A stretch of DNA of 55,238 bases from NCBI GenBank assembly GCA_030950375.1, contig JAUZRN010000032.1:1-55238 (forward strand), read 5' to 3'. This DNA comes from Rhodothermus sp. (GTDB taxonomy: Bacteria > Bacteroidota > Rhodothermia > Rhodothermales > Rhodothermaceae). Each line of letters opens with the position of its first letter. Positions within the stretch are counted from its first letter, which is position 1. A program made the translations under genes and the position numbers. The notes beneath the pieces were generated by a model. The model was not told the DNA's origin, did no database searches, and was given only the letters and a program-made list of their open reading frames with translations. Shown here piece by piece: positions 1 to 55,238 of this stretch.

Positions 1-1
1 C

Positions 2-808
2 CCATCCGCCCTTGAGGCCTACTACTTTGGCATGCAACAAAACGACTCGCTGCTACTTACACACCTTCTGCTGCAACAGGGGATGCAGCTACAGGGCGTG
101 GTGTTCAACGAAAGTCATCACCCTATCCAGTGGATTGGCGACTCGGTCACAGTGGCCGTCCGGCGGCTGCGCAGAAATCCCTTTGTCTCACACCGCACGT
201 TTCTTACCATGGCCTACCAAGGCTTCGAAGACACCCTGACCCTAAACCTTTCGGATCAGCTGCTCTCCGAGGTGCTCCACCGATTTGAAAACGTAGCCGG
301 TTATTCTTTTCCGGAAGCCCAGGCCCTGGCCAACGCTTTTCCGCAGTGGACCCTCGATTCACTGGCTGCGCAGGCCTATCGCTCAGGGCCTGAGCAGTCA
401 GGCTTGCTGGCGGCCGCCACGGCCTTTCGGACAGCCCACACTGCCTGGCGTTTGCGAGAAGCTGCCGATACACTGGTTGCTTCTGGAAAACAACCCTACG
501 GCCAGGCATTAGCCGTGGCTGCCAGATCCCTGACGAAAATAGCAGCCGCGTCTCTGGCGCACGTCATCAACCGGGAGTTGGGACCGGGCAACCCCAACGA
601 CCCCCGGCAGGATCTGCCCCAACTACCTGTGCTGCTATGCCGGGGCGCGGCCAAGTACGGGCTCTGCCATTACATGTTTTTCCGCTACCTGGGAAACACG
701 ATGCCCTGCGTGAGCTTCTGCAAAACCAGCCTGGGGTGCTTCACCGACATCTGCCAGCCCCAGATGCTGGATATGCAACAGGTGCTGGCCCTACGCACAG
801 CCTACTGA
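2..808 (+). CDS. Unknown protein with Cys-rich C-terminus (5' end outside window)
   Basis: The open frame runs from the first bases of the window with no stop, so the start lies upstream; the ATG at 32 is only the first internal methionine. I do not recognise the family. The first 200 residues are Ala/Leu-rich and look helical. The last 60 hold six cysteines (numbered from the ATG at 32: 203, 212, 226, 230, 236, 241) and there are none earlier, spaced C-x8-C-x13-C-x3-C-x5-C-x4-C. That could bind a metal or Fe-S cluster, but this is inference. Third-position GC stays high to the stop, so the Cys-rich tail is a real reading frame and not a frameshift product. It points the same way as the asnB-like operon but is 0.5 kb from it. 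Confidence 0.6.
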   Translation, partial: PSALEAYYFGMQQNDSLLLTHLLLQQGMQLQGVVFNESHHPIQWIGDSVTVAVRRLRRNPFVSHRTFLTMAYQGFEDTLTLNLSDQLLSEVLHRFENVAGYSFPEAQALANAFPQWTLDSLAAQAYRSGPEQSGLLAAATAFRTAHTAWRLREAADTLVASGKQPYGQALAVAARSLTKIAAASLAHVINRELGPGNPNDPRQDLPQLPVLLCRGAAKYGLCHYMFFRYLGNTMPCVSFCKTSLGCFTDICQPQMLDMQQVLALRTAY

Positions 809-1314
809 AATATTTGCTGCGTAGTCTCCACCCGAGCCCGTTCAGTGCACTTCGGTTTCCGTCCGCAACCGGAGATCGCGTCCAGAGGCTCCCACATAGC
901 GCATACGGCGACCGGTTGCGCTCATACCGGCATGGCGCTCAATTATCGATGGGAGGTGCAACTTCCTTCGTCCCGCCAGGCGCAAGGATCACGCGTCGGA
1001 AGCCTACCCGTTGCCGCACGGTCATAGGGACCGGCGGATCTTTCGGTGGTCCCAGCTAGACCTGCGGCACCTCGCTCCCCGCCTCCTGTGTTGCCCACAA
1101 AAAAACGCACGCGGAAGCCATCCTCATTGGACCTTATGGATTAAGCCAATCGGTCAAATACCTGAACAAACGCACGCTACGAACACATCGAAATACGCCC
1201 GGCGTCATCGCACATACAGAGACAGCTATGCCTTTCCTGAGTGCTTGCGTTTTGTGCGGGAAGGTTGTACCATTTTGGCAAGCCGGTGCCACGTTTGCTC
1301 ACAAACAGCTCCAT
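809..1314. other. 0.5 kb gap without a convincing gene
   Basis: No ORF here has good support. The frame of the upstream gene stays open past its stop (809-1027) but shows no recognisable product. A 31-codon ORF starts at 932 without a clear ribosome binding site. On the minus strand, 830-1060 contains two fragments vaguely like the end of a formylglycine-generating-enzyme fold (a GFRRV near 990-1007 and a G-S-L-W, R-S-A, L-G-W-R-L pattern near 829-905), separated by an in-frame stop. This may be gene debris. The promoter of the following operon should lie here, but I see no convincing -35/-10 pair. Confidence 0.4.
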
Positions 1315-2646
1315 ATGGCCATGATCCGCCCCCAGTATATCGAAGACGTGATCGACCTGACCGATCCGGCCCAGAACCACCTCCTGAACATGAGCCTCGA
1401 AGAAGCGCGGGCCCGCGTACGCTCCGGAGATCCCTCCGCCGTGCGGACCATCGAAGGCTCGTTTGCGCTGGTGGCGCGCGACGGCCAGACAGTACGCCTG
1501 GCCCGCTCGATGGACCGGCCCATGCGCTATTTCCTGGCCAAACGCGACGACGGTCCGGCGCTGGTCGTGGCGCATCGCATCGAAGAAATCCACCGGTGGC
1601 TTCAATCTGTCGGCCTCGCCGATCAGTTCCATCCAAGCTACACGCGCATGGTCCCCGCCCATTATGTGGTCACGCTGGAGCTGATCGGCTGCCCGGATCC
1701 GGCGCCGGCCTACACCCGCTTTTTCGAAATTCCTACAGAAACGCTGCCGCCGGATCTTCCTACAATCGGCCGCTACTATATCGGTGCCCTTCAGGAAGAA
1801 ATCCGTCGCTGGCTCCTGAGCATCCCTGAAGATGAACCCATCGGTGTAACGTTTTCCGGTGGCATCGATAGTGGCTCCGTTTTCCTGGTGACCTACCACA
1901 CTATGCTGGAGCTGGGCATGAATCCTGGCCGACTCAAGGCCTTCACGCTGGATCTGGGCGATGGCCCCGATCGCGATCAGGCCTTCACCTTTCTGCAGAA
2001 GCTGGGTCTGGAGCTATTCTGGGAGCCCATAGAGGCCGGACCCGAGCTGATTGACATTCGGGAGGTGGTGCGCATTGTCGAAGATTACAAGCCCCTCGAT
2101 ATCGAATCGGCTGCGATGCACTATGCGCTGGCCCGGGCCTTACGCCAGCGCTACCCGAACTGGAAATACCTGCTCGACGGAGAAGGGGGCGACGAAAACC
2201 TGCGCGACTATCCCATTGAGCAGAATCCAGAGTTGACCGTCTATAGCATCATTAACAACCCCCTGCTCTATCACGAAGGCTGGGGTGTGGACAAGTTCAA
2301 GCACTCGCTCACTTACACCGGCGGTCTCAGTCGCTCCTACACCCGTACGTTTGCCATCAACCGACACTTCGGCTTCGAGGGCTTCAGCCCTTATACGCGG
2401 CCGAACGTGATCGAAGTGGCCGAAAAGATCCCCTTCGCCGAACTGACCGGCTACGACAAAACAAAGCTGTACCGACTCAAGGGCGAAGTGGTTTATCACG
2501 GGATTAAAGCCATCACGGGCTTTGAGATGCCCGTGTTTGAAAAGCGCCGGTTTCAGCATGGCGCGCTACCCGAAATGCGGTTGCGCGAATTGATCCCGCC
2601 CGAACGTCAGCTCCGACGCATGGTGGAGGATCTGTTTGTAGTATGA
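1315..2646 (+). CDS. Asparagine-synthetase-like amide ligase lacking glutaminase Cys
   Basis: An ATP-pyrophosphatase enzyme of the asparagine synthetase B/lasso cyclase/beta-lactam synthetase superfamily, about 443 residues. The synthetase domain is intact by motif: PP-loop SGGIDSG at residues 181-187 and GEGGDEN at 289-295, equivalent to GDGGDE in AsnB. The N-terminal 130 residues look like the second half of the glutaminase (Ntn) domain, but no Cys2 follows the start, so it should not hydrolyse glutamine. It may instead adenylate a carboxylate and join it to an amine on another molecule. ATG codons lie at 1228, 1315 and 1321; 1315 is chosen because the extra 29 residues from 1228 resemble nothing in the family. 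The stop overlaps the next ATG (ATGA at 2643-2646). Substrate unknown. Confidence 0.75.
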   Translation: MAMIRPQYIEDVIDLTDPAQNHLLNMSLEEARARVRSGDPSAVRTIEGSFALVARDGQTVRLARSMDRPMRYFLAKRDDGPALVVAHRIEEIHRWLQSVGLADQFHPSYTRMVPAHYVVTLELIGCPDPAPAYTRFFEIPTETLPPDLPTIGRYYIGALQEEIRRWLLSIPEDEPIGVTFSGGIDSGSVFLVTYHTMLELGMNPGRLKAFTLDLGDGPDRDQAFTFLQKLGLELFWEPIEAGPELIDIREVVRIVEDYKPLDIESAAMHYALARALRQRYPNWKYLLDGEGGDENLRDYPIEQNPELTVYSIINNPLLYHEGWGVDKFKHSLTYTGGLSRSYTRTFAINRHFGFEGFSPYTRPNVIEVAEKIPFAELTGYDKTKLYRLKGEVVYHGIKAITGFEMPVFEKRRFQHGALPEMRLRELIPPERQLRRMVEDLFVV

Positions 2647-3611
2647 TCGAGCTGACGCGCTGGGAGACACTCACACCACTGGCCCGCACGCGGTTGATCC
2701 GGAAGCTACGGCCACCCCGGGCCAAAATCAATCCGGAACGCCCGTACGCCTTTCATCACGAGCTGGAACGGGCACCCGACGGGCGCCTGGAACGCGTCAA
2801 CGTGGTCTTCCTGACCAACCGGGAATGTCCGTGGACGTGTACCATGTGTGACCTGTGGCGTCACACCACCACGACGCCGGTTACCGCCGATCAGCTCCTG
2901 CGTCAGCTCGACTATGCCCTGGAACACCTACCCGAGGCCGATGCCATCAAGCTCTACAACAGCGGCAGTTTCTTCGATCGGCTGGCCATCCCTCCGACTG
3001 CCTACCAGGGCATTGCCGAGCGACTGCGTGGCTATCGTCGCATCATCGTCGAATCACATCCAGCTCTAATCGGCCCCCGAACGCTGCAATTTCAGGAGCT
3101 GCTTGAGGGACAGCTCGAAGTGGCTATCGGCGTTGAATGCATTCACCCGGACGTGCTCAACGCGCTCAACAAACGCCTGACCATAGCCGATCTGGAACAG
3201 GCCGTCACCTGGCTACATGCGCACCACCTGCTGATCCGGGCATTCATTCTGCTCAAACCACCCTTTTTACCTGCCGCCGAAGCGCTGACATGGACCTGCC
3301 ACACCGTGCGCTGGGCCGTGACGCACGCGATACAAATCATCGTGCTCATTCCTACCCGTACCGGCAACGGGATCATGGACCACCTTGCACGGAGTGGACA
3401 ATTTGCACCTCCAACGCCTGACGACATTGAAACAGCCACTGCTTTTCTGTTTGCCCAACAAGCACCGGTACGACTGCTCGATACCTGGGACCTGCCCCGT
3501 TTCTACCCATGCCCGGACTGTGCTCGGCTCCAGCAGGCCCGCTTTGCACGCATGAACCAGACGCAAACCTGGGAACCCGCTGTCCACTGTCCTACCTGCA
3601 ATCCGCCATGA
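2643..3611 (+). CDS. Radical SAM protein with C-terminal CxxC pairs
   Basis: A 322-residue radical SAM enzyme. The cluster motif CPWTCTMC (Cys62, Cys66, Cys69; CxxxCxxC) follows a strand ending NVVFLTNRE, and an N-S-G-S-F-F-D stretch lies near residue 105. This arrangement recalls COG1244, the Fe-S oxidoreductase family that includes archaeal archaeosine synthase subunit RaSEA, but I assign it from memory of motifs only. The C-terminus has CxxC pairs at 290/293 and 316/319 that could hold zinc or an auxiliary Fe-S cluster. It overlaps both neighbours by 4 bp (ATGA at each junction), so it is translationally coupled to the AsnB-like and FAD proteins and probably acts on the same substrate. Confidence 0.8.
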   Translation: MIELTRWETLTPLARTRLIRKLRPPRAKINPERPYAFHHELERAPDGRLERVNVVFLTNRECPWTCTMCDLWRHTTTTPVTADQLLRQLDYALEHLPEADAIKLYNSGSFFDRLAIPPTAYQGIAERLRGYRRIIVESHPALIGPRTLQFQELLEGQLEVAIGVECIHPDVLNALNKRLTIADLEQAVTWLHAHHLLIRAFILLKPPFLPAAEALTWTCHTVRWAVTHAIQIIVLIPTRTGNGIMDHLARSGQFAPPTPDDIETATAFLFAQQAPVRLLDTWDLPRFYPCPDCARLQQARFARMNQTQTWEPAVHCPTCNPP

Positions 3612-5137
3612 ATAGCCACTGCGACGTAGCCATTCTGGGGGCCGGCTTTGGAGGGGCGCTGCTGGCCCTGATGCTTCGACGCCGAGGGTTGTCTGTTATA
3701 TTAATTGAAAAAGGCCGCCCACGTTTTGCCATCGGTGAATCCTCAACACCGCTGGCCAATCTCTACCTGGAGCAGATCGCCCGGACGTTCGAGTTACCCG
3801 AACTACTTCCGCTGACCAAATATGGCCACTGGAAAACCACCCATCCGGAGCTGCCCGTAGGCAAAAAGCGAGGCTTTACGTTTTTCTGGCATCGTCCCGG
3901 CCGTCCCTGGACTGCGTACGTGGATGGTCATCCCGCCTACCTGCTGGTAGCTGCCTCCCCGCACGATGCCATTGCCGACACGCACTGGTACCGTCCGGCT
4001 TTTGATAGCTACCTGACGGCGCTGGCGCTCCGCGCCGGCGTGCGCTACCTGGAGCCGGCCAGCCCCATAGCAGTCGACGTCGATGCTGGTGACGTACAGC
4101 TTCGGATCGCAACGCCTGCTGGGACACGCACACTTGCCGCCCGCTTTGTGGTGGATGCCACGGGACCGACCGCCTGGCTGGCCCGCCATCTGGGCTATCG
4201 GCCCGAGCCACACCCGTACTTGCCAGAACGCGTCGCTATATTCGCCCACTTTCGCAACGTCGCCCGCGCCGACGCCTGGCTTGACGCCCGACGAGACCGC
4301 TGGCCTTACCAACCCGACGCGGCGGCCGTCCACCACCTGCTTGAAGAAGGCTGGGCCTGGATACTTCACTTCGATCACGGCATCACCAGTGCCGGACTTT
4401 CCCTGTGGGCCGACCGCCTGCCTGCCCGAGATCCCGCAACCTGCTGGTATCTTATACTGGCTCGTTATCCGTCGCTTCAGGCGCTCTTTGGCCGGTCTGC
4501 TCCGCTCTATCCCCTGCGCATGATCCCCGAACGTCCAACCCTTTTCCGCAAGCTGGTCGGCCCCGGATGGGCTCTGCTTCCAAGTGGCGCAGGCGTGCTC
4601 GATCCCCTGCTCTCTACCGGCAATCCACTCACACTCCTGGGCGTGTGGCGACTGGCTGAACTACTTGTCCAACATTGCGCAGCACCACCGGCCGAAGCGC
4701 TACAGCACTATCAACAACAAACGCTGCACGAACTCCAAACCACAGCGCGCCTGCTGGGAGCCCTCTGGCGCGTATTGCATCAGCCAGCCCCCTTCACATG
4801 GCTCGCCAAGCTGTACTTCGCAGCCGCCAGCTTCCGAGAAACGCGGATACGGCTCGGCCGTGAATCCGGAATTCCGGGCTTCCTGCTTACCGATCACCCT
4901 GTCTTTTGCCAGCACCAGGATCACCTGCTGCGACACGTCGAGCAGCATCAGCTGCTCCCACAAGATGCCATACAGAAAGCCCTGGAGCCGTTCGATGTCG
5001 CCGGCCTCTGCACCGATCGCGAAGGCTTCTACCCGGCGCGTGCCGAAGACGTGCTGGACGCCTGCCATAAGATTCCCGCTTCGCGCGAGGAAGTGTGGCG
5101 TAGCCTGAAACAGAGCGGGTTTCTGGCGCCTGCCTGA
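3608..5137 (+). CDS. FAD-dependent oxidoreductase of the flavin-halogenase fold
   Basis: A 509-residue flavoprotein. The N-terminal dinucleotide-binding motif is GAGFGG (11-16), followed by IEKGRPRFAIGES (GES at 43-45), VVDATGP (181-187) and a distal G-V-L-D-P-L-L-S-T-G segment near 335-345 that contacts FAD in tryptophan-halogenase-like monooxygenases. A WAWI stretch at 249-252 matches the start of the halogenase WxWxIP motif but lacks the final proline in place. The halogenase catalytic lysine cannot be assigned safely; Lys71 and Lys76 are candidates. It may be an oxygenase or dehydrogenase, not a halogenase. The start at 3608 overlaps the radical SAM stop by 4 bp; in-frame codons back to 3509 lie inside that gene. 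Confidence 0.75.
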   Translation: MNSHCDVAILGAGFGGALLALMLRRRGLSVILIEKGRPRFAIGESSTPLANLYLEQIARTFELPELLPLTKYGHWKTTHPELPVGKKRGFTFFWHRPGRPWTAYVDGHPAYLLVAASPHDAIADTHWYRPAFDSYLTALALRAGVRYLEPASPIAVDVDAGDVQLRIATPAGTRTLAARFVVDATGPTAWLARHLGYRPEPHPYLPERVAIFAHFRNVARADAWLDARRDRWPYQPDAAAVHHLLEEGWAWILHFDHGITSAGLSLWADRLPARDPATCWYLILARYPSLQALFGRSAPLYPLRMIPERPTLFRKLVGPGWALLPSGAGVLDPLLSTGNPLTLLGVWRLAELLVQHCAAPPAEALQHYQQQTLHELQTTARLLGALWRVLHQPAPFTWLAKLYFAAASFRETRIRLGRESGIPGFLLTDHPVFCQHQDHLLRHVEQHQLLPQDAIQKALEPFDVAGLCTDREGFYPARAEDVLDACHKIPASREEVWRSLKQSGFLAPA

Positions 5138-5146
5138 AAACAAAAA

Positions 5147-5171
5147 ACGGGCGCCTGGACAACGCGCCCGT
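5147..5171 (-). terminator. Rho-independent terminator between convergent genes
   Basis: Perfect 8-bp arms ACGGGCGC (5147-5154) and GCGCCCGT (5164-5171). On the minus strand the hairpin runs into six T residues, so it best terminates the 5197-5487 gene; on the plus strand it lies 10 bp after the FAD protein stop but lacks a T tract. Confidence 0.8.
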
Positions 5172-5196
5172 ACCCCTGCCGCAATATACCCGCGCT

Positions 5197-5487
5197 TCAG
5201 TTCACAAACAGCTTCGGCTGGTCCTCTTCAATCACCTCCAGATCCTGAATGGCAAACCAGCCTTCATTCTCTTCCCCGGCACTATTCCGATAAGGTACGT
5301 TCGGATCCCCCGTGGTGATGTCCACCACGTAGGCCAGGTCTTTCCTGATCTCGTTACCATTCGCATCCTTACCCACGGGCACATCAGCCGCTACATCAGC
5401 CACACGACCTTCAATGCTACCCAGCAACCAGCCCTCACGGGTGTACAGATGCACCCGCACCCGTTTGCCGATCAGATCGTAACGCAT
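5197..5487 (-). CDS. Small hypothetical protein, 96 aa
   Basis: A soluble, mixed-charge 96-residue protein with no signal peptide or membrane segment. It starts MRYDLIGKRVRVHLYTREGW and seems to form a small beta-barrel: alternating hydrophobic strands with Gly turns, then an acidic C-terminal third. I do not recognise a family. It stands alone, convergent with the FAD gene, with its own terminator at 5147-5171 and about 150 bp of upstream DNA shared with the divergent UPF0489 gene. Coding potential is supported by high third-position GC and by the terminator placed 25 bp after the stop. Confidence 0.7.
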   Translation of the reverse strand: MRYDLIGKRVRVHLYTREGWLLGSIEGRVADVAADVPVGKDANGNEIRKDLAYVVDITTGDPNVPYRNSAGEENEGWFAIQDLEVIEEDQPKLFVN

Positions 5488-5636
5488 TGTTCTATCCTCA
5501 GGCTCACTTTTTCGACGCTATTGTAACAAAACGCTTCATCTAACGCCAGAGATTCCAACAGGCTGGCAACCAGGCAACATCTTTTGTAAAATTAAGCAAA
5601 TAGCAGGTCAGATGCACCGGAAGCATCCCCACAGCG

Positions 5637-6422
5637 ATGCGCATCCTGGACATCGACCTGGACTTCTTTCTCAATAAGGTACAATTCTGGCCCGGATTCG
5701 GACGGCCAGCAGATCCCGAGCTGCATCCCTGGCCCCCCCACAAAGTGCGCGATTTTCTGGAGCATCGATGCGGCCTGCGACGCGATCGACCATTGCCCGG
5801 CCTGATCGTAGAAGAGCATCACGAGATCTTTTTCGACTGGCGACGGCGCATTCAGGAAGGCCGCCTACAGCCGCCCTTCGAGGTCGTGCACATCGACGCC
5901 CATGCTGACCTGGGCTTCGGCGATGCAAGCGTCCCCTACGTGGTAACCGAGCTGCTGAGCCTTCCCCTGAAGACGCGGGCTTTCCCCAGGGTGGGTGGCC
6001 GCGAAGGCCTGGGCCCCGGCAACTATCTGCTCTTTGCCATCGCCTGTCGCTGGATCAGCCGTCTGACCTACGTCTATCATCCAGGACGGTACCCTGACCT
6101 GCCCGAACACATCGTGAAGTTGGACGCCCGGGGCGAAGGGATCATTCAGCTTCCCTGGTATGGATGGCGTTCGCCTGAAACATTGCAGAGGCACTGGCCG
6201 GACAAGCCTTTGGCCCTGGAGCCCCCGGTCCTCTATCGCGAAGTGTCCGGTTCAACCCTTCAGCACCTTGAAGGCCCCTTCGACCTGCTCTATATCGCCC
6301 GTTCTCCCGCCTATACGCCCGCTGAAGCAGACCGTCTGCTGGAAGTGTTTTGCGAATACATCAAAGCTCCTGCAGTTCACCCGCCTTATATGACCAACCA
6401 ACCTGGCGCTTTAACCGTTTAG
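5637..6422 (+). CDS. UPF0489 family protein (arginase-like fold)
   Basis: A 261-residue protein whose N-terminus MRILDIDLDFFLN and central HIDAHADLG (about residues 85-93) match the UPF0489 family, which shares metal-binding DxDxDxF and HxDAHxD signatures with arginase/deacetylase-type hydrolases. The aspartates and histidines of both motifs are present, so it probably binds a divalent metal, but its substrate is unknown. A third acidic patch, F-D-L-L-Y-I-A-R-S near residue 220, sits where the family carries its C-terminal conserved block. It is divergent from the 5197-5487 gene and followed by the promoter of the susC gene, so it looks monocistronic. Confidence 0.75.
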   Translation: MRILDIDLDFFLNKVQFWPGFGRPADPELHPWPPHKVRDFLEHRCGLRRDRPLPGLIVEEHHEIFFDWRRRIQEGRLQPPFEVVHIDAHADLGFGDASVPYVVTELLSLPLKTRAFPRVGGREGLGPGNYLLFAIACRWISRLTYVYHPGRYPDLPEHIVKLDARGEGIIQLPWYGWRSPETLQRHWPDKPLALEPPVLYREVSGSTLQHLEGPFDLLYIARSPAYTPAEADRLLEVFCEYIKAPAVHPPYMTNQPGALTV

Positions 6423-6475
6423 CCACCTTTTTCGCAGGTTCCACCAGTTTGCAGAAGCTACTGCATTACGAAGAC

Positions 6476-6504
6476 TTGACAGGATTGTTGCAATTGCCTA
6501 AAAT
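6476..6504 (+). promoter_or_regulatory. Sigma70-type promoter of susC-susD
   Basis: TTGACA at 6476-6481, a 17-bp spacer and TAAAAT at 6499-6504, 42 bp before the susC ATG. This is the best consensus match seen in the window and lies in an AT-rich stretch. The T run after the -10 also leaves room for a Bacteroidota-type TAnnTTTG element, but the match to that is weaker. Confidence 0.65.
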
Positions 6505-6546
6505 TTTTTATCGTGTGAATAACCTTCATACAAACTGCGGAGACCT

Positions 6547-9500
6547 ATGAGAAGGTGGTTGCAACACATGCTTTCACTTGCCCTGATAGGGACGCTGTTG
6601 CCTGGTCTTGTGTGGGCGCAGGAAGCTATTATTCAGGGTAAGGTCACCGATGAAAACGGGGAGCCACTCCCGGGTGCGAACGTCGTCGTTGCTGAGCTGA
6701 CGATCGGAAGCGCTACCGATATCGATGGAAACTATTCATTTACCGTACCCGCCAATCTGGTCAATGGGCAGACGGTCACCCTGGTAGCCCGGTTTGTGGG
6801 CTATAAGCCAGCGGAGCAGCAGTTTGAACTGACGCCAGGTCGGCATACGTTTGATTTTGTGCTGGAGCCTGACCTCTTGCGTCTGGAAGAGGTGGTGGTT
6901 ACAGGGGTGGCAGCCGAAACGCCACGCAAGAAGCTTTCCTTCACGGTCGACCGGGTCGATACAGAGAAGCTGCAGCAGGTGATTGCGCCAGATCCGGGTA
7001 CGGCCCTGCAGGCCAAGGTTGCCGCCGCTGTGATTGTACGGCCCACCGGTGAACCTGGCCAGTCGCCCTCGATTCGGCTGCGGAGTGCTACATCCATCAC
7101 GGGGAGCCAGGCACCTCTGATCATTGTGGATGGCGTGATCATGGAGGGCTCGCTGGCCGACCTGAACGCCGACGACATTGAGTCGATCGAAGTGATCAAG
7201 GACGCGGCAGCGGCCTCCATCTGGGGTTCCCGTGCCGCTAACGGCGTCATCCGCATCTTCACGAAGCGCGGAACAAATGTGGCCGCAGGCCGCACCCAGG
7301 TAACCATCCGGAATGACTTCGGGATCTCGTCGCCCTATCGCTTCATCGACATGGCCGAAAGCCACCCCTATCTGGTGGCCGAAGTCGACGGGAAGTTGCG
7401 CTTTGTTGACGAAGACGGTAACCCGCTGGGTCCGGGCGACAACCCGGTGCTGGACCCGGATGGCATTGCAGACAACCCCTGGCCTTGTATTCCTCAACCC
7501 GTCAAGCAGCCAGACGGCACCATCTCAGAGGAGCTCTATTGCAATCTGAGTGATCCGCAGCGGGACTTCTTCACCTCGAATCCTACTTTCAACAACTATA
7601 TCTCAATCGCCCAGAATACGCAGAAAACCAACTTCATGGCCTCCTTCAGCAATACGCGGGAAGGGGGTATCCTGCGGGAAGTGACGGGCTATACGCGCCA
7701 GAACTTCCGGATCAACCTGGACCATCGCATCCTGAACAACCTGGACTTCTCGGCGAGCATGATGTATGGCCAGTCGGAACGGGACGATGTGGTGGAAGGT
7801 CCGGGCTCGCCGTTCTATGGACTGCTGTTTATGCCTCCCAATGTCAACCTGGAAGCTCCCAACGAAGAGGACGGATCGAAGTATAACTGGGATGCGGCCT
7901 GGGTCTATGGCCTGTCGCTGGAAATGAATCCGCTCTACGAGCTGGCCAACCGGGATCGCAAGCGTCGCGTTGTACGCCAGCTGGCCAGCTTCAAGACGAA
8001 CTGGCGGCCGTTCCGCTGGCTCATGCTGGAAGGTCTCATCGGTTTGGACCGGCAGCAGACCTACTGGAAAGACCTCTTCCCGCGGGGTTATCTGAGTGAT
8101 AACCCGGCCGACTTCAAGGGGCGGTTGTACCGCTTCAATCAGGACAATCGCGCGATCAACACCAGCTTTACTGCGTTGCTGTCCTACAGCGTGGGGGATC
8201 TGAACACCAAGCTCAAACTGAGCTACCTCTACGAAGACGAGCGTACAGAGCAGTTCAGCGTAACGGGCCGTGAGTTTGCCGTCAGCGGCGTGGAAGACCT
8301 GGGAGCCACGGTCGGCGACAAGACGATCGATTCCTATATCGCCGACATTCGCTCGGAAAACTACTTTGCGATCCTGACCTTCGACTTTAAGGATCGCTAC
8401 ATTGGCGACGTGATGATCCGGCGCGACGGCTCCTCGCTCTTCGGGCCGGATGCACGCTGGGCGACCTACTACCGCGCTTCAGCAGCCTGGCGTCTGAGCG
8501 AAGAGCCGTTCTTCAACGTGCCGGGCATCAATGAATTCCGGCTGCGGGCTTCGATCGGTACGGCCGGGTTGCGTCCGGGCTTCTCGGCCCAGTATGAAAC
8601 CTTCTCGATCGTTGCAGGCAACCCGGTGAAAAACACGCTGGGGAACCGGCTCCTTCGGCCGGCCAAGTCGACCGCCATCGAGTATGGCGTCAACATCGAC
8701 TTCCTGGATCGGTACTCTTTCCAGGCCAGCTATGCGCTGAACAAGACCGAGGATCAGATTCTGCTGGTGCCGCTACCGGCGGCTACCGGATATCGTAGCC
8801 AGTGGCGGAATGCCGGGACGCTCGAAGGGAACACCTTCGAGATGCAGTTGAACACGATTCTGGCGCAGCGGGACGACTTCAGCTGGACGCTGGACATCAC
8901 CTTCGACCGCACGCGCCAGAAAATCACGGACCTGTTTGTACCGCCCTACCGGACAGGTTTCTACTACATCGCGCCGAACGAAACCTTCGGCATCATTTAC
9001 GGTGAGTACTTCGCCCGAAGCCTGGACGACATTGCTCCCATGCTTGCCCCGGATGCAGCGACGCCATATGCGGGCATGTCGTTGGACGACTTCATGGTCA
9101 ATGAGGATGGCTTCGTGGTACTGAAAGATGCTTATGGCACGCCCAACGAAAAGCCCATCAAAGTGCTGGATCCGGCCTCCGGGAACCCGGTCCTCCGCAA
9201 GATCGGGGACTCGAATCCGGACTTCAACATGGGCTTTGCCACGAACCTGCGCTATAAGAACTTCAACCTCTACGCGCTGGTCCAGTGGCAGAAGGGCGGT
9301 GATGTCTATAACAACACACGCCAGTGGATACTGCGCGAGCTCCGTGGCGGGGACGTAGATCAGCGGGGTAAGTCGGTCAAGAAGCCCTGGGGCTACTACG
9401 CCACGCTGTACAACGTCAACGCCACAAACAACTACTTCGTCGAGGACGGTGGATTTGTGAAGCTGCGGGAGGTATCGCTCACCTACACACTGGGGCGGCG

Positions 9501-9702
9501 GGCGCTGGCTGCCTTTATGCCCTCCCTGCAACAGCTCCGGGTGGGTGTCACCGGACGTAATCTGCTGACCTTCACGGGCTACAAAGGATACGACCCTGAA
9601 TCAGCCCGCAACGTAGGTAGTGACCCCACCACCTTTGGTGGCGACAGCTACGGATATCCACTGTTCCGCTCCTTTACGTTCACCGTCCAGCTGGTATTCT
9701 AA
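6547..9702 (+). CDS. SusC/RagA-type TonB-linked outer membrane transporter
   Basis: A 1051-residue outer membrane transporter that imports large nutrients, usually glycans or peptides, with energy from TonB. A signal peptide (1-24, ending LVWAQ) precedes a carboxypeptidase-regulatory-like domain (about 27-110, IQGKVTDENGEPLPGANV) and a TonB box-like LEEVVVTG (117-124). The plug domain follows (about 135-245) with IIVDGV and IEVIKDAAAASIWGSRAANGVI, then a 22-strand barrel ending in the aromatic FTVQLVF. The length is typical for SusC. It pairs with the SusD gene 85 bp downstream; no glycoside hydrolase or protease lies nearby, so the substrate cannot be read from context. Confidence 0.93.
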   Translation: MRRWLQHMLSLALIGTLLPGLVWAQEAIIQGKVTDENGEPLPGANVVVAELTIGSATDIDGNYSFTVPANLVNGQTVTLVARFVGYKPAEQQFELTPGRHTFDFVLEPDLLRLEEVVVTGVAAETPRKKLSFTVDRVDTEKLQQVIAPDPGTALQAKVAAAVIVRPTGEPGQSPSIRLRSATSITGSQAPLIIVDGVIMEGSLADLNADDIESIEVIKDAAAASIWGSRAANGVIRIFTKRGTNVAAGRTQVTIRNDFGISSPYRFIDMAESHPYLVAEVDGKLRFVDEDGNPLGPGDNPVLDPDGIADNPWPCIPQPVKQPDGTISEELYCNLSDPQRDFFTSNPTFNNYISIAQNTQKTNFMASFSNTREGGILREVTGYTRQNFRINLDHRILNNLDFSASMMYGQSERDDVVEGPGSPFYGLLFMPPNVNLEAPNEEDGSKYNWDAAWVYGLSLEMNPLYELANRDRKRRVVRQLASFKTNWRPFRWLMLEGLIGLDRQQTYWKDLFPRGYLSDNPADFKGRLYRFNQDNRAINTSFTALLSYSVGDLNTKLKLSYLYEDERTEQFSVTGREFAVSGVEDLGATVGDKTIDSYIADIRSENYFAILTFDFKDRYIGDVMIRRDGSSLFGPDARWATYYRASAAWRLSEEPFFNVPGINEFRLRASIGTAGLRPGFSAQYETFSIVAGNPVKNTLGNRLLRPAKSTAIEYGVNIDFLDRYSFQASYALNKTEDQILLVPLPAATGYRSQWRNAGTLEGNTFEMQLNTILAQRDDFSWTLDITFDRTRQKITDLFVPPYRTGFYYIAPNETFGIIYGEYFARSLDDIAPMLAPDAATPYAGMSLDDFMVNEDGFVVLKDAYGTPNEKPIKVLDPASGNPVLRKIGDSNPDFNMGFATNLRYKNFNLYALVQWQKGGDVYNNTRQWILRELRGGDVDQRGKSVKKPWGYYATLYNVNATNNYFVEDGGFVKLREVSLTYTLGRRALAAFMPSLQQLRVGVTGRNLLTFTGYKGYDPESARNVGSDPTTFGGDSYGYPLFRSFTFTVQLVF

Positions 9703-9714
9703 GGCAAACAGGAA

Positions 9715-9738
9715 GGGTGCCGGCATGAGCCGGCACCC
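9715..9738 (+). other. Stable hairpin between susC and susD
   Basis: Perfect 10-bp arms GGGTGCCGGC (9715-9724) and GCCGGCACCC (9729-9738) around an ATGA loop, 13 bp after the susC stop. No T tract follows, so it is more likely an mRNA-stabilising or attenuating element that changes the susC:susD ratio than a full terminator. Confidence 0.7.
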
Positions 9739-9787
9739 TCTACCTTCATAAGCAAAGAATCTTGCGAATCAAAACCACTGAAGCGAT

Positions 9788-11464
9788 ATGATGATGCAGC
9801 GATTGCGTTGGGTCCTGGCGGTACCAGTGCTTACCGCCTTCCTCTGGGGTTGTGCGGATCTGAGCGTGCAGAACCTGAACGAGCCAGACGCGGAACGCGT
9901 GCTGGCCACCCCGGACGACGTCAAGAACATCCTGGCGGGCGGCTTTCTGACCTGGTGGCAGGCCAACCAGGGCTATCCGGGCATGGGGCCGGCCCTGATC
10001 ACGATGGCCGACCAGACGACTTCTTCGTGGGGGAACTTCTCCATGAAGGACCTGTCGTCGGAGCCCCGGGTGGCCCTGAACAACAACTCCACCTACCGGT
10101 ATGCCTCCACGCACCTGCGGCCCTGGCAGCGGCTGTATTCGGCCCTGTCCATCGCCAACGACGTGCTGCGGCGGCTGGATGAAGGGCTGGTGATCAACAA
10201 CGAGACAGAAACCCAGATGGTGCGGACGGCAGCCAAGCTGCTGCAGGGACTGTGTCTGAGTTCGCTTGCGTTGTTCTATGACCGCGCCTTCATTGTGGAT
10301 GAAAACACAGACGTAGCCACTTTGGAGTTTCCTGAGAACTCTAATTATCAAGAGGTCGCGGCTGCAGCGATTTCAGCCCTCCTTGAGGCGGCTCAGCTGG
10401 CTCAGAACATGGCCGTCCCCTTCCCTGATAATTACTTTAACGGCCTAGACCTGGACGGCCAGAAAGTGGCCCAGCTGGCCCATACGATGGTGGCGCGGAC
10501 CATGATGCTTTCGGCCCGCACACCGCAGGAGAATGCCCAGACCGACTGGAACGCGGTGCTTGCGCATGCGGAGCAGGGCATTTCTGGCTGGGATTTTGCG
10601 CCTCAGGGTGATCAGGATCAGTGGTGGGATCTGATCAAAGCCTATATGCAACGTCCAGGTTGGTCGCAGGCTGACCTGGAACTGCTGGGAATGGATCCCA
10701 ACCTGCTGCCCGCTCTCGAGGAATGGCTGGCCACGCCGCTGCAGGATCGTACGCCCACGCCTTTTGAAAACCGGCTGGCTGACACCTCCCCTGCAGACGC
10801 CCGTATTCCGGGCATTGGCGGCGTCACCGCGTACTTCGTCTACGAGTCCGGTTCTCCCTTCCGGGCCAACCGGGGTACCTACCATTTCAGCCGCTGGCGC
10901 CACATTCGGGAAGGGCACCTGGACTTCCTCGGGCCCATGCGGTATGCCACCGAGACGGAGAACGACCTGATGATTGCCGAAGCCCTGATCCGTACAGGTG
11001 GCGATAAAGCGCGGGCGGCTCAGCTCATCAACAAGACGCGTGTGAATAACGGAGGTCTTCCAGCCCTGACAGGCGATGAATCGGATCAGGAGCTCCTGGA
11101 AGCCCTCATGTATGAGCGGCGGATCGAGATCGGCTGGACCGCGGCGGGTATCGGGTTCTGTGATCGGCGTCGTTTCGACTATCCGGGGCCGGCCCACTAC
11201 GACAACGATCCTTCCAAGCCGGGAATCTTCCAGCACAAGCCCGGCACGCTGCGCCACTTCCCGGTTCCGGGACGGGAGTTAGAGGTACTGCAAAAGCCGA
11301 TTTATACCTTCGGCGGTGCAGCCGGCGAGATGAAGAAGGCGCCCGACTGGAACAACGACCGCGAGTTGTTGACCGAATGGGTACAGGCCCTGCGGGAGCA
11401 CCTGAACACGTTCGGTCGTCCGATTTCGGTGCGTGAGTTCCTGTCGATGGTCGACACGCAGTAA
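9788..11464 (+). CDS. SusD/RagB family surface lipoprotein
   Basis: A 558-residue nutrient-binding lipoprotein that caps the SusC barrel on the cell surface. The N-terminus MMMQRLRWVLAVPVLTAFLW leads to a lipobox with Cys about residue 21 (LWGC). After it, NLNEPDAERVLATPDDV is the typical start of SusD-like domains, followed by helical TPR-like repeats (for example around 100-160) and the conserved late segment with RRIEIGWTAAG (about residue 440), usually written ERR.E..... in this family. It lies 85 bp after susC in the same direction and ends just before a strong terminator, so the pair forms one unit. Confidence 0.92.
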   Translation: MMMQRLRWVLAVPVLTAFLWGCADLSVQNLNEPDAERVLATPDDVKNILAGGFLTWWQANQGYPGMGPALITMADQTTSSWGNFSMKDLSSEPRVALNNNSTYRYASTHLRPWQRLYSALSIANDVLRRLDEGLVINNETETQMVRTAAKLLQGLCLSSLALFYDRAFIVDENTDVATLEFPENSNYQEVAAAAISALLEAAQLAQNMAVPFPDNYFNGLDLDGQKVAQLAHTMVARTMMLSARTPQENAQTDWNAVLAHAEQGISGWDFAPQGDQDQWWDLIKAYMQRPGWSQADLELLGMDPNLLPALEEWLATPLQDRTPTPFENRLADTSPADARIPGIGGVTAYFVYESGSPFRANRGTYHFSRWRHIREGHLDFLGPMRYATETENDLMIAEALIRTGGDKARAAQLINKTRVNNGGLPALTGDESDQELLEALMYERRIEIGWTAAGIGFCDRRRFDYPGPAHYDNDPSKPGIFQHKPGTLRHFPVPGRELEVLQKPIYTFGGAAGEMKKAPDWNNDRELLTEWVQALREHLNTFGRPISVREFLSMVDTQ

Positions 11465-11483
11465 GCGCACCATCCTTCCATAG

Positions 11484-11508
11484 AAAGGGGGGCTTCGGCC
11501 CCCCTTTT
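11484..11508 (+). terminator. Rho-independent terminator of susC-susD
   Basis: GGGGGGC (11487-11493), TTCG loop, GCCCCCC (11498-11504) followed by TTTTCTTG; flanking AAA/TTTT extends the stem. It starts 20 bp after the susD stop. Confidence 0.9.
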
Positions 11509-11577
11509 CTTGTTTAGCACCGGGACCCAAACTTTCGCTCCTTCGGTTCAACTTTTGTAAATCCTGAAAAGAAGCAG

Positions 11578-13581
11578 ATGGACAGAGCGATGGGCTGGCC
11601 GCTGGTATTGATCGGGCTGCTGCTATGGCCTGCTCCTGCCCGTACCCAGACAGACTCCCTGCAGGCCCTTTATCTTCAGGGCACCTCACTGGCGCAAAAG
11701 GGCCGCTACGCACAGGCCATTCCATTACTCTATCGCGTCTTCCGACAGCTCCCGGAATATGTGGATGACCAGGGCTACGCAGTCGCCTACTGGCTGGGCA
11801 TGGCCCTGAAAAAAGCAGATCGGGAGGATGAAGCCCTTTCCGTCTGGAGTCAGGGACTGAGTGCCCTGCATCGTAACAACCGCTTCGATCCGCTGACAGC
11901 CGATGCCTATATCCATACTGTCTTTGAGGAATCCTACGAAACCCAGTATTTACGAGCCTCATGGGCCTATCTGGAATTGCTGCGCAGCCTGGACACCCCC
12001 ACCCTCAATGAGAAAGCGCGGAATATTGTCGATCGTCACGTCGCTCAGATGGAATTTCTGCTGCCAGCTTCGCTGCGCAAGCAGGTTCGCCCGGACCGTC
12101 GCAAACCGGCCGTATCTGGCATGGGGGAAAAACTGGTGGTCTGGTGGCAGGCGCAGGATCCTGTCATTTCGACTCCTCAGAACGAACGTCTGATTGAGCA
12201 TCTCCGACGGGTCATCTATGCGGAAAAACACTATGCGACCAACCGGCGACGCTCACGCCTAGATGACCGAGGCATCGTTTATGTGCGCCTTGGCCCGCCT
12301 AAATTCACTTCCAGGATTCACATGCAGGACCGTGGCCTTAACAAAAGCACCATGTCTCCCTACCGGAGCGGGTTGGATCTGAATCCCAATGAGTTCTGGT
12401 CGTATCGGCACATTGATCCCCTCCTCTATTATCTGTTTGTCGAAAAAGATGGGTACTATCAGATCGCCTTGCCTTCTGATCTGGTCCCGCAGAGCCTGCT
12501 GCATTCTTCCTATTTTCAGTATCGCTGGGCAGCCCTGCTGGAAACCTGGCAGATCATCTATGGACAACTGGCTCTGCTACATCCAGATTTTGTCAAGCAG
12601 AGTATTGAGGTAGACAACATGATTACCGGGATCACCGGGCGGGCTAACCCGGACAACTTTGTAATGATGCGCCGCATGCATTTCAAGCGGCAGGAACAAC
12701 TCTCTGCGGCTCAACGGGATCGGATTGCCCCGCTTGTATTTTCTGTAGCAGCCTTCGACAATGTCGAAAACATGCCGGTCGAAGCACGTGTTGCCCGCTT
12801 TCTGGATGAACGAACGGGTAAAACCCGGGTCGAGATATTCTGGGGGCACAATCCCGTGGCCATCACACCAGGTAATCAGGGACGGCGCATCCTGAAAGAA
12901 GCAGGCTATGCAGACAGTGGCCATTACCTGATTGATCTCTACGCCATGACACGCACCGCCGACTACCAGCTGAGCGACTTCCAACGTCAGCGTTATGTAC
13001 TCTCGGCAACTGATCCTACCCTGTCTATTCAAACCGTTAGCCTGCACAATCAATCACCGGTCTTCCACGTAGCCCTTCAGTGGGATGTGTATGTGATTGA
13101 ACCCGTAGACGCAGGACAGTACCGCCTGGGCCCTCGGTTTAAGATGGGAACCTTCCGCCTGGATACTCTACAGGCCCTGACCCCAGATCCGGGCCGATTA
13201 GAAATGAGCGACCTGGTCCCTGTGCTTCGAGGCGTATTCTCACAGAATCCAGACAGCCTTGTCCGCTATCCATTCCTGGCAATTACACCGGAAACGAAGC
13301 TGGGCCTGCAATTTGAGGTGTACCATTTGCAATTCGGCCCGGACGATCGAACCCATTATACAGTAGAATATGCGGTCGTCCGCAAAAAAGGAAACCAGGA
13401 AGAAACAGTGGTCTCGGCCCGTACAAGCTACACCGGCGACAGTCGCACGAGCCGAGAATATATTGAGATCGACCTGCAACAGATTCAAGAGCGCGGCCGC
13501 ATCCGCGTCCAGGTAACCGTTACCGATCAACAAAGCGGCCAACAGGTTCAACGTGAACTGACCTTCAATCTGATCTCCTGA
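11578..13581 (+). CDS. GWxTD domain-containing secreted protein
   Basis: A 667-residue protein with a signal peptide (about 1-24, ending PARTQ). Residues 25-190 are helical and TPR-like (A-Q-K-G-R-Y-A-Q-A-I-P-L-L). The GWxTD domain follows: LVVWWQAQDP near 183-192 in the position of the namesake motif, an E-R-L-I-E-H-L-R-R-V-I-Y-A-E-K-H-Y helix, and DDRGIVYVRLGPP around 228-240. The second half is beta-rich and ends in an Ig-like domain. GWxTD proteins occur in Bacteroidota and relatives, have no fixed function and are often linked to the cell envelope. The namesake GWxTD itself is degenerate here (WWQAQDP). It follows the susD terminator, so it is probably transcribed separately, and converges on the lipoprotein gene at 13584. 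Confidence 0.8.
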   Translation: MDRAMGWPLVLIGLLLWPAPARTQTDSLQALYLQGTSLAQKGRYAQAIPLLYRVFRQLPEYVDDQGYAVAYWLGMALKKADREDEALSVWSQGLSALHRNNRFDPLTADAYIHTVFEESYETQYLRASWAYLELLRSLDTPTLNEKARNIVDRHVAQMEFLLPASLRKQVRPDRRKPAVSGMGEKLVVWWQAQDPVISTPQNERLIEHLRRVIYAEKHYATNRRRSRLDDRGIVYVRLGPPKFTSRIHMQDRGLNKSTMSPYRSGLDLNPNEFWSYRHIDPLLYYLFVEKDGYYQIALPSDLVPQSLLHSSYFQYRWAALLETWQIIYGQLALLHPDFVKQSIEVDNMITGITGRANPDNFVMMRRMHFKRQEQLSAAQRDRIAPLVFSVAAFDNVENMPVEARVARFLDERTGKTRVEIFWGHNPVAITPGNQGRRILKEAGYADSGHYLIDLYAMTRTADYQLSDFQRQRYVLSATDPTLSIQTVSLHNQSPVFHVALQWDVYVIEPVDAGQYRLGPRFKMGTFRLDTLQALTPDPGRLEMSDLVPVLRGVFSQNPDSLVRYPFLAITPETKLGLQFEVYHLQFGPDDRTHYTVEYAVVRKKGNQEETVVSARTSYTGDSRTSREYIEIDLQQIQERGRIRVQVTVTDQQSGQQVQRELTFNLIS

Positions 13582-13583
13582 AC

Positions 13584-14015
13584 TTATTCCTGACCGGTAC
13601 CTCCGGTCGTATCACGTTTCGCAAGCAAGTAGGTACGCCGCAACTTCTTCCCTTCCCGCAACAGCTCTACTTCCTGTCCATATTCGAAATTGCGCATATC
13701 ATCCGGATTGACGAAAATAAAGATAAAGGCAAAGTCTCCGGTAGGTTCATGCCTGAGCTGAAAGTTGCCCTCCTCGTCCGTAAAAGTTAGTTCCAGGCGC
13801 GTGCTGCACGTGGGATCTCCCAGCCTCACGCATCCATTACGGCCATAAATACCGACGGCAATGTCAGGAATCGGATCCCCCGAACGCAATTCCAGCACCT
13901 GCCCTTCTACTTCGATCGTCTTGGATGCCAATCCCAGAAAATCACAGCCGACCATGCCGATGCCAACGCTTACCAGAAGTCCCAGCCAGAGAATTCGGCG
14001 CCAGACCCACCGCAT
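13584..14015 (-). CDS. Putative lipoprotein with one carboxypeptidase-regulatory-like domain
   Basis: A 143-residue exported protein. A basic start (MRWVWRR) and hydrophobic helix end in a lipobox with Cys24 (GMVGC). The mature part begins with an I-E-V-E-G-Q-V-L-E-L-R-S-G-D-P-I-P-D-I-A-V pattern and later F-T-D-E-E-G-N-F-Q-L, the typical strand layout of a carboxypeptidase regulatory (transthyretin-like) domain. Two cysteines in the middle (NGCVRLGDPTCS) may form a disulphide. It ends 2 bp from the convergent GWxTD gene. Function unknown; such small lipoproteins often sit on the periplasmic or outer face. Confidence 0.7.
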   Translation of the reverse strand: MRWVWRRILWLGLLVSVGIGMVGCDFLGLASKTIEVEGQVLELRSGDPIPDIAVGIYGRNGCVRLGDPTCSTRLELTFTDEEGNFQLRHEPTGDFAFIFIFVNPDDMRNFEYGQEVELLREGKKLRRTYLLAKRDTTGGTGQE

Positions 14016-14095
14016 AGCGTATCCCGTATCAGATGGTTTTTACATAGGTTTACACTGGAGGCTAACCCTGCTGCCTTTTAGCAGGTTTCAAAAGC

Positions 14096-14131
14096 AACGG
14101 CCCTTCCGGACACCTACCTGGAAGGGCCGTT
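14096..14131 (-). terminator. Terminator of aconitase gene
   Basis: Perfect 12-bp arms AACGGCCCTTCC (14096-14107) and GGAAGGGCCGTT (14120-14131) lie 21 bp after the aconitase stop on the minus strand, followed on that strand by TGCTTTTG. Confidence 0.75.
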
Positions 14132-14152
14132 CGCAAGCAGCGACACCGTGTT

Positions 14153-16900
14153 TCAGGCTTCTACGCGCTCGGGCTGGCTACGCAAAAAGTCTCGCAGCAC
14201 ATAGTGCAGAATACCGCCATTCCGGTAGTACGCCACCTCGACAGGTGTGTCGAGCCGCACCAGCACTTCAAAGCGCACCTTCGAACCATCAGCTTTTGTG
14301 GCGGTGACGGTCAGCGTCTGACGAGGTTGCACGTCGTTGCTCACTGGAATGTCGTAAACTTCCGAGCCGTCCAGTCCCAGCGACTCGGCATTTTCGCCTT
14401 CCCTGAACTGGAGGGGTAGCACGCCCATGCCAATCAGATTCGAGCGATGAATGCGTTCAAAGCTTTCGGCCAGTACTGCCCGCACCCCCAGCAAGGCGGT
14501 TCCTTTGGCAGCCCAGTCTCGGCTGGAGCCCATCCCGTAATCTTTGCCCCCAATCACAATCAGCGGAATCCCCTGCTCCTTGTAGCGCATGGCCGCGTCA
14601 TAGATCGGCATAATTTCGCCGGTCGGGAAGTAGCGCGTGATCCCGCCTTCGGTACCCGGCACGAGCAGGTTCTTGAAACGAATGTTCGCGAACGTGCCGC
14701 GCATCATTACTTCATGGTTGCCACGGCGCGATCCGTACGAGTTGAAATCGAAGGGTTTGACTCCCCGCTCGATCAGGTACCGGCCGGCTGGACTGTCCGG
14801 CGGAATCGCACCGGCCGGCGAGATGTGGTCCGTCGTGGTCGAATCGCCCGCCCGCACAAGCACACGCGCTCCCAGAATCGGTTGAATCTCCGGCACCTCG
14901 GGCGTCAGGTCTTCAAAGAAGGGTGGTTCCTGAATGTAGGTCGAATTCGGATCCCATTCGTAGAGCGCGCCACCGGAGACCCGGATCTGATTCCACATTT
15001 CGTTCGAGGTCTCAATCCCTTCGTATTCTTTCTGGAACATCTCAGGCCTGATGGCCTCATTGATCAGCTCCAGAATCTCTCGACTGCTGGGCCAGATATC
15101 CTTCAGGTATACCTCGTTCCCTTCGGCATCCTTGCCCAGCGGCTCGTGCATCAGATCAATATGAACCGTGCCGGCCAGCGCATAGGCGATCACCAGCGGC
15201 GGCGAGGCCAGGAAGTTCGCCTGTACGAGCGGATGAATACGGCCCTCAAAGTTCCGGTTACCAGAAAGTACCCCGGCCACTACCAGATTGCCCTCTTTGA
15301 TGGCACGGGCGACCGGCTCCGGCAATGGTCCTGAGTTACCAATGCAAGTCGTGCATCCGTAGCCCACAATGTTGAAGCCCAGCTTTTCCAGATAGGGCAT
15401 CAGGCCAGACTCAATCAGATAGTCTGTTACCACTTTAGAACCCGGAGCCAGGCTCGTCTTTACATACGGAGGAATTTTGAGTCCTCGCTCGACCGCCTTC
15501 TTGGCCAGCAAGCCAGCCCCCAGCATTACCGAAGGGTTACTGGTGTTCGTACAGCTCGTAATGGCCGCAATGACCACATCGCCATGCCGAAGGGGCCATT
15601 CATTTCCCTGCTCATCCCGATACGTGGCTGTGTGCGTGAACTCCTCCGGCTTGCGGCCAAATCCTCTGGGACCGGCAGGCGCAGAAAAAGCGGTCTGAAA
15701 AGCTTGCTTGAGCGCAGGTACTTCGATACGATCCTGGGGTCGTTTGGGCCCAGCCACACTGGGCACCACCTCGCCCAGATCCAATTCGATTACGTCCAGA
15801 AATTCCGGATCAGGTGTTTCATCTGTCCGGAACAGTCCCTGTTCTTTGGTATAGCGTTCAACCAGGTCGATCAACTCCTGGGGCCGACCGGTGCGCCGCA
15901 GATAGTCAAGCGTCTCCTGATCGACCGGGAAGAAACCCATCGTAGCCCCATATTCAGGCGCCATATTCGCGATGGTGGCCCGGTCGGGAACCGAAAGCTT
16001 GCTCAAACCCGGCCCGAAGAATTCCACAAAGCGCCCGACCACACCGTACTGTCGCAGGATCTGCGTAACGGTCAGCACCAGGTCGGTCGCCGTAGCCCCT
16101 TCGCGTAACTCACCGGTCAGGCGAAAGCCGATCACCTCCGGCATGAGCATGTAGATAGGCTGCCCCAGCATGACGGCCTCGGCCTCAATGCCGCCGACCC
16201 CCCAGCCCAGTACACCCAGGCCGTTCACCATGGTAGTGTGGCTATCGGTCCCTACCAGGCTATCAGGATACGCAACCGGTACACCATCGTCCTCCGGCCG
16301 GCTCCAGACCACCCGTGAGATATACTCCAGATTGACCTGATGGCAGATACCACTGGCCGGCGGGATTACTGTAAAGTTTTCAAAGGCCTGTTGCCCCCAG
16401 CGCAGAAACTCGTAGCGTTCTCGATTCCGCTTGAACTCCAGCTCGGCATTAAGCCGCAGCGCTTCCGGGATACCAAAGTAATCGACCTGCACGGAGTGGT
16501 CGATCACCAGATGCACCGGCACACGCGGATTGATCACCTCGGGATCGCCTCCCAGACGCGCCATGGCGGAGCGCATAGCGGCCAGATCCACCACAGCCGG
16601 CACGCCCGTGAAGTCCTGCAACAACACGCGCGCGGGCACGAACGGAATTTCTTCGGGAGCCGGCGCCTTCGGATGATAGCGTGCCAGCCGCTCCACATCC
16701 TCCTGCGTTACCAGATAGCCATCGCAGGTGCGGAGCAGTCCTTCCAGTAGCACCTTGATCGAAAAGGGCAGGCGATTCAGTCCTGAAAAGCCCAGCTTTT
16801 CCAATCGCTCAAGCCGATAGATGTAGGCGGTACCATGTCCCGTATCAAAGGTGTCGCGCGTTCCCAGCAAATCCCGGGGTTTTTCCGAAGCCTGGCTCAT
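14153..16900 (-). CDS. acnA: Aconitate hydratase AcnA
   Basis: Converts citrate to isocitrate in the TCA cycle using a [4Fe-4S] cluster. The protein is 915 residues, the usual size of AcnA/IRP1-type aconitases. The cluster-binding regions are visible: [13 protein letters not shown] and later [16 protein letters not shown], with the C-terminal swivel domain carrying [14 protein letters not shown] and the substrate-binding arginine in it. The start at 16900 ([10 protein letters not shown]) is chosen over the upstream in-frame start at 16948 because AGGATCAC precedes it and family members begin here. It is monocistronic with its own terminator. Confidence 0.97.
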
Positions 16901-17140
16901 GTGATCCTTATGGATTTGGTCCGTTATCTTGTGGTTACCACCGACCACCCGCTACCCGACGCGTCATCAACCTAAAGGGAGAAAAAGTGTACGGTGAAGA
17001 CCAACATTTTGTTTTCCAGAAAGCCATCCACTCACCTGTCAATGCCGTGAAAAACACGTAAACGAGCCCGTCCCATTGTCTTATTGGAACTGTAATGCTG
17101 GCCTGCTCGTTGATTGAAACGCTGCAAAAAAGGACTCGGT

Positions 17141-17213
17141 GGGGACATAGCTCAGTTGGTAGAGCGCTGCGATCGCACCGCAGAGGTCAGGGGTTCGAAT
17201 CCCCTTGTCTCCA
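17141..17213 (+). tRNA. tRNA-Ala (anticodon CGC)
   Basis: A 73-nt cloverleaf: acceptor GGGGACA/TGTCTCC, D arm GCTC/GAGC, anticodon stem CTGCG/CGCAG around loop ATCGCAC (anticodon CGC at 17174-17176) and T arm AGGGG TTCGAAT CCCCT. The G3:U70 pair, the main alanine identity element, is present. CCA is not encoded: CTA follows the discriminator A. The 3' end is the integration site of the island to the right, and integration leaves the gene intact. Confidence 0.95.
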
Positions 17214-17217
17214 CTAC
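17201..17217 (+). repeat. attL: left 17-bp direct repeat of integrated island
   Basis: CCCCTTGTCTCCACTAC spans the T-arm 3' strand, the acceptor 3' strand and 4 bp beyond the tRNA-Ala gene. The identical 17-mer recurs at 23827-23843, which defines the ends of the island. Confidence 0.9.
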
Positions 17218-17361
17218 ATTTGATACGTAAGTATCTTAAAATAAAAGACTTACATTTAAAATAGAAAAGAGCTGGGGAAGTAATGCGGAAGGTTTTCGGC
17301 GCTGCCCGATCGGAAAGATATTTCTATGCCTGTCGAACCCCAGCACTGTGACTTTGCGGTC

Positions 17362-17967
17362 TCACACTTCGTCTGTAATATACTTGGAGTTCAGTTTCTG
17401 GCGAGAAGCGCTCAGGGTTATTTTCTTGAGCATTTCTTCGATTTGCTCTTCCATTCGATGACGCATCTCCCTGGCAGTAGCTTCCAGAAACGCATACGTT
17501 GCTTCATGTAACGCTGCCCGCAACGCGCGGCCCGGAAGATGCCACCTGTGCCCCCGAAACAGAGCATCCAGTGCAGCAAAAACCGAAGTGGAACGATACT
17601 TCTGGCTCCTGTAGCCCAGGCGCTGGCATTTTCTGCAGGCCAGCCGCGTAGGAAGATAATAGAGCGCTTCACACCGTCGATGACACACCGGGCATCGAAA
17701 ATAATACCGAACCCCGAAGCCTACGCGCACGCCTTCGATCGTGGCCACCAAATCGCCTATCTCGATCCGAACGTCTGTGGGGCAAGCGCCAATGCGTCGA
17801 GCGGCATCGCATACCGTACGAATATGCAGCTGCGGCGTGTCCTCCACGACGCCGTTCCACGGCGGATAGGCTGAGCGACCTCCATCAGCCCAAGGGCCGC
17901 GATGGGGTTTGAGTGCGGCTATCGGCCAGTCTTTCGACGGTAAGGCGGCACACATCGCTGTAATCAA
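17362..17967 (-). CDS. Island protein with central zinc ribbon
   Basis: A 201-residue protein of unknown function. The middle holds a two-CxxC zinc ribbon: CPVC, then CRKC about 20 residues later, in a setting F-R-C-P-V-C...L-Y-Y-L-P-T-R-L-A-C-R-K-C-Q-R-L-G-Y-R-S-Q. This matches a widespread family of hypothetical proteins found with mobile elements, with pattern CP.C......LY........ACR.C..L.Y.SQ. The C-terminus is a charged helix (T-A-R-E-M-R-H-R-M-E-E-Q-I-E-E-M-L-K-K). It is the last gene before attL, the usual cargo position. A nucleic-acid-binding role is plausible only by analogy with zinc ribbons. Confidence 0.65.
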   Translation of the reverse strand: MITAMCAALPSKDWPIAALKPHRGPWADGGRSAYPPWNGVVEDTPQLHIRTVCDAARRIGACPTDVRIEIGDLVATIEGVRVGFGVRYYFRCPVCHRRCEALYYLPTRLACRKCQRLGYRSQKYRSTSVFAALDALFRGHRWHLPGRALRAALHEATYAFLEATAREMRHRMEEQIEEMLKKITLSASRQKLNSKYITDEV

Positions 17968-18016
17968 TCAAAACGCTTTAATATTTCGCCATAAGGTTTC
18001 GACGCTTCGGGGGCAT

Positions 18017-18424
18017 TCAGACTCCGATTCGGGCCAGTTTTTTTCCTGCGGCGCTCGGACAGAGGCTTGCGGCAGTCTGGCGGCATTGCTTCAGCTTTGA
18101 CGGGCGCACGCTCACGTCCTCGTAGGGACGGCCGCCTTTCGGCCGAACGATCACGCGCCAGCCCCAGTCCGGCGGCTCCAGCCCATAGCAGCTGTGCCGG
18201 ATGATTTCCACCGCCGTGCCAATACGGCCGTCGGGCATCACTACGGGCTGCCCCGGCGCGGGCAGGCTCAAAAGCAGGCGCAGGTAAGCCAAGGCCTGCT
18301 TCCGGGCTTCCGGCGTCAGGTCCTCCGGGAGCCGCACCCTGAGCCGCCGCCGCACCGGCTGCAGCGGATCACGGCATGGCCCGGAAGCAGCCGCCGTCTT
18401 AGAAGGGTGGCGGGTCGTCTTCAC
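18017..18424 (-). CDS. Small hypothetical island protein with SH3-like segment
   Basis: About 135 residues from a GTG at 18424; an ATG at 18454 is also possible, and either start overlaps the end of the primase gene (by 26 or 56 bp), which suggests translational coupling. The first third is Arg/Pro-rich and the next has a P-E-A-R-K-Q-A-L-A-Y-L-R-L-L-L helix. A segment M-P-D-G-R-I-G-T-A-V-E-I followed by G-W-R-V-I-V-R-P looks like a small SH3/KOW-type barrel, as in proteins with pattern DG..G.V..........V.... It ends in a basic, Cys-containing tail. No family is recognised; the position behind the primase suggests an accessory role in replication, but nothing else shows it. Confidence 0.55.
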   Translation of the reverse strand: MKTTRHPSKTAAASGPCRDPLQPVRRRLRVRLPEDLTPEARKQALAYLRLLLSLPAPGQPVVMPDGRIGTAVEIIRHSCYGLEPPDWGWRVIVRPKGGRPYEDVSVRPSKLKQCRQTAASLCPSAAGKKLARIGV

Positions 18425-25983: not shown

Positions 25984-27414
25984 CTACCGTAGCAGCTCAA
26001 GGCGGCCATCGCGATAGCGGTGATAGTAAAGCGCTCGGTTGACCTGACCCCCATTGAAATGTATCCGAACTCCCAAGCCCTGATAAAAGGGGGCTCTTCG
26101 GATACGGTCGGCCAGTTCGGCCAGCGCGGACCGGTCCGACAGTTGCGTCAGCAGAAAGCGCGTCACATCGTAGCCGGTATAAACCAGCCGGTCGGGCTGC
26201 TCTATACGCCCCAGTGTCTGATAGCGCTGAATAAAATCCTGCACTTCGACTCGGCTGGTATCGACATAAAAATCATTGCTGAAGGTCAGCAGGTATCGGC
26301 TGGCCTGTAGCGCCGCCCGCATTTCCCGCCAGGCTGCATTCCCGAGTACCCGGGGTGTCAGTCCGGAACGATCCAGGCTGCTCAATGCTGCCCGGGCCAA
26401 TACCGGTGCATTCCCTCCTGCAAGCGGCAGGTAGAGCGCCCGCGCCTGTGCCAGCGTATCGCGCCCAATATGCTGGACCAGCCGGGCCCATGCCTGCGCG
26501 TCGGAAAGCCGCTTGTCAAAGGGAATCACCGCGCCCAGACGAAGCGCTTCGGCCCGGAACGCCTCGGCCATACGCTCGGCGGTTGGATCCCCCAGTTGCG
26601 CGACCACTCCAATGCTGTCCAGACGCAATCCGTAGACGGCCATACGCGCCATCAGTCGTCCCCGCACTGCAAGGGTAGGATTGGCCTGAAACACAAAACG
26701 TCGCCCCTTGGAGACGGCTTCGTCCGTTGCCAGGGGTGCTATCAGCACAACACCGCGTTGCTCAGCCACCTCAGCCGCGGCCCGTGCCTGCTCGCTATAG
26801 AGCGGTCCGATGACCAGATCGACCTGTTGCTCGTCGAGCAGCGCCCGCAGGGCAGCCTGCACCTGCGCCGAATCTGTTCCGGCATCTCGAAAAACCATAC
26901 GAACCGGCACGGACAGACTCTCGGCATTGTGTGCTTCGACGGCCAGCCGAATGCCATCAACCAGAGCCTGCGTCAGCGGCGCGTTCTCGGCATCCAGAGG
27001 CAGCAGAATGCCCAGCGTGATCAGGCGTGCCTGCTGCTGACGCCGACGCAGCGCAACCTCGGCCAGGCTCCGCAGCTGGGTCGCCTCACGCTGATACCGA
27101 CTGGTCGGATACCGACTGACAAACGTATCCACCCACGTAATCACATAGGCGTACTCGCCCATGCGATAGAGCGCCTTGGCGGCCATAATCCAGGCGGCCG
27201 TCGTCCGCCGGTGCGGAGGGTAAGCATCGATTACCCGCCGAAACTGTCGATAGGCCAATCCGTAGTCGCCCCGCTCAAAAGCCCGCAGCGCCTGCGTAAA
27301 TTCGGTTTCGGCCGCCTCAATACGCGGAATCTCTAAAGGCTGAGCCCAGCCTCCGGCGCCCTGAAGCCCCAGCAGCAATCCTACCAGAAGCGTCTGTACC
27401 ACATGCCTTCTCAT
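25984..27414 (-). CDS. Penicillin-binding protein activator-like periplasmic binding protein
   Basis: A 476-residue exported protein: signal peptide (about 1-22), an N-terminal TPR region ([17 protein letters not shown]) and, from residue 135, a type I periplasmic binding fold starting [10 protein letters not shown] and containing [20 protein letters not shown] and NDFYVDT. This is the architecture of LpoA/LppC-like proteins, which activate peptidoglycan synthases, and of Leu/Ile/Val binding proteins; the TPR plus no nearby ABC transporter favours the former by analogy. The start at 27414 overlaps the guaA stop as ATGA; an in-frame GTG at 27420 is less likely. Confidence 0.75.
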
Positions 27415-28979
27415 TCCCACTCGATCGTTGCTGGCGGCTTGGAACTGATGTCGTAGACAGCCCGGTTGATGCCCCGCACTTCATTCACAATCCGGTTGGA
27501 CACGTGGGCCAGAAACTCATGGGGCAGACGGGCCCAGTCGGCCGTCATCCCGTCCACGCTGGTAACGGCCCGCAGGGCACACACGTACTCATAGGTACGC
27601 TCATCGCCCATCACGCCCACCGTCTGCACCGGCAGCAGCACGGCAAACGCCTGCCACACCTGATCGTACAGTCCATGCCGCTGCAACTCCTCCATAAAAA
27701 TGGCATCGGCCTCGCGCAGCAGATCCAGCCGTTCCTTCGTTACCGGACCAATCACCCGGACGGCCAGGCCCGGTCCCGGAAACGGATGGCGATGCAGAAT
27801 CACCTCAGGGACCTGAAGTAAACGACCAATCACCCGCACCTCGTCTTTAAACAGCTCACGAAAGGGTTCGATGATTTCGAATTGGAGCTGTTCAGGCAGG
27901 CCACCTACATTGTGATGCGTTTTAATCGTGGCCGAAGGCCCACGAAACGAGACGCTTTCAATGACATCCGGATAGAGCGTGCCCTGCGCCAGAAAACGCG
28001 GCCGACGCCCCAACTCGCGAGTCAGCTCTTCCGTAGCCTGTTCGAAGACCTCAATGAATGTGGTCCCGATAATCTTGCGTTTCTGCTCGGGATCGACCAC
28101 GCCTTCCAGACGGGACAAAAACAGCGCCCCGGCGTCAACAGCCTTAAGCCGTATATGAAAATGGTCCCGAAAGGTGGCGACGACCTGTTCCGCCTCTCCC
28201 TTACGGAGCAGACCATTATCCACAAAGATACAGGTCAGCTGATCACCCAGCGCCTGATGCAACAGCACGGCCGCTACCGACGAATCAACACCGCCCGAAA
28301 GGCCCAGCACCACGTGTTCATTTCCCACACGTCGCCGCACCTCGGCAATTTTTTCTTCAATAAACGAAGCGGGTGTCCAGTCTCCCCGGCATCCACAGAT
28401 CTTCAGCGCAAAGTTCTGCAGAATCTGGCGGCCATAGTCGGTGTGTACTACTTCCGGATGGAATTGCACCCCATAGAGCGGACGAGCTACTGCCCGTACG
28501 GCCGCAATCGGTGCGTTCTCGGTGTGCGCAATGACTTCAAACCCTTCGGGCAAACGGGTCAGATGGTCGCTATGGCTCATCCAGACCGTGGTGCCGGAAG
28601 GTATACCGGCAAACAGATCGGACGCGTCATCAACCTGCAAGCGTGCCCGGCCGAACTCCCGGCGATCCGCTTGCTCAACCACCCCGCCCAGTGTCTGGGC
28701 CATAGCCTGCAATCCATAACAGATGCCCAGTACGGGCAGCGGCGACCCATCATCCCGACGCAGTTCCAGCATCTCGCGGGGCAGCTGCGGCGCATTCGGA
28801 TCATAGACGGAACAGGGCCCTCCCGACAGAATCAGGCCCTTCGGGCGCAACGCGGCCACCTCTTCCGGCGAAAGGGTACAGGGATAAATTTCCGAATAGA
28901 CGCCAGCTTCTCGCACGCGCCGCGCGATCAGCTGCGTATACTGAGACCCAAAATCCAGAATAACTATCTTTTCGTGCAT
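27411..28979 (-). CDS. guaA: GMP synthase (glutamine-hydrolysing)
   Basis: Aminates XMP to GMP. The 522 residues hold a class I glutaminase domain ([21 protein letters not shown] at the start, catalytic Cys in [12 protein letters not shown], His-x-Glu later in VQFHPEV), the ATP-pyrophosphatase P-loop [10 protein letters not shown] and the C-terminal dimerisation domain ending PPATIEWE. The start at 28979 (MHEKIVIL) is conserved; the in-frame codons upstream to 29021 run into the gcvH gene. Overlaps the PBP-activator-like gene by 4 bp. Confidence 0.97.
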
Positions 28980-29001
28980 AATCGCTCCGCCACTGCTCGG
29001 C

Positions 29002-29385
29002 TTACCCCACCATAGCCGCATAGTCTTCCGCCGTCAGGAGAGACTCCAGCTCGGAAGGATCTTTCAGGGCAATGCGGATCATCCATCCCTCCCCGTAAGG
29101 CGACTGATTGACCCATTCTGGATGATCCTGGAGTGCTTCGTTGACGGCAATGATGGTACCGGAAACCGGCATGTATAGCTCCGATACTGTCTTGACCGCT
29201 TCAACCGTACCGAAGACTTCATCTTTTGCCAGTTCGGTACCGACCGGCTGCAGCTCAACGTAAACGATGTCGCCCAGCTCTCGCTGGGCGAAGTCTGTAA
29301 TCCCCACCGTGGCTTCTCTGCCATCGGCTTCCAGCCGCAGCCATTCATGTTCTCTGGTATAACGTAGCTCACGGGGAAACTCCAT
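29002..29385 (-). CDS. gcvH: Glycine cleavage system H protein
   Basis: The lipoyl carrier that moves the aminomethyl group between the P and T proteins. The 127 residues are the family length, and the lipoylation site is the Lys in [16 protein letters not shown] (about residue 64). The rest fits: YTREHEWL at the start and the C-terminal DYAAMVG helix. P and T proteins are not in the window. It is 22 bp upstream of guaA and 46 bp downstream of accC, so it may belong to the same transcript. Confidence 0.96.
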
Positions 29386-29431
29386 AACGCCTATCTGTTT
29401 GATTTTTCAGGAAGCCACCATCTCAGGCCTG

Positions 29432-30784
29432 TCAGGCCGGCTCAGGTTCCAGCCGAAACGATTCCAGAAACCGTGTGTCGAACCGTCCGGCTTGAAAATC
29501 CGGATGCTCCAGCAACTGGCGATGAAACGGTATGGTCGTGCGCACTCCTTCAATGACAAATTCTTCCAGAGCTCGCAGCATCCGACGGATAGCCTGCTGA
29601 CGTGTAGGCGCCCGCACAATCAGCTTGGCAATCATCGAATCGTAGTAGGGGGGAATCACATAGCCTGCATACACATGCGTGTCGAGTCGCACGCCGGGGC
29701 CTCCGGGCGGATGAAACACGGTGATCTTACCCGGCGAAGGGCTGAAGTTTTTAAATGGATCTTCGGCGTTGATTCGACACTCAATGGCGTGTCCTTCGAT
29801 CTGGACGGTTGTCTGGGAGGGCAGTGGCTCGCCCATGGCGATGCGCAATTGCTGCTCAATCAGGTCGAAGCCGGTCACCTCCTCGGTCACGGGATGCTCG
29901 ACCTGAATCCGCGTATTCATCTCCATAAAGTAAAAGTTACGGTCGGCATCGACCAGAAACTCGATGGTGCCGGCGCCTTCGTAGTTGACGGCCTGAGCGC
30001 CTCGGACGGCTGCCTCTCCCATACGACGCCGCAGGTCTTCATCCACAATGGGCGAAGGGGCCTCTTCCAGCAGCTTTTGATGGCGTCGTTGAATGGAGCA
30101 CTCTCGTTCGCCCAGATGAATCACATTGCCTTTTCCATCGCCCAGTACCTGGATCTCTATATGGCGGGGCTGGACGATAAACTTTTCCAGATAAACGTCA
30201 GGTCGTCCAAAGGCCGCCTCGGCCTCGCTACGTGCCGCATTAAACTGTCGCTCGAAGTCTTCCTCCCGTTGCACTACCCGCATTCCGCGTCCTCCACCTC
30301 CGGCCGCCGCCTTGAGCATCACCGGATAGCCAATTTCTGCGGCCACTTTCAGCCCCTGCTTCACATTCTCAATCACACCATCCGATCCGGGCACGACGGG
30401 CACGCCCGCCTTACGCATGGTTTCCTTTGCCAGGCTTTTGTCGCCCATCAGACGAATGGCTTCCGGCGAAGGCCCGATAAACTTCAGGCCATGATCGGCA
30501 CAGATGGCGCTGAAGTCTGCATTCTCTGAAAGGAAACCATAGCCTGGATGGATGGCGTCGGCACCGGTGACCTCGGCGGCCGCAATAATACGGTCGATAC
30601 GCAGGTAGCTTTCCGAAGAAGGAGGTGGGCCGATGCAGACGGCCTCGTCTGCGAAGCGCACGGGGAGCGAATCGCGGTCGGCTGTCGAATAGATCACGAC
30701 CGTCTTGAGGCCCAGTTCGCGGCAGGTGCGAATCACCCGCAGGGCAATCTCTCCCCGGTTGGCAATCAGAACCTTGCGAATCAC
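29432..30784 (-). CDS. accC: Biotin carboxylase subunit of acetyl-CoA carboxylase
   Basis: Carboxylates biotin on BCCP using ATP and bicarbonate, the first step of fatty acid synthesis. The 450-residue protein starts [20 protein letters not shown] and has the ATP-grasp glycine-rich loop ([11 protein letters not shown]), the [14 protein letters not shown] catalytic segment and ECRINAEDP, all standard. It lies 6 bp after accB in an efp-accB-accC order, which is common in bacteria. Confidence 0.97.
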
Positions 30785-30790
30785 GGCTGC

Positions 30791-31348
30791 TCAGTCGAGG
30801 GCGATGACGAAGAGTGGCTGGTCGTACTCAACCGGTTGAGCGTTCTCGACCAGAATCTCCTTGACCACGCCGGCCACCTCGCTTTCGATCTCGTTCATGA
30901 GCTTCATCGCCTCAATGATGCAGAGTACATCGCCGGGTTTGACCCGGTCACCCACTTCCACGAACGGATCAGCATCAGGAGCCGGTGCCCGATAAAAAGT
31001 ACCCACGATCGGCGCCCGCACAACACAGGTTTTCTCTTGCGCGCTGGTGGCGGTGGTGGCGCCATCGGCGCGCTGTTCGGCCTGCACAGCGGGTGCTTTG
31101 GTGGCAGGTCCCGGATTGGCACCAGGCTCGGCCGAGGCAGCTACCGACTGCACTGCGGGAGCCGGCGCTGGCATAGGCTGCGGTGCACCATACGGCATTG
31201 CATAGGTCGGGATAGCCGCCGACTGCATCACAATGGTTGGCGCACTTTTGCGAATAACCAGCTTGAAGTCGTCTTCCTCAATTTCCACCTCCGCCACACC
31301 GCTTTCAGCGACAATTTTCAGCAATTCGCGAATGCGTTCCAGATCCAT
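30791..31348 (-). CDS. accB: Biotin carboxyl carrier protein of acetyl-CoA carboxylase
   Basis: 185 residues: an N-terminal helical domain (about 1-45), a long Ala/Pro-rich linker (50-105) and the biotinyl domain with the modified Lys in [13 protein letters not shown] (about residue 150). The linker length and composition are usual for BCCP. Gap to efp upstream is 29 bp and to accC downstream 6 bp. Confidence 0.97.
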
Positions 31349-31377
31349 GGTAGGGCTGGGGATGGTTCAGGGGAGGA

Positions 31378-31956
31378 TCAGCCAGCCTCGGCTGTAGCCA
31401 CACGCGTGATGTACGCGCCCGTTTCGGTGTTTACACGGACCACGTCGCCTTCATTGATGAAAAGCGGAACCTGGATGACGGCGCCACTCTCCAGCTTGGC
31501 CGGCTTCGAGCCGCCTGTGGCCGTATCTCCACGAACGCCGGGTTCGGTTTCGACCACACGCAGCTCTACATGTTTGGGAATCTCGACGGTAACGGGCGTC
31601 TCCGTCTCGGCATGCACCAGCACGTCGGCCTCCCCACCCTCCTTCAGAAACGCACGTCGGGGGACCATTTCGGGCTGAATCGTTATCTGTTCATAGGTCT
31701 CCAGGTTCATGAAGTGCATGCCCAGTTCGTCCTCATAAAGAAACTGGTGAGGCCGGCGCTCGATACGGGCTGTCTCAACGCGCTCACCTGCACGGAAGGT
31801 ATTATCGACGACCTGTCCCGTACGCACGTTTTTCAGCTTCGTGCGCACGAAGGCCCCTCCCTTACCGGGTTTAACGTGTAGAAACTCCACGATCTGCCAC
31901 AGATCGCCCTTCCAGACGAGCACCAACCCGTTTCGGAAATCGCTCGTATCAGCCAT
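31378..31956 (-). CDS. efp: Translation elongation factor P
   Basis: Relieves ribosome stalling at polyproline. The 192 residues contain the three-domain EF-P fold: MADTSDFRNGLVLVWKG start, the conserved loop KPGKGGAFVRTKLKN with a Lys at its tip (about residue 34) that is usually modified, and the C-terminal PLFINEGDVVRVNTETGAYI. The tip is Lys, not Arg, so EarP-type rhamnosylation is not expected; EpmA is not in the window. The start at 31956 is the family start; an upstream in-frame codon at 31989 falls in front of it. Confidence 0.97.
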   Translation of the reverse strand: MADTSDFRNGLVLVWKGDLWQIVEFLHVKPGKGGAFVRTKLKNVRTGQVVDNTFRAGERVETARIERRPHQFLYEDELGMHFMNLETYEQITIQPEMVPRRAFLKEGGEADVLVHAETETPVTVEIPKHVELRVVETEPGVRGDTATGGSKPAKLESGAVIQVPLFINEGDVVRVNTETGAYITRVATAEAG

Positions 31957-32003
31957 AGGTATCGCAGCGTTCGTTCTTTGCGAAAGCACTTCTGCGGCAA
32001 GTC

Positions 32004-32033
32004 AATATAGGTAGCCTGCCAACCCAGTGTCAA
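32004..32033 (-). promoter_or_regulatory. Promoter of the efp-accB-accC operon
   Basis: On the minus strand: TTGACA (32033-32028), an 18-bp spacer and TATATT (32009-32004), 47 bp upstream of the efp start. TATATTG also resembles the Bacteroidota -7 element. The 31957-32132 gap holds nothing else I can support. Confidence 0.65.
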
Positions 32034-32132
32034 TCAAGCAGGATCGGATCAGCAGACATGGAGCAAACCTTCGCGCCGCGGTTTCGTCTCCCTCCTCATG
32101 GATATTTCATTGTAGAAACCGCGCTCCATCGG

Positions 32133-32933
32133 CTATCGGTATGGTTTTTCATGGCGAAGTACGGCCATCAGATCGGTGACCCCCACGGGGCCGTGCCGGT
32201 AGAGAAACGGTTCACCATAGGTAGCCCCGATCTGATAGCCGTAGGTGCGGGCCCGTGCTTCGATCCACTGAAGAAAAGCTGGGTTCGATACAAACGTTTC
32301 CGGCTCCTCGTCGTCTGCCTCATACGCTGGATGGTAAAACTGAGAGCGGAAGGCGCGGAGCGCCTCAAGACGCTGTGGCCATACCTCGGTAACATCGACC
32401 ACAAGGGTGGGCTCAAAGGGTACGGCCTGCATATAGTGGAGCACATGGTGGGGCCGCCAGGGTTCCTGGGGCGTCCCGTCGGGCTCGAAGGTCTCAACAC
32501 GCCGTAGTCCGGCCAGGAATAGCGCCGAAGCCGCCAGACGAGCCGCAGCGCCATGATCAGGATGGCGGCATGCCGGTGCATTAATGAGCACGATATGGGG
32601 CCGATAGCGCCGCACAGCCTGCACAACGGCCAGCCGTTGCTCCCAGGAGTCTTCCAGGCGTCCATCGGGTAATCCCAGGTTTTCGCGTGCAGCCAGCCCG
32701 ATGATACGGCCGGCCTCGAAAGCCTCCTGCAGGCGTCCTTCCGGTGTGCCGCGTGACCCCAGCTCGCCTCGCGTAAAATCCACGATACCTACCCGATAGC
32801 CCTGCCGCACCAGCAGGCACAACGTACCTCCCGCACACAGCTCTACGTCGTCAGGATGGGCTGCCAGCGCCAGGACGTCAAGGGGCCGGCCGCGCTCCGG
32901 ATCCTCAATGAGCACTACGCGCCGATCTTCCAT
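32133..32933 (-). CDS. bshB1: Bacillithiol biosynthesis deacetylase BshB1
   Basis: Removes acetate from GlcNAc-malate, the second step of bacillithiol synthesis, in a zinc-dependent PIG-L/LmbE fold. The 266-residue protein has the zinc motif LALAAHPDDVELCAGG (His-Pro-Asp-Asp) near residues 20-35, and a second zinc ligand region N-A-P-A-C-R-H-P-D-H. The substrate is set by family resemblance (G-E-L-G-S-R-G-T-P-E-x-R-x-x-E), which BshB1 shares and other LmbE proteins do not. bshC lies 4.3 kb away; bshA is not in the window. Confidence 0.9.
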   Translation of the reverse strand: MEDRRVVLIEDPERGRPLDVLALAAHPDDVELCAGGTLCLLVRQGYRVGIVDFTRGELGSRGTPEGRLQEAFEAGRIIGLAARENLGLPDGRLEDSWEQRLAVVQAVRRYRPHIVLINAPACRHPDHGAAARLAASALFLAGLRRVETFEPDGTPQEPWRPHHVLHYMQAVPFEPTLVVDVTEVWPQRLEALRAFRSQFYHPAYEADDEEPETFVSNPAFLQWIEARARTYGYQIGATYGEPFLYRHGPVGVTDLMAVLRHEKPYR

Positions 32934-32949
32934 ATGCGTTCCTGGCCAA

Positions 32950-35670
32950 TTAGCTTACCACGAAGTTGATGATGCGACCCGGCACATAAATGGCTCGCCG
33001 GATCGTCTTGCCGTCAATGTAACGGGCCACGTTCGCGTGCTGACGCGCAATTGCCAGGGCCGTTTCCTGGTCAGCCTCGGCCGGAATGCGCACGGTTGCC
33101 CGTACCTTGCCGTTCACCTGCACGGCAATCTCCACTTCTTCCACCTTCAGATAGGCCTCGTTGACCGCAGGCCATGGCTCATAGGCCAGCGACTGGGTAT
33201 GGCCCAGACGCTCCCAGAGCTCCTCAGCAATATGCGGGGCAAAGGGACTGAGCATAAGCACGAACGGCTCGGCGATAGCGCGGGGGAACGTGTCCCACCG
33301 GTTGGCTTCGTTGACGAACTCCATCATTGCGGCAATCGCCGTGTTGAAGCGCATGGCCTCGATGTCGTCCGTCACCCGGCGGAGCGTCTGGTGCAACACG
33401 CGAAGCTGCACGCGCGTGGGCTCGCCTTCATCTACCCGGAGCGTACCATCTTCGCTGTTGATGTAAAGCCGCCAGACCCGGTTCAGGAAGCGGTGGACTC
33501 CTTCTACCCCCCGCGTACTCCACGGCTTAACCTGCTCCAGCGGCCCCATAAACATCTCGTAAAGCCGGAGGGAGTCGGCACCGTACTGAGCGATAACCTC
33601 GTCAGGATTGACGACATTCCCCCGGCTTTTGCTCATTTTGTAGGCGCGGGCCTCCACGCGAATCTCCGGATGGGCCTTGAGCACAAAGAAGTCCCCTCGT
33701 TTTTCAACTTCAGCCTCTTTCTGCTTGACCGCCTCCAGCTTTTCGCCGGTGCGCACGTCTACGCCATCGTCCACGTGCTCGGCCGACACCCAGCGGCCTT
33801 CCGCATTCCGAAAGGCCGTATACTCCATCTCACCCAGAATCAGGCCCTGATTGACCAGTTTCATGAAGGGCTCGGGCGTGGAGACCAGCCCCAGATCATA
33901 GAGCACTTTGTGCCAGAACCTGGCATAGAGCAGGTGTAACACGGCGTGCTCGGCACCGCCCACGTAGAGATCGACGGGCATCCAGTACCGCTCCTTTTCC
34001 GGATCGACAAAGCGCTCCTCGTTATGCGGATCAATATAACGTAGATAGTACCAGCAGGAACCGGCCCACTGCGGCATGGTGTTCGTCTCGCGGTGAAAGT
34101 TTTTGATCTCGACGCCGGGCGGCGGTTCCACACCGGGTTTGAGCAATCGGACGTTCCCTTCGGGGGTCACCCAGCCTTTGACCCGAACCCAGTCAACGGC
34201 GCGGGCAAGGGGTGGCTGAGGCTCGGCTTCTGGATCAGACACCGGTTGAGGCCGAAAGTCTTCCAGATCGGGCAGTTCGACTGGCAACTCCGACTCGTCA
34301 AGTGGGTAAGTGCGGCCTGTCCGACGTCCCTCTTCATCCACCTCGTGCACGATAGGGAACGGCTCCCCCCAGTAACGCTGTCGACTGAAGAGCCAGTCGC
34401 GTAGCCGATACTGTACCGAACGCTTCCCCAGTCCCCTACGCTCAAGCCATGCGACAATCACCCGCTTGGCTTCTTCGTTATACAGGCCGTTCAACGACAC
34501 CTCGTCGTTGGCCGAGTTAACATGCGGCCCATCGCCTTCATAAGCCCCTTCCGCAAGATCCCCCCCCTCGACCACCTCAACGATGGGCAGGTTATACTTG
34601 CGTGCAAACTCCCAGTCACGCTGATCGTGGCCAGGCACCGCCATGATGGCACCTGTCCCGTAATGTCCAAGCACGTAATCGGCGATCCAGATGGGAATCT
34701 GCTGGCCGGTAGCCGGGTTGATGGCATAGCCCCCGGTAAAGACGCCGGTCTTTTCGCGGGCCAGCTCGGTACGTTCCAGATCTGACTTCTGTTGCGCCTG
34801 TTGCCGGTAAGCTTCCACCTCCGTCCGATGAGCGTCGGTGGTAATCTGATCCACCAGGGGATGCTCGGGCGCCAGCACCATGTAAGTGGCCCCAAAAAGC
34901 GTATCGGGCCGGGTCGTAAAGACCCGAATGCGTGCATTCAGTCCCACGACCGGAAATTCGATCTCGGCTCCCTCCGACCGACCGATCCAGTTACGCTGCA
35001 TCTCCTTGATGCTCTCGGGCCAGTCGAGCAGCTCCAGGTCCTCAAGCAACCGATCGGCGTAGGCTGTAATGCGCAGCATCCACTGGCGCATGGGACGGCG
35101 ATACACAGGATAGCCCCCCCGCTCCGATTTGCCGTCGATCACCTCTTCGTTAGCCAGCACGGTCCCGAGCGCCGGACACCAGTTGACCGGAACCTCGGCC
35201 TCGTAGGCCAGCCCTTTCTTATAGAGTTGCAAAAAGATCCACTGCGTCCATTTGTAATAACGGGGATCGGTCGTGTTAACTTCGCGATCCCAGTCGTACG
35301 AGAAACCCAGGCTTTTCAGTTGTGCCCGAAAGCGCGCAATGTTGCGCTCGGTCGTAAGGCGCGGATGTGTATTTGTCTCGATCGCATACTGCTCGGCGGG
35401 TAGCCCGAAGGCATCCCATCCCATTGGATGGAGCACGTGGTAGCCCTTCATGCGTCGGTACCGGGCCATAATGTCGGTGGCCGTATAGCCTTCGGGATGC
35501 CCTACGTGTAGCCCGGCCCCGCTGGGGTAGGGAAACATATCGAGCACATAGTACTTGGGCCGGGTAGGGTCGAAGCCCGGCTCTCCGGGACCAGCTGTCC
35601 GAAACGTCTTGTGCTCCTCCCAATAGCGCTGCCACTTCTTTTCAATCTCCTTAAAAGGGTATCCGGCCAT
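32950..35670 (-). CDS. leuS: Leucyl-tRNA synthetase
   Basis: 906 residues, class I. The HIGH-type motif is in [13 protein letters not shown] (about 49-61), the editing domain sits between, and KMSKS is at [16 protein letters not shown] near residue 680. The length is slightly above the bacterial average of about 860. It begins 16 bp from the start of bshB1 (which follows it) and no T-box or other leader is seen. Confidence 0.97.
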
Positions 35671-35756
35671 AGCCCTGTTTTAGCTGCGCAGTGTCTTGTC
35701 AGAAGCAGGGGCAATATACGCTACGAGTCGAGCGATTGTTTATTGAGAACATGTAC

Positions 35757-35776
35757 AAAAGGCCCCTGGCGGGGCC
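35757..35776 (-). terminator. Terminator of the 35807 gene
   Basis: GGCCCC (35761-35766), TGGC loop, GGGGCC (35771-35776). On the minus strand it is followed by TTTTG, and it lies 31 bp after the stop of the outer-membrane barrel gene, upstream of leuS. Confidence 0.7.
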
Positions 35777-35806
35777 TGTGGGATGACCTCGGAGATGACT
35801 GATCGA

Positions 35807-36427
35807 TCACCGAAAAGCCACCCCCAGTATAAGGGAGAAGTTTCGGTTTTTTACATCATCCGTCCGGGGGGCCCTGCGGTCGATTTTCGTAAGGCCCAGG
35901 TAGTAGCGTCCGGCAAGAAACACCTCCCGCATCAACCCGCGTTGCACCGGCAGTCCCAGCTCCACTCCCCCTACACCGCCCAGATCAAAGGCCCGAAGCA
36001 TTGCGTCAGCGTCCTGTTCGTTGATTTCAGTATTAAGCCGAACGGAGAACTGGGGACCGGCCATGAAGCGCAGGATACCGTTACCAGGCGGTACGGCGAC
36101 ACGCATCAGCAGGGACAGGGTTGTATAGCTGATGCGCACGCGCGCATCGTCCGGTGCAAACGGGGCTCCTCTCACCCGCTTTCCTCCCTTTACTTCGTAC
36201 CAGAGTTCTGGTTGAAGCGCCAGCAGATCGTTCAGCGGATAGCGCAGAAAGGCGCCGGCCGAAAATCCTGGCCGATAGGCCGCACTGCCCAGGTCTTCAC
36301 CGACGAACGTAGCCTGCACCCATCCGGAAGCAAATCCAATCAGAGGGTCCGGTTGGGCCTGCAGCACGTGCGCTCGCATGAGCGCAAAAATAAGCAGCAG
36401 GACAGCTCCTGACCAGCGAGTACGCAT
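35807..36427 (-). CDS. Outer membrane beta-barrel protein (PorT-like)
   Basis: About 206 residues from the ATG at 36427 (MRTRWSGAVL). A signal peptide ends near residue 25 (VLQAQP). The rest is alternating hydrophobic/polar strands with Gly/aromatic turns (A-G-A-F-L-R-Y-P-L, R-F-M-A-G-P-Q-F-S-V) and ends in an aromatic-rich strand with a terminal Phe-Arg (I-L-G-V-A-F-R), the small beta-barrel pattern of the Bacteroidota PorT/outer-membrane beta-barrel families. Ligand and function unknown. A terminator follows at 35757. Confidence 0.7.
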   Translation of the reverse strand: MRTRWSGAVLLLIFALMRAHVLQAQPDPLIGFASGWVQATFVGEDLGSAAYRPGFSAGAFLRYPLNDLLALQPELWYEVKGGKRVRGAPFAPDDARVRISYTTLSLLMRVAVPPGNGILRFMAGPQFSVRLNTEINEQDADAMLRAFDLGGVGGVELGLPVQRGLMREVFLAGRYYLGLTKIDRRAPRTDDVKNRNFSLILGVAFR

Positions 36428-36514
36428 GGCTGCTTCCGGTCTGATTCGACATACCAACGATCCGCTTGATCCTCGTTAGGCCGAAAGCGTTTCCAACCAC
36501 TTTTAACAACGTTG

Positions 36515-37216
36515 TTAATTTTTTGCAGCCCCCGCGTTGATCCACCGGGCAAAACGCTCAATTTCGTGGCTCAAGCGCGTACGCAGCGGCTCAAGACGGG
36601 GCTCGTGACGTTGCGTGGCCAGCATCAGCAGAGCGCGGTGAAAGCGCAGCTGTGCTTGAGGACCGGCGCTGAGCGCACGCCGACCGGGTCCCTCTGCAAA
36701 GACATCAACTCCAGCCTGTAGGCTCTGGTTGATTGTCCACAGGTTATGCAGCTTATCAGCCAGACTAATGGCTATAGCGGCTGGTGGCGCAGTCTGCAGG
36801 CGCGCCAGGTAATCAGCCTTGCGTTCTTCCCAGCTCCGTCGTCGTCCCTGTTCGTCGAATTTTTGTTCACTCACGGCATACACCAGCCGGGCTACTGCCT
36901 CGCCCATACGCGCCCGCAGCACCTCATAGCGAAGCTGCTGACCATGGCGGTTTGTATCTTCCAGCGCATCATGCAAAAAGGCAGCGGCCACGGTTACGTC
37001 ATCCCACCCGGCCCGGTCCACCAGTAGCGCTACTGTGGTCAAGTGCGCCATCACGGGCACAGGTACAAGGTCGTCAGCGTCGGGCGCCGGCATCAGGGGC
37101 GGTCGCCATTGACTTTTGCGATAGGTGCCATCGTGCCAGCGCGCTGCCAGCTCAATGGCCTGTTCTACCAGGGGACTGAACAGGGCGCGTCCGGTTTGCT
37201 CGTCTACACCCGCCAT
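36515..37216 (-). CDS. HD-domain hydrolase, RelA/SpoT or MESH1-like
   Basis: A 233-residue metal-dependent phosphohydrolase. HD motif F-L-H-D-A-L-E-D-T lies near residue 80, and a later A-I-S-L-A-D-K-L-H-N-L near 155 matches the second metal-binding block of RelA/SpoT hydrolase domains. There is no synthetase domain, so it would be a MESH1-type single-domain hydrolase, perhaps of ppGpp, or an unrelated HD enzyme. It is followed by the 35807 gene 88 bp away and preceded by bshC, 15 bp upstream, in the same direction. Confidence 0.7.
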   Translation of the reverse strand: MAGVDEQTGRALFSPLVEQAIELAARWHDGTYRKSQWRPPLMPAPDADDLVPVPVMAHLTTVALLVDRAGWDDVTVAAAFLHDALEDTNRHGQQLRYEVLRARMGEAVARLVYAVSEQKFDEQGRRRSWEERKADYLARLQTAPPAAIAISLADKLHNLWTINQSLQAGVDVFAEGPGRRALSAGPQAQLRFHRALLMLATQRHEPRLEPLRTRLSHEIERFARWINAGAAKN

Positions 37217-37231
37217 ATCCTCACAGATTTT

Positions 37232-38875
37232 TCATAGATATATTACCTGGAGCGCCGAGGTGTCCAGCGAAAGGGTATGCAGCAGCTGTTGCGGCAGCTC
37301 AAGTCCATATTTGCCCAGGAAATACACTGGGGAGAGCACGCGTTCTTGCAGCACGCCCTTGGGGAACAGGCTGTTCCGTGCGCGCACGATCTGATCGCGG
37401 AGCGTTGCTTCACGGCGTTTGCCTGCCCGGAGCACACGCTTCCGGAACTGATCCAGCTCGTGTTCCAACCTGGTAGTCCAGGCCTCCGTAGCCGGTCCCA
37501 GCGAAGGGTCCACCCGTTCTACGAGCGGCCGCAACCGTGTACCCAGCACGCGAAATTGCTGTCGCGCTTCTTCAAGGGCTGCTTCCAGCTCTCCGTCGAG
37601 CTGCGCCTGCACCAGCTGATGAAAAAGTCGATCAGGATCCTCCTGTAGCGCTTCGGGGCGTACATGATAGCGCTGGAGCCACCGAGCGATTCGGGGTTCC
37701 ACCAGCATCACCAACGCCCGGGGATAGACCAGGGGCATGGGGATTTCGGCCCATTCATACAGCGGTTTGAGCTGAGCCCAGTACGCAACCTCTGCCGGTC
37801 CTGCCACATACGCCAGCGTGGGCAGCAACCAATCCTGGTAAAGGGGACGCAGCAGAACACCCGGACTGAAACGCTCGGGCCTCTCCTGAAGCAGCCGCAG
37901 TGCTTCCGTACGGGACAATACCTGGTTTTCGTTCCGCAGGCGGAACCCTGTTGGCTCTACTTCCAGCGGAATACGCTGGCGATCTGTCAGCAAGAACAGC
38001 TTCAAGGGGCGCGTTCGTACCTGCACATGATAGTGGGCCGCCAGTGCCTGGCTGACCGCTTCAAGCCGGCGGTGCGCCGTCTCCCAGTCGGTTAACTCGC
38101 GCTCAAACAGCGGCCGGGCCAGGGCCTTCAGACGGGCATCGCCCGGGTCTATCAACACCAGACCAACGTCTTCGGGCATCCATCGCTTCAACAGACGGGC
38201 AAAGGCATCCTGAAAGGTAACGCCTGGCCGATAGGTTTCGCGCAGTAATGCCAGCAGCGGTTCTCGGAAGTCCGTGGGCGGCAACAGGTCCGCCAAGGCT
38301 TCCAACAACGCTTGAATGCTTTCAGGAAAGGTCAGTCGTCCCACCGGACCTGCATACGTGCCGTCGGGATGCTCCAGCCGTAGCGTAACGGGCTCAGTTC
38401 CTTTGAGCACCGTCACCGACGCGACCTCTTCGTAGTCGTGATCTTCACCGGCCAGCCAGAAGATGGGCACCACCGGGCGCCTCAGTTCATCCGTCAGCGT
38501 CTGGGCCAGCTTGACCAGCGTCAGGGCTTTGTAGAGGGTAAAGAGCGGTCCCCCGAACAGACCTACCTGCTGCCCCGCGACAACGACCACGCTTTCCGGA
38601 TCGCGCAGTGCTTCGATTTGCTTTCGCGTAGGGGCATCCAAGCCCCACCGCTCATGCTGAGCCAGCAGTACCTGTACCAGCGTCTCCCGGTCGCGGGGAT
38701 GTGCCGCGGTGCGCTGGGCCAGCTCGCGACGCACCGAGGGCTTCCGATAGTCGCCCGCATAAAAGGCTGCCAGCGATTCATACGCCGTGGCATAGCGCAC
38801 AAACAGCGACGACAGCCCGTGCAGCACGGTTAATGGCACACGTTCGTGCACCTGTACCTGCCCATTGGTTTCCAT
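37232..38875 (-). CDS. bshC: Bacillithiol biosynthesis cysteine-adding enzyme BshC
   Basis: Adds cysteine to glucosamine-malate to make bacillithiol. The protein is about 547 residues, and the first 60 (METNGQVQVHERVPL, then L-S-S-L-F-V-R-Y-A-T-A-Y and F-Y-A-G-D-Y-R) and the core segment VVVAGQQVGLFGGPLFTLYK match the BshC family; an F-W-L-A-G-E-D-H-D-Y-E-E segment follows, as in the nucleotide-binding core. Starts at 38875 or 38896 are both possible; the one at 38920 lies inside a terminator hairpin and is rejected. Order with bshB1 shows bacillithiol is a likely thiol of this organism. Confidence 0.92.
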   Translation of the reverse strand: METNGQVQVHERVPLTVLHGLSSLFVRYATAYESLAAFYAGDYRKPSVRRELAQRTAAHPRDRETLVQVLLAQHERWGLDAPTRKQIEALRDPESVVVVAGQQVGLFGGPLFTLYKALTLVKLAQTLTDELRRPVVPIFWLAGEDHDYEEVASVTVLKGTEPVTLRLEHPDGTYAGPVGRLTFPESIQALLEALADLLPPTDFREPLLALLRETYRPGVTFQDAFARLLKRWMPEDVGLVLIDPGDARLKALARPLFERELTDWETAHRRLEAVSQALAAHYHVQVRTRPLKLFLLTDRQRIPLEVEPTGFRLRNENQVLSRTEALRLLQERPERFSPGVLLRPLYQDWLLPTLAYVAGPAEVAYWAQLKPLYEWAEIPMPLVYPRALVMLVEPRIARWLQRYHVRPEALQEDPDRLFHQLVQAQLDGELEAALEEARQQFRVLGTRLRPLVERVDPSLGPATEAWTTRLEHELDQFRKRVLRAGKRREATLRDQIVRARNSLFPKGVLQERVLSPVYFLGKYGLELPQQLLHTLSLDTSALQVIYL

Positions 38876-38906
38876 GAGAAACGGTGTGGATTGCATGAAA
38901 CACAAA

Positions 38907-38947
38907 AAGCGAAGCTTCACGGCGACTCCGACCGGAAAGCTTCGCTT
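38907..38947 (-). terminator. Terminator of the bifunctional nuclease gene
   Basis: Perfect 11-bp arms AAGCGAAGCTT (38907-38917) and AAGCTTCGCTT (38937-38947). On the minus strand it is followed by TTTTTGTG and lies 28 bp after the stop of the 38976 gene. Confidence 0.85.
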
Positions 38948-38975
38948 CTATGTTGCCAAAACACGAGCGCGCGTA

Positions 38976-39566
38976 TCAGTTCTGGCCCTGCTCCTTTTTC
39001 AGGCGGGCAATCTCGTCACGCAACTGAGCGGCTCGTTCGTAATCTTCCTCTTCGATGGCCTTTTCCAGCATCTTCTGCAGACGCTCCAGACGCGACATGG
39101 GAGGCTCAGGCGCTGCTTCTTCATCCGGTTCGCTACTCACCGGAAAGCCGGCACCCTCTTCGGTGGGAATGCCGGCTTCCTCCATTACGGCAGGCGCTAC
39201 AAAGATCGGTGCGTCCACCCGCACCGCCAGAGCCACCGCATCGCTTGGCCGGGCATCCAGTTGTCGCTCGCGTCCGTTGTGCACAAAACGAATCTTCGCA
39301 TAAAACGTCCCGTCGCGCAATTCATCAATCACAATACTGAGCACTTCCGCCCCCACCGCTTCGAACAGGTCGCGCAACAGGTCGTGCGTCATCGGACGCG
39401 GCGGCTGAATCTTTTCAAGCTCCAGGGCAATAGCCTGCGCTTCAAATGCTCCGATAATGATGGGTAGCCGGCGATTGCCTTCGATTTCGCCTAAGACCAG
39501 CGCATACGCACCCCCGCTGGTGGGACTGGTCGAAAGCCCGACAATGTCAACCTGGATCAATTCCAT
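38976..39566 (-). CDS. Bifunctional nuclease-family protein with UVR motif
   Basis: 196 residues from the ATG at 39566 (MELIQVDIV). Residues 1-130 are the BFN/DUF151 domain (GLSTSPTSGGAYALVLGE, LPIIIGAFEAQAIALELEK, ARPSDAVALAVR), a fold first described in a plant nuclease and present in many bacteria with unclear substrate. After an acidic linker comes a UVR (UvrB/C) motif, L-Q-K-M-L-E-K-A-I-E-E-E-D-Y-E-R-A-A-Q-L-R-D-E-I, found in UvrB/UvrC interaction. Start upstream at 39650 would overlap hisC and adds no conserved sequence. A terminator follows. Confidence 0.85.
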   Translation of the reverse strand: MELIQVDIVGLSTSPTSGGAYALVLGEIEGNRRLPIIIGAFEAQAIALELEKIQPPRPMTHDLLRDLFEAVGAEVLSIVIDELRDGTFYAKIRFVHNGRERQLDARPSDAVALAVRVDAPIFVAPAVMEEAGIPTEEGAGFPVSSEPDEEAAPEPPMSRLERLQKMLEKAIEEEDYERAAQLRDEIARLKKEQGQN

Positions 39567-39627
39567 CGCGCACGCGCAAACGGTTAACACAAAACAACTA
39601 CAGGGCCTCCGGCTGCGCGACCTGTGC

Positions 39628-40737
39628 TCATAGGGTCTCGTCGCCGGCAAGCGCCTTCTTCAACGCGGCCATAAAAGCCCGGTTCTCTTCTGCCCGACCC
39701 GCATTGACCCGCACGAATCCCTGCAACTCAGGGTAACCGCTCATGTTGCGAATCAGAATCCCTTCTCTCGCCAGACGTGCAAGCAGGGCGCCGGGTTCCA
39801 GCGGTGTCCGAAAGATTACAAAGTTGGCCTGAGAGGGTACAGGATTGACGTCGGGCAGTGCAGCCAGCTCCCGGTAAAGCCACTGCACGCCCGCTTTGAT
39901 CTCAGCAATGCGTTGTTGCACCAGCTCCAGATTACGCAGCAGCGTCAGCGCTACCGTCTCGGCCAGCCGATCCACCATGAACGGAATACGTGCTTTATAA
40001 AGCTCGCGCACCACATCCGGATGTCCAACCAGATAACCCAACCGTAAACCGGCCAGTCCAAACGCCTTCGAAAACGTGCGAAGCAGCAATACGTGCGGAT
40101 AGCGATCCAACAAGGACCGAGCTCCTTTCCCATCGGCAAACTCCACGTACGCCTCATCGATCAACACCAACCCTGGAGCGGCTTCCACTACGGCGGCAAT
40201 GTCCGCCAGCCTCATAGCACAGCCGGTCGGGTTGTTAGGCGAGGTCAGAATCACCAGGGCGGGTTGCTGCTGCCGGATCGCTGCTAACAATCCATCCACG
40301 TCAAAATGCAAATCGGCACGAGGCGGTACCGTGTGGACACGGCCGCCATGCAGGCGTACAATCATTTCGTAGAGCGAGAACATAGGCCGCGGTAGCACGA
40401 CCGGGGTACCCTCATCAATCACAGCGAGCCCCACCGTGAAGGCCAGCTCATTTGAGCCATTACCTACGATCACCCCCTCCGGGGTCCAGTTCAGGAAGTC
40501 GGCCAGTGCCTGCCGCAACCGTTCTGGATGCTCAGCCGGATAGCGATTAAAGGGAAGTGCCCAGAACGCCTCCAGCACCTCGCGCTTAAGTGGCTCAGGG
40601 AGATCCCAGGGGCTTTCATTCTGGTTCAGTTTGATCGGTGCCTCAGGAGGGGCTCCCACGGCATAGGGCTTTCCCTGCCGCACAGCAGGTCGAATACTCG
40701 CCAGCGCCTGCGATAACGTATCCACTTCAGGAATCAT
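39628..40737 (-). CDS. hisC: Histidinol-phosphate aminotransferase
   Basis: A 369-residue PLP-dependent class I aminotransferase for the seventh histidine step. The N-terminus has KLNQNESPWDLPEPLKREVL, the HisC signature, and VLIDEAYVEFAD; the PLP lysine is in RTFSKAFGLAGLRLGYL. It overlaps hisD by 4 bp (ATGA), a standard his operon pair. Other his genes are not in the window. Confidence 0.95.
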   Translation of the reverse strand: MIPEVDTLSQALASIRPAVRQGKPYAVGAPPEAPIKLNQNESPWDLPEPLKREVLEAFWALPFNRYPAEHPERLRQALADFLNWTPEGVIVGNGSNELAFTVGLAVIDEGTPVVLPRPMFSLYEMIVRLHGGRVHTVPPRADLHFDVDGLLAAIRQQQPALVILTSPNNPTGCAMRLADIAAVVEAAPGLVLIDEAYVEFADGKGARSLLDRYPHVLLLRTFSKAFGLAGLRLGYLVGHPDVVRELYKARIPFMVDRLAETVALTLLRNLELVQQRIAEIKAGVQWLYRELAALPDVNPVPSQANFVIFRTPLEPGALLARLAREGILIRNMSGYPELQGFVRVNAGRAEENRAFMAALKKALAGDETL

Positions 40738-42083
40738 AGCTCCTGGTCTGTTGGCGTAGACGAACGCACGGCAGAAGCCGACGCTTGTTCCGAGAGGCGA
40801 GTCAGCCGCACAGCGATGGCCTGCGCATGGGCCGGAAGCGCCTCGGCCGCTGCAAAGCGCATAATGCGGGGCCCTGTCTTTCGCAATCGTTCTGCTGTAT
40901 ACGCAATGATGGACTGGCTCCGGACAAAGTCATCGACGCTCAGCGCCGAAGCGTAACGGGCCGTCCCTCCGGTGGGCAATACATGATTGGGACCGGCAAA
41001 GTAATCTCCGACCGGCTCTGTAGAGAACGGTCCCAGAAAGATCGCACCAGCATGTCGGATATGAGGCAGGATCTCCCAGGGATCGCGTACCATAAGCTCC
41101 AGATGTTCGGGTGCCAGTTCGTTGACAACGGCACAGGCCTCCGTCATCGAAGGTGTCACAATACAAGCACCATAACGGGCCAGCGACACTTCCAGGATAG
41201 CCCGGCGCGGAGCTTCGACGACCATACGCTGCACACACGCCCGAACCGCCTCGGCCAGCAAGGCATAGGGCGTGACCAGCACGGCCGATGCCCGTTCGTC
41301 ATGCTCAGCCTGCGACAGTAGATCAGCCGCTACAAACTCAGGATCGGCCGTATCGTCGGCCAGCACCACAATCTCGCTGGGCCCGGCCACAGCATCAATA
41401 TCCACGTGGCCAAAAACCATTTTCTTGGCCAGGGCTACGTACGCATTGCCGGGACCCACAATCTTGTCAACACGCGGGATGGTTTCGGTGCCAAAGGCCA
41501 GGGCAGCCACTGCCTGCGCCCCGCCTACCGCATAGACATGCCGGATGCCCAGGTAATATGCCGTAGCCAGCACCAATGAATGCGGCCGTCCTGAAGGTCC
41601 TGGTGGCGATACCAGATGCAGTGTGTCCACACCAGCTACCTGCGCCGGAATGGCATTCATCAGCAGGCTGGACGGATAAAAAGCACGCCCTCCGGGCACG
41701 TAGAGCCCAACGTGCTCTAACGGCACGATGCGTTGTCCCAGGATCACACCATCCCCGTCCTCGACAAACCAGGACGTACGTCGCTGATGCTCATGAAAGC
41801 GTCGGATATTATCGGCCGCTTCCGCAATAATTTCCTTGAGCTCCGGATCCATGGCGGCATAGGCCGCTGCCAGCTCTGCTTCCGGTACCCGGATCGGATC
41901 CGGCCGTACCCCATCAAACCGTTCCGTCAGCTCCAGTAGCGCCGCATCCCCGCGCTGTCGCACCTGCACCAGAATTTCCTGCACGACCCGCTCGACCTCT
42001 GGATCAAACGTACTACCTCGCGTCCAGCGTACCGAAAGACGTTCGGCTCGCTTATCGTAGGGGACAATAGGAAGCAGCTCCAT
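40734..42083 (-). CDS. hisD: Histidinol dehydrogenase
   Basis: A zinc and NAD-dependent enzyme that makes histidine from histidinol, about 449 residues. Visible: [13 protein letters not shown], the [16 protein letters not shown] block, [16 protein letters not shown] (zinc ligand region) and [14 protein letters not shown]. The start at 42083 ([10 protein letters not shown]) is chosen; the extended frame to 42122 runs into the terminator at 42110. It starts the hisD-hisC unit seen here. Confidence 0.96.
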
Positions 42084-42109
42084 TGTCTGTAGCCTCCTGG
42101 TATTAAAAC

Positions 42110-42136
42110 AAAAAGCCGGCAATGCCGGCTTTTTTT
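42110..42136. terminator. Bidirectional terminator between hisD and the PUR-family gene
   Basis: AAAAAGCCGGC, AAT loop, GCCGGCTTTTTTT. It follows the 42163 gene (minus strand) by 26 bp and lies just upstream of hisD. Confidence 0.9.
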
Positions 42137-42162
42137 AAGAAGATCTCAAGCTTACAACCATC

Positions 42163-42573
42163 TCATTCGGCCGCCTCGTTATCCTTCGAACGCCGCGGCG
42201 CCAGCGGCAGCTCCGGAAGATCTTTGAAGTCGTAGTCCGGCAGATATTCCTCTCGAATATGCTGTACGACTTCGTGAATGGCGGCAATAAACTTCCCAAA
42301 ATCCTCCTTGTAAAGGAAGATTTTGTGCTTCTCGTAGCGATTGTCGCCGACACGCTTGCTCTCGGTAATCGTGATAAAATAGTCATCCCCGGAGCGCGTC
42401 GGCTTCACATCAAAAAAGTAGGTGCGCTTACCCGCCGGTACGCGCTTGGAGTATACCTCTTCCCGATATCTGCCGTCCTGGGGAGCGCGCTGTTCCTGCA
42501 TGTCGGTGTACGAACTACCCGAGGGCGCTCCTTCGTACCCGTAATCAGTGTGCTGTTCGTAGCTCATGAACAT
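42163..42573 (-). CDS. PUR-family (DUF3276) nucleic-acid-binding protein
   Basis: 136 residues. After a Tyr/Gln-rich disordered N-terminus, the block VYSKRVPAGKRTYFFDVKPT and then DDYFITITESKR and KHKIFLYKEDFGKFIAAI is the bacterial PUR domain (DUF3276), a one-repeat relative of eukaryotic Pur-alpha that binds single-stranded DNA or RNA. Found in Bacteroidota, Spirochaetes and relatives. A terminator follows. The acidic tail ends in D-N-E-A-A-E. Confidence 0.88.
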   Translation of the reverse strand: MFMSYEQHTDYGYEGAPSGSSYTDMQEQRAPQDGRYREEVYSKRVPAGKRTYFFDVKPTRSGDDYFITITESKRVGDNRYEKHKIFLYKEDFGKFIAAIHEVVQHIREEYLPDYDFKDLPELPLAPRRSKDNEAAE

Positions 42574-42709
42574 CCCTTCGCTGCTTCACAGACATACATA
42601 CATCACTCAATCCCTCGCTGCCACCGGATAGCAGCAGCGATCGGCCTTAAATATGCAAACAAATCTTCAGAAACTCAATGCCTCTCCTGATTTTTTATGG
42701 GTTCATCTG

Positions 42710-43561
42710 TCAATTCTGAAATTTCTTTGCAGATTGTTGACGCAAGAGCCCACGTATCAATTGTTCCAGGTGGTCACGCACCTGCCGCCCTACCTTCAAC
42801 ACTTCTTCGTGCGTAAGGGGGCCGGCCTGCAAGCCAGCCGCCATATTGGTAATGGTAGAGATGCCCAGCACCTTCATCCCTAACCGGCAGGCCTCAAGTA
42901 CTTCAGGCACGGTGCTCATCCCCACCGCATCGGCTCCCATGCGGCGATACATGCGGATTTCGGCTTTGGTCTCATAGCTGGGCCCCAGCGTCCATAGATA
43001 GACCCCCCGTTGGGTTGGAATGCCTCGACGTAACGCAACGGCTTCAGCGTCCTCCAGCCAATCTCGGTCGTAGGGCCGACTCATATCCGGCGCACCGCGC
43101 ATCAGCGGCTGCAGACCGTCGAGCTGCCCCACCAGCGGACTGTGAAACGCCGCATTGATATGATCGACGATAAACATAAGCGTACCAGGTCGAAAATGGG
43201 GATTTAAGCCTCCGGCTGCATTCGTCACGATCAACCGGCGCGCGCCCAGCGCATGAACGAGCCGCACGGGCAACGTAACCATCTGTGCAGCATAGCCCTC
43301 GTAGCAGTGCAGGCGTCCCTGAAGCACCACCACCCGACAGCCTTCCAGTCGGCCAAACACCAGCCGTCCGGCATGGCCGGATACGCTCGGGGCCGGATAC
43401 CCCGGGATCTTCCGGACGGGCACTTCGAGGGCCTGCGTCACCGATTCAGCCAGGGCTCCCAGCCCGGATCCCAGAATCAGGGCTACCTCGGGCGTTTCGT
43501 GTAGCCTGGGACGCAGCCAGTCCAAGGCAGCCTGTAGCGAACGCTCAACCTGTCGCATCAT
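42710..43561 (-). CDS. Purine nucleoside phosphorylase
   Basis: A 283-residue trimeric-type PNP that splits inosine/guanosine with phosphate. Motifs: LILGSGLGALAESV at the start, LQGRLHCYEGY (phosphate and purine site), VTNAAGGLN, and PSYETKAEIRMYRRMGADAVGMSTVPE. This class is about 280 residues and acts on inosine and guanosine rather than methylthioadenosine. It is the last gene in a minus-strand chain and overlaps the preceding phosphatase by 17 bp. Confidence 0.93.
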   Translation of the reverse strand: MMRQVERSLQAALDWLRPRLHETPEVALILGSGLGALAESVTQALEVPVRKIPGYPAPSVSGHAGRLVFGRLEGCRVVVLQGRLHCYEGYAAQMVTLPVRLVHALGARRLIVTNAAGGLNPHFRPGTLMFIVDHINAAFHSPLVGQLDGLQPLMRGAPDMSRPYDRDWLEDAEAVALRRGIPTQRGVYLWTLGPSYETKAEIRMYRRMGADAVGMSTVPEVLEACRLGMKVLGISTITNMAAGLQAGPLTHEEVLKVGRQVRDHLEQLIRGLLRQQSAKKFQN

Positions 43562-44921
43562 GCCCTGCGTCTTTCACTGCCAGTAAAATGGCGGTCAGAT
43601 CATCGGTTGGCTCGTTCGTACGAGTGAGGCCCTGCAGCAGATCCTGCAACGAGGCAAGTGCTGCTTCAGGTGCGCGTTTTTCGCGGCTATGATCACGCAA
43701 CCACTGGTGCAGTTGTTCGATCCCCCAGGACTTCGCTGTTGAAACGGCCCGTTCGGTAAGACCGTCGGTATAGAATAACACGCGGTCGCCTGTCTCCAGA
43801 TGCAGGGTGCACGCTGTCAAAGCGGCTGCAAACGGTTCGGTGTCGGCCAGCCCGATCCCCATCCCCGAAGGCCGGAGCTCCTGTACCTGTCCCGCACAGG
43901 CCCGGTAATATAGCACCGGTGGATGTCCGGCTCGCGCCAGGGTTAAGGTGCGTTGCGCGGGATCCAACAGGCCGTAAACCATGGTGACAAACACGCCACG
44001 GGGTGCCTGCGCCCGGAAAAGCTGGTTCAGATAACAGAGTACCCCGACAGGTTCCTGCACCAGCATACTGAGTGCCCGGACATGTCCCTTGATGAGTGTC
44101 ATAAAGAAGGCCGCCTGGATTCCCTTGCCGCTTACGTCACCGATCACAATGGCCAGCCGTCCATCCGGCAGCGTAAATACGTCGTAGTAGTCTCCGCCTA
44201 CCTCGTAGGCAGGCTGACAGAGAGCTGCTATGGCAATACCCGGAACTTCGGGAAGCCTCTGGGGCAGTAGCGAAGCCTGTGCCTGACGGGCAATTTCCAG
44301 CTCCCGCTCCAACCGCTCCTGTCGGGCCAGCTCCTGCAGATAGACGGGGATATAACGGGGCAGTTCGTTTGCGGAGCGACGACTACGAAGCCCGACACTG
44401 CCCACCACACCCACCGCTCCCAGCATGCCCAACACAATCCAGGCCTCCACCCCCAGAGGCCCACCCGACGTCGTCCAACCCGGCACACTGTGCCATAGCA
44501 GCCAGGCGGTTACGGCCCCTACTCCGCTGCTGACCGGTTCATAGCGCCAACAGGCCCACCCCAGTACCATCCCCCATAGGGCATGCACAACCAGCTCTAA
44601 CCCCACCTCACTAAGATCGACAGCACTGACGCCGATCAGCGCCAATAGCAGAGCCAGCAGGCCTATCACCCAACCTGGCCCCTGCCGGACAAACCGGGCC
44701 CCAACGGCCAGCAATACATAGGTCAGCAGCATGCCCAGCCATATGGAAGATCCCAGCCACACGATCGCCTGCATTCCAGGCCATGGGAGCATCCAGGCAT
44801 TTGCTTCCAGGCGCAGGCCAACCCGGGGCCAGAACCAGAGCAGTGTAACTGTTACCCCCAGTAGCAGTCCACCCAGCGCCAATCCACGCAGTAGGGTCGC
44901 TCCGACAACGACGTTACGCAC
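43545..44921 (-). CDS. Membrane-bound SpoIIE-type PP2C serine phosphatase
   Basis: 458 residues. The first 180 hold five or six transmembrane helices. After a helical linker (Q-E-L-A-R-Q-E-R-L-E-R-E-L-E-I-A-R-Q-A-Q) the SpoIIE/RsbU phosphatase domain (about 225-450) has VGGDYYDVF, VIGDVSGKGIQAAF, VLFYTDGLTERA and the final PTDDLTAILLAV, which supply the metal-binding aspartates. Such proteins dephosphorylate anti-sigma antagonists, but no partner kinase is in the window. It begins with GTG directly after the TAG of the preceding gene. Confidence 0.88.
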   Translation of the reverse strand: MRNVVVGATLLRGLALGGLLLGVTVTLLWFWPRVGLRLEANAWMLPWPGMQAIVWLGSSIWLGMLLTYVLLAVGARFVRQGPGWVIGLLALLLALIGVSAVDLSEVGLELVVHALWGMVLGWACWRYEPVSSGVGAVTAWLLWHSVPGWTTSGGPLGVEAWIVLGMLGAVGVVGSVGLRSRRSANELPRYIPVYLQELARQERLERELEIARQAQASLLPQRLPEVPGIAIAALCQPAYEVGGDYYDVFTLPDGRLAIVIGDVSGKGIQAAFFMTLIKGHVRALSMLVQEPVGVLCYLNQLFRAQAPRGVFVTMVYGLLDPAQRTLTLARAGHPPVLYYRACAGQVQELRPSGMGIGLADTEPFAAALTACTLHLETGDRVLFYTDGLTERAVSTAKSWGIEQLHQWLRDHSREKRAPEAALASLQDLLQGLTRTNEPTDDLTAILLAVKDAGHDATG

Positions 44922-46100
44922 CTATCCATTGCGCAGTAGCGCCAGCACGGTCAGTTTCTTCGGCCACCGGTCCCGCGCCAGCGCGTCGGACGCACTCCCT
45001 GCCACAAACAAAGCAACGACGCCAAACACTCCCACCACCAGCATCGAAACGAGCAGGATCATCCCTCGGAGCCAGGGATTGACGATCTGCATCATTATGC
45101 CCGGTAAAGCAGCTGCCAGCGTAGCGATCGTAAAGACCAATCCTCCCAGCACAGCATCTCGGAGGGGGCCCTGCGTATCAATCAGGCGACGCTGCAATCG
45201 CTGCAGAAACACCAACAGCAGCCAGAGACCAAGCAGCACGTAGCACAATACAGCCAGCCCGCCCTGTATCTCATGTGCCGAAAATTTTCCATTCCTGCGC
45301 CGCGGCGGACCTTCGCTGAAAGGATCCACTTCTCGCAGGGATACCGACGCCCACTGTACCTCCAGCAAGCGTAACTGGCCGGTAGCTGCCGACACCACCC
45401 GTACCGTCACCGAATCGCCCGTTGGCGCCCGACCGCGGAAGTGCACCACTACCTGCTGCGATCTTCCCGGCGCGGCCTGCAATCCAACAGAGTCCGGCTT
45501 CAGGGAGAGCACGGCACCTATCGTCTGCTGCAGATGATAGCGCGCCAGCGCGACGGCTGTAGCCGGACCGGCCCGCTCAAGCGATACCGTAGCCAGTGTG
45601 TCGAACGCGCCTGGCAAGGCACCCCACGACGCTCGGGGATCAAAGCCATCCGTTCCGAGACCGACCGCCGCCCGTGCAGCCAAATCTTCGCCTGCTAAAT
45701 TCGGTCCCCTAAAGGCCCAGATCGTTCCGTCTCCGGCAAGTACTACCTGCCACTGCAGACCGTCCACTTCATCGGGCTGATATACCACCCAGCGATAGGC
45801 CGGCAACCAGGGCATCGCCTCTAACCGACGTACCAGCTCGCGCCGTCCCCAACGCTCTTGCCAGGAGTCCAGCAGTGCGGTTGTACGTCGCAGTACCACA
45901 ATCACCGCACTCGTATCGACCTGGTATCCCCGACGCTCCAGAAATGCCAGGGCACGCTGTCGAACAGCCTCGGCCGGAAGCACACGACGCAGCGCCACAT
46001 CGGGATGCTACCGGGGCAACAGCCATATTCCCAGCACCCATCCGATCAATCCGGCTACCGCCAGCACAAGATCTGACCCTGCCAGGCGTCGTCTGTTCAT
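44922..46100 (-). pseudogene. Membrane protein gene interrupted by one in-frame TAG
   Basis: The ATG at 46100 overlaps the AI-2E transporter stop (ATGA), and the first 30 codons give a signal or membrane helix (MNRRRLAGSDLVLAVAGLIG onwards). Then a TAG at 46010-46008 stops the frame, which continues open in the same frame to 44922. The downstream 358 codons (first in-frame start GTG at 45998) hold a hydrophilic domain and, near the C-terminus, four transmembrane helices. One base change (TGG to TAG, for example) would explain it. Alternatives are sequencing error or reinitiation at 45998. Family unknown. Confidence 0.65.
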
Positions 46101-47215
46101 CGCGCGGAGGCATTTAGAATACGATAGTTACGCACTCCCCATTGGATCTGCTCGACCGCCACCCGGATGATCGTCAGAATAGGAATGGCCAGCAACATCC
46201 CCACAATACCGGCCAGCTGGGCACCCACCAGTACGGCGAACAGGATAATGAGCGGGTGGGCTCGCGCTGCTCGCGAAAAGATCAGCGGTTGAAATAGTAT
46301 GTTATCCGCTATCTGCGTCAACCCCATCGCAATGAGCACCTCCGGCACCATGGAAAAGTCGCCGGTCTGGGCAATGCCTACCAGCGTCCCGGCCAGAAAG
46401 CCAATCAGCGGGCCAAAATACGGGATCGTGTTGGCAATACCCGTAAAAAGTCCTACGGCCACCGCAAAACGCAATCCGACCAACGCCAGCAACACACTGG
46501 CCAACGTGGCTACCGACAGGCTCTGCAACAAGAGCGCTCGAAAATAGCGGCCGACGTTGGCGCCCAACTTATCCAGCACCGCCAGGGTCAGCTCAAAGTA
46601 ACGATTGGGTACCAGTCGAAGCAGCGAACGCCGCAGCCGCGATCCATCTTTGAGCGCAAAAAAGGTTACAAAGGGAATGACCAGTACGGCATAAAACAGA
46701 TTGGCAAACAGATCCAGTACCGATCCGATCGTGCTGGCCAGCTGTCGTTCGCGAATCAGCGTCTCGAAGCCCTGTTGCAGGGCTTCCATCAAGGTGCCCG
46801 GCTGCATGGGAAAGAACCGGCTCAACCATTGTTCGAACTGTGTAATGGCTCCCTGCAGTGCTTCGAGAGAGATCAACTGCGACAACTCGGCAAGCTGGTG
46901 AGCCAGAAACGGCACCAGCGAGGTAAAAGCCAGGCTGATCAAACCCGTCACCAACGTCAGCGTCAGCAGAATGGCCGGCACGCGTCCCAACCCCCATCGT
47001 TGCCAGCGATCCACCACCGGACGCAGCAGATACGCCAGCACCAGCCCAACGGTCAGATAGACCACCAGGTTGGTAAAGTATCCGACCACCCAGACCAGCC
47101 CGCCCAGGGCCAAAAGCCCGATCACCAGCCGCCCCACCCAGTGGCGGCTTAGATATTGCCAGGCCGAAACAGGCGCTGCCTGATCAAGGGGGGCTTCGGA
47201 TTCCGGTCGGAGCAT
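46097..47215 (-). CDS. AI-2E family membrane transporter
   Basis: 372 residues with eight predicted transmembrane helices in the pattern of the AI-2E (TqsA/PerM) family: an N-terminal pair (V-G-R-L-V-I-G-L-L-A-L-G-G-L-V-W-V), long extracytoplasmic region, and the conserved late block N-T-I-P-Y-F-G-P-L-I-G-F-L-A-G then D-N-I-L-F-Q-P-L-I-F-S-R. Family members export diverse small molecules; the name does not prove AI-2 export. It starts 3 bp after recX and its stop overlaps the next gene start. Confidence 0.88.
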   Translation of the reverse strand: MLRPESEAPLDQAAPVSAWQYLSRHWVGRLVIGLLALGGLVWVVGYFTNLVVYLTVGLVLAYLLRPVVDRWQRWGLGRVPAILLTLTLVTGLISLAFTSLVPFLAHQLAELSQLISLEALQGAITQFEQWLSRFFPMQPGTLMEALQQGFETLIRERQLASTIGSVLDLFANLFYAVLVIPFVTFFALKDGSRLRRSLLRLVPNRYFELTLAVLDKLGANVGRYFRALLLQSLSVATLASVLLALVGLRFAVAVGLFTGIANTIPYFGPLIGFLAGTLVGIAQTGDFSMVPEVLIAMGLTQIADNILFQPLIFSRAARAHPLIILFAVLVGAQLAGIVGMLLAIPILTIIRVAVEQIQWGVRNYRILNASAR

Positions 47216-47218
47216 GAA

Positions 47219-47896
47219 TCAATCCAGTTCGCGAAGCAACGTATACGCAATTTCGGGAGGAAACCCTCGTCGTTGCAAAAAAGCCAGCAGCTTCTGCCGT
47301 CGTTTTCTGCGATCGGGCTCATTCTGGCACAGCAGCCTCCAGCGGCGCCGGGCCAGTGGACGAGCCACCGCCATCAGGTCAACCTCAGCCTGTGTCGCCG
47401 CCAGCGCTGCTGCGATAATGTCCGAAGCCACGCCACGCCGACGTAGTTCGGCCCGCAAGCGTTTTGGTCCATAGCCGCGTTCCATCAGACGTTCCTGCAC
47501 ATATGCCTGTGCATAGGCCCGATCGTTCAAAAAACCTTGCGTTTCCAGCCGGATGACCACCTGGTCAATCACCTCCTCCGGAAAGCCGGCCCGTTCCAGA
47601 CGTCGGCGTACCTCGTGGACTGTTCGCGGTCGATGTGCCAGATACTGTAAGGCGACTGCCCGCGCCTGCTGCTCCAGTTCGGCCCGGTAGAGCGCCTGCT
47701 GCATGGCCACCGAGAGCACCTGCCCTTCTTCAACCGGATGCGCACGCAATACCTCACGATGCACGCCCATCCAGAACGTGCCATCCACAAAGATGGATAC
47801 TCGTTCTGGATCCCGTGCCTGGGCCACAACACGGGTTACCGTTCCTTCGCGAAAGGCGGGCGGTGCAGTCGCCCGCAACGTTCGGGCTCGGCTCAT
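47219..47896 (-). CDS. recX: Regulatory protein RecX
   Basis: 225 residues; RecX inhibits RecA filaments. Three-helix repeats are clear: A-L-Q-Y-L-A-H-R-P-R-T-V-H-E-V-R-R-R-L-E, G-F-P-E-E-V-I-D-Q-V-V-I-R-L-E, then G-F-L-N-D-R-A-Y-A-Q-A-Y-V-Q-E-R and G-Y-G-P-K-R-L-R-A-E-L-R-R-R-G-V. A long N-terminal extension (1-70) is beta-rich, as in many Bacteroidota RecX. recA is not next to it. Its start overlaps the DUF4249 stop (ATGA). Confidence 0.88.
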   Translation of the reverse strand: MSRARTLRATAPPAFREGTVTRVVAQARDPERVSIFVDGTFWMGVHREVLRAHPVEEGQVLSVAMQQALYRAELEQQARAVALQYLAHRPRTVHEVRRRLERAGFPEEVIDQVVIRLETQGFLNDRAYAQAYVQERLMERGYGPKRLRAELRRRGVASDIIAAALAATQAEVDLMAVARPLARRRWRLLCQNEPDRRKRRQKLLAFLQRRGFPPEIAYTLLRELD

Positions 47897-48777
47897 GATC
47901 CTACCGTCAGTCGGAGCGAGTCCAGAGCAATGCCGGCCACGATCCCCAGCCCCCCTTCCACATTGGAGACAGGCTCCCGGCGTTCCGGCGATTCGCGTGT
48001 AACGGCAAAGCGGGCGTATGCTCGGCCACTGCGCAACAGCGCCACCCGCACGGTATGCACCGGCATCGGTGCATGTGCCGAATCGACAGGCACGGCATAG
48101 ACCCCGATCCAGCGCCGTCGTCCATCCACTTCCTGCGCGCTTTGCTGTTCCAGCAGTACCTGCTCAGTACGCAGAAACAGATCGACCACGACGGATGAAA
48201 AAGGCACGTCCGGTTGCAGATGCGGTCGTACCCAGTAGCTGCTGTCCGGATCATCCGGCGCCCACCACCAGAGCGTTACCTCTACGGGATACAGGAATCC
48301 TTCACGCCCACCGATGGCCAGGGAGTCATTGAGCACCAGCGAATCGAGCAAAACAGCCGGCACCGGATTCTTGGGAAACGATACCTGTACGCTATCGATC
48401 CGGATCGAAGGTGGCAGCACGTCGCGGGCTCGGATCAGCCGGCCACGCCACTGGATTTCCAGCATAAAGGCGGTCTGCGGCGTCAGCAATAGCTCGGTGT
48501 TTGCCGGGCGATAAAAGCCGGGCGTTGCCGGATCAGGATAATATGGCACCTGCAATGTATCAAGCTGGAGCATCACCTGAGCGTCTGTGACAGCCTGGGC
48601 ACCTTCGGAATCGTAAGGGCCGACCAGTGGACTGGTCTGTCGAAGTCGAATGGTCGGCGGAGGCGCACCGGTCTGCAGAAAGGCCTCAACCACCAGTACA
48701 GGCTCACTGGCCGGCACAACCATGTCACAGGCCCCCAGCCATACGGCCAGCAGGAGCAACCCGAAACGCTTTTTCAT
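47893..48777 (-). CDS. DUF4249-like outer-membrane lipoprotein
   Basis: 294 residues with a lipobox LGAC (Cys about residue 17) after a short signal peptide. The mature start V-L-V-V-E-A-F-L-Q-T-G-A-P-P-P-T-I-R-L-R-Q-T and the beta-rich middle match DUF4249, a family that accompanies TonB receptors in Bacteroidota. Its start overlaps the receptor stop (ATGA), so the two are made together; a role as the receptor's surface partner in place of SusD is likely. Confidence 0.8.
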   Translation of the reverse strand: MKKRFGLLLLAVWLGACDMVVPASEPVLVVEAFLQTGAPPPTIRLRQTSPLVGPYDSEGAQAVTDAQVMLQLDTLQVPYYPDPATPGFYRPANTELLLTPQTAFMLEIQWRGRLIRARDVLPPSIRIDSVQVSFPKNPVPAVLLDSLVLNDSLAIGGREGFLYPVEVTLWWWAPDDPDSSYWVRPHLQPDVPFSSVVVDLFLRTEQVLLEQQSAQEVDGRRRWIGVYAVPVDSAHAPMPVHTVRVALLRSGRAYARFAVTRESPERREPVSNVEGGLGIVAGIALDSLRLTVGS

Positions 48778-51434
48778 AGCTCCATCTGGAGTTCCAGCAA
48801 GGGAAGTAGCGGCACCCCACGTCGATCAATGATCCGCACGCCCGTCGCTGTTGGCTCGTAGCGGCGATCAATCACATTTCGATGATTCAACAGGTTGTAC
48901 AGGTAGAGTTCGACCTGCCAGCGCGCGCCCAACCAGCCGAAACGATAAGCCCACCGGGCATCGATCCGCCAGTAAGGAGGCAATCGACCATTGTTAATGT
49001 CGGGCCGGTAAAGATAGGTCACTGGTTCCGGCTCCAACGGATCGCTCAGTTCGTAGCGCGCTACAGGCACCGTGATCGGATAGCCACTGCGCAGCTCAGC
49101 GGCCAGCATTATCTCCCAGCGGGGACGGGTATAGCGCACGAAGGCATTCAGACTTCGGGGAACGTCGAATCGAGCGGGCCGCTCACGTCGCTCTCCGAGT
49201 GCTCGGTTCAGCGAGCGTCCGCCCCGGTAGCTTATCCAGAATTGCCAGGGATCGCGATCCACCCGCATCAGCGTTTCGATGCCAAAACTCCGAGCACGGG
49301 CCGGCAGGTACTGCCCCAGGAGCACGCCGGTCTCAATGCCCGGCCCTTCCAAGCCGTCTTTAGCCTGATACACGTCCTGCGGTAGCAATGTGGCGCGCAT
49401 CCGACGATAGTAGAGCTGGGTCCGTAGCGTCAACCACGGGTGAGGCCGCGCTTCCAGCTCAGCGGCTCCCTGCCAGGCAACAGCCGGCCGCACCCCAGAT
49501 CCGGCCGGTATCCAGCGCGTTGAGACGACATCGTACAGATAGGAGTATCGATCCCGCAGTTGATGCAGGTACTGCACATACCGCCCGACACTTACACGCA
49601 GCAGCAGCTGATTAGGACGCAGGCTGTAACGCATAGATAGCCGCGGCTCCAGCTCCACTGGCAACGCATCAAACCAGCTAAAGCGCATGCCTACCTGGGC
49701 CTCCCAGCGGGTCGTGGGACGCCACACGTGCTGCGCATACAGCGTGGTTTCCAACGCCTGCTGACGACTCCGTTGTACCAGCGTATCGATAGCTGCCGGA
49801 GCTCGCTGCACTCGGGCATCCAGTGTGCTCTGAAAGGTGCGATGCACGAGCTGCAGGCCCAGTTGGGTTTCATGCATCAGGGCGGCATAATGATTGGCCT
49901 CTACCCGGAGTCCCACATCCTCCAACCGTACCGTATAGTTCGAGGCAACCGCCGCACTACCGGTGGGCTTCACAAAGAAGGCCTCGCGTGCCCGATAGCC
50001 GGACGCATAGGCTACCGCACTCACAAAAAAGCGCCGGGTAGGTAGATACTGGTAGCGCAGGCTGAGTAATCGGTTGCCCCAGCGCTGGTCCACTTCGAAA
50101 AACAGATCAGCCGGCCGCAGCCATGATGAAAAGTCCAGGGAAAAATCAAACGGCAGGCGCAGATCCAGATCGTCTCCGCCTTCGTAGTAGCTGAGCGAAA
50201 GGCGATGGCGCACACTGGGTCGATAGGCCAGCTTGGCGCTGAGATCATAGAAATAGTAGCCGGTACGCAGCGTGTCGCGCCGGCCGTTTTCGTCTTCGAC
50301 TGGATGCTCGCGCCCGATAAGCTGATCCAGATAGGAGCGCCGTCCTGCAAGCATGAACGAGCTGATCGACGTGATCGGGCTTTCGACAACGAAACGCGCG
50401 CTGAGCGGACTGATCCCCAGCAGGGCACGCGGGCGCTCCCGACTCCCATCCCGCATTTCGGCCTCCAGCACAGCACTGAGACGTCCGCCATACTCAGCCG
50501 GAAAGGCCCCCTGATACAATCGAATCCCCTTGAAAGTCTCGGTCTGGAAAGTAGAAATCAAGCTGAAGGCATGCCAGGGATGATAGACCGGCGCTCCATC
50601 CAGCAGATAGAGATTCTGGTCAGGCGTCCCTCCCTGCACCAGCAGTCCACCGCTGACCTCACCGGAACGTTGCACCCCTGGTAGCCACTGGAGCACCTGA
50701 AATAGATCTTGTTCCCCCGGAAACGACGGCAGTCGTTCCAGATAGGGAGCAGGTAGGGAGATCGTCCCGGCCGTTGTTGCCTGCTCTTCCAGCGGCAGTC
50801 GACTGGCATCGATGCGCACCACGCCAATGCCCAGCGTGACCGGTTGCAACCAGAGCGTTTGCGGTTCACCACCGGCCCAGAGTACCGTGTCGAGAGCCGC
50901 ATAGCCCAGATACGAAACGCGTACGCGGTAAAAAGCACGGGCAAGGGCCGGCAGCGCGAAATAGCCTGCAGCATTTGTAATGGTACCTCGCCGCAGATCC
51001 GGTAGATAAATATGGGCTCCGGGCAACACTTCGCCTGTCTGCGCGTCGAGCACAAAGCCAGACAGCAACCCGGTCGATAGCCCCCAGCTACGCCGGCCCG
51101 AACGCGTTGCCACCAGCACGTACTGGTCTTCGCGAAGCCGCCGCGCCCGCAGGCTTGTCCCCTCCAGTATGCAGGCCAACGCTTCATCCACACGATTGCC
51201 CCGGTAGTGACAGGTGCTGCGTTGACGGGCAACCAGCCGTTGTGCATAGATCAGCCGGATGCCTGTCTGTGCCTCCAGCTGACGCAGAACTTCTGCCAGC
51301 GGCATCTCCCGCACCTCAATCGCTATCGAAGCACGCTGGGCGCGTACCGGCATCCCCATACCCCATCCAATCAGTAAGCCCAGCAGGCCCCATCTCCAAC
51401 ACGAACAACTTCGTTTCCAAGTCAGGAACGACAT
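48774..51434 (-). CDS. TonB-dependent receptor with STN signalling domain
   Basis: 886 residues. A signal peptide (about 1-32) is followed by an STN (secretin/TonB N-terminal) domain (I-A-I-E-V-R-E-M-P-L-A-E-V-L-R-Q-L-E, to about 110), which contacts FecR in signalling, a carboxypeptidase-regulatory-like domain (about 123-200), a plug with LFQVLQWLPGVQRSGEVSGG and LYLLDGAPVYHPWH, and a barrel. It lies between FecR and the DUF4249 lipoprotein. No SusD is linked. Substrate unknown. Confidence 0.9.
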   Translation of the reverse strand: MSFLTWKRSCSCWRWGLLGLLIGWGMGMPVRAQRASIAIEVREMPLAEVLRQLEAQTGIRLIYAQRLVARQRSTCHYRGNRVDEALACILEGTSLRARRLREDQYVLVATRSGRRSWGLSTGLLSGFVLDAQTGEVLPGAHIYLPDLRRGTITNAAGYFALPALARAFYRVRVSYLGYAALDTVLWAGGEPQTLWLQPVTLGIGVVRIDASRLPLEEQATTAGTISLPAPYLERLPSFPGEQDLFQVLQWLPGVQRSGEVSGGLLVQGGTPDQNLYLLDGAPVYHPWHAFSLISTFQTETFKGIRLYQGAFPAEYGGRLSAVLEAEMRDGSRERPRALLGISPLSARFVVESPITSISSFMLAGRRSYLDQLIGREHPVEDENGRRDTLRTGYYFYDLSAKLAYRPSVRHRLSLSYYEGGDDLDLRLPFDFSLDFSSWLRPADLFFEVDQRWGNRLLSLRYQYLPTRRFFVSAVAYASGYRAREAFFVKPTGSAAVASNYTVRLEDVGLRVEANHYAALMHETQLGLQLVHRTFQSTLDARVQRAPAAIDTLVQRSRQQALETTLYAQHVWRPTTRWEAQVGMRFSWFDALPVELEPRLSMRYSLRPNQLLLRVSVGRYVQYLHQLRDRYSYLYDVVSTRWIPAGSGVRPAVAWQGAAELEARPHPWLTLRTQLYYRRMRATLLPQDVYQAKDGLEGPGIETGVLLGQYLPARARSFGIETLMRVDRDPWQFWISYRGGRSLNRALGERRERPARFDVPRSLNAFVRYTRPRWEIMLAAELRSGYPITVPVARYELSDPLEPEPVTYLYRPDINNGRLPPYWRIDARWAYRFGWLGARWQVELYLYNLLNHRNVIDRRYEPTATGVRIIDRRGVPLLPLLELQMEL

Positions 51435-51509
51435 GCAAGGATCCTCCAGGCGTCGTGGGGGAACGCGCTTATCTTACGCCCAGAGAGATCGGGAGTTGTC
51501 CGGTAACCG

Positions 51510-52646
51510 TCAGCGGCGAGGCAGCAGATGGTATCCCTCCGCCGATTGCGCTAACTGGGCATCCAACGTAGCCGCCAGCGCCTGTAGGATTTCTGGCAGT
51601 GGCTGATCCTGCGCAAACGTTCCTACAATCGGCTCGACGGCCAACGAAGTATCCACCCGGATCGGAACGTTGTAAAAGCTTGAAAGGTAGCGGACAATCT
51701 CGCCCAGCGGCATTCCGTTGAAGATGTGCAGGCCCGTCCATGCCAGGGCCTCAGGCATCCGAACCGGCACAGGCGGTTCAGGAGTCTTTCCGGCTATCAC
51801 ACGGCTTCGCTGTCCCGGTGCCAACACTACCGGCCTCTCAGCACGTCCACGGCCGTTGAGCGCCACCCGTCCTTCGACCAGCACCACTTCGGTTTGCCCG
51901 TCGATGCTCCGCACCCCCAGGCGGGTGCCCAGTACCGTGACAATAGCTTCCGCCGTTTCGACAATAAAGGGCCGCGTGTCGGCCTGTACCTCCAGATATG
52001 CCTGTCCTTCAAGCTCCAGCCTTCGGTCAAAGCGTTCGGCATAACGTAGCACAGCCGGCCCTACCAGGCGGACGATAGACCCATCGGCCAGCGTGCGTAC
52101 CACAGACGTCCCTGCTGCCACGCGCCATTCAACCCGCTGCCCAACCTGCTGCCACCAGAGAATTCCGGCCAGTGCCAACACGACGCCCCCCAACGCCAGT
52201 CGTACCATCCAGCGATAGACCGGTCGACGACGTAAGGGACGCGATCGCCGTTCAGCAGCCCGGAGCCCGTGCCGTTTGGCGGTAAAGTGTGCGGCCCAAG
52301 CCTCCTCAAAGTCGGCACAGGCCGAAGTAATATCGGCGATCACCGTCTCCAGGGCCGGTAACGCCTGCAGTGCCCGCTCCAGTGCCGGACGCGCCTGCTC
52401 CAGTTCGGTTCGCTCCGTCGGCGTCAGCAACATCGCCCGGCCACTACGCGCCAACGCATAGAGCACAAGCAGCCGCCGATCAGGCACTGCTATCTCCAGC
52501 TGCGTCCGCAGATAGGCCTGTAGCGCCTCCCAGTGGATCAGCGCCCGCTCCAGCCTCGGATCTTGCTCCAACAAGGCCTGGAGCGCTTTCCGCTCTTCCG
52601 GCGTCAGCGCCTCCCAGAAAGGCGATGCGTTGAAATTAGCGGCCAT
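51510..52646 (-). CDS. FecR-family anti-sigma factor
   Basis: 378 residues. The cytoplasmic N-terminus is helical (W-E-A-L-T-P-E-E-R-K-A-L-Q-A-L-L), a single transmembrane helix (about 148-168, L-A-L-G-G-V-V-L-A-L-A-G-I-L) follows, then the FecR domain (V-V-R-T-L-A-D-G-S-I-V-R-L-V-G-P-A-V-L) and a C-terminal STN-like segment (P-L-G-E-I-V-R-Y-L-S-S-F-Y-N-V-P). It should hold the ECF sigma factor at the membrane until the receptor binds its ligand. It starts 76 bp after the sigma gene stop. Confidence 0.9.
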   Translation of the reverse strand: MAANFNASPFWEALTPEERKALQALLEQDPRLERALIHWEALQAYLRTQLEIAVPDRRLLVLYALARSGRAMLLTPTERTELEQARPALERALQALPALETVIADITSACADFEEAWAAHFTAKRHGLRAAERRSRPLRRRPVYRWMVRLALGGVVLALAGILWWQQVGQRVEWRVAAGTSVVRTLADGSIVRLVGPAVLRYAERFDRRLELEGQAYLEVQADTRPFIVETAEAIVTVLGTRLGVRSIDGQTEVVLVEGRVALNGRGRAERPVVLAPGQRSRVIAGKTPEPPVPVRMPEALAWTGLHIFNGMPLGEIVRYLSSFYNVPIRVDTSLAVEPIVGTFAQDQPLPEILQALAATLDAQLAQSAEGYHLLPRR

Positions 52647-52722
52647 CTTCGTTTTCGCTAACCGGCTGATTCCTGAGGGGCTTTCTACTAAAGCCGCCCG
52701 ATGCGTTTCCCAAGTAACAGGG

Positions 52723-53259
52723 CTACAACAACCAGCAGCTTAACAGCTGGCGTAGCTTCGCAAAGGCTCGTTTGACCTGCATTTTGACCGCCCCCTCTGT
52801 CGTATCGAGCATGCGCGCAATCTCCTGATAGCGATAGCCATAAGCCCGCAGCTCCAGAATACGGCGGGCATGTGGCGTAAGCGCCTGCAGGGCACGCTCC
52901 AGGTCGAACGGTAGCTCCTGCGCCTCCCCTGCCTGCACCACCGACGGCGGCTGCTCCGGATCATAAAGCGACTCCCGGGCATGATACCGCCCCCGATAAA
53001 AATCCTGCAGCTCAAACAGGGCTGCTTTCATGGCAAACGCTTTGAGTCGGGCATCATCCTTCAGGTCTGAGAGCCCCGTGTGCACCCGAAGCAGTGTATT
53101 CTGAACCAGATCATCAATTTCTGGGATGTCGCCCAGGCGCTTGAAAAAGAAGGCGCGCAGCACGGGCTGCAGCCGACGCAACAACAGATTCTGCGCCGCG
53201 GCTTCACCCTGCCGCGCGCGGGCTACCAGCTGCGCAGAAATATCCGACGCACGGGCCAT
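52723..53259 (-). CDS. ECF-type RNA polymerase sigma factor
   Basis: 178 residues. Region 2 (about 25-90) contains I-D-D-L-V-Q-N-T-L-L-R-V-H and region 4 (about 115-175) contains L-E-R-A-L-Q-A-L-T-P-H-A-R-R-I-L-E-L-R and the HTH Y-R-Y-Q-E-I-A-R-M-L-D-T-T-E-G-A-V-K-M-Q-V. Together with FecR and the STN receptor it makes a complete cell-surface signalling set. Confidence 0.93.
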   Translation of the reverse strand: MARASDISAQLVARARQGEAAAQNLLLRRLQPVLRAFFFKRLGDIPEIDDLVQNTLLRVHTGLSDLKDDARLKAFAMKAALFELQDFYRGRYHARESLYDPEQPPSVVQAGEAQELPFDLERALQALTPHARRILELRAYGYRYQEIARMLDTTEGAVKMQVKRAFAKLRQLLSCWLL

Positions 53260-53301
53260 TGCGATGCCTCCTGAGCGTTGCCGTCTGACGGCCCGTGTCC
53301 G

Positions 53302-53784
53302 TCAGATCGGTTCAAAACGATTCGCTTCCCGGTTTTTGCGCACTCGACCCGGAGAAAAAATACGGCCATTCATGGCAATATACACGCCTGGCGAAAGCGT
53401 CTGCACAGCCGCCAGCGCAAAACCAACATTGAAGGCCGCATCGCTGCTTTTGAAACGGGCCGGACTCAGCGAACCTACCAGCACGATGGTTTTACCTGGA
53501 ATACCCTGCAGCGCCTTGGCCGTTTCGATCATCGTGTCAGTCCCATGCGTGATCAAAATGCGCGGGCACGACTCCTGTCGCACCTTTTCCACGATAAGCG
53601 TTCGATCTGCTTCGGTCAGCTCCAGGCTGTCTTTTCGAAAAAGCGTCTCCAGCTCCCAGTCGATCGTAACGTTCGCTTCGCGGAGAATATCCACGATCTG
53701 CGGATCGCCCACTTCATAGGCACTTTTGGCATCGAAATACACTTTGTCGATGGTACCTCCTGTGGTAAAAATCTTTACCTTCAT
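53302..53784 (-). CDS. Single-domain asparaginase-like protein
   Basis: 160 residues from the ATG at 53784 (MKVKIFTTGGTIDKV), about half the length of a type I asparaginase. It has both N-terminal catalytic threonine motifs, TTGGTIDK and ITHGTDTMIETA, but ends after G-V-Y-I-A-M-N-G-R-I-F with no C-terminal domain. Stand-alone N-terminal domains of this size exist as a subfamily, so it is more likely a natural short form than a fragment. Activity is not proven. Confidence 0.8.
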   Translation of the reverse strand: MKVKIFTTGGTIDKVYFDAKSAYEVGDPQIVDILREANVTIDWELETLFRKDSLELTEADRTLIVEKVRQESCPRILITHGTDTMIETAKALQGIPGKTIVLVGSLSPARFKSSDAAFNVGFALAAVQTLSPGVYIAMNGRIFSPGRVRKNREANRFEPI

Positions 53785-53840
53785 GGTTCGCTCCATCTAC
53801 GGCAATACGGAAGCTGAGCGTTGCCCTGCGGTTTCCTGTC

Positions 53841-54272
53841 CTACAGGTCGAAGATAATGCGGGCATACCACTGCCCGTCCTGATGCTTCAGTTGGAGCCC
53901 ATGATATGTGATCGCCTTGACTTCGGTATAGATGGGATGTCGACTCGGCTCGATCGGCTCGCCCCAGGCCTGCGCCTGCAACTGTTGCTCAGTGAGCTGC
54001 TGGATGCTGAACCGTGAAAAAACCCAGCGCCTTGTGATATGATAAAAGTTTAATTCGGAAAGCCATCGCACCAGCAGCGCTTGCACGTCGGACGCCTCCA
54101 GGACAAATGGTACAGCCTTGCGGGGTACAACTGCTTCCGGATCGGTAAGAATGGCAAACAGTCCCCAGGCCGCTCGTTCGAAAAGCTCCGGTAACGATTC
54201 GGCCCAGACTTCAATACCGGTATCAGCCGTGTGGTCAAGCTCACGGAACCAGATTGGCGTGTTTTGTCCCAT
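53841..54272 (-). CDS. Archease-family protein
   Basis: 143 residues that match archease, a chaperone-like activator of RNA ligase RtcB. FRELDHTADTGIEVWAESL at the start carries the DHTAD motif; L-V-R-W-L-S-E-L-N-F follows and the C-terminus ends Y-A-R-I-I-F-D-L with the metal-binding aspartate. RtcB is not in the window. It is divergent from the phosphoribosyltransferase with a 51-bp gap that must hold both promoters. Confidence 0.88.
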   Translation of the reverse strand: MGQNTPIWFRELDHTADTGIEVWAESLPELFERAAWGLFAILTDPEAVVPRKAVPFVLEASDVQALLVRWLSELNFYHITRRWVFSRFSIQQLTEQQLQAQAWGEPIEPSRHPIYTEVKAITYHGLQLKHQDGQWYARIIFDL

Positions 54273-54323
54273 CTTTCCAGAGGTTGTACATTGTCCTCGA
54301 AGAGAGGTTTTCTTACGCCAGTT

Positions 54324-55022
54324 ATGGCAGCTTTTGTTCGCTTTCAGGATCGCCGCGATGCCGGTCGTCAGCTGGCTCGCCTGCTAAGGCCGTATCGGGT
54401 TGAACGTCCACTGATTCTGGGTCTGCCGCGTGGTGGCGTGGTGGTCGCCTACGAGATTGCCCGGACGCTGCAAGCGCCGCTCGACGTGATGGTGGCGCGT
54501 AAAATCGGTGCACCACAACAGCCGGAGCTGGCAATTGGCGCCGTAGCTCCTGGCGGTGTTGTGTTCTTTTATCCATACGCCCTGCGCGCACTGGGTATCA
54601 CGCCGGAGATGGCCCGTCGGCTGGCTGAACGCGCCCAGCAGGAGCTTGCCCGTCGCATTCGTCGCTATCGAGGCGATCAGCCCATGCCGGACGTGCACGG
54701 GCGCACCGTGATTGTAGTGGACGATGGGCTGGCAACCGGTGCCACAGCCCTGGCGGCCATCCGTGCGTTGCGTCGCCAACAGCCTCGACGTATCGTGCTG
54801 GCCGCCGGGGTGTGTGCTCCGGAAACAGCCGAAGCGCTGGAGCCTGAAGTGGACGACCTGGTGTGCGTCGCCACTCCCGAAGACTTTGTGGCCGTCGGCC
54901 AGTGGTACGATGACTTTCGGCCTGTCAGCGACGAGGAAGTGATCGCATTGCTTGAAGAGGCCCGCCGCTGGAATGCTCCTGAAGCGTCTGCTGCCTCCGA
55001 CAACCCCGAAGATACTGCGTAA
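54324..55022 (+). CDS. Phosphoribosyltransferase-domain protein
   Basis: 232 residues from the ATG at 54324 (MAAFVRFQDRRDAGRQLARL). Early L-I-L-G-L-P-R-G-G-V-V-V-A-Y-E-I-A and D-V-M-V-A-R-K-I-G-A-P are typical of the family, and the PRPP-binding loop is VIVVDDGLATGATALAAI (about 132-149). This is the common stand-alone type found in many bacteria, often near dienelactone hydrolase-like genes; its base or substrate is unknown. The tail is acidic. Confidence 0.85.
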   Translation: MAAFVRFQDRRDAGRQLARLLRPYRVERPLILGLPRGGVVVAYEIARTLQAPLDVMVARKIGAPQQPELAIGAVAPGGVVFFYPYALRALGITPEMARRLAERAQQELARRIRRYRGDQPMPDVHGRTVIVVDDGLATGATALAAIRALRRQQPRRIVLAAGVCAPETAEALEPEVDDLVCVATPEDFVAVGQWYDDFRPVSDEEVIALLEEARRWNAPEASAASDNPEDTA

Positions 55023-55188
55023 ATGCCCGCCGCTTTCAGCTTGCAGTCCACCTTACCTGTCCGAATACAAGTGACTGCTCGGAATCACCATCGCACGGCT
55101 CTGTTTTTCCACGGTCCGACAGCACAGTGGCACCCCCTATTTTTTGCGAAACCGAAAGCCGGGCACCGCGGTTTAGTCAGGCAAACGA

Positions 55189-55238
55189 GCCCGGGTGGCG
55201 GAACTGGTAGACGCGCGTGACTCAAAATCACGTGGCCT
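55189..55238 (+). tRNA. tRNA-Leu (anticodon CAA), 3' part outside window
   Basis: Acceptor 5' strand GCCCGGG, the leucine-type D arm GCGGAACTGGTAGACGC and anticodon stem CGTGA/TCACG around loop CTCAAAA (anticodon CAA) are present; the window ends in the long variable arm. The 166 bp between it and the previous stop show no gene. Confidence 0.9.

Follow-up and report, generated by a model that had tools for sequence, protein, structure and literature searches.

A conserved three-gene operon in Rhodothermus and other bacteria encodes an AsnB-fold ligase without glutaminase, a RaSEA-like radical SAM enzyme and a halogenase-like flavoenzyme

Operon organization and conservation of gene linkage

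The window analyzed here, a 55,238-nucleotide stretch of DNA from Rhodothermus sp. (contig JAUZRN010000032.1), carries three genes on the forward strand, at positions 1315 (or 1321) to 2646, 2643-3611 and 3608-5137, which encode an AsnB-fold ligase, a radical SAM enzyme and a halogenase-like flavoenzyme (hereinafter genes 1, 2 and 3, respectively). Adjacent genes share an ATGA stop/start overlap at each of the two junctions (2643-2646 and 3608-3611, forward strand), as a sequence-only reading of this region had pointed out, and for the gene 2/gene 3 junction, the -4 overlap is the commonest type among related loci. Gene 1 most likely starts with the ATG at 1321, judging from the conservation of this codon across four loci of the same genus; the longest frame, which opens at 1228, is disfavored.

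The proposal of that reading that the three products belong together is borne out by their co-occurrence and recurring adjacency. Homologs are not mostly found apart, which it had named as the contrary outcome: among the best 80 relatives, 32 belong to a full trio and 19 to a ligase-radical SAM pair, and in 27 of the 30 genomes where the ligase gene stands alone, gene 2 is present elsewhere. Strong matches to genes 1 and 2 occupy identical sets of genomes both in the phylum of the window (11 of 148) and in Acidobacteriota (15 of 149); in these two independent phylum samples, the linkage of genes 1 and 2 is far from chance, by nominal probabilities that ignore shared ancestry. The full trio is found also in Acidobacteriota, Verrucomicrobiota and Gemmatimonadota, and the gene 1-gene 2 pair in Myxococcota as well. 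Genes 2 and 3 also pair up away from gene 1, and genes 1 and 2 do so in loci that lack gene 3. A strong match to gene 3 was detected in 10 of the 20 Verrucomicrobiota and Myxococcota genomes tested; given that about half of these genomes have none, gene 3 may be accessory. When 26 shared loci are compared in pairs, the identities of the three proteins correlate with one another (Spearman 0.73-0.90), and in the trees of genes 1 and 3, the genus of the window groups with Acidobacteriota and Verrucomicrobiota, away from its phylum-mates. Considering that the genes stay together across several bacterial phyla, the trio almost certainly represents a single biochemical pathway. Gene 1 was not found on plasmids, where only two distant relatives of gene 2 were detected; relatives of gene 1 were not found in viral contigs either, and a PHROGs search gave no match.

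Upstream region and gene neighborhood

Two suggestions of the sequence-only reading, namely that the Cys-rich gene at 2-808 might be involved and that a precursor peptide might be hidden in the gap at 809-1314, found no support. The former gene has no match in Pfam or NCBIfam and is absent from other trio loci, and the gap is not conserved even inside the genus, except for a short promoter-like block; both are outside the trio system. This block (1246-1280, forward strand; cTTGCGTTTTG...GGAAGGTTGTACCATTT), directly 5' of gene 1, is the only well conserved part of the upstream gap in the four same-genus loci and represents a candidate promoter; a sigma-70 scan yielded no support for this role. 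None of the small ORFs within 2 kb of the trio is conserved across 89 loci, so the precursor that a lasso cyclase would need is missing, and a macrolactam cyclase model weakly matched 1 of the 56 ligases. The clusters of small ORFs that do occur near the trio are limited to close relatives or resemble spurious frames.

Genes for UnbU/UnbV-like envelope proteins, which we take to be related to those of enediyne clusters, accompany the trio in Acidobacteriota and in most of the trio genomes outside Rhodothermus in the phylum of the window. Among genomes with a strong UnbU match, 7 of 8 in Acidobacteriota and 7 of 7 in the phylum of the window also encode gene 1. At strong score, UnbU was found neither in the genus of the window nor in any of the Verrucomicrobiota trio genomes that were checked, so UnbU/UnbV is regarded as accessory and not as a core component. 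UnbV by itself, present in 72 of 148 genomes of the phylum and mostly without the trio, is too common to be specific.

Gene 1: an AsnB-fold ligase without the glutaminase nucleophile

The product of gene 1 (1315-2646; 443 amino acids) is predicted, from a match to Pfam PF00733 (53 bits), its fold and its motifs, to be an ATP-dependent amide ligase that lacks the start of the glutaminase nucleophile domain. Its score against TIGR01536, asparagine synthetase (glutamine-hydrolysing), is 47.5 bits, below the cut-off of 267.1. The PP-loop SGGIDSG (residues 181-187) and the DGEGGDEN motif (288-295) are invariant or nearly so among 56 relatives, the invariant elements being SGG(I)DSG, DG[DE]GGDEN and K410, which aligns with the lysine of AsnB RQKEQFSDG. 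None of the 56 proteins has a cysteine within the first 10 residues and all lack the glutaminase N-terminus, in agreement with the original observation that the ligase retains the PP-loop and GEGGDEN without the glutaminase Cys.

The best structural match of the AlphaFold model (pLDDT 85.6) is beta-lactam synthetase (Z 24.0, rmsd 4.3, 372 aligned residues, 17% identity), and asparagine synthetases match at Z about 23. Alignment of the model with AsnB and beta-lactam synthetase begins only at around their residue 40, so the nucleophile strand is missing altogether and not simply mutated. With beta-lactam and carbapenam synthetases, gene 1 shares the AsnB fold and the combination that defines this class, a PP-loop SGGxDS and an intact, presumably active synthetase half with the nucleophile lost. 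Unlike those enzymes, it has an N-terminus that is truncated rather than just mutated and a near-invariant, family-specific segment of its own (residues 301-346, NPELT...LYHEGWG...TYxGGxSR), and no beta-lactam genes accompany it. The similarity to asparagine synthetase B includes the PP-loop, the DG[DE]GGDE motif and the catalytic-type lysine but extends neither to the N-terminal Cys and glutaminase nor to the AsnB VEARVPFLD segment, which is not conserved, and the score remains far under the family cut-off. Between phyla, gene 1 proteins are about 60% identical. At one locus (L131), a long frame is fused to gene 1, in which a search for an extra domain found none recognizable.

Gene 2: a RaSEA-like radical SAM enzyme

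RaSEA is the radical enzyme that makes archaeosine in archaeal tRNA. Gene 2 (2643-3611; 322 amino acids) matches the RaSEA profile TIGR01210 with 106.8 bits (E 1.2e-30, profile positions 6-230 of 313), about half of the curated cut-off of 212.15, which was exceeded in three archaeal genomes used as a positive control. It is the sole TIGR01210 match in its genome; all 49 relatives examined match the profile as well, and RaSEA is the nearest named family for each of them. As a yardstick, YhcC of E. coli, a radical SAM enzyme that acts on tRNA and belongs to a different family, scores 38.6 on this profile, well below gene 2. By these scores, gene 2 is a relative of RaSEA outside the family proper.

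The CX3CX2C cysteines of the radical SAM cluster (62, 66 and 69) are present in 49 of 49 relatives, and a C-terminal CxxC...CxxC is formed by C290, C293 and C316 (each in 47 of 49) and C319 (45 of 49), so the description of gene 2 as a RaSEA-like enzyme with extra CxxC pairs is supported, and these pairs are mostly conserved. Because the score is below the cut-off and this C-terminal part lies beyond the RaSEA match, the reaction may differ from that of RaSEA. In structural comparisons, the folds nearest to the model (pLDDT 95.8) are those of queuine lyase, at Z 17.8, and Elp3, at Z 16.9, with MiaB also among the neighbors; queuine lyase, Elp3, HydE, BioB and viperin have tied or close Z scores and do not count as evidence of family membership.

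Gene 3: a halogenase-like flavoenzyme with an altered motif

Gene 3 (3608-5137; 509 amino acids) encodes a predicted FAD enzyme of the PltM/CtcP/CmlS halogenase group. A profile search of the PDB retrieved PltM (E 3.7e-66) and CtcP (7.9e-58), and the FAD motif GxGxxG is present, which upholds the earlier designation of this flavoprotein as halogenase-like. K87, conserved in 35 of 35 relatives, aligns with the lysine of PltM GIKLGF (GxKxGF in the group), the catalytic lysine of halogenases. Where PltM, CtcP and CmlS have WxWxIP, however, gene 3 has WxWxL[RQHK]F, with Leu at position 253 in 35 of 35 relatives and Pro at position 254 in only 1 of 35. Given this altered signature, halogenation by gene 3 is doubtful. 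Among NCBIfam models, the gene 3 product of the window scores best against QhpG (NF049967), a peptidyl-tryptophan dihydroxylase of the same flavoenzyme superfamily, whose model is matched by all 35 relatives; the score is 83.2 bits, well under the cut-off of 240.

A tentative model of the pathway and its alternatives

RaSEA strips the carbon skeleton of the lysine attached by ArcS, so that only the nitrogen is left. Once ArcS has added lysine, RaSEA, with which it is complexed, converts preQ0-Lys to archaeosine (PMC11298593); this precedent suggests a two-step logic for genes 1 and 2. The trio resembles the ArcS-RaSEA system of Euryarchaeota in that a group-transferring enzyme is combined with a radical SAM partner from the RaSEA sequence neighborhood. 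It differs in that an AsnB-fold ligase dependent on ATP takes the place of the TGT-related ArcS, gene 2 stays at half of the RaSEA cut-off and has the additional C-terminal CxxC...CxxC, and the trio is bacterial and adds a flavoenzyme.

By analogy, we tentatively favor a three-gene pathway of ligation followed by radical cleavage (or oxidation), with the flavoenzyme acting on the same molecule. Gene 1 would adenylate a carboxylate at the expense of ATP, as in AsnB and beta-lactam synthetase, and couple it to an amine other than ammonia released from glutamine; the side chain or the alpha-amine of an amino acid would be one such donor. Gene 2 would then perform radical SAM chemistry on the resulting amide, most likely C-N cleavage of the appended amine, on the RaSEA analogy, or another C-H functionalization there, and gene 3 would hydroxylate or halogenate the molecule in an aromatic or other electron-rich moiety. 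The substrate would be a small molecule (or RNA) rather than a peptide encoded at the locus.

A secondary metabolite whose other enzymes are encoded elsewhere, with gene 1 only amidating or cyclizing a carboxylate, gene 2 catalyzing unrelated C-H chemistry and gene 3 halogenating an aromatic ring, is conceivable, although we do not consider it likely. The proximity of gene 3 to the natural-product halogenases PltM, CtcP and CmlS and the beta-lactam synthetase-like fold of gene 1 fit such a role, as does a remote homolog of gene 2, full-length and 25% identical, that lies in a natural product-like cluster on a Streptomyces plasmid; furthermore, a halogenase and a putative asparagine synthetase both take part in ammosamide biosynthesis (PMC12715798). 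Nevertheless, the trio has no constant link to a PKS, NRPS or exporter, and strong conservation with strict co-occurrence of genes 1 and 2 over several phyla is atypical of specialized metabolism.

Modification of RNA, whereby gene 1 would attach an amine to a tRNA base that carries a carboxylate and gene 2 would cleave or alter it in an archaeosine-like manner, appears unlikely. In its favor, the named family closest to gene 2 modifies tRNA, the structural neighbors of gene 2 comprise Elp3, MiaB and, from queuine salvage, queuine lyase, and the high conservation of gene 1 between phyla would fit a constant macromolecular substrate. However, similarity of the radical SAM fold is unspecific, neither an RNA-binding domain nor linkage to tRNA genes is seen, the distribution within the two phyla sampled is patchy, and a halogenase-like partner would be atypical. 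Finally, modification of a peptide or protein (e.g., a redox cofactor precursor or an envelope protein of the UnbV type) with gene 3 in the role of QhpG is improbable: despite the QhpG match and the UnbU/UnbV linkage in two phyla, gene 3 is nearer to PltM, neither a QhpC-like substrate nor a conserved small ORF near the trio was found, the RaSEA-like enzyme differs from the QhpD type, and UnbV mostly occurs without the trio while UnbU is missing in part of the trio genomes.

Returning to the ligation-radical cleavage model, its most specific version, a bacterial parallel to the logic of ArcS and RaSEA in which the ligase appends an amine donor and the RaSEA-like enzyme cuts the donor C-N bond so that the nitrogen stays as an amide, is a speculation to which we assign a low probability. 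It would imply a new cofactor, metabolite or RNA modification that is spread across phyla and, in some lineages, is coupled to UnbU/UnbV-like proteins.

Implications

Each of the three enzymes comes from a known superfamily, and the pathway itself is seemingly undescribed: as the sequence-only reading anticipated, no published pathway that combines such a ligase with RaSEA-like and halogenase-like enzymes was found in the open-access papers searched. The analysis places a relative of RaSEA in bacteria, together with a ligase partner. That a ligase devoid of glutaminase and a RaSEA-like enzyme co-occur so strictly predicts new chemistry, either amide formation or a radical reaction, which three proteins would suffice to test, and the phyla that carry the trio are environmentally abundant and include some members with cultured isolates. 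The trio may also help to approach what UnbU and UnbV do.

Organization and genomic linkage of the operon

An AsnB-fold ligase (gene 1, 1315-2646), a RaSEA-like radical SAM protein (gene 2, 2643-3611) and a flavoenzyme of the PltM/CtcP/CmlS type (gene 3, 3608-5137) are encoded on the forward strand as open reading frames with ATGA overlaps at both junctions, the three-gene arrangement that the sequence-only reading had described. Comparison with three loci from the same genus shows that the start of gene 1 is conserved at ATG 1321 and that a short promoter-like block is conserved at approximately 1246-1280; the rest of the gap 809-1314 shows no conservation among these loci, and therefore a gene hidden there, as had been thought possible, looks unlikely. 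The gene at 2-808, a 268-aa open frame that is cut by the window start and is Cys-rich close to the C-terminus, had been named for inclusion in a neighborhood search with the trio; its involvement is not supported: the protein has no Pfam or NCBIfam match, and its linkage to the trio is not conserved among the compared loci. The genome carrying the window comprises 3.03 Mb in 68 contigs. At a same-genus locus (L055:1501-1716, corresponding to G050:C5:22828-23043), a 72-residue fragment with 83% identity to residues 33-104 of gene 1 precedes the intact gene 1 by about 0.65 kb, and is probably a remnant of partial duplication.

Among 148 Bacteroidota genomes, strong matches to genes 1 and 2 were detected in the same 11 genomes, near each other in every one, with gene 3 following in order in 10; in the one remaining genome (G119), gene 2 lies close to the contig end. 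The genome sets for genes 1 and 2 are likewise identical among 149 Acidobacteriota genomes (15 each), and the agreement in two phylum samples upholds the earlier claim that the products of the trio are tied together. Gene 1 has at least 523 relatives among the 84,980 species genomes scanned; the best 80 of these, an uneven sample given that they are the most window-like, include 32 with the full trio, 19 with genes 1 and 2, and 29 with gene 1 alone nearby. Gene 2 was found elsewhere in the genome in 27 of 30 cases, mostly genomes in which it does not adjoin gene 1, and there it often directly adjoins gene 3. Given the matching genome sets and these distant copies, the genomic partnership of genes 1 and 2 is obligate; gene 3 is a frequent partner.

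In midpoint-rooted trees of genes 1 and 3 (the latter, like that of gene 2, a quick one), the genus of the window is separated from the other Bacteroidota trio carriers and groups with Acidobacteriota and Verrucomicrobiota; in the gene 2 tree, also rooted at the midpoint, it likewise stands apart, on a long branch. These positions suggest that the operon (1315-5137) could have moved between phyla as a unit.

The component enzymes

Gene 1 matches the asparagine synthase domain, with a score far under the AsnB cut-off. Its structural model, built from 56 relatives (pLDDT 85.6), aligns nearly end to end with beta-lactam synthetase (Z 24.0, rmsd 4.3, 372 aligned residues), tied with asparagine synthetases (Z about 23). 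In the model, the alignment begins at about residue 40 of these enzymes, and the protein therefore lacks the part that carries the Cys nucleophile; none of the 56 relatives has an N-terminal Cys. The synthetase half is intact, with the PP-loop and DG[DE]GGDEN, and K410 aligns with the lysine in RQKEQFSDG of AsnB. Conservation peaks at residues 301-346 (NPELT...LYHEGWG...TYxGGxSR; mean 0.89 versus 0.70-0.74 elsewhere), a stretch that AsnB partly lacks and in which residues 324-336 have low model confidence; we infer that it binds a substrate or a partner.

All 49 relatives of gene 2 match RaSEA, the archaeosine enzyme of archaeal tRNA (TIGR01210; best 1.8e-35), and only some of them match other radical SAM families, weakly. 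The score of the gene 2 protein of the window is 106.8 bits. The cut-off is 212, which proteins from three archaeal genomes, used as a positive control, exceed; as a yardstick, YhcC of E. coli, a radical SAM protein from a different tRNA-modification family, reaches 38.6. By these profile scores, gene 2 is a relative of RaSEA rather than a member. The C-terminal CxxC...CxxC, retained in 45-47 of the 49 relatives and lost in a few, presumably binds zinc or an Fe-S cluster. The model is a radical SAM barrel (pLDDT 95.8); its nearest folds, queuine lyase (Z 17.8) and Elp3 (Z 16.9), are closely trailed by others and reveal little about function. A distant full-length relative (25% identity) is encoded on Streptomyces plasmid pFRL5 (L242:11929-13044), as part of a natural-product-like cluster that also comprises a P450, SHMT, a GT9 glycosyltransferase, a carbamoyltransferase and heptose genes.

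For gene 3, profile search identified PltM (3.7e-66) as well as CtcP and CmlS. Lysine K87, aligned with the catalytic lysine of PltM, is invariant in 35 of 35 sequences, and WxWxL[RQHK]F is present where halogenases have WxWxIP. Among NCBIfam models, the gene 3 protein of the window matches QhpG best, at a score far under the cut-off; QhpG hydroxylates peptidyl-tryptophan and is related to halogenases (PMC7876137). Both hydroxylation and halogenation are possible.

Neighboring genes

In Acidobacteriota, genes for FG-GAP/ASPIC-UnbV proteins and an RnfD-like membrane protein often lie beside the trio, and this pair appears to resemble UnbV/UnbU of enediyne clusters. Strong RnfD-like matches occur in 7 Bacteroidota genomes, all trio carriers, and in 8 Acidobacteriota genomes, 7 of which have gene 1 (nominal p values for this linkage take no account of ancestry); the RnfD-like gene is absent from the genus of the window and from the tested Verrucomicrobiota trio genomes. 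In some lineages, the RnfD-like protein may use or export the trio product. Trio-linked cassettes of this kind (L101:13869-21265, L114:2099-8360, L229:6353-12468, L230:4643-14168) exist outside enediyne clusters in both phyla and, in Bacteroidota, also adjoin SusC/SusD-like genes.

Downstream of the trio in the window is a gene for a UPF0489-domain protein (5637-6422; a weak match, 32.5 bits against a cut-off of 350, to the peptide arginase FlmR/OhkR family), with a homologue at the same place in only one compared locus, L058, followed at 6547-11464 by a TonB-dependent (SusC-type) receptor and a weakly recognised 558-aa SusD-type protein that scores below Pfam cut-offs. In marine Verrucomicrobiota (L103:5221-11800, L106, L116, L120, L127, L138), the pair of genes 1 and 2 precedes genes for a hexapeptide-repeat protein, a DCC1-like thiol-disulfide oxidoreductase, LpxK and a lipid A acyltransferase; the order beyond the pair is probably lineage synteny.

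Proposed mechanism

Two parts of the mechanism are best supported: gene 1 adenylates at the expense of ATP and forms an amide, the donor being something other than ammonia from glutamine, and gene 2 carries out radical SAM chemistry. In the ArcS/RaSEA complex, an amino acid is attached and the adduct is then radically converted (PMC11298593). Our leading hypothesis, by analogy, is that genes 1 and 2 would follow the same attach-then-convert logic: gene 1 would attach the donor, gene 2 would convert the adduct, and gene 3 would oxidise or halogenate the same molecule. Competing explanations are that the trio modifies RNA, that it belongs to an ordinary natural product pathway, or that it modifies a protein. 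The trio is real and widely conserved, apparently undescribed so far, and represents a new combination of known superfamilies with a putative function.
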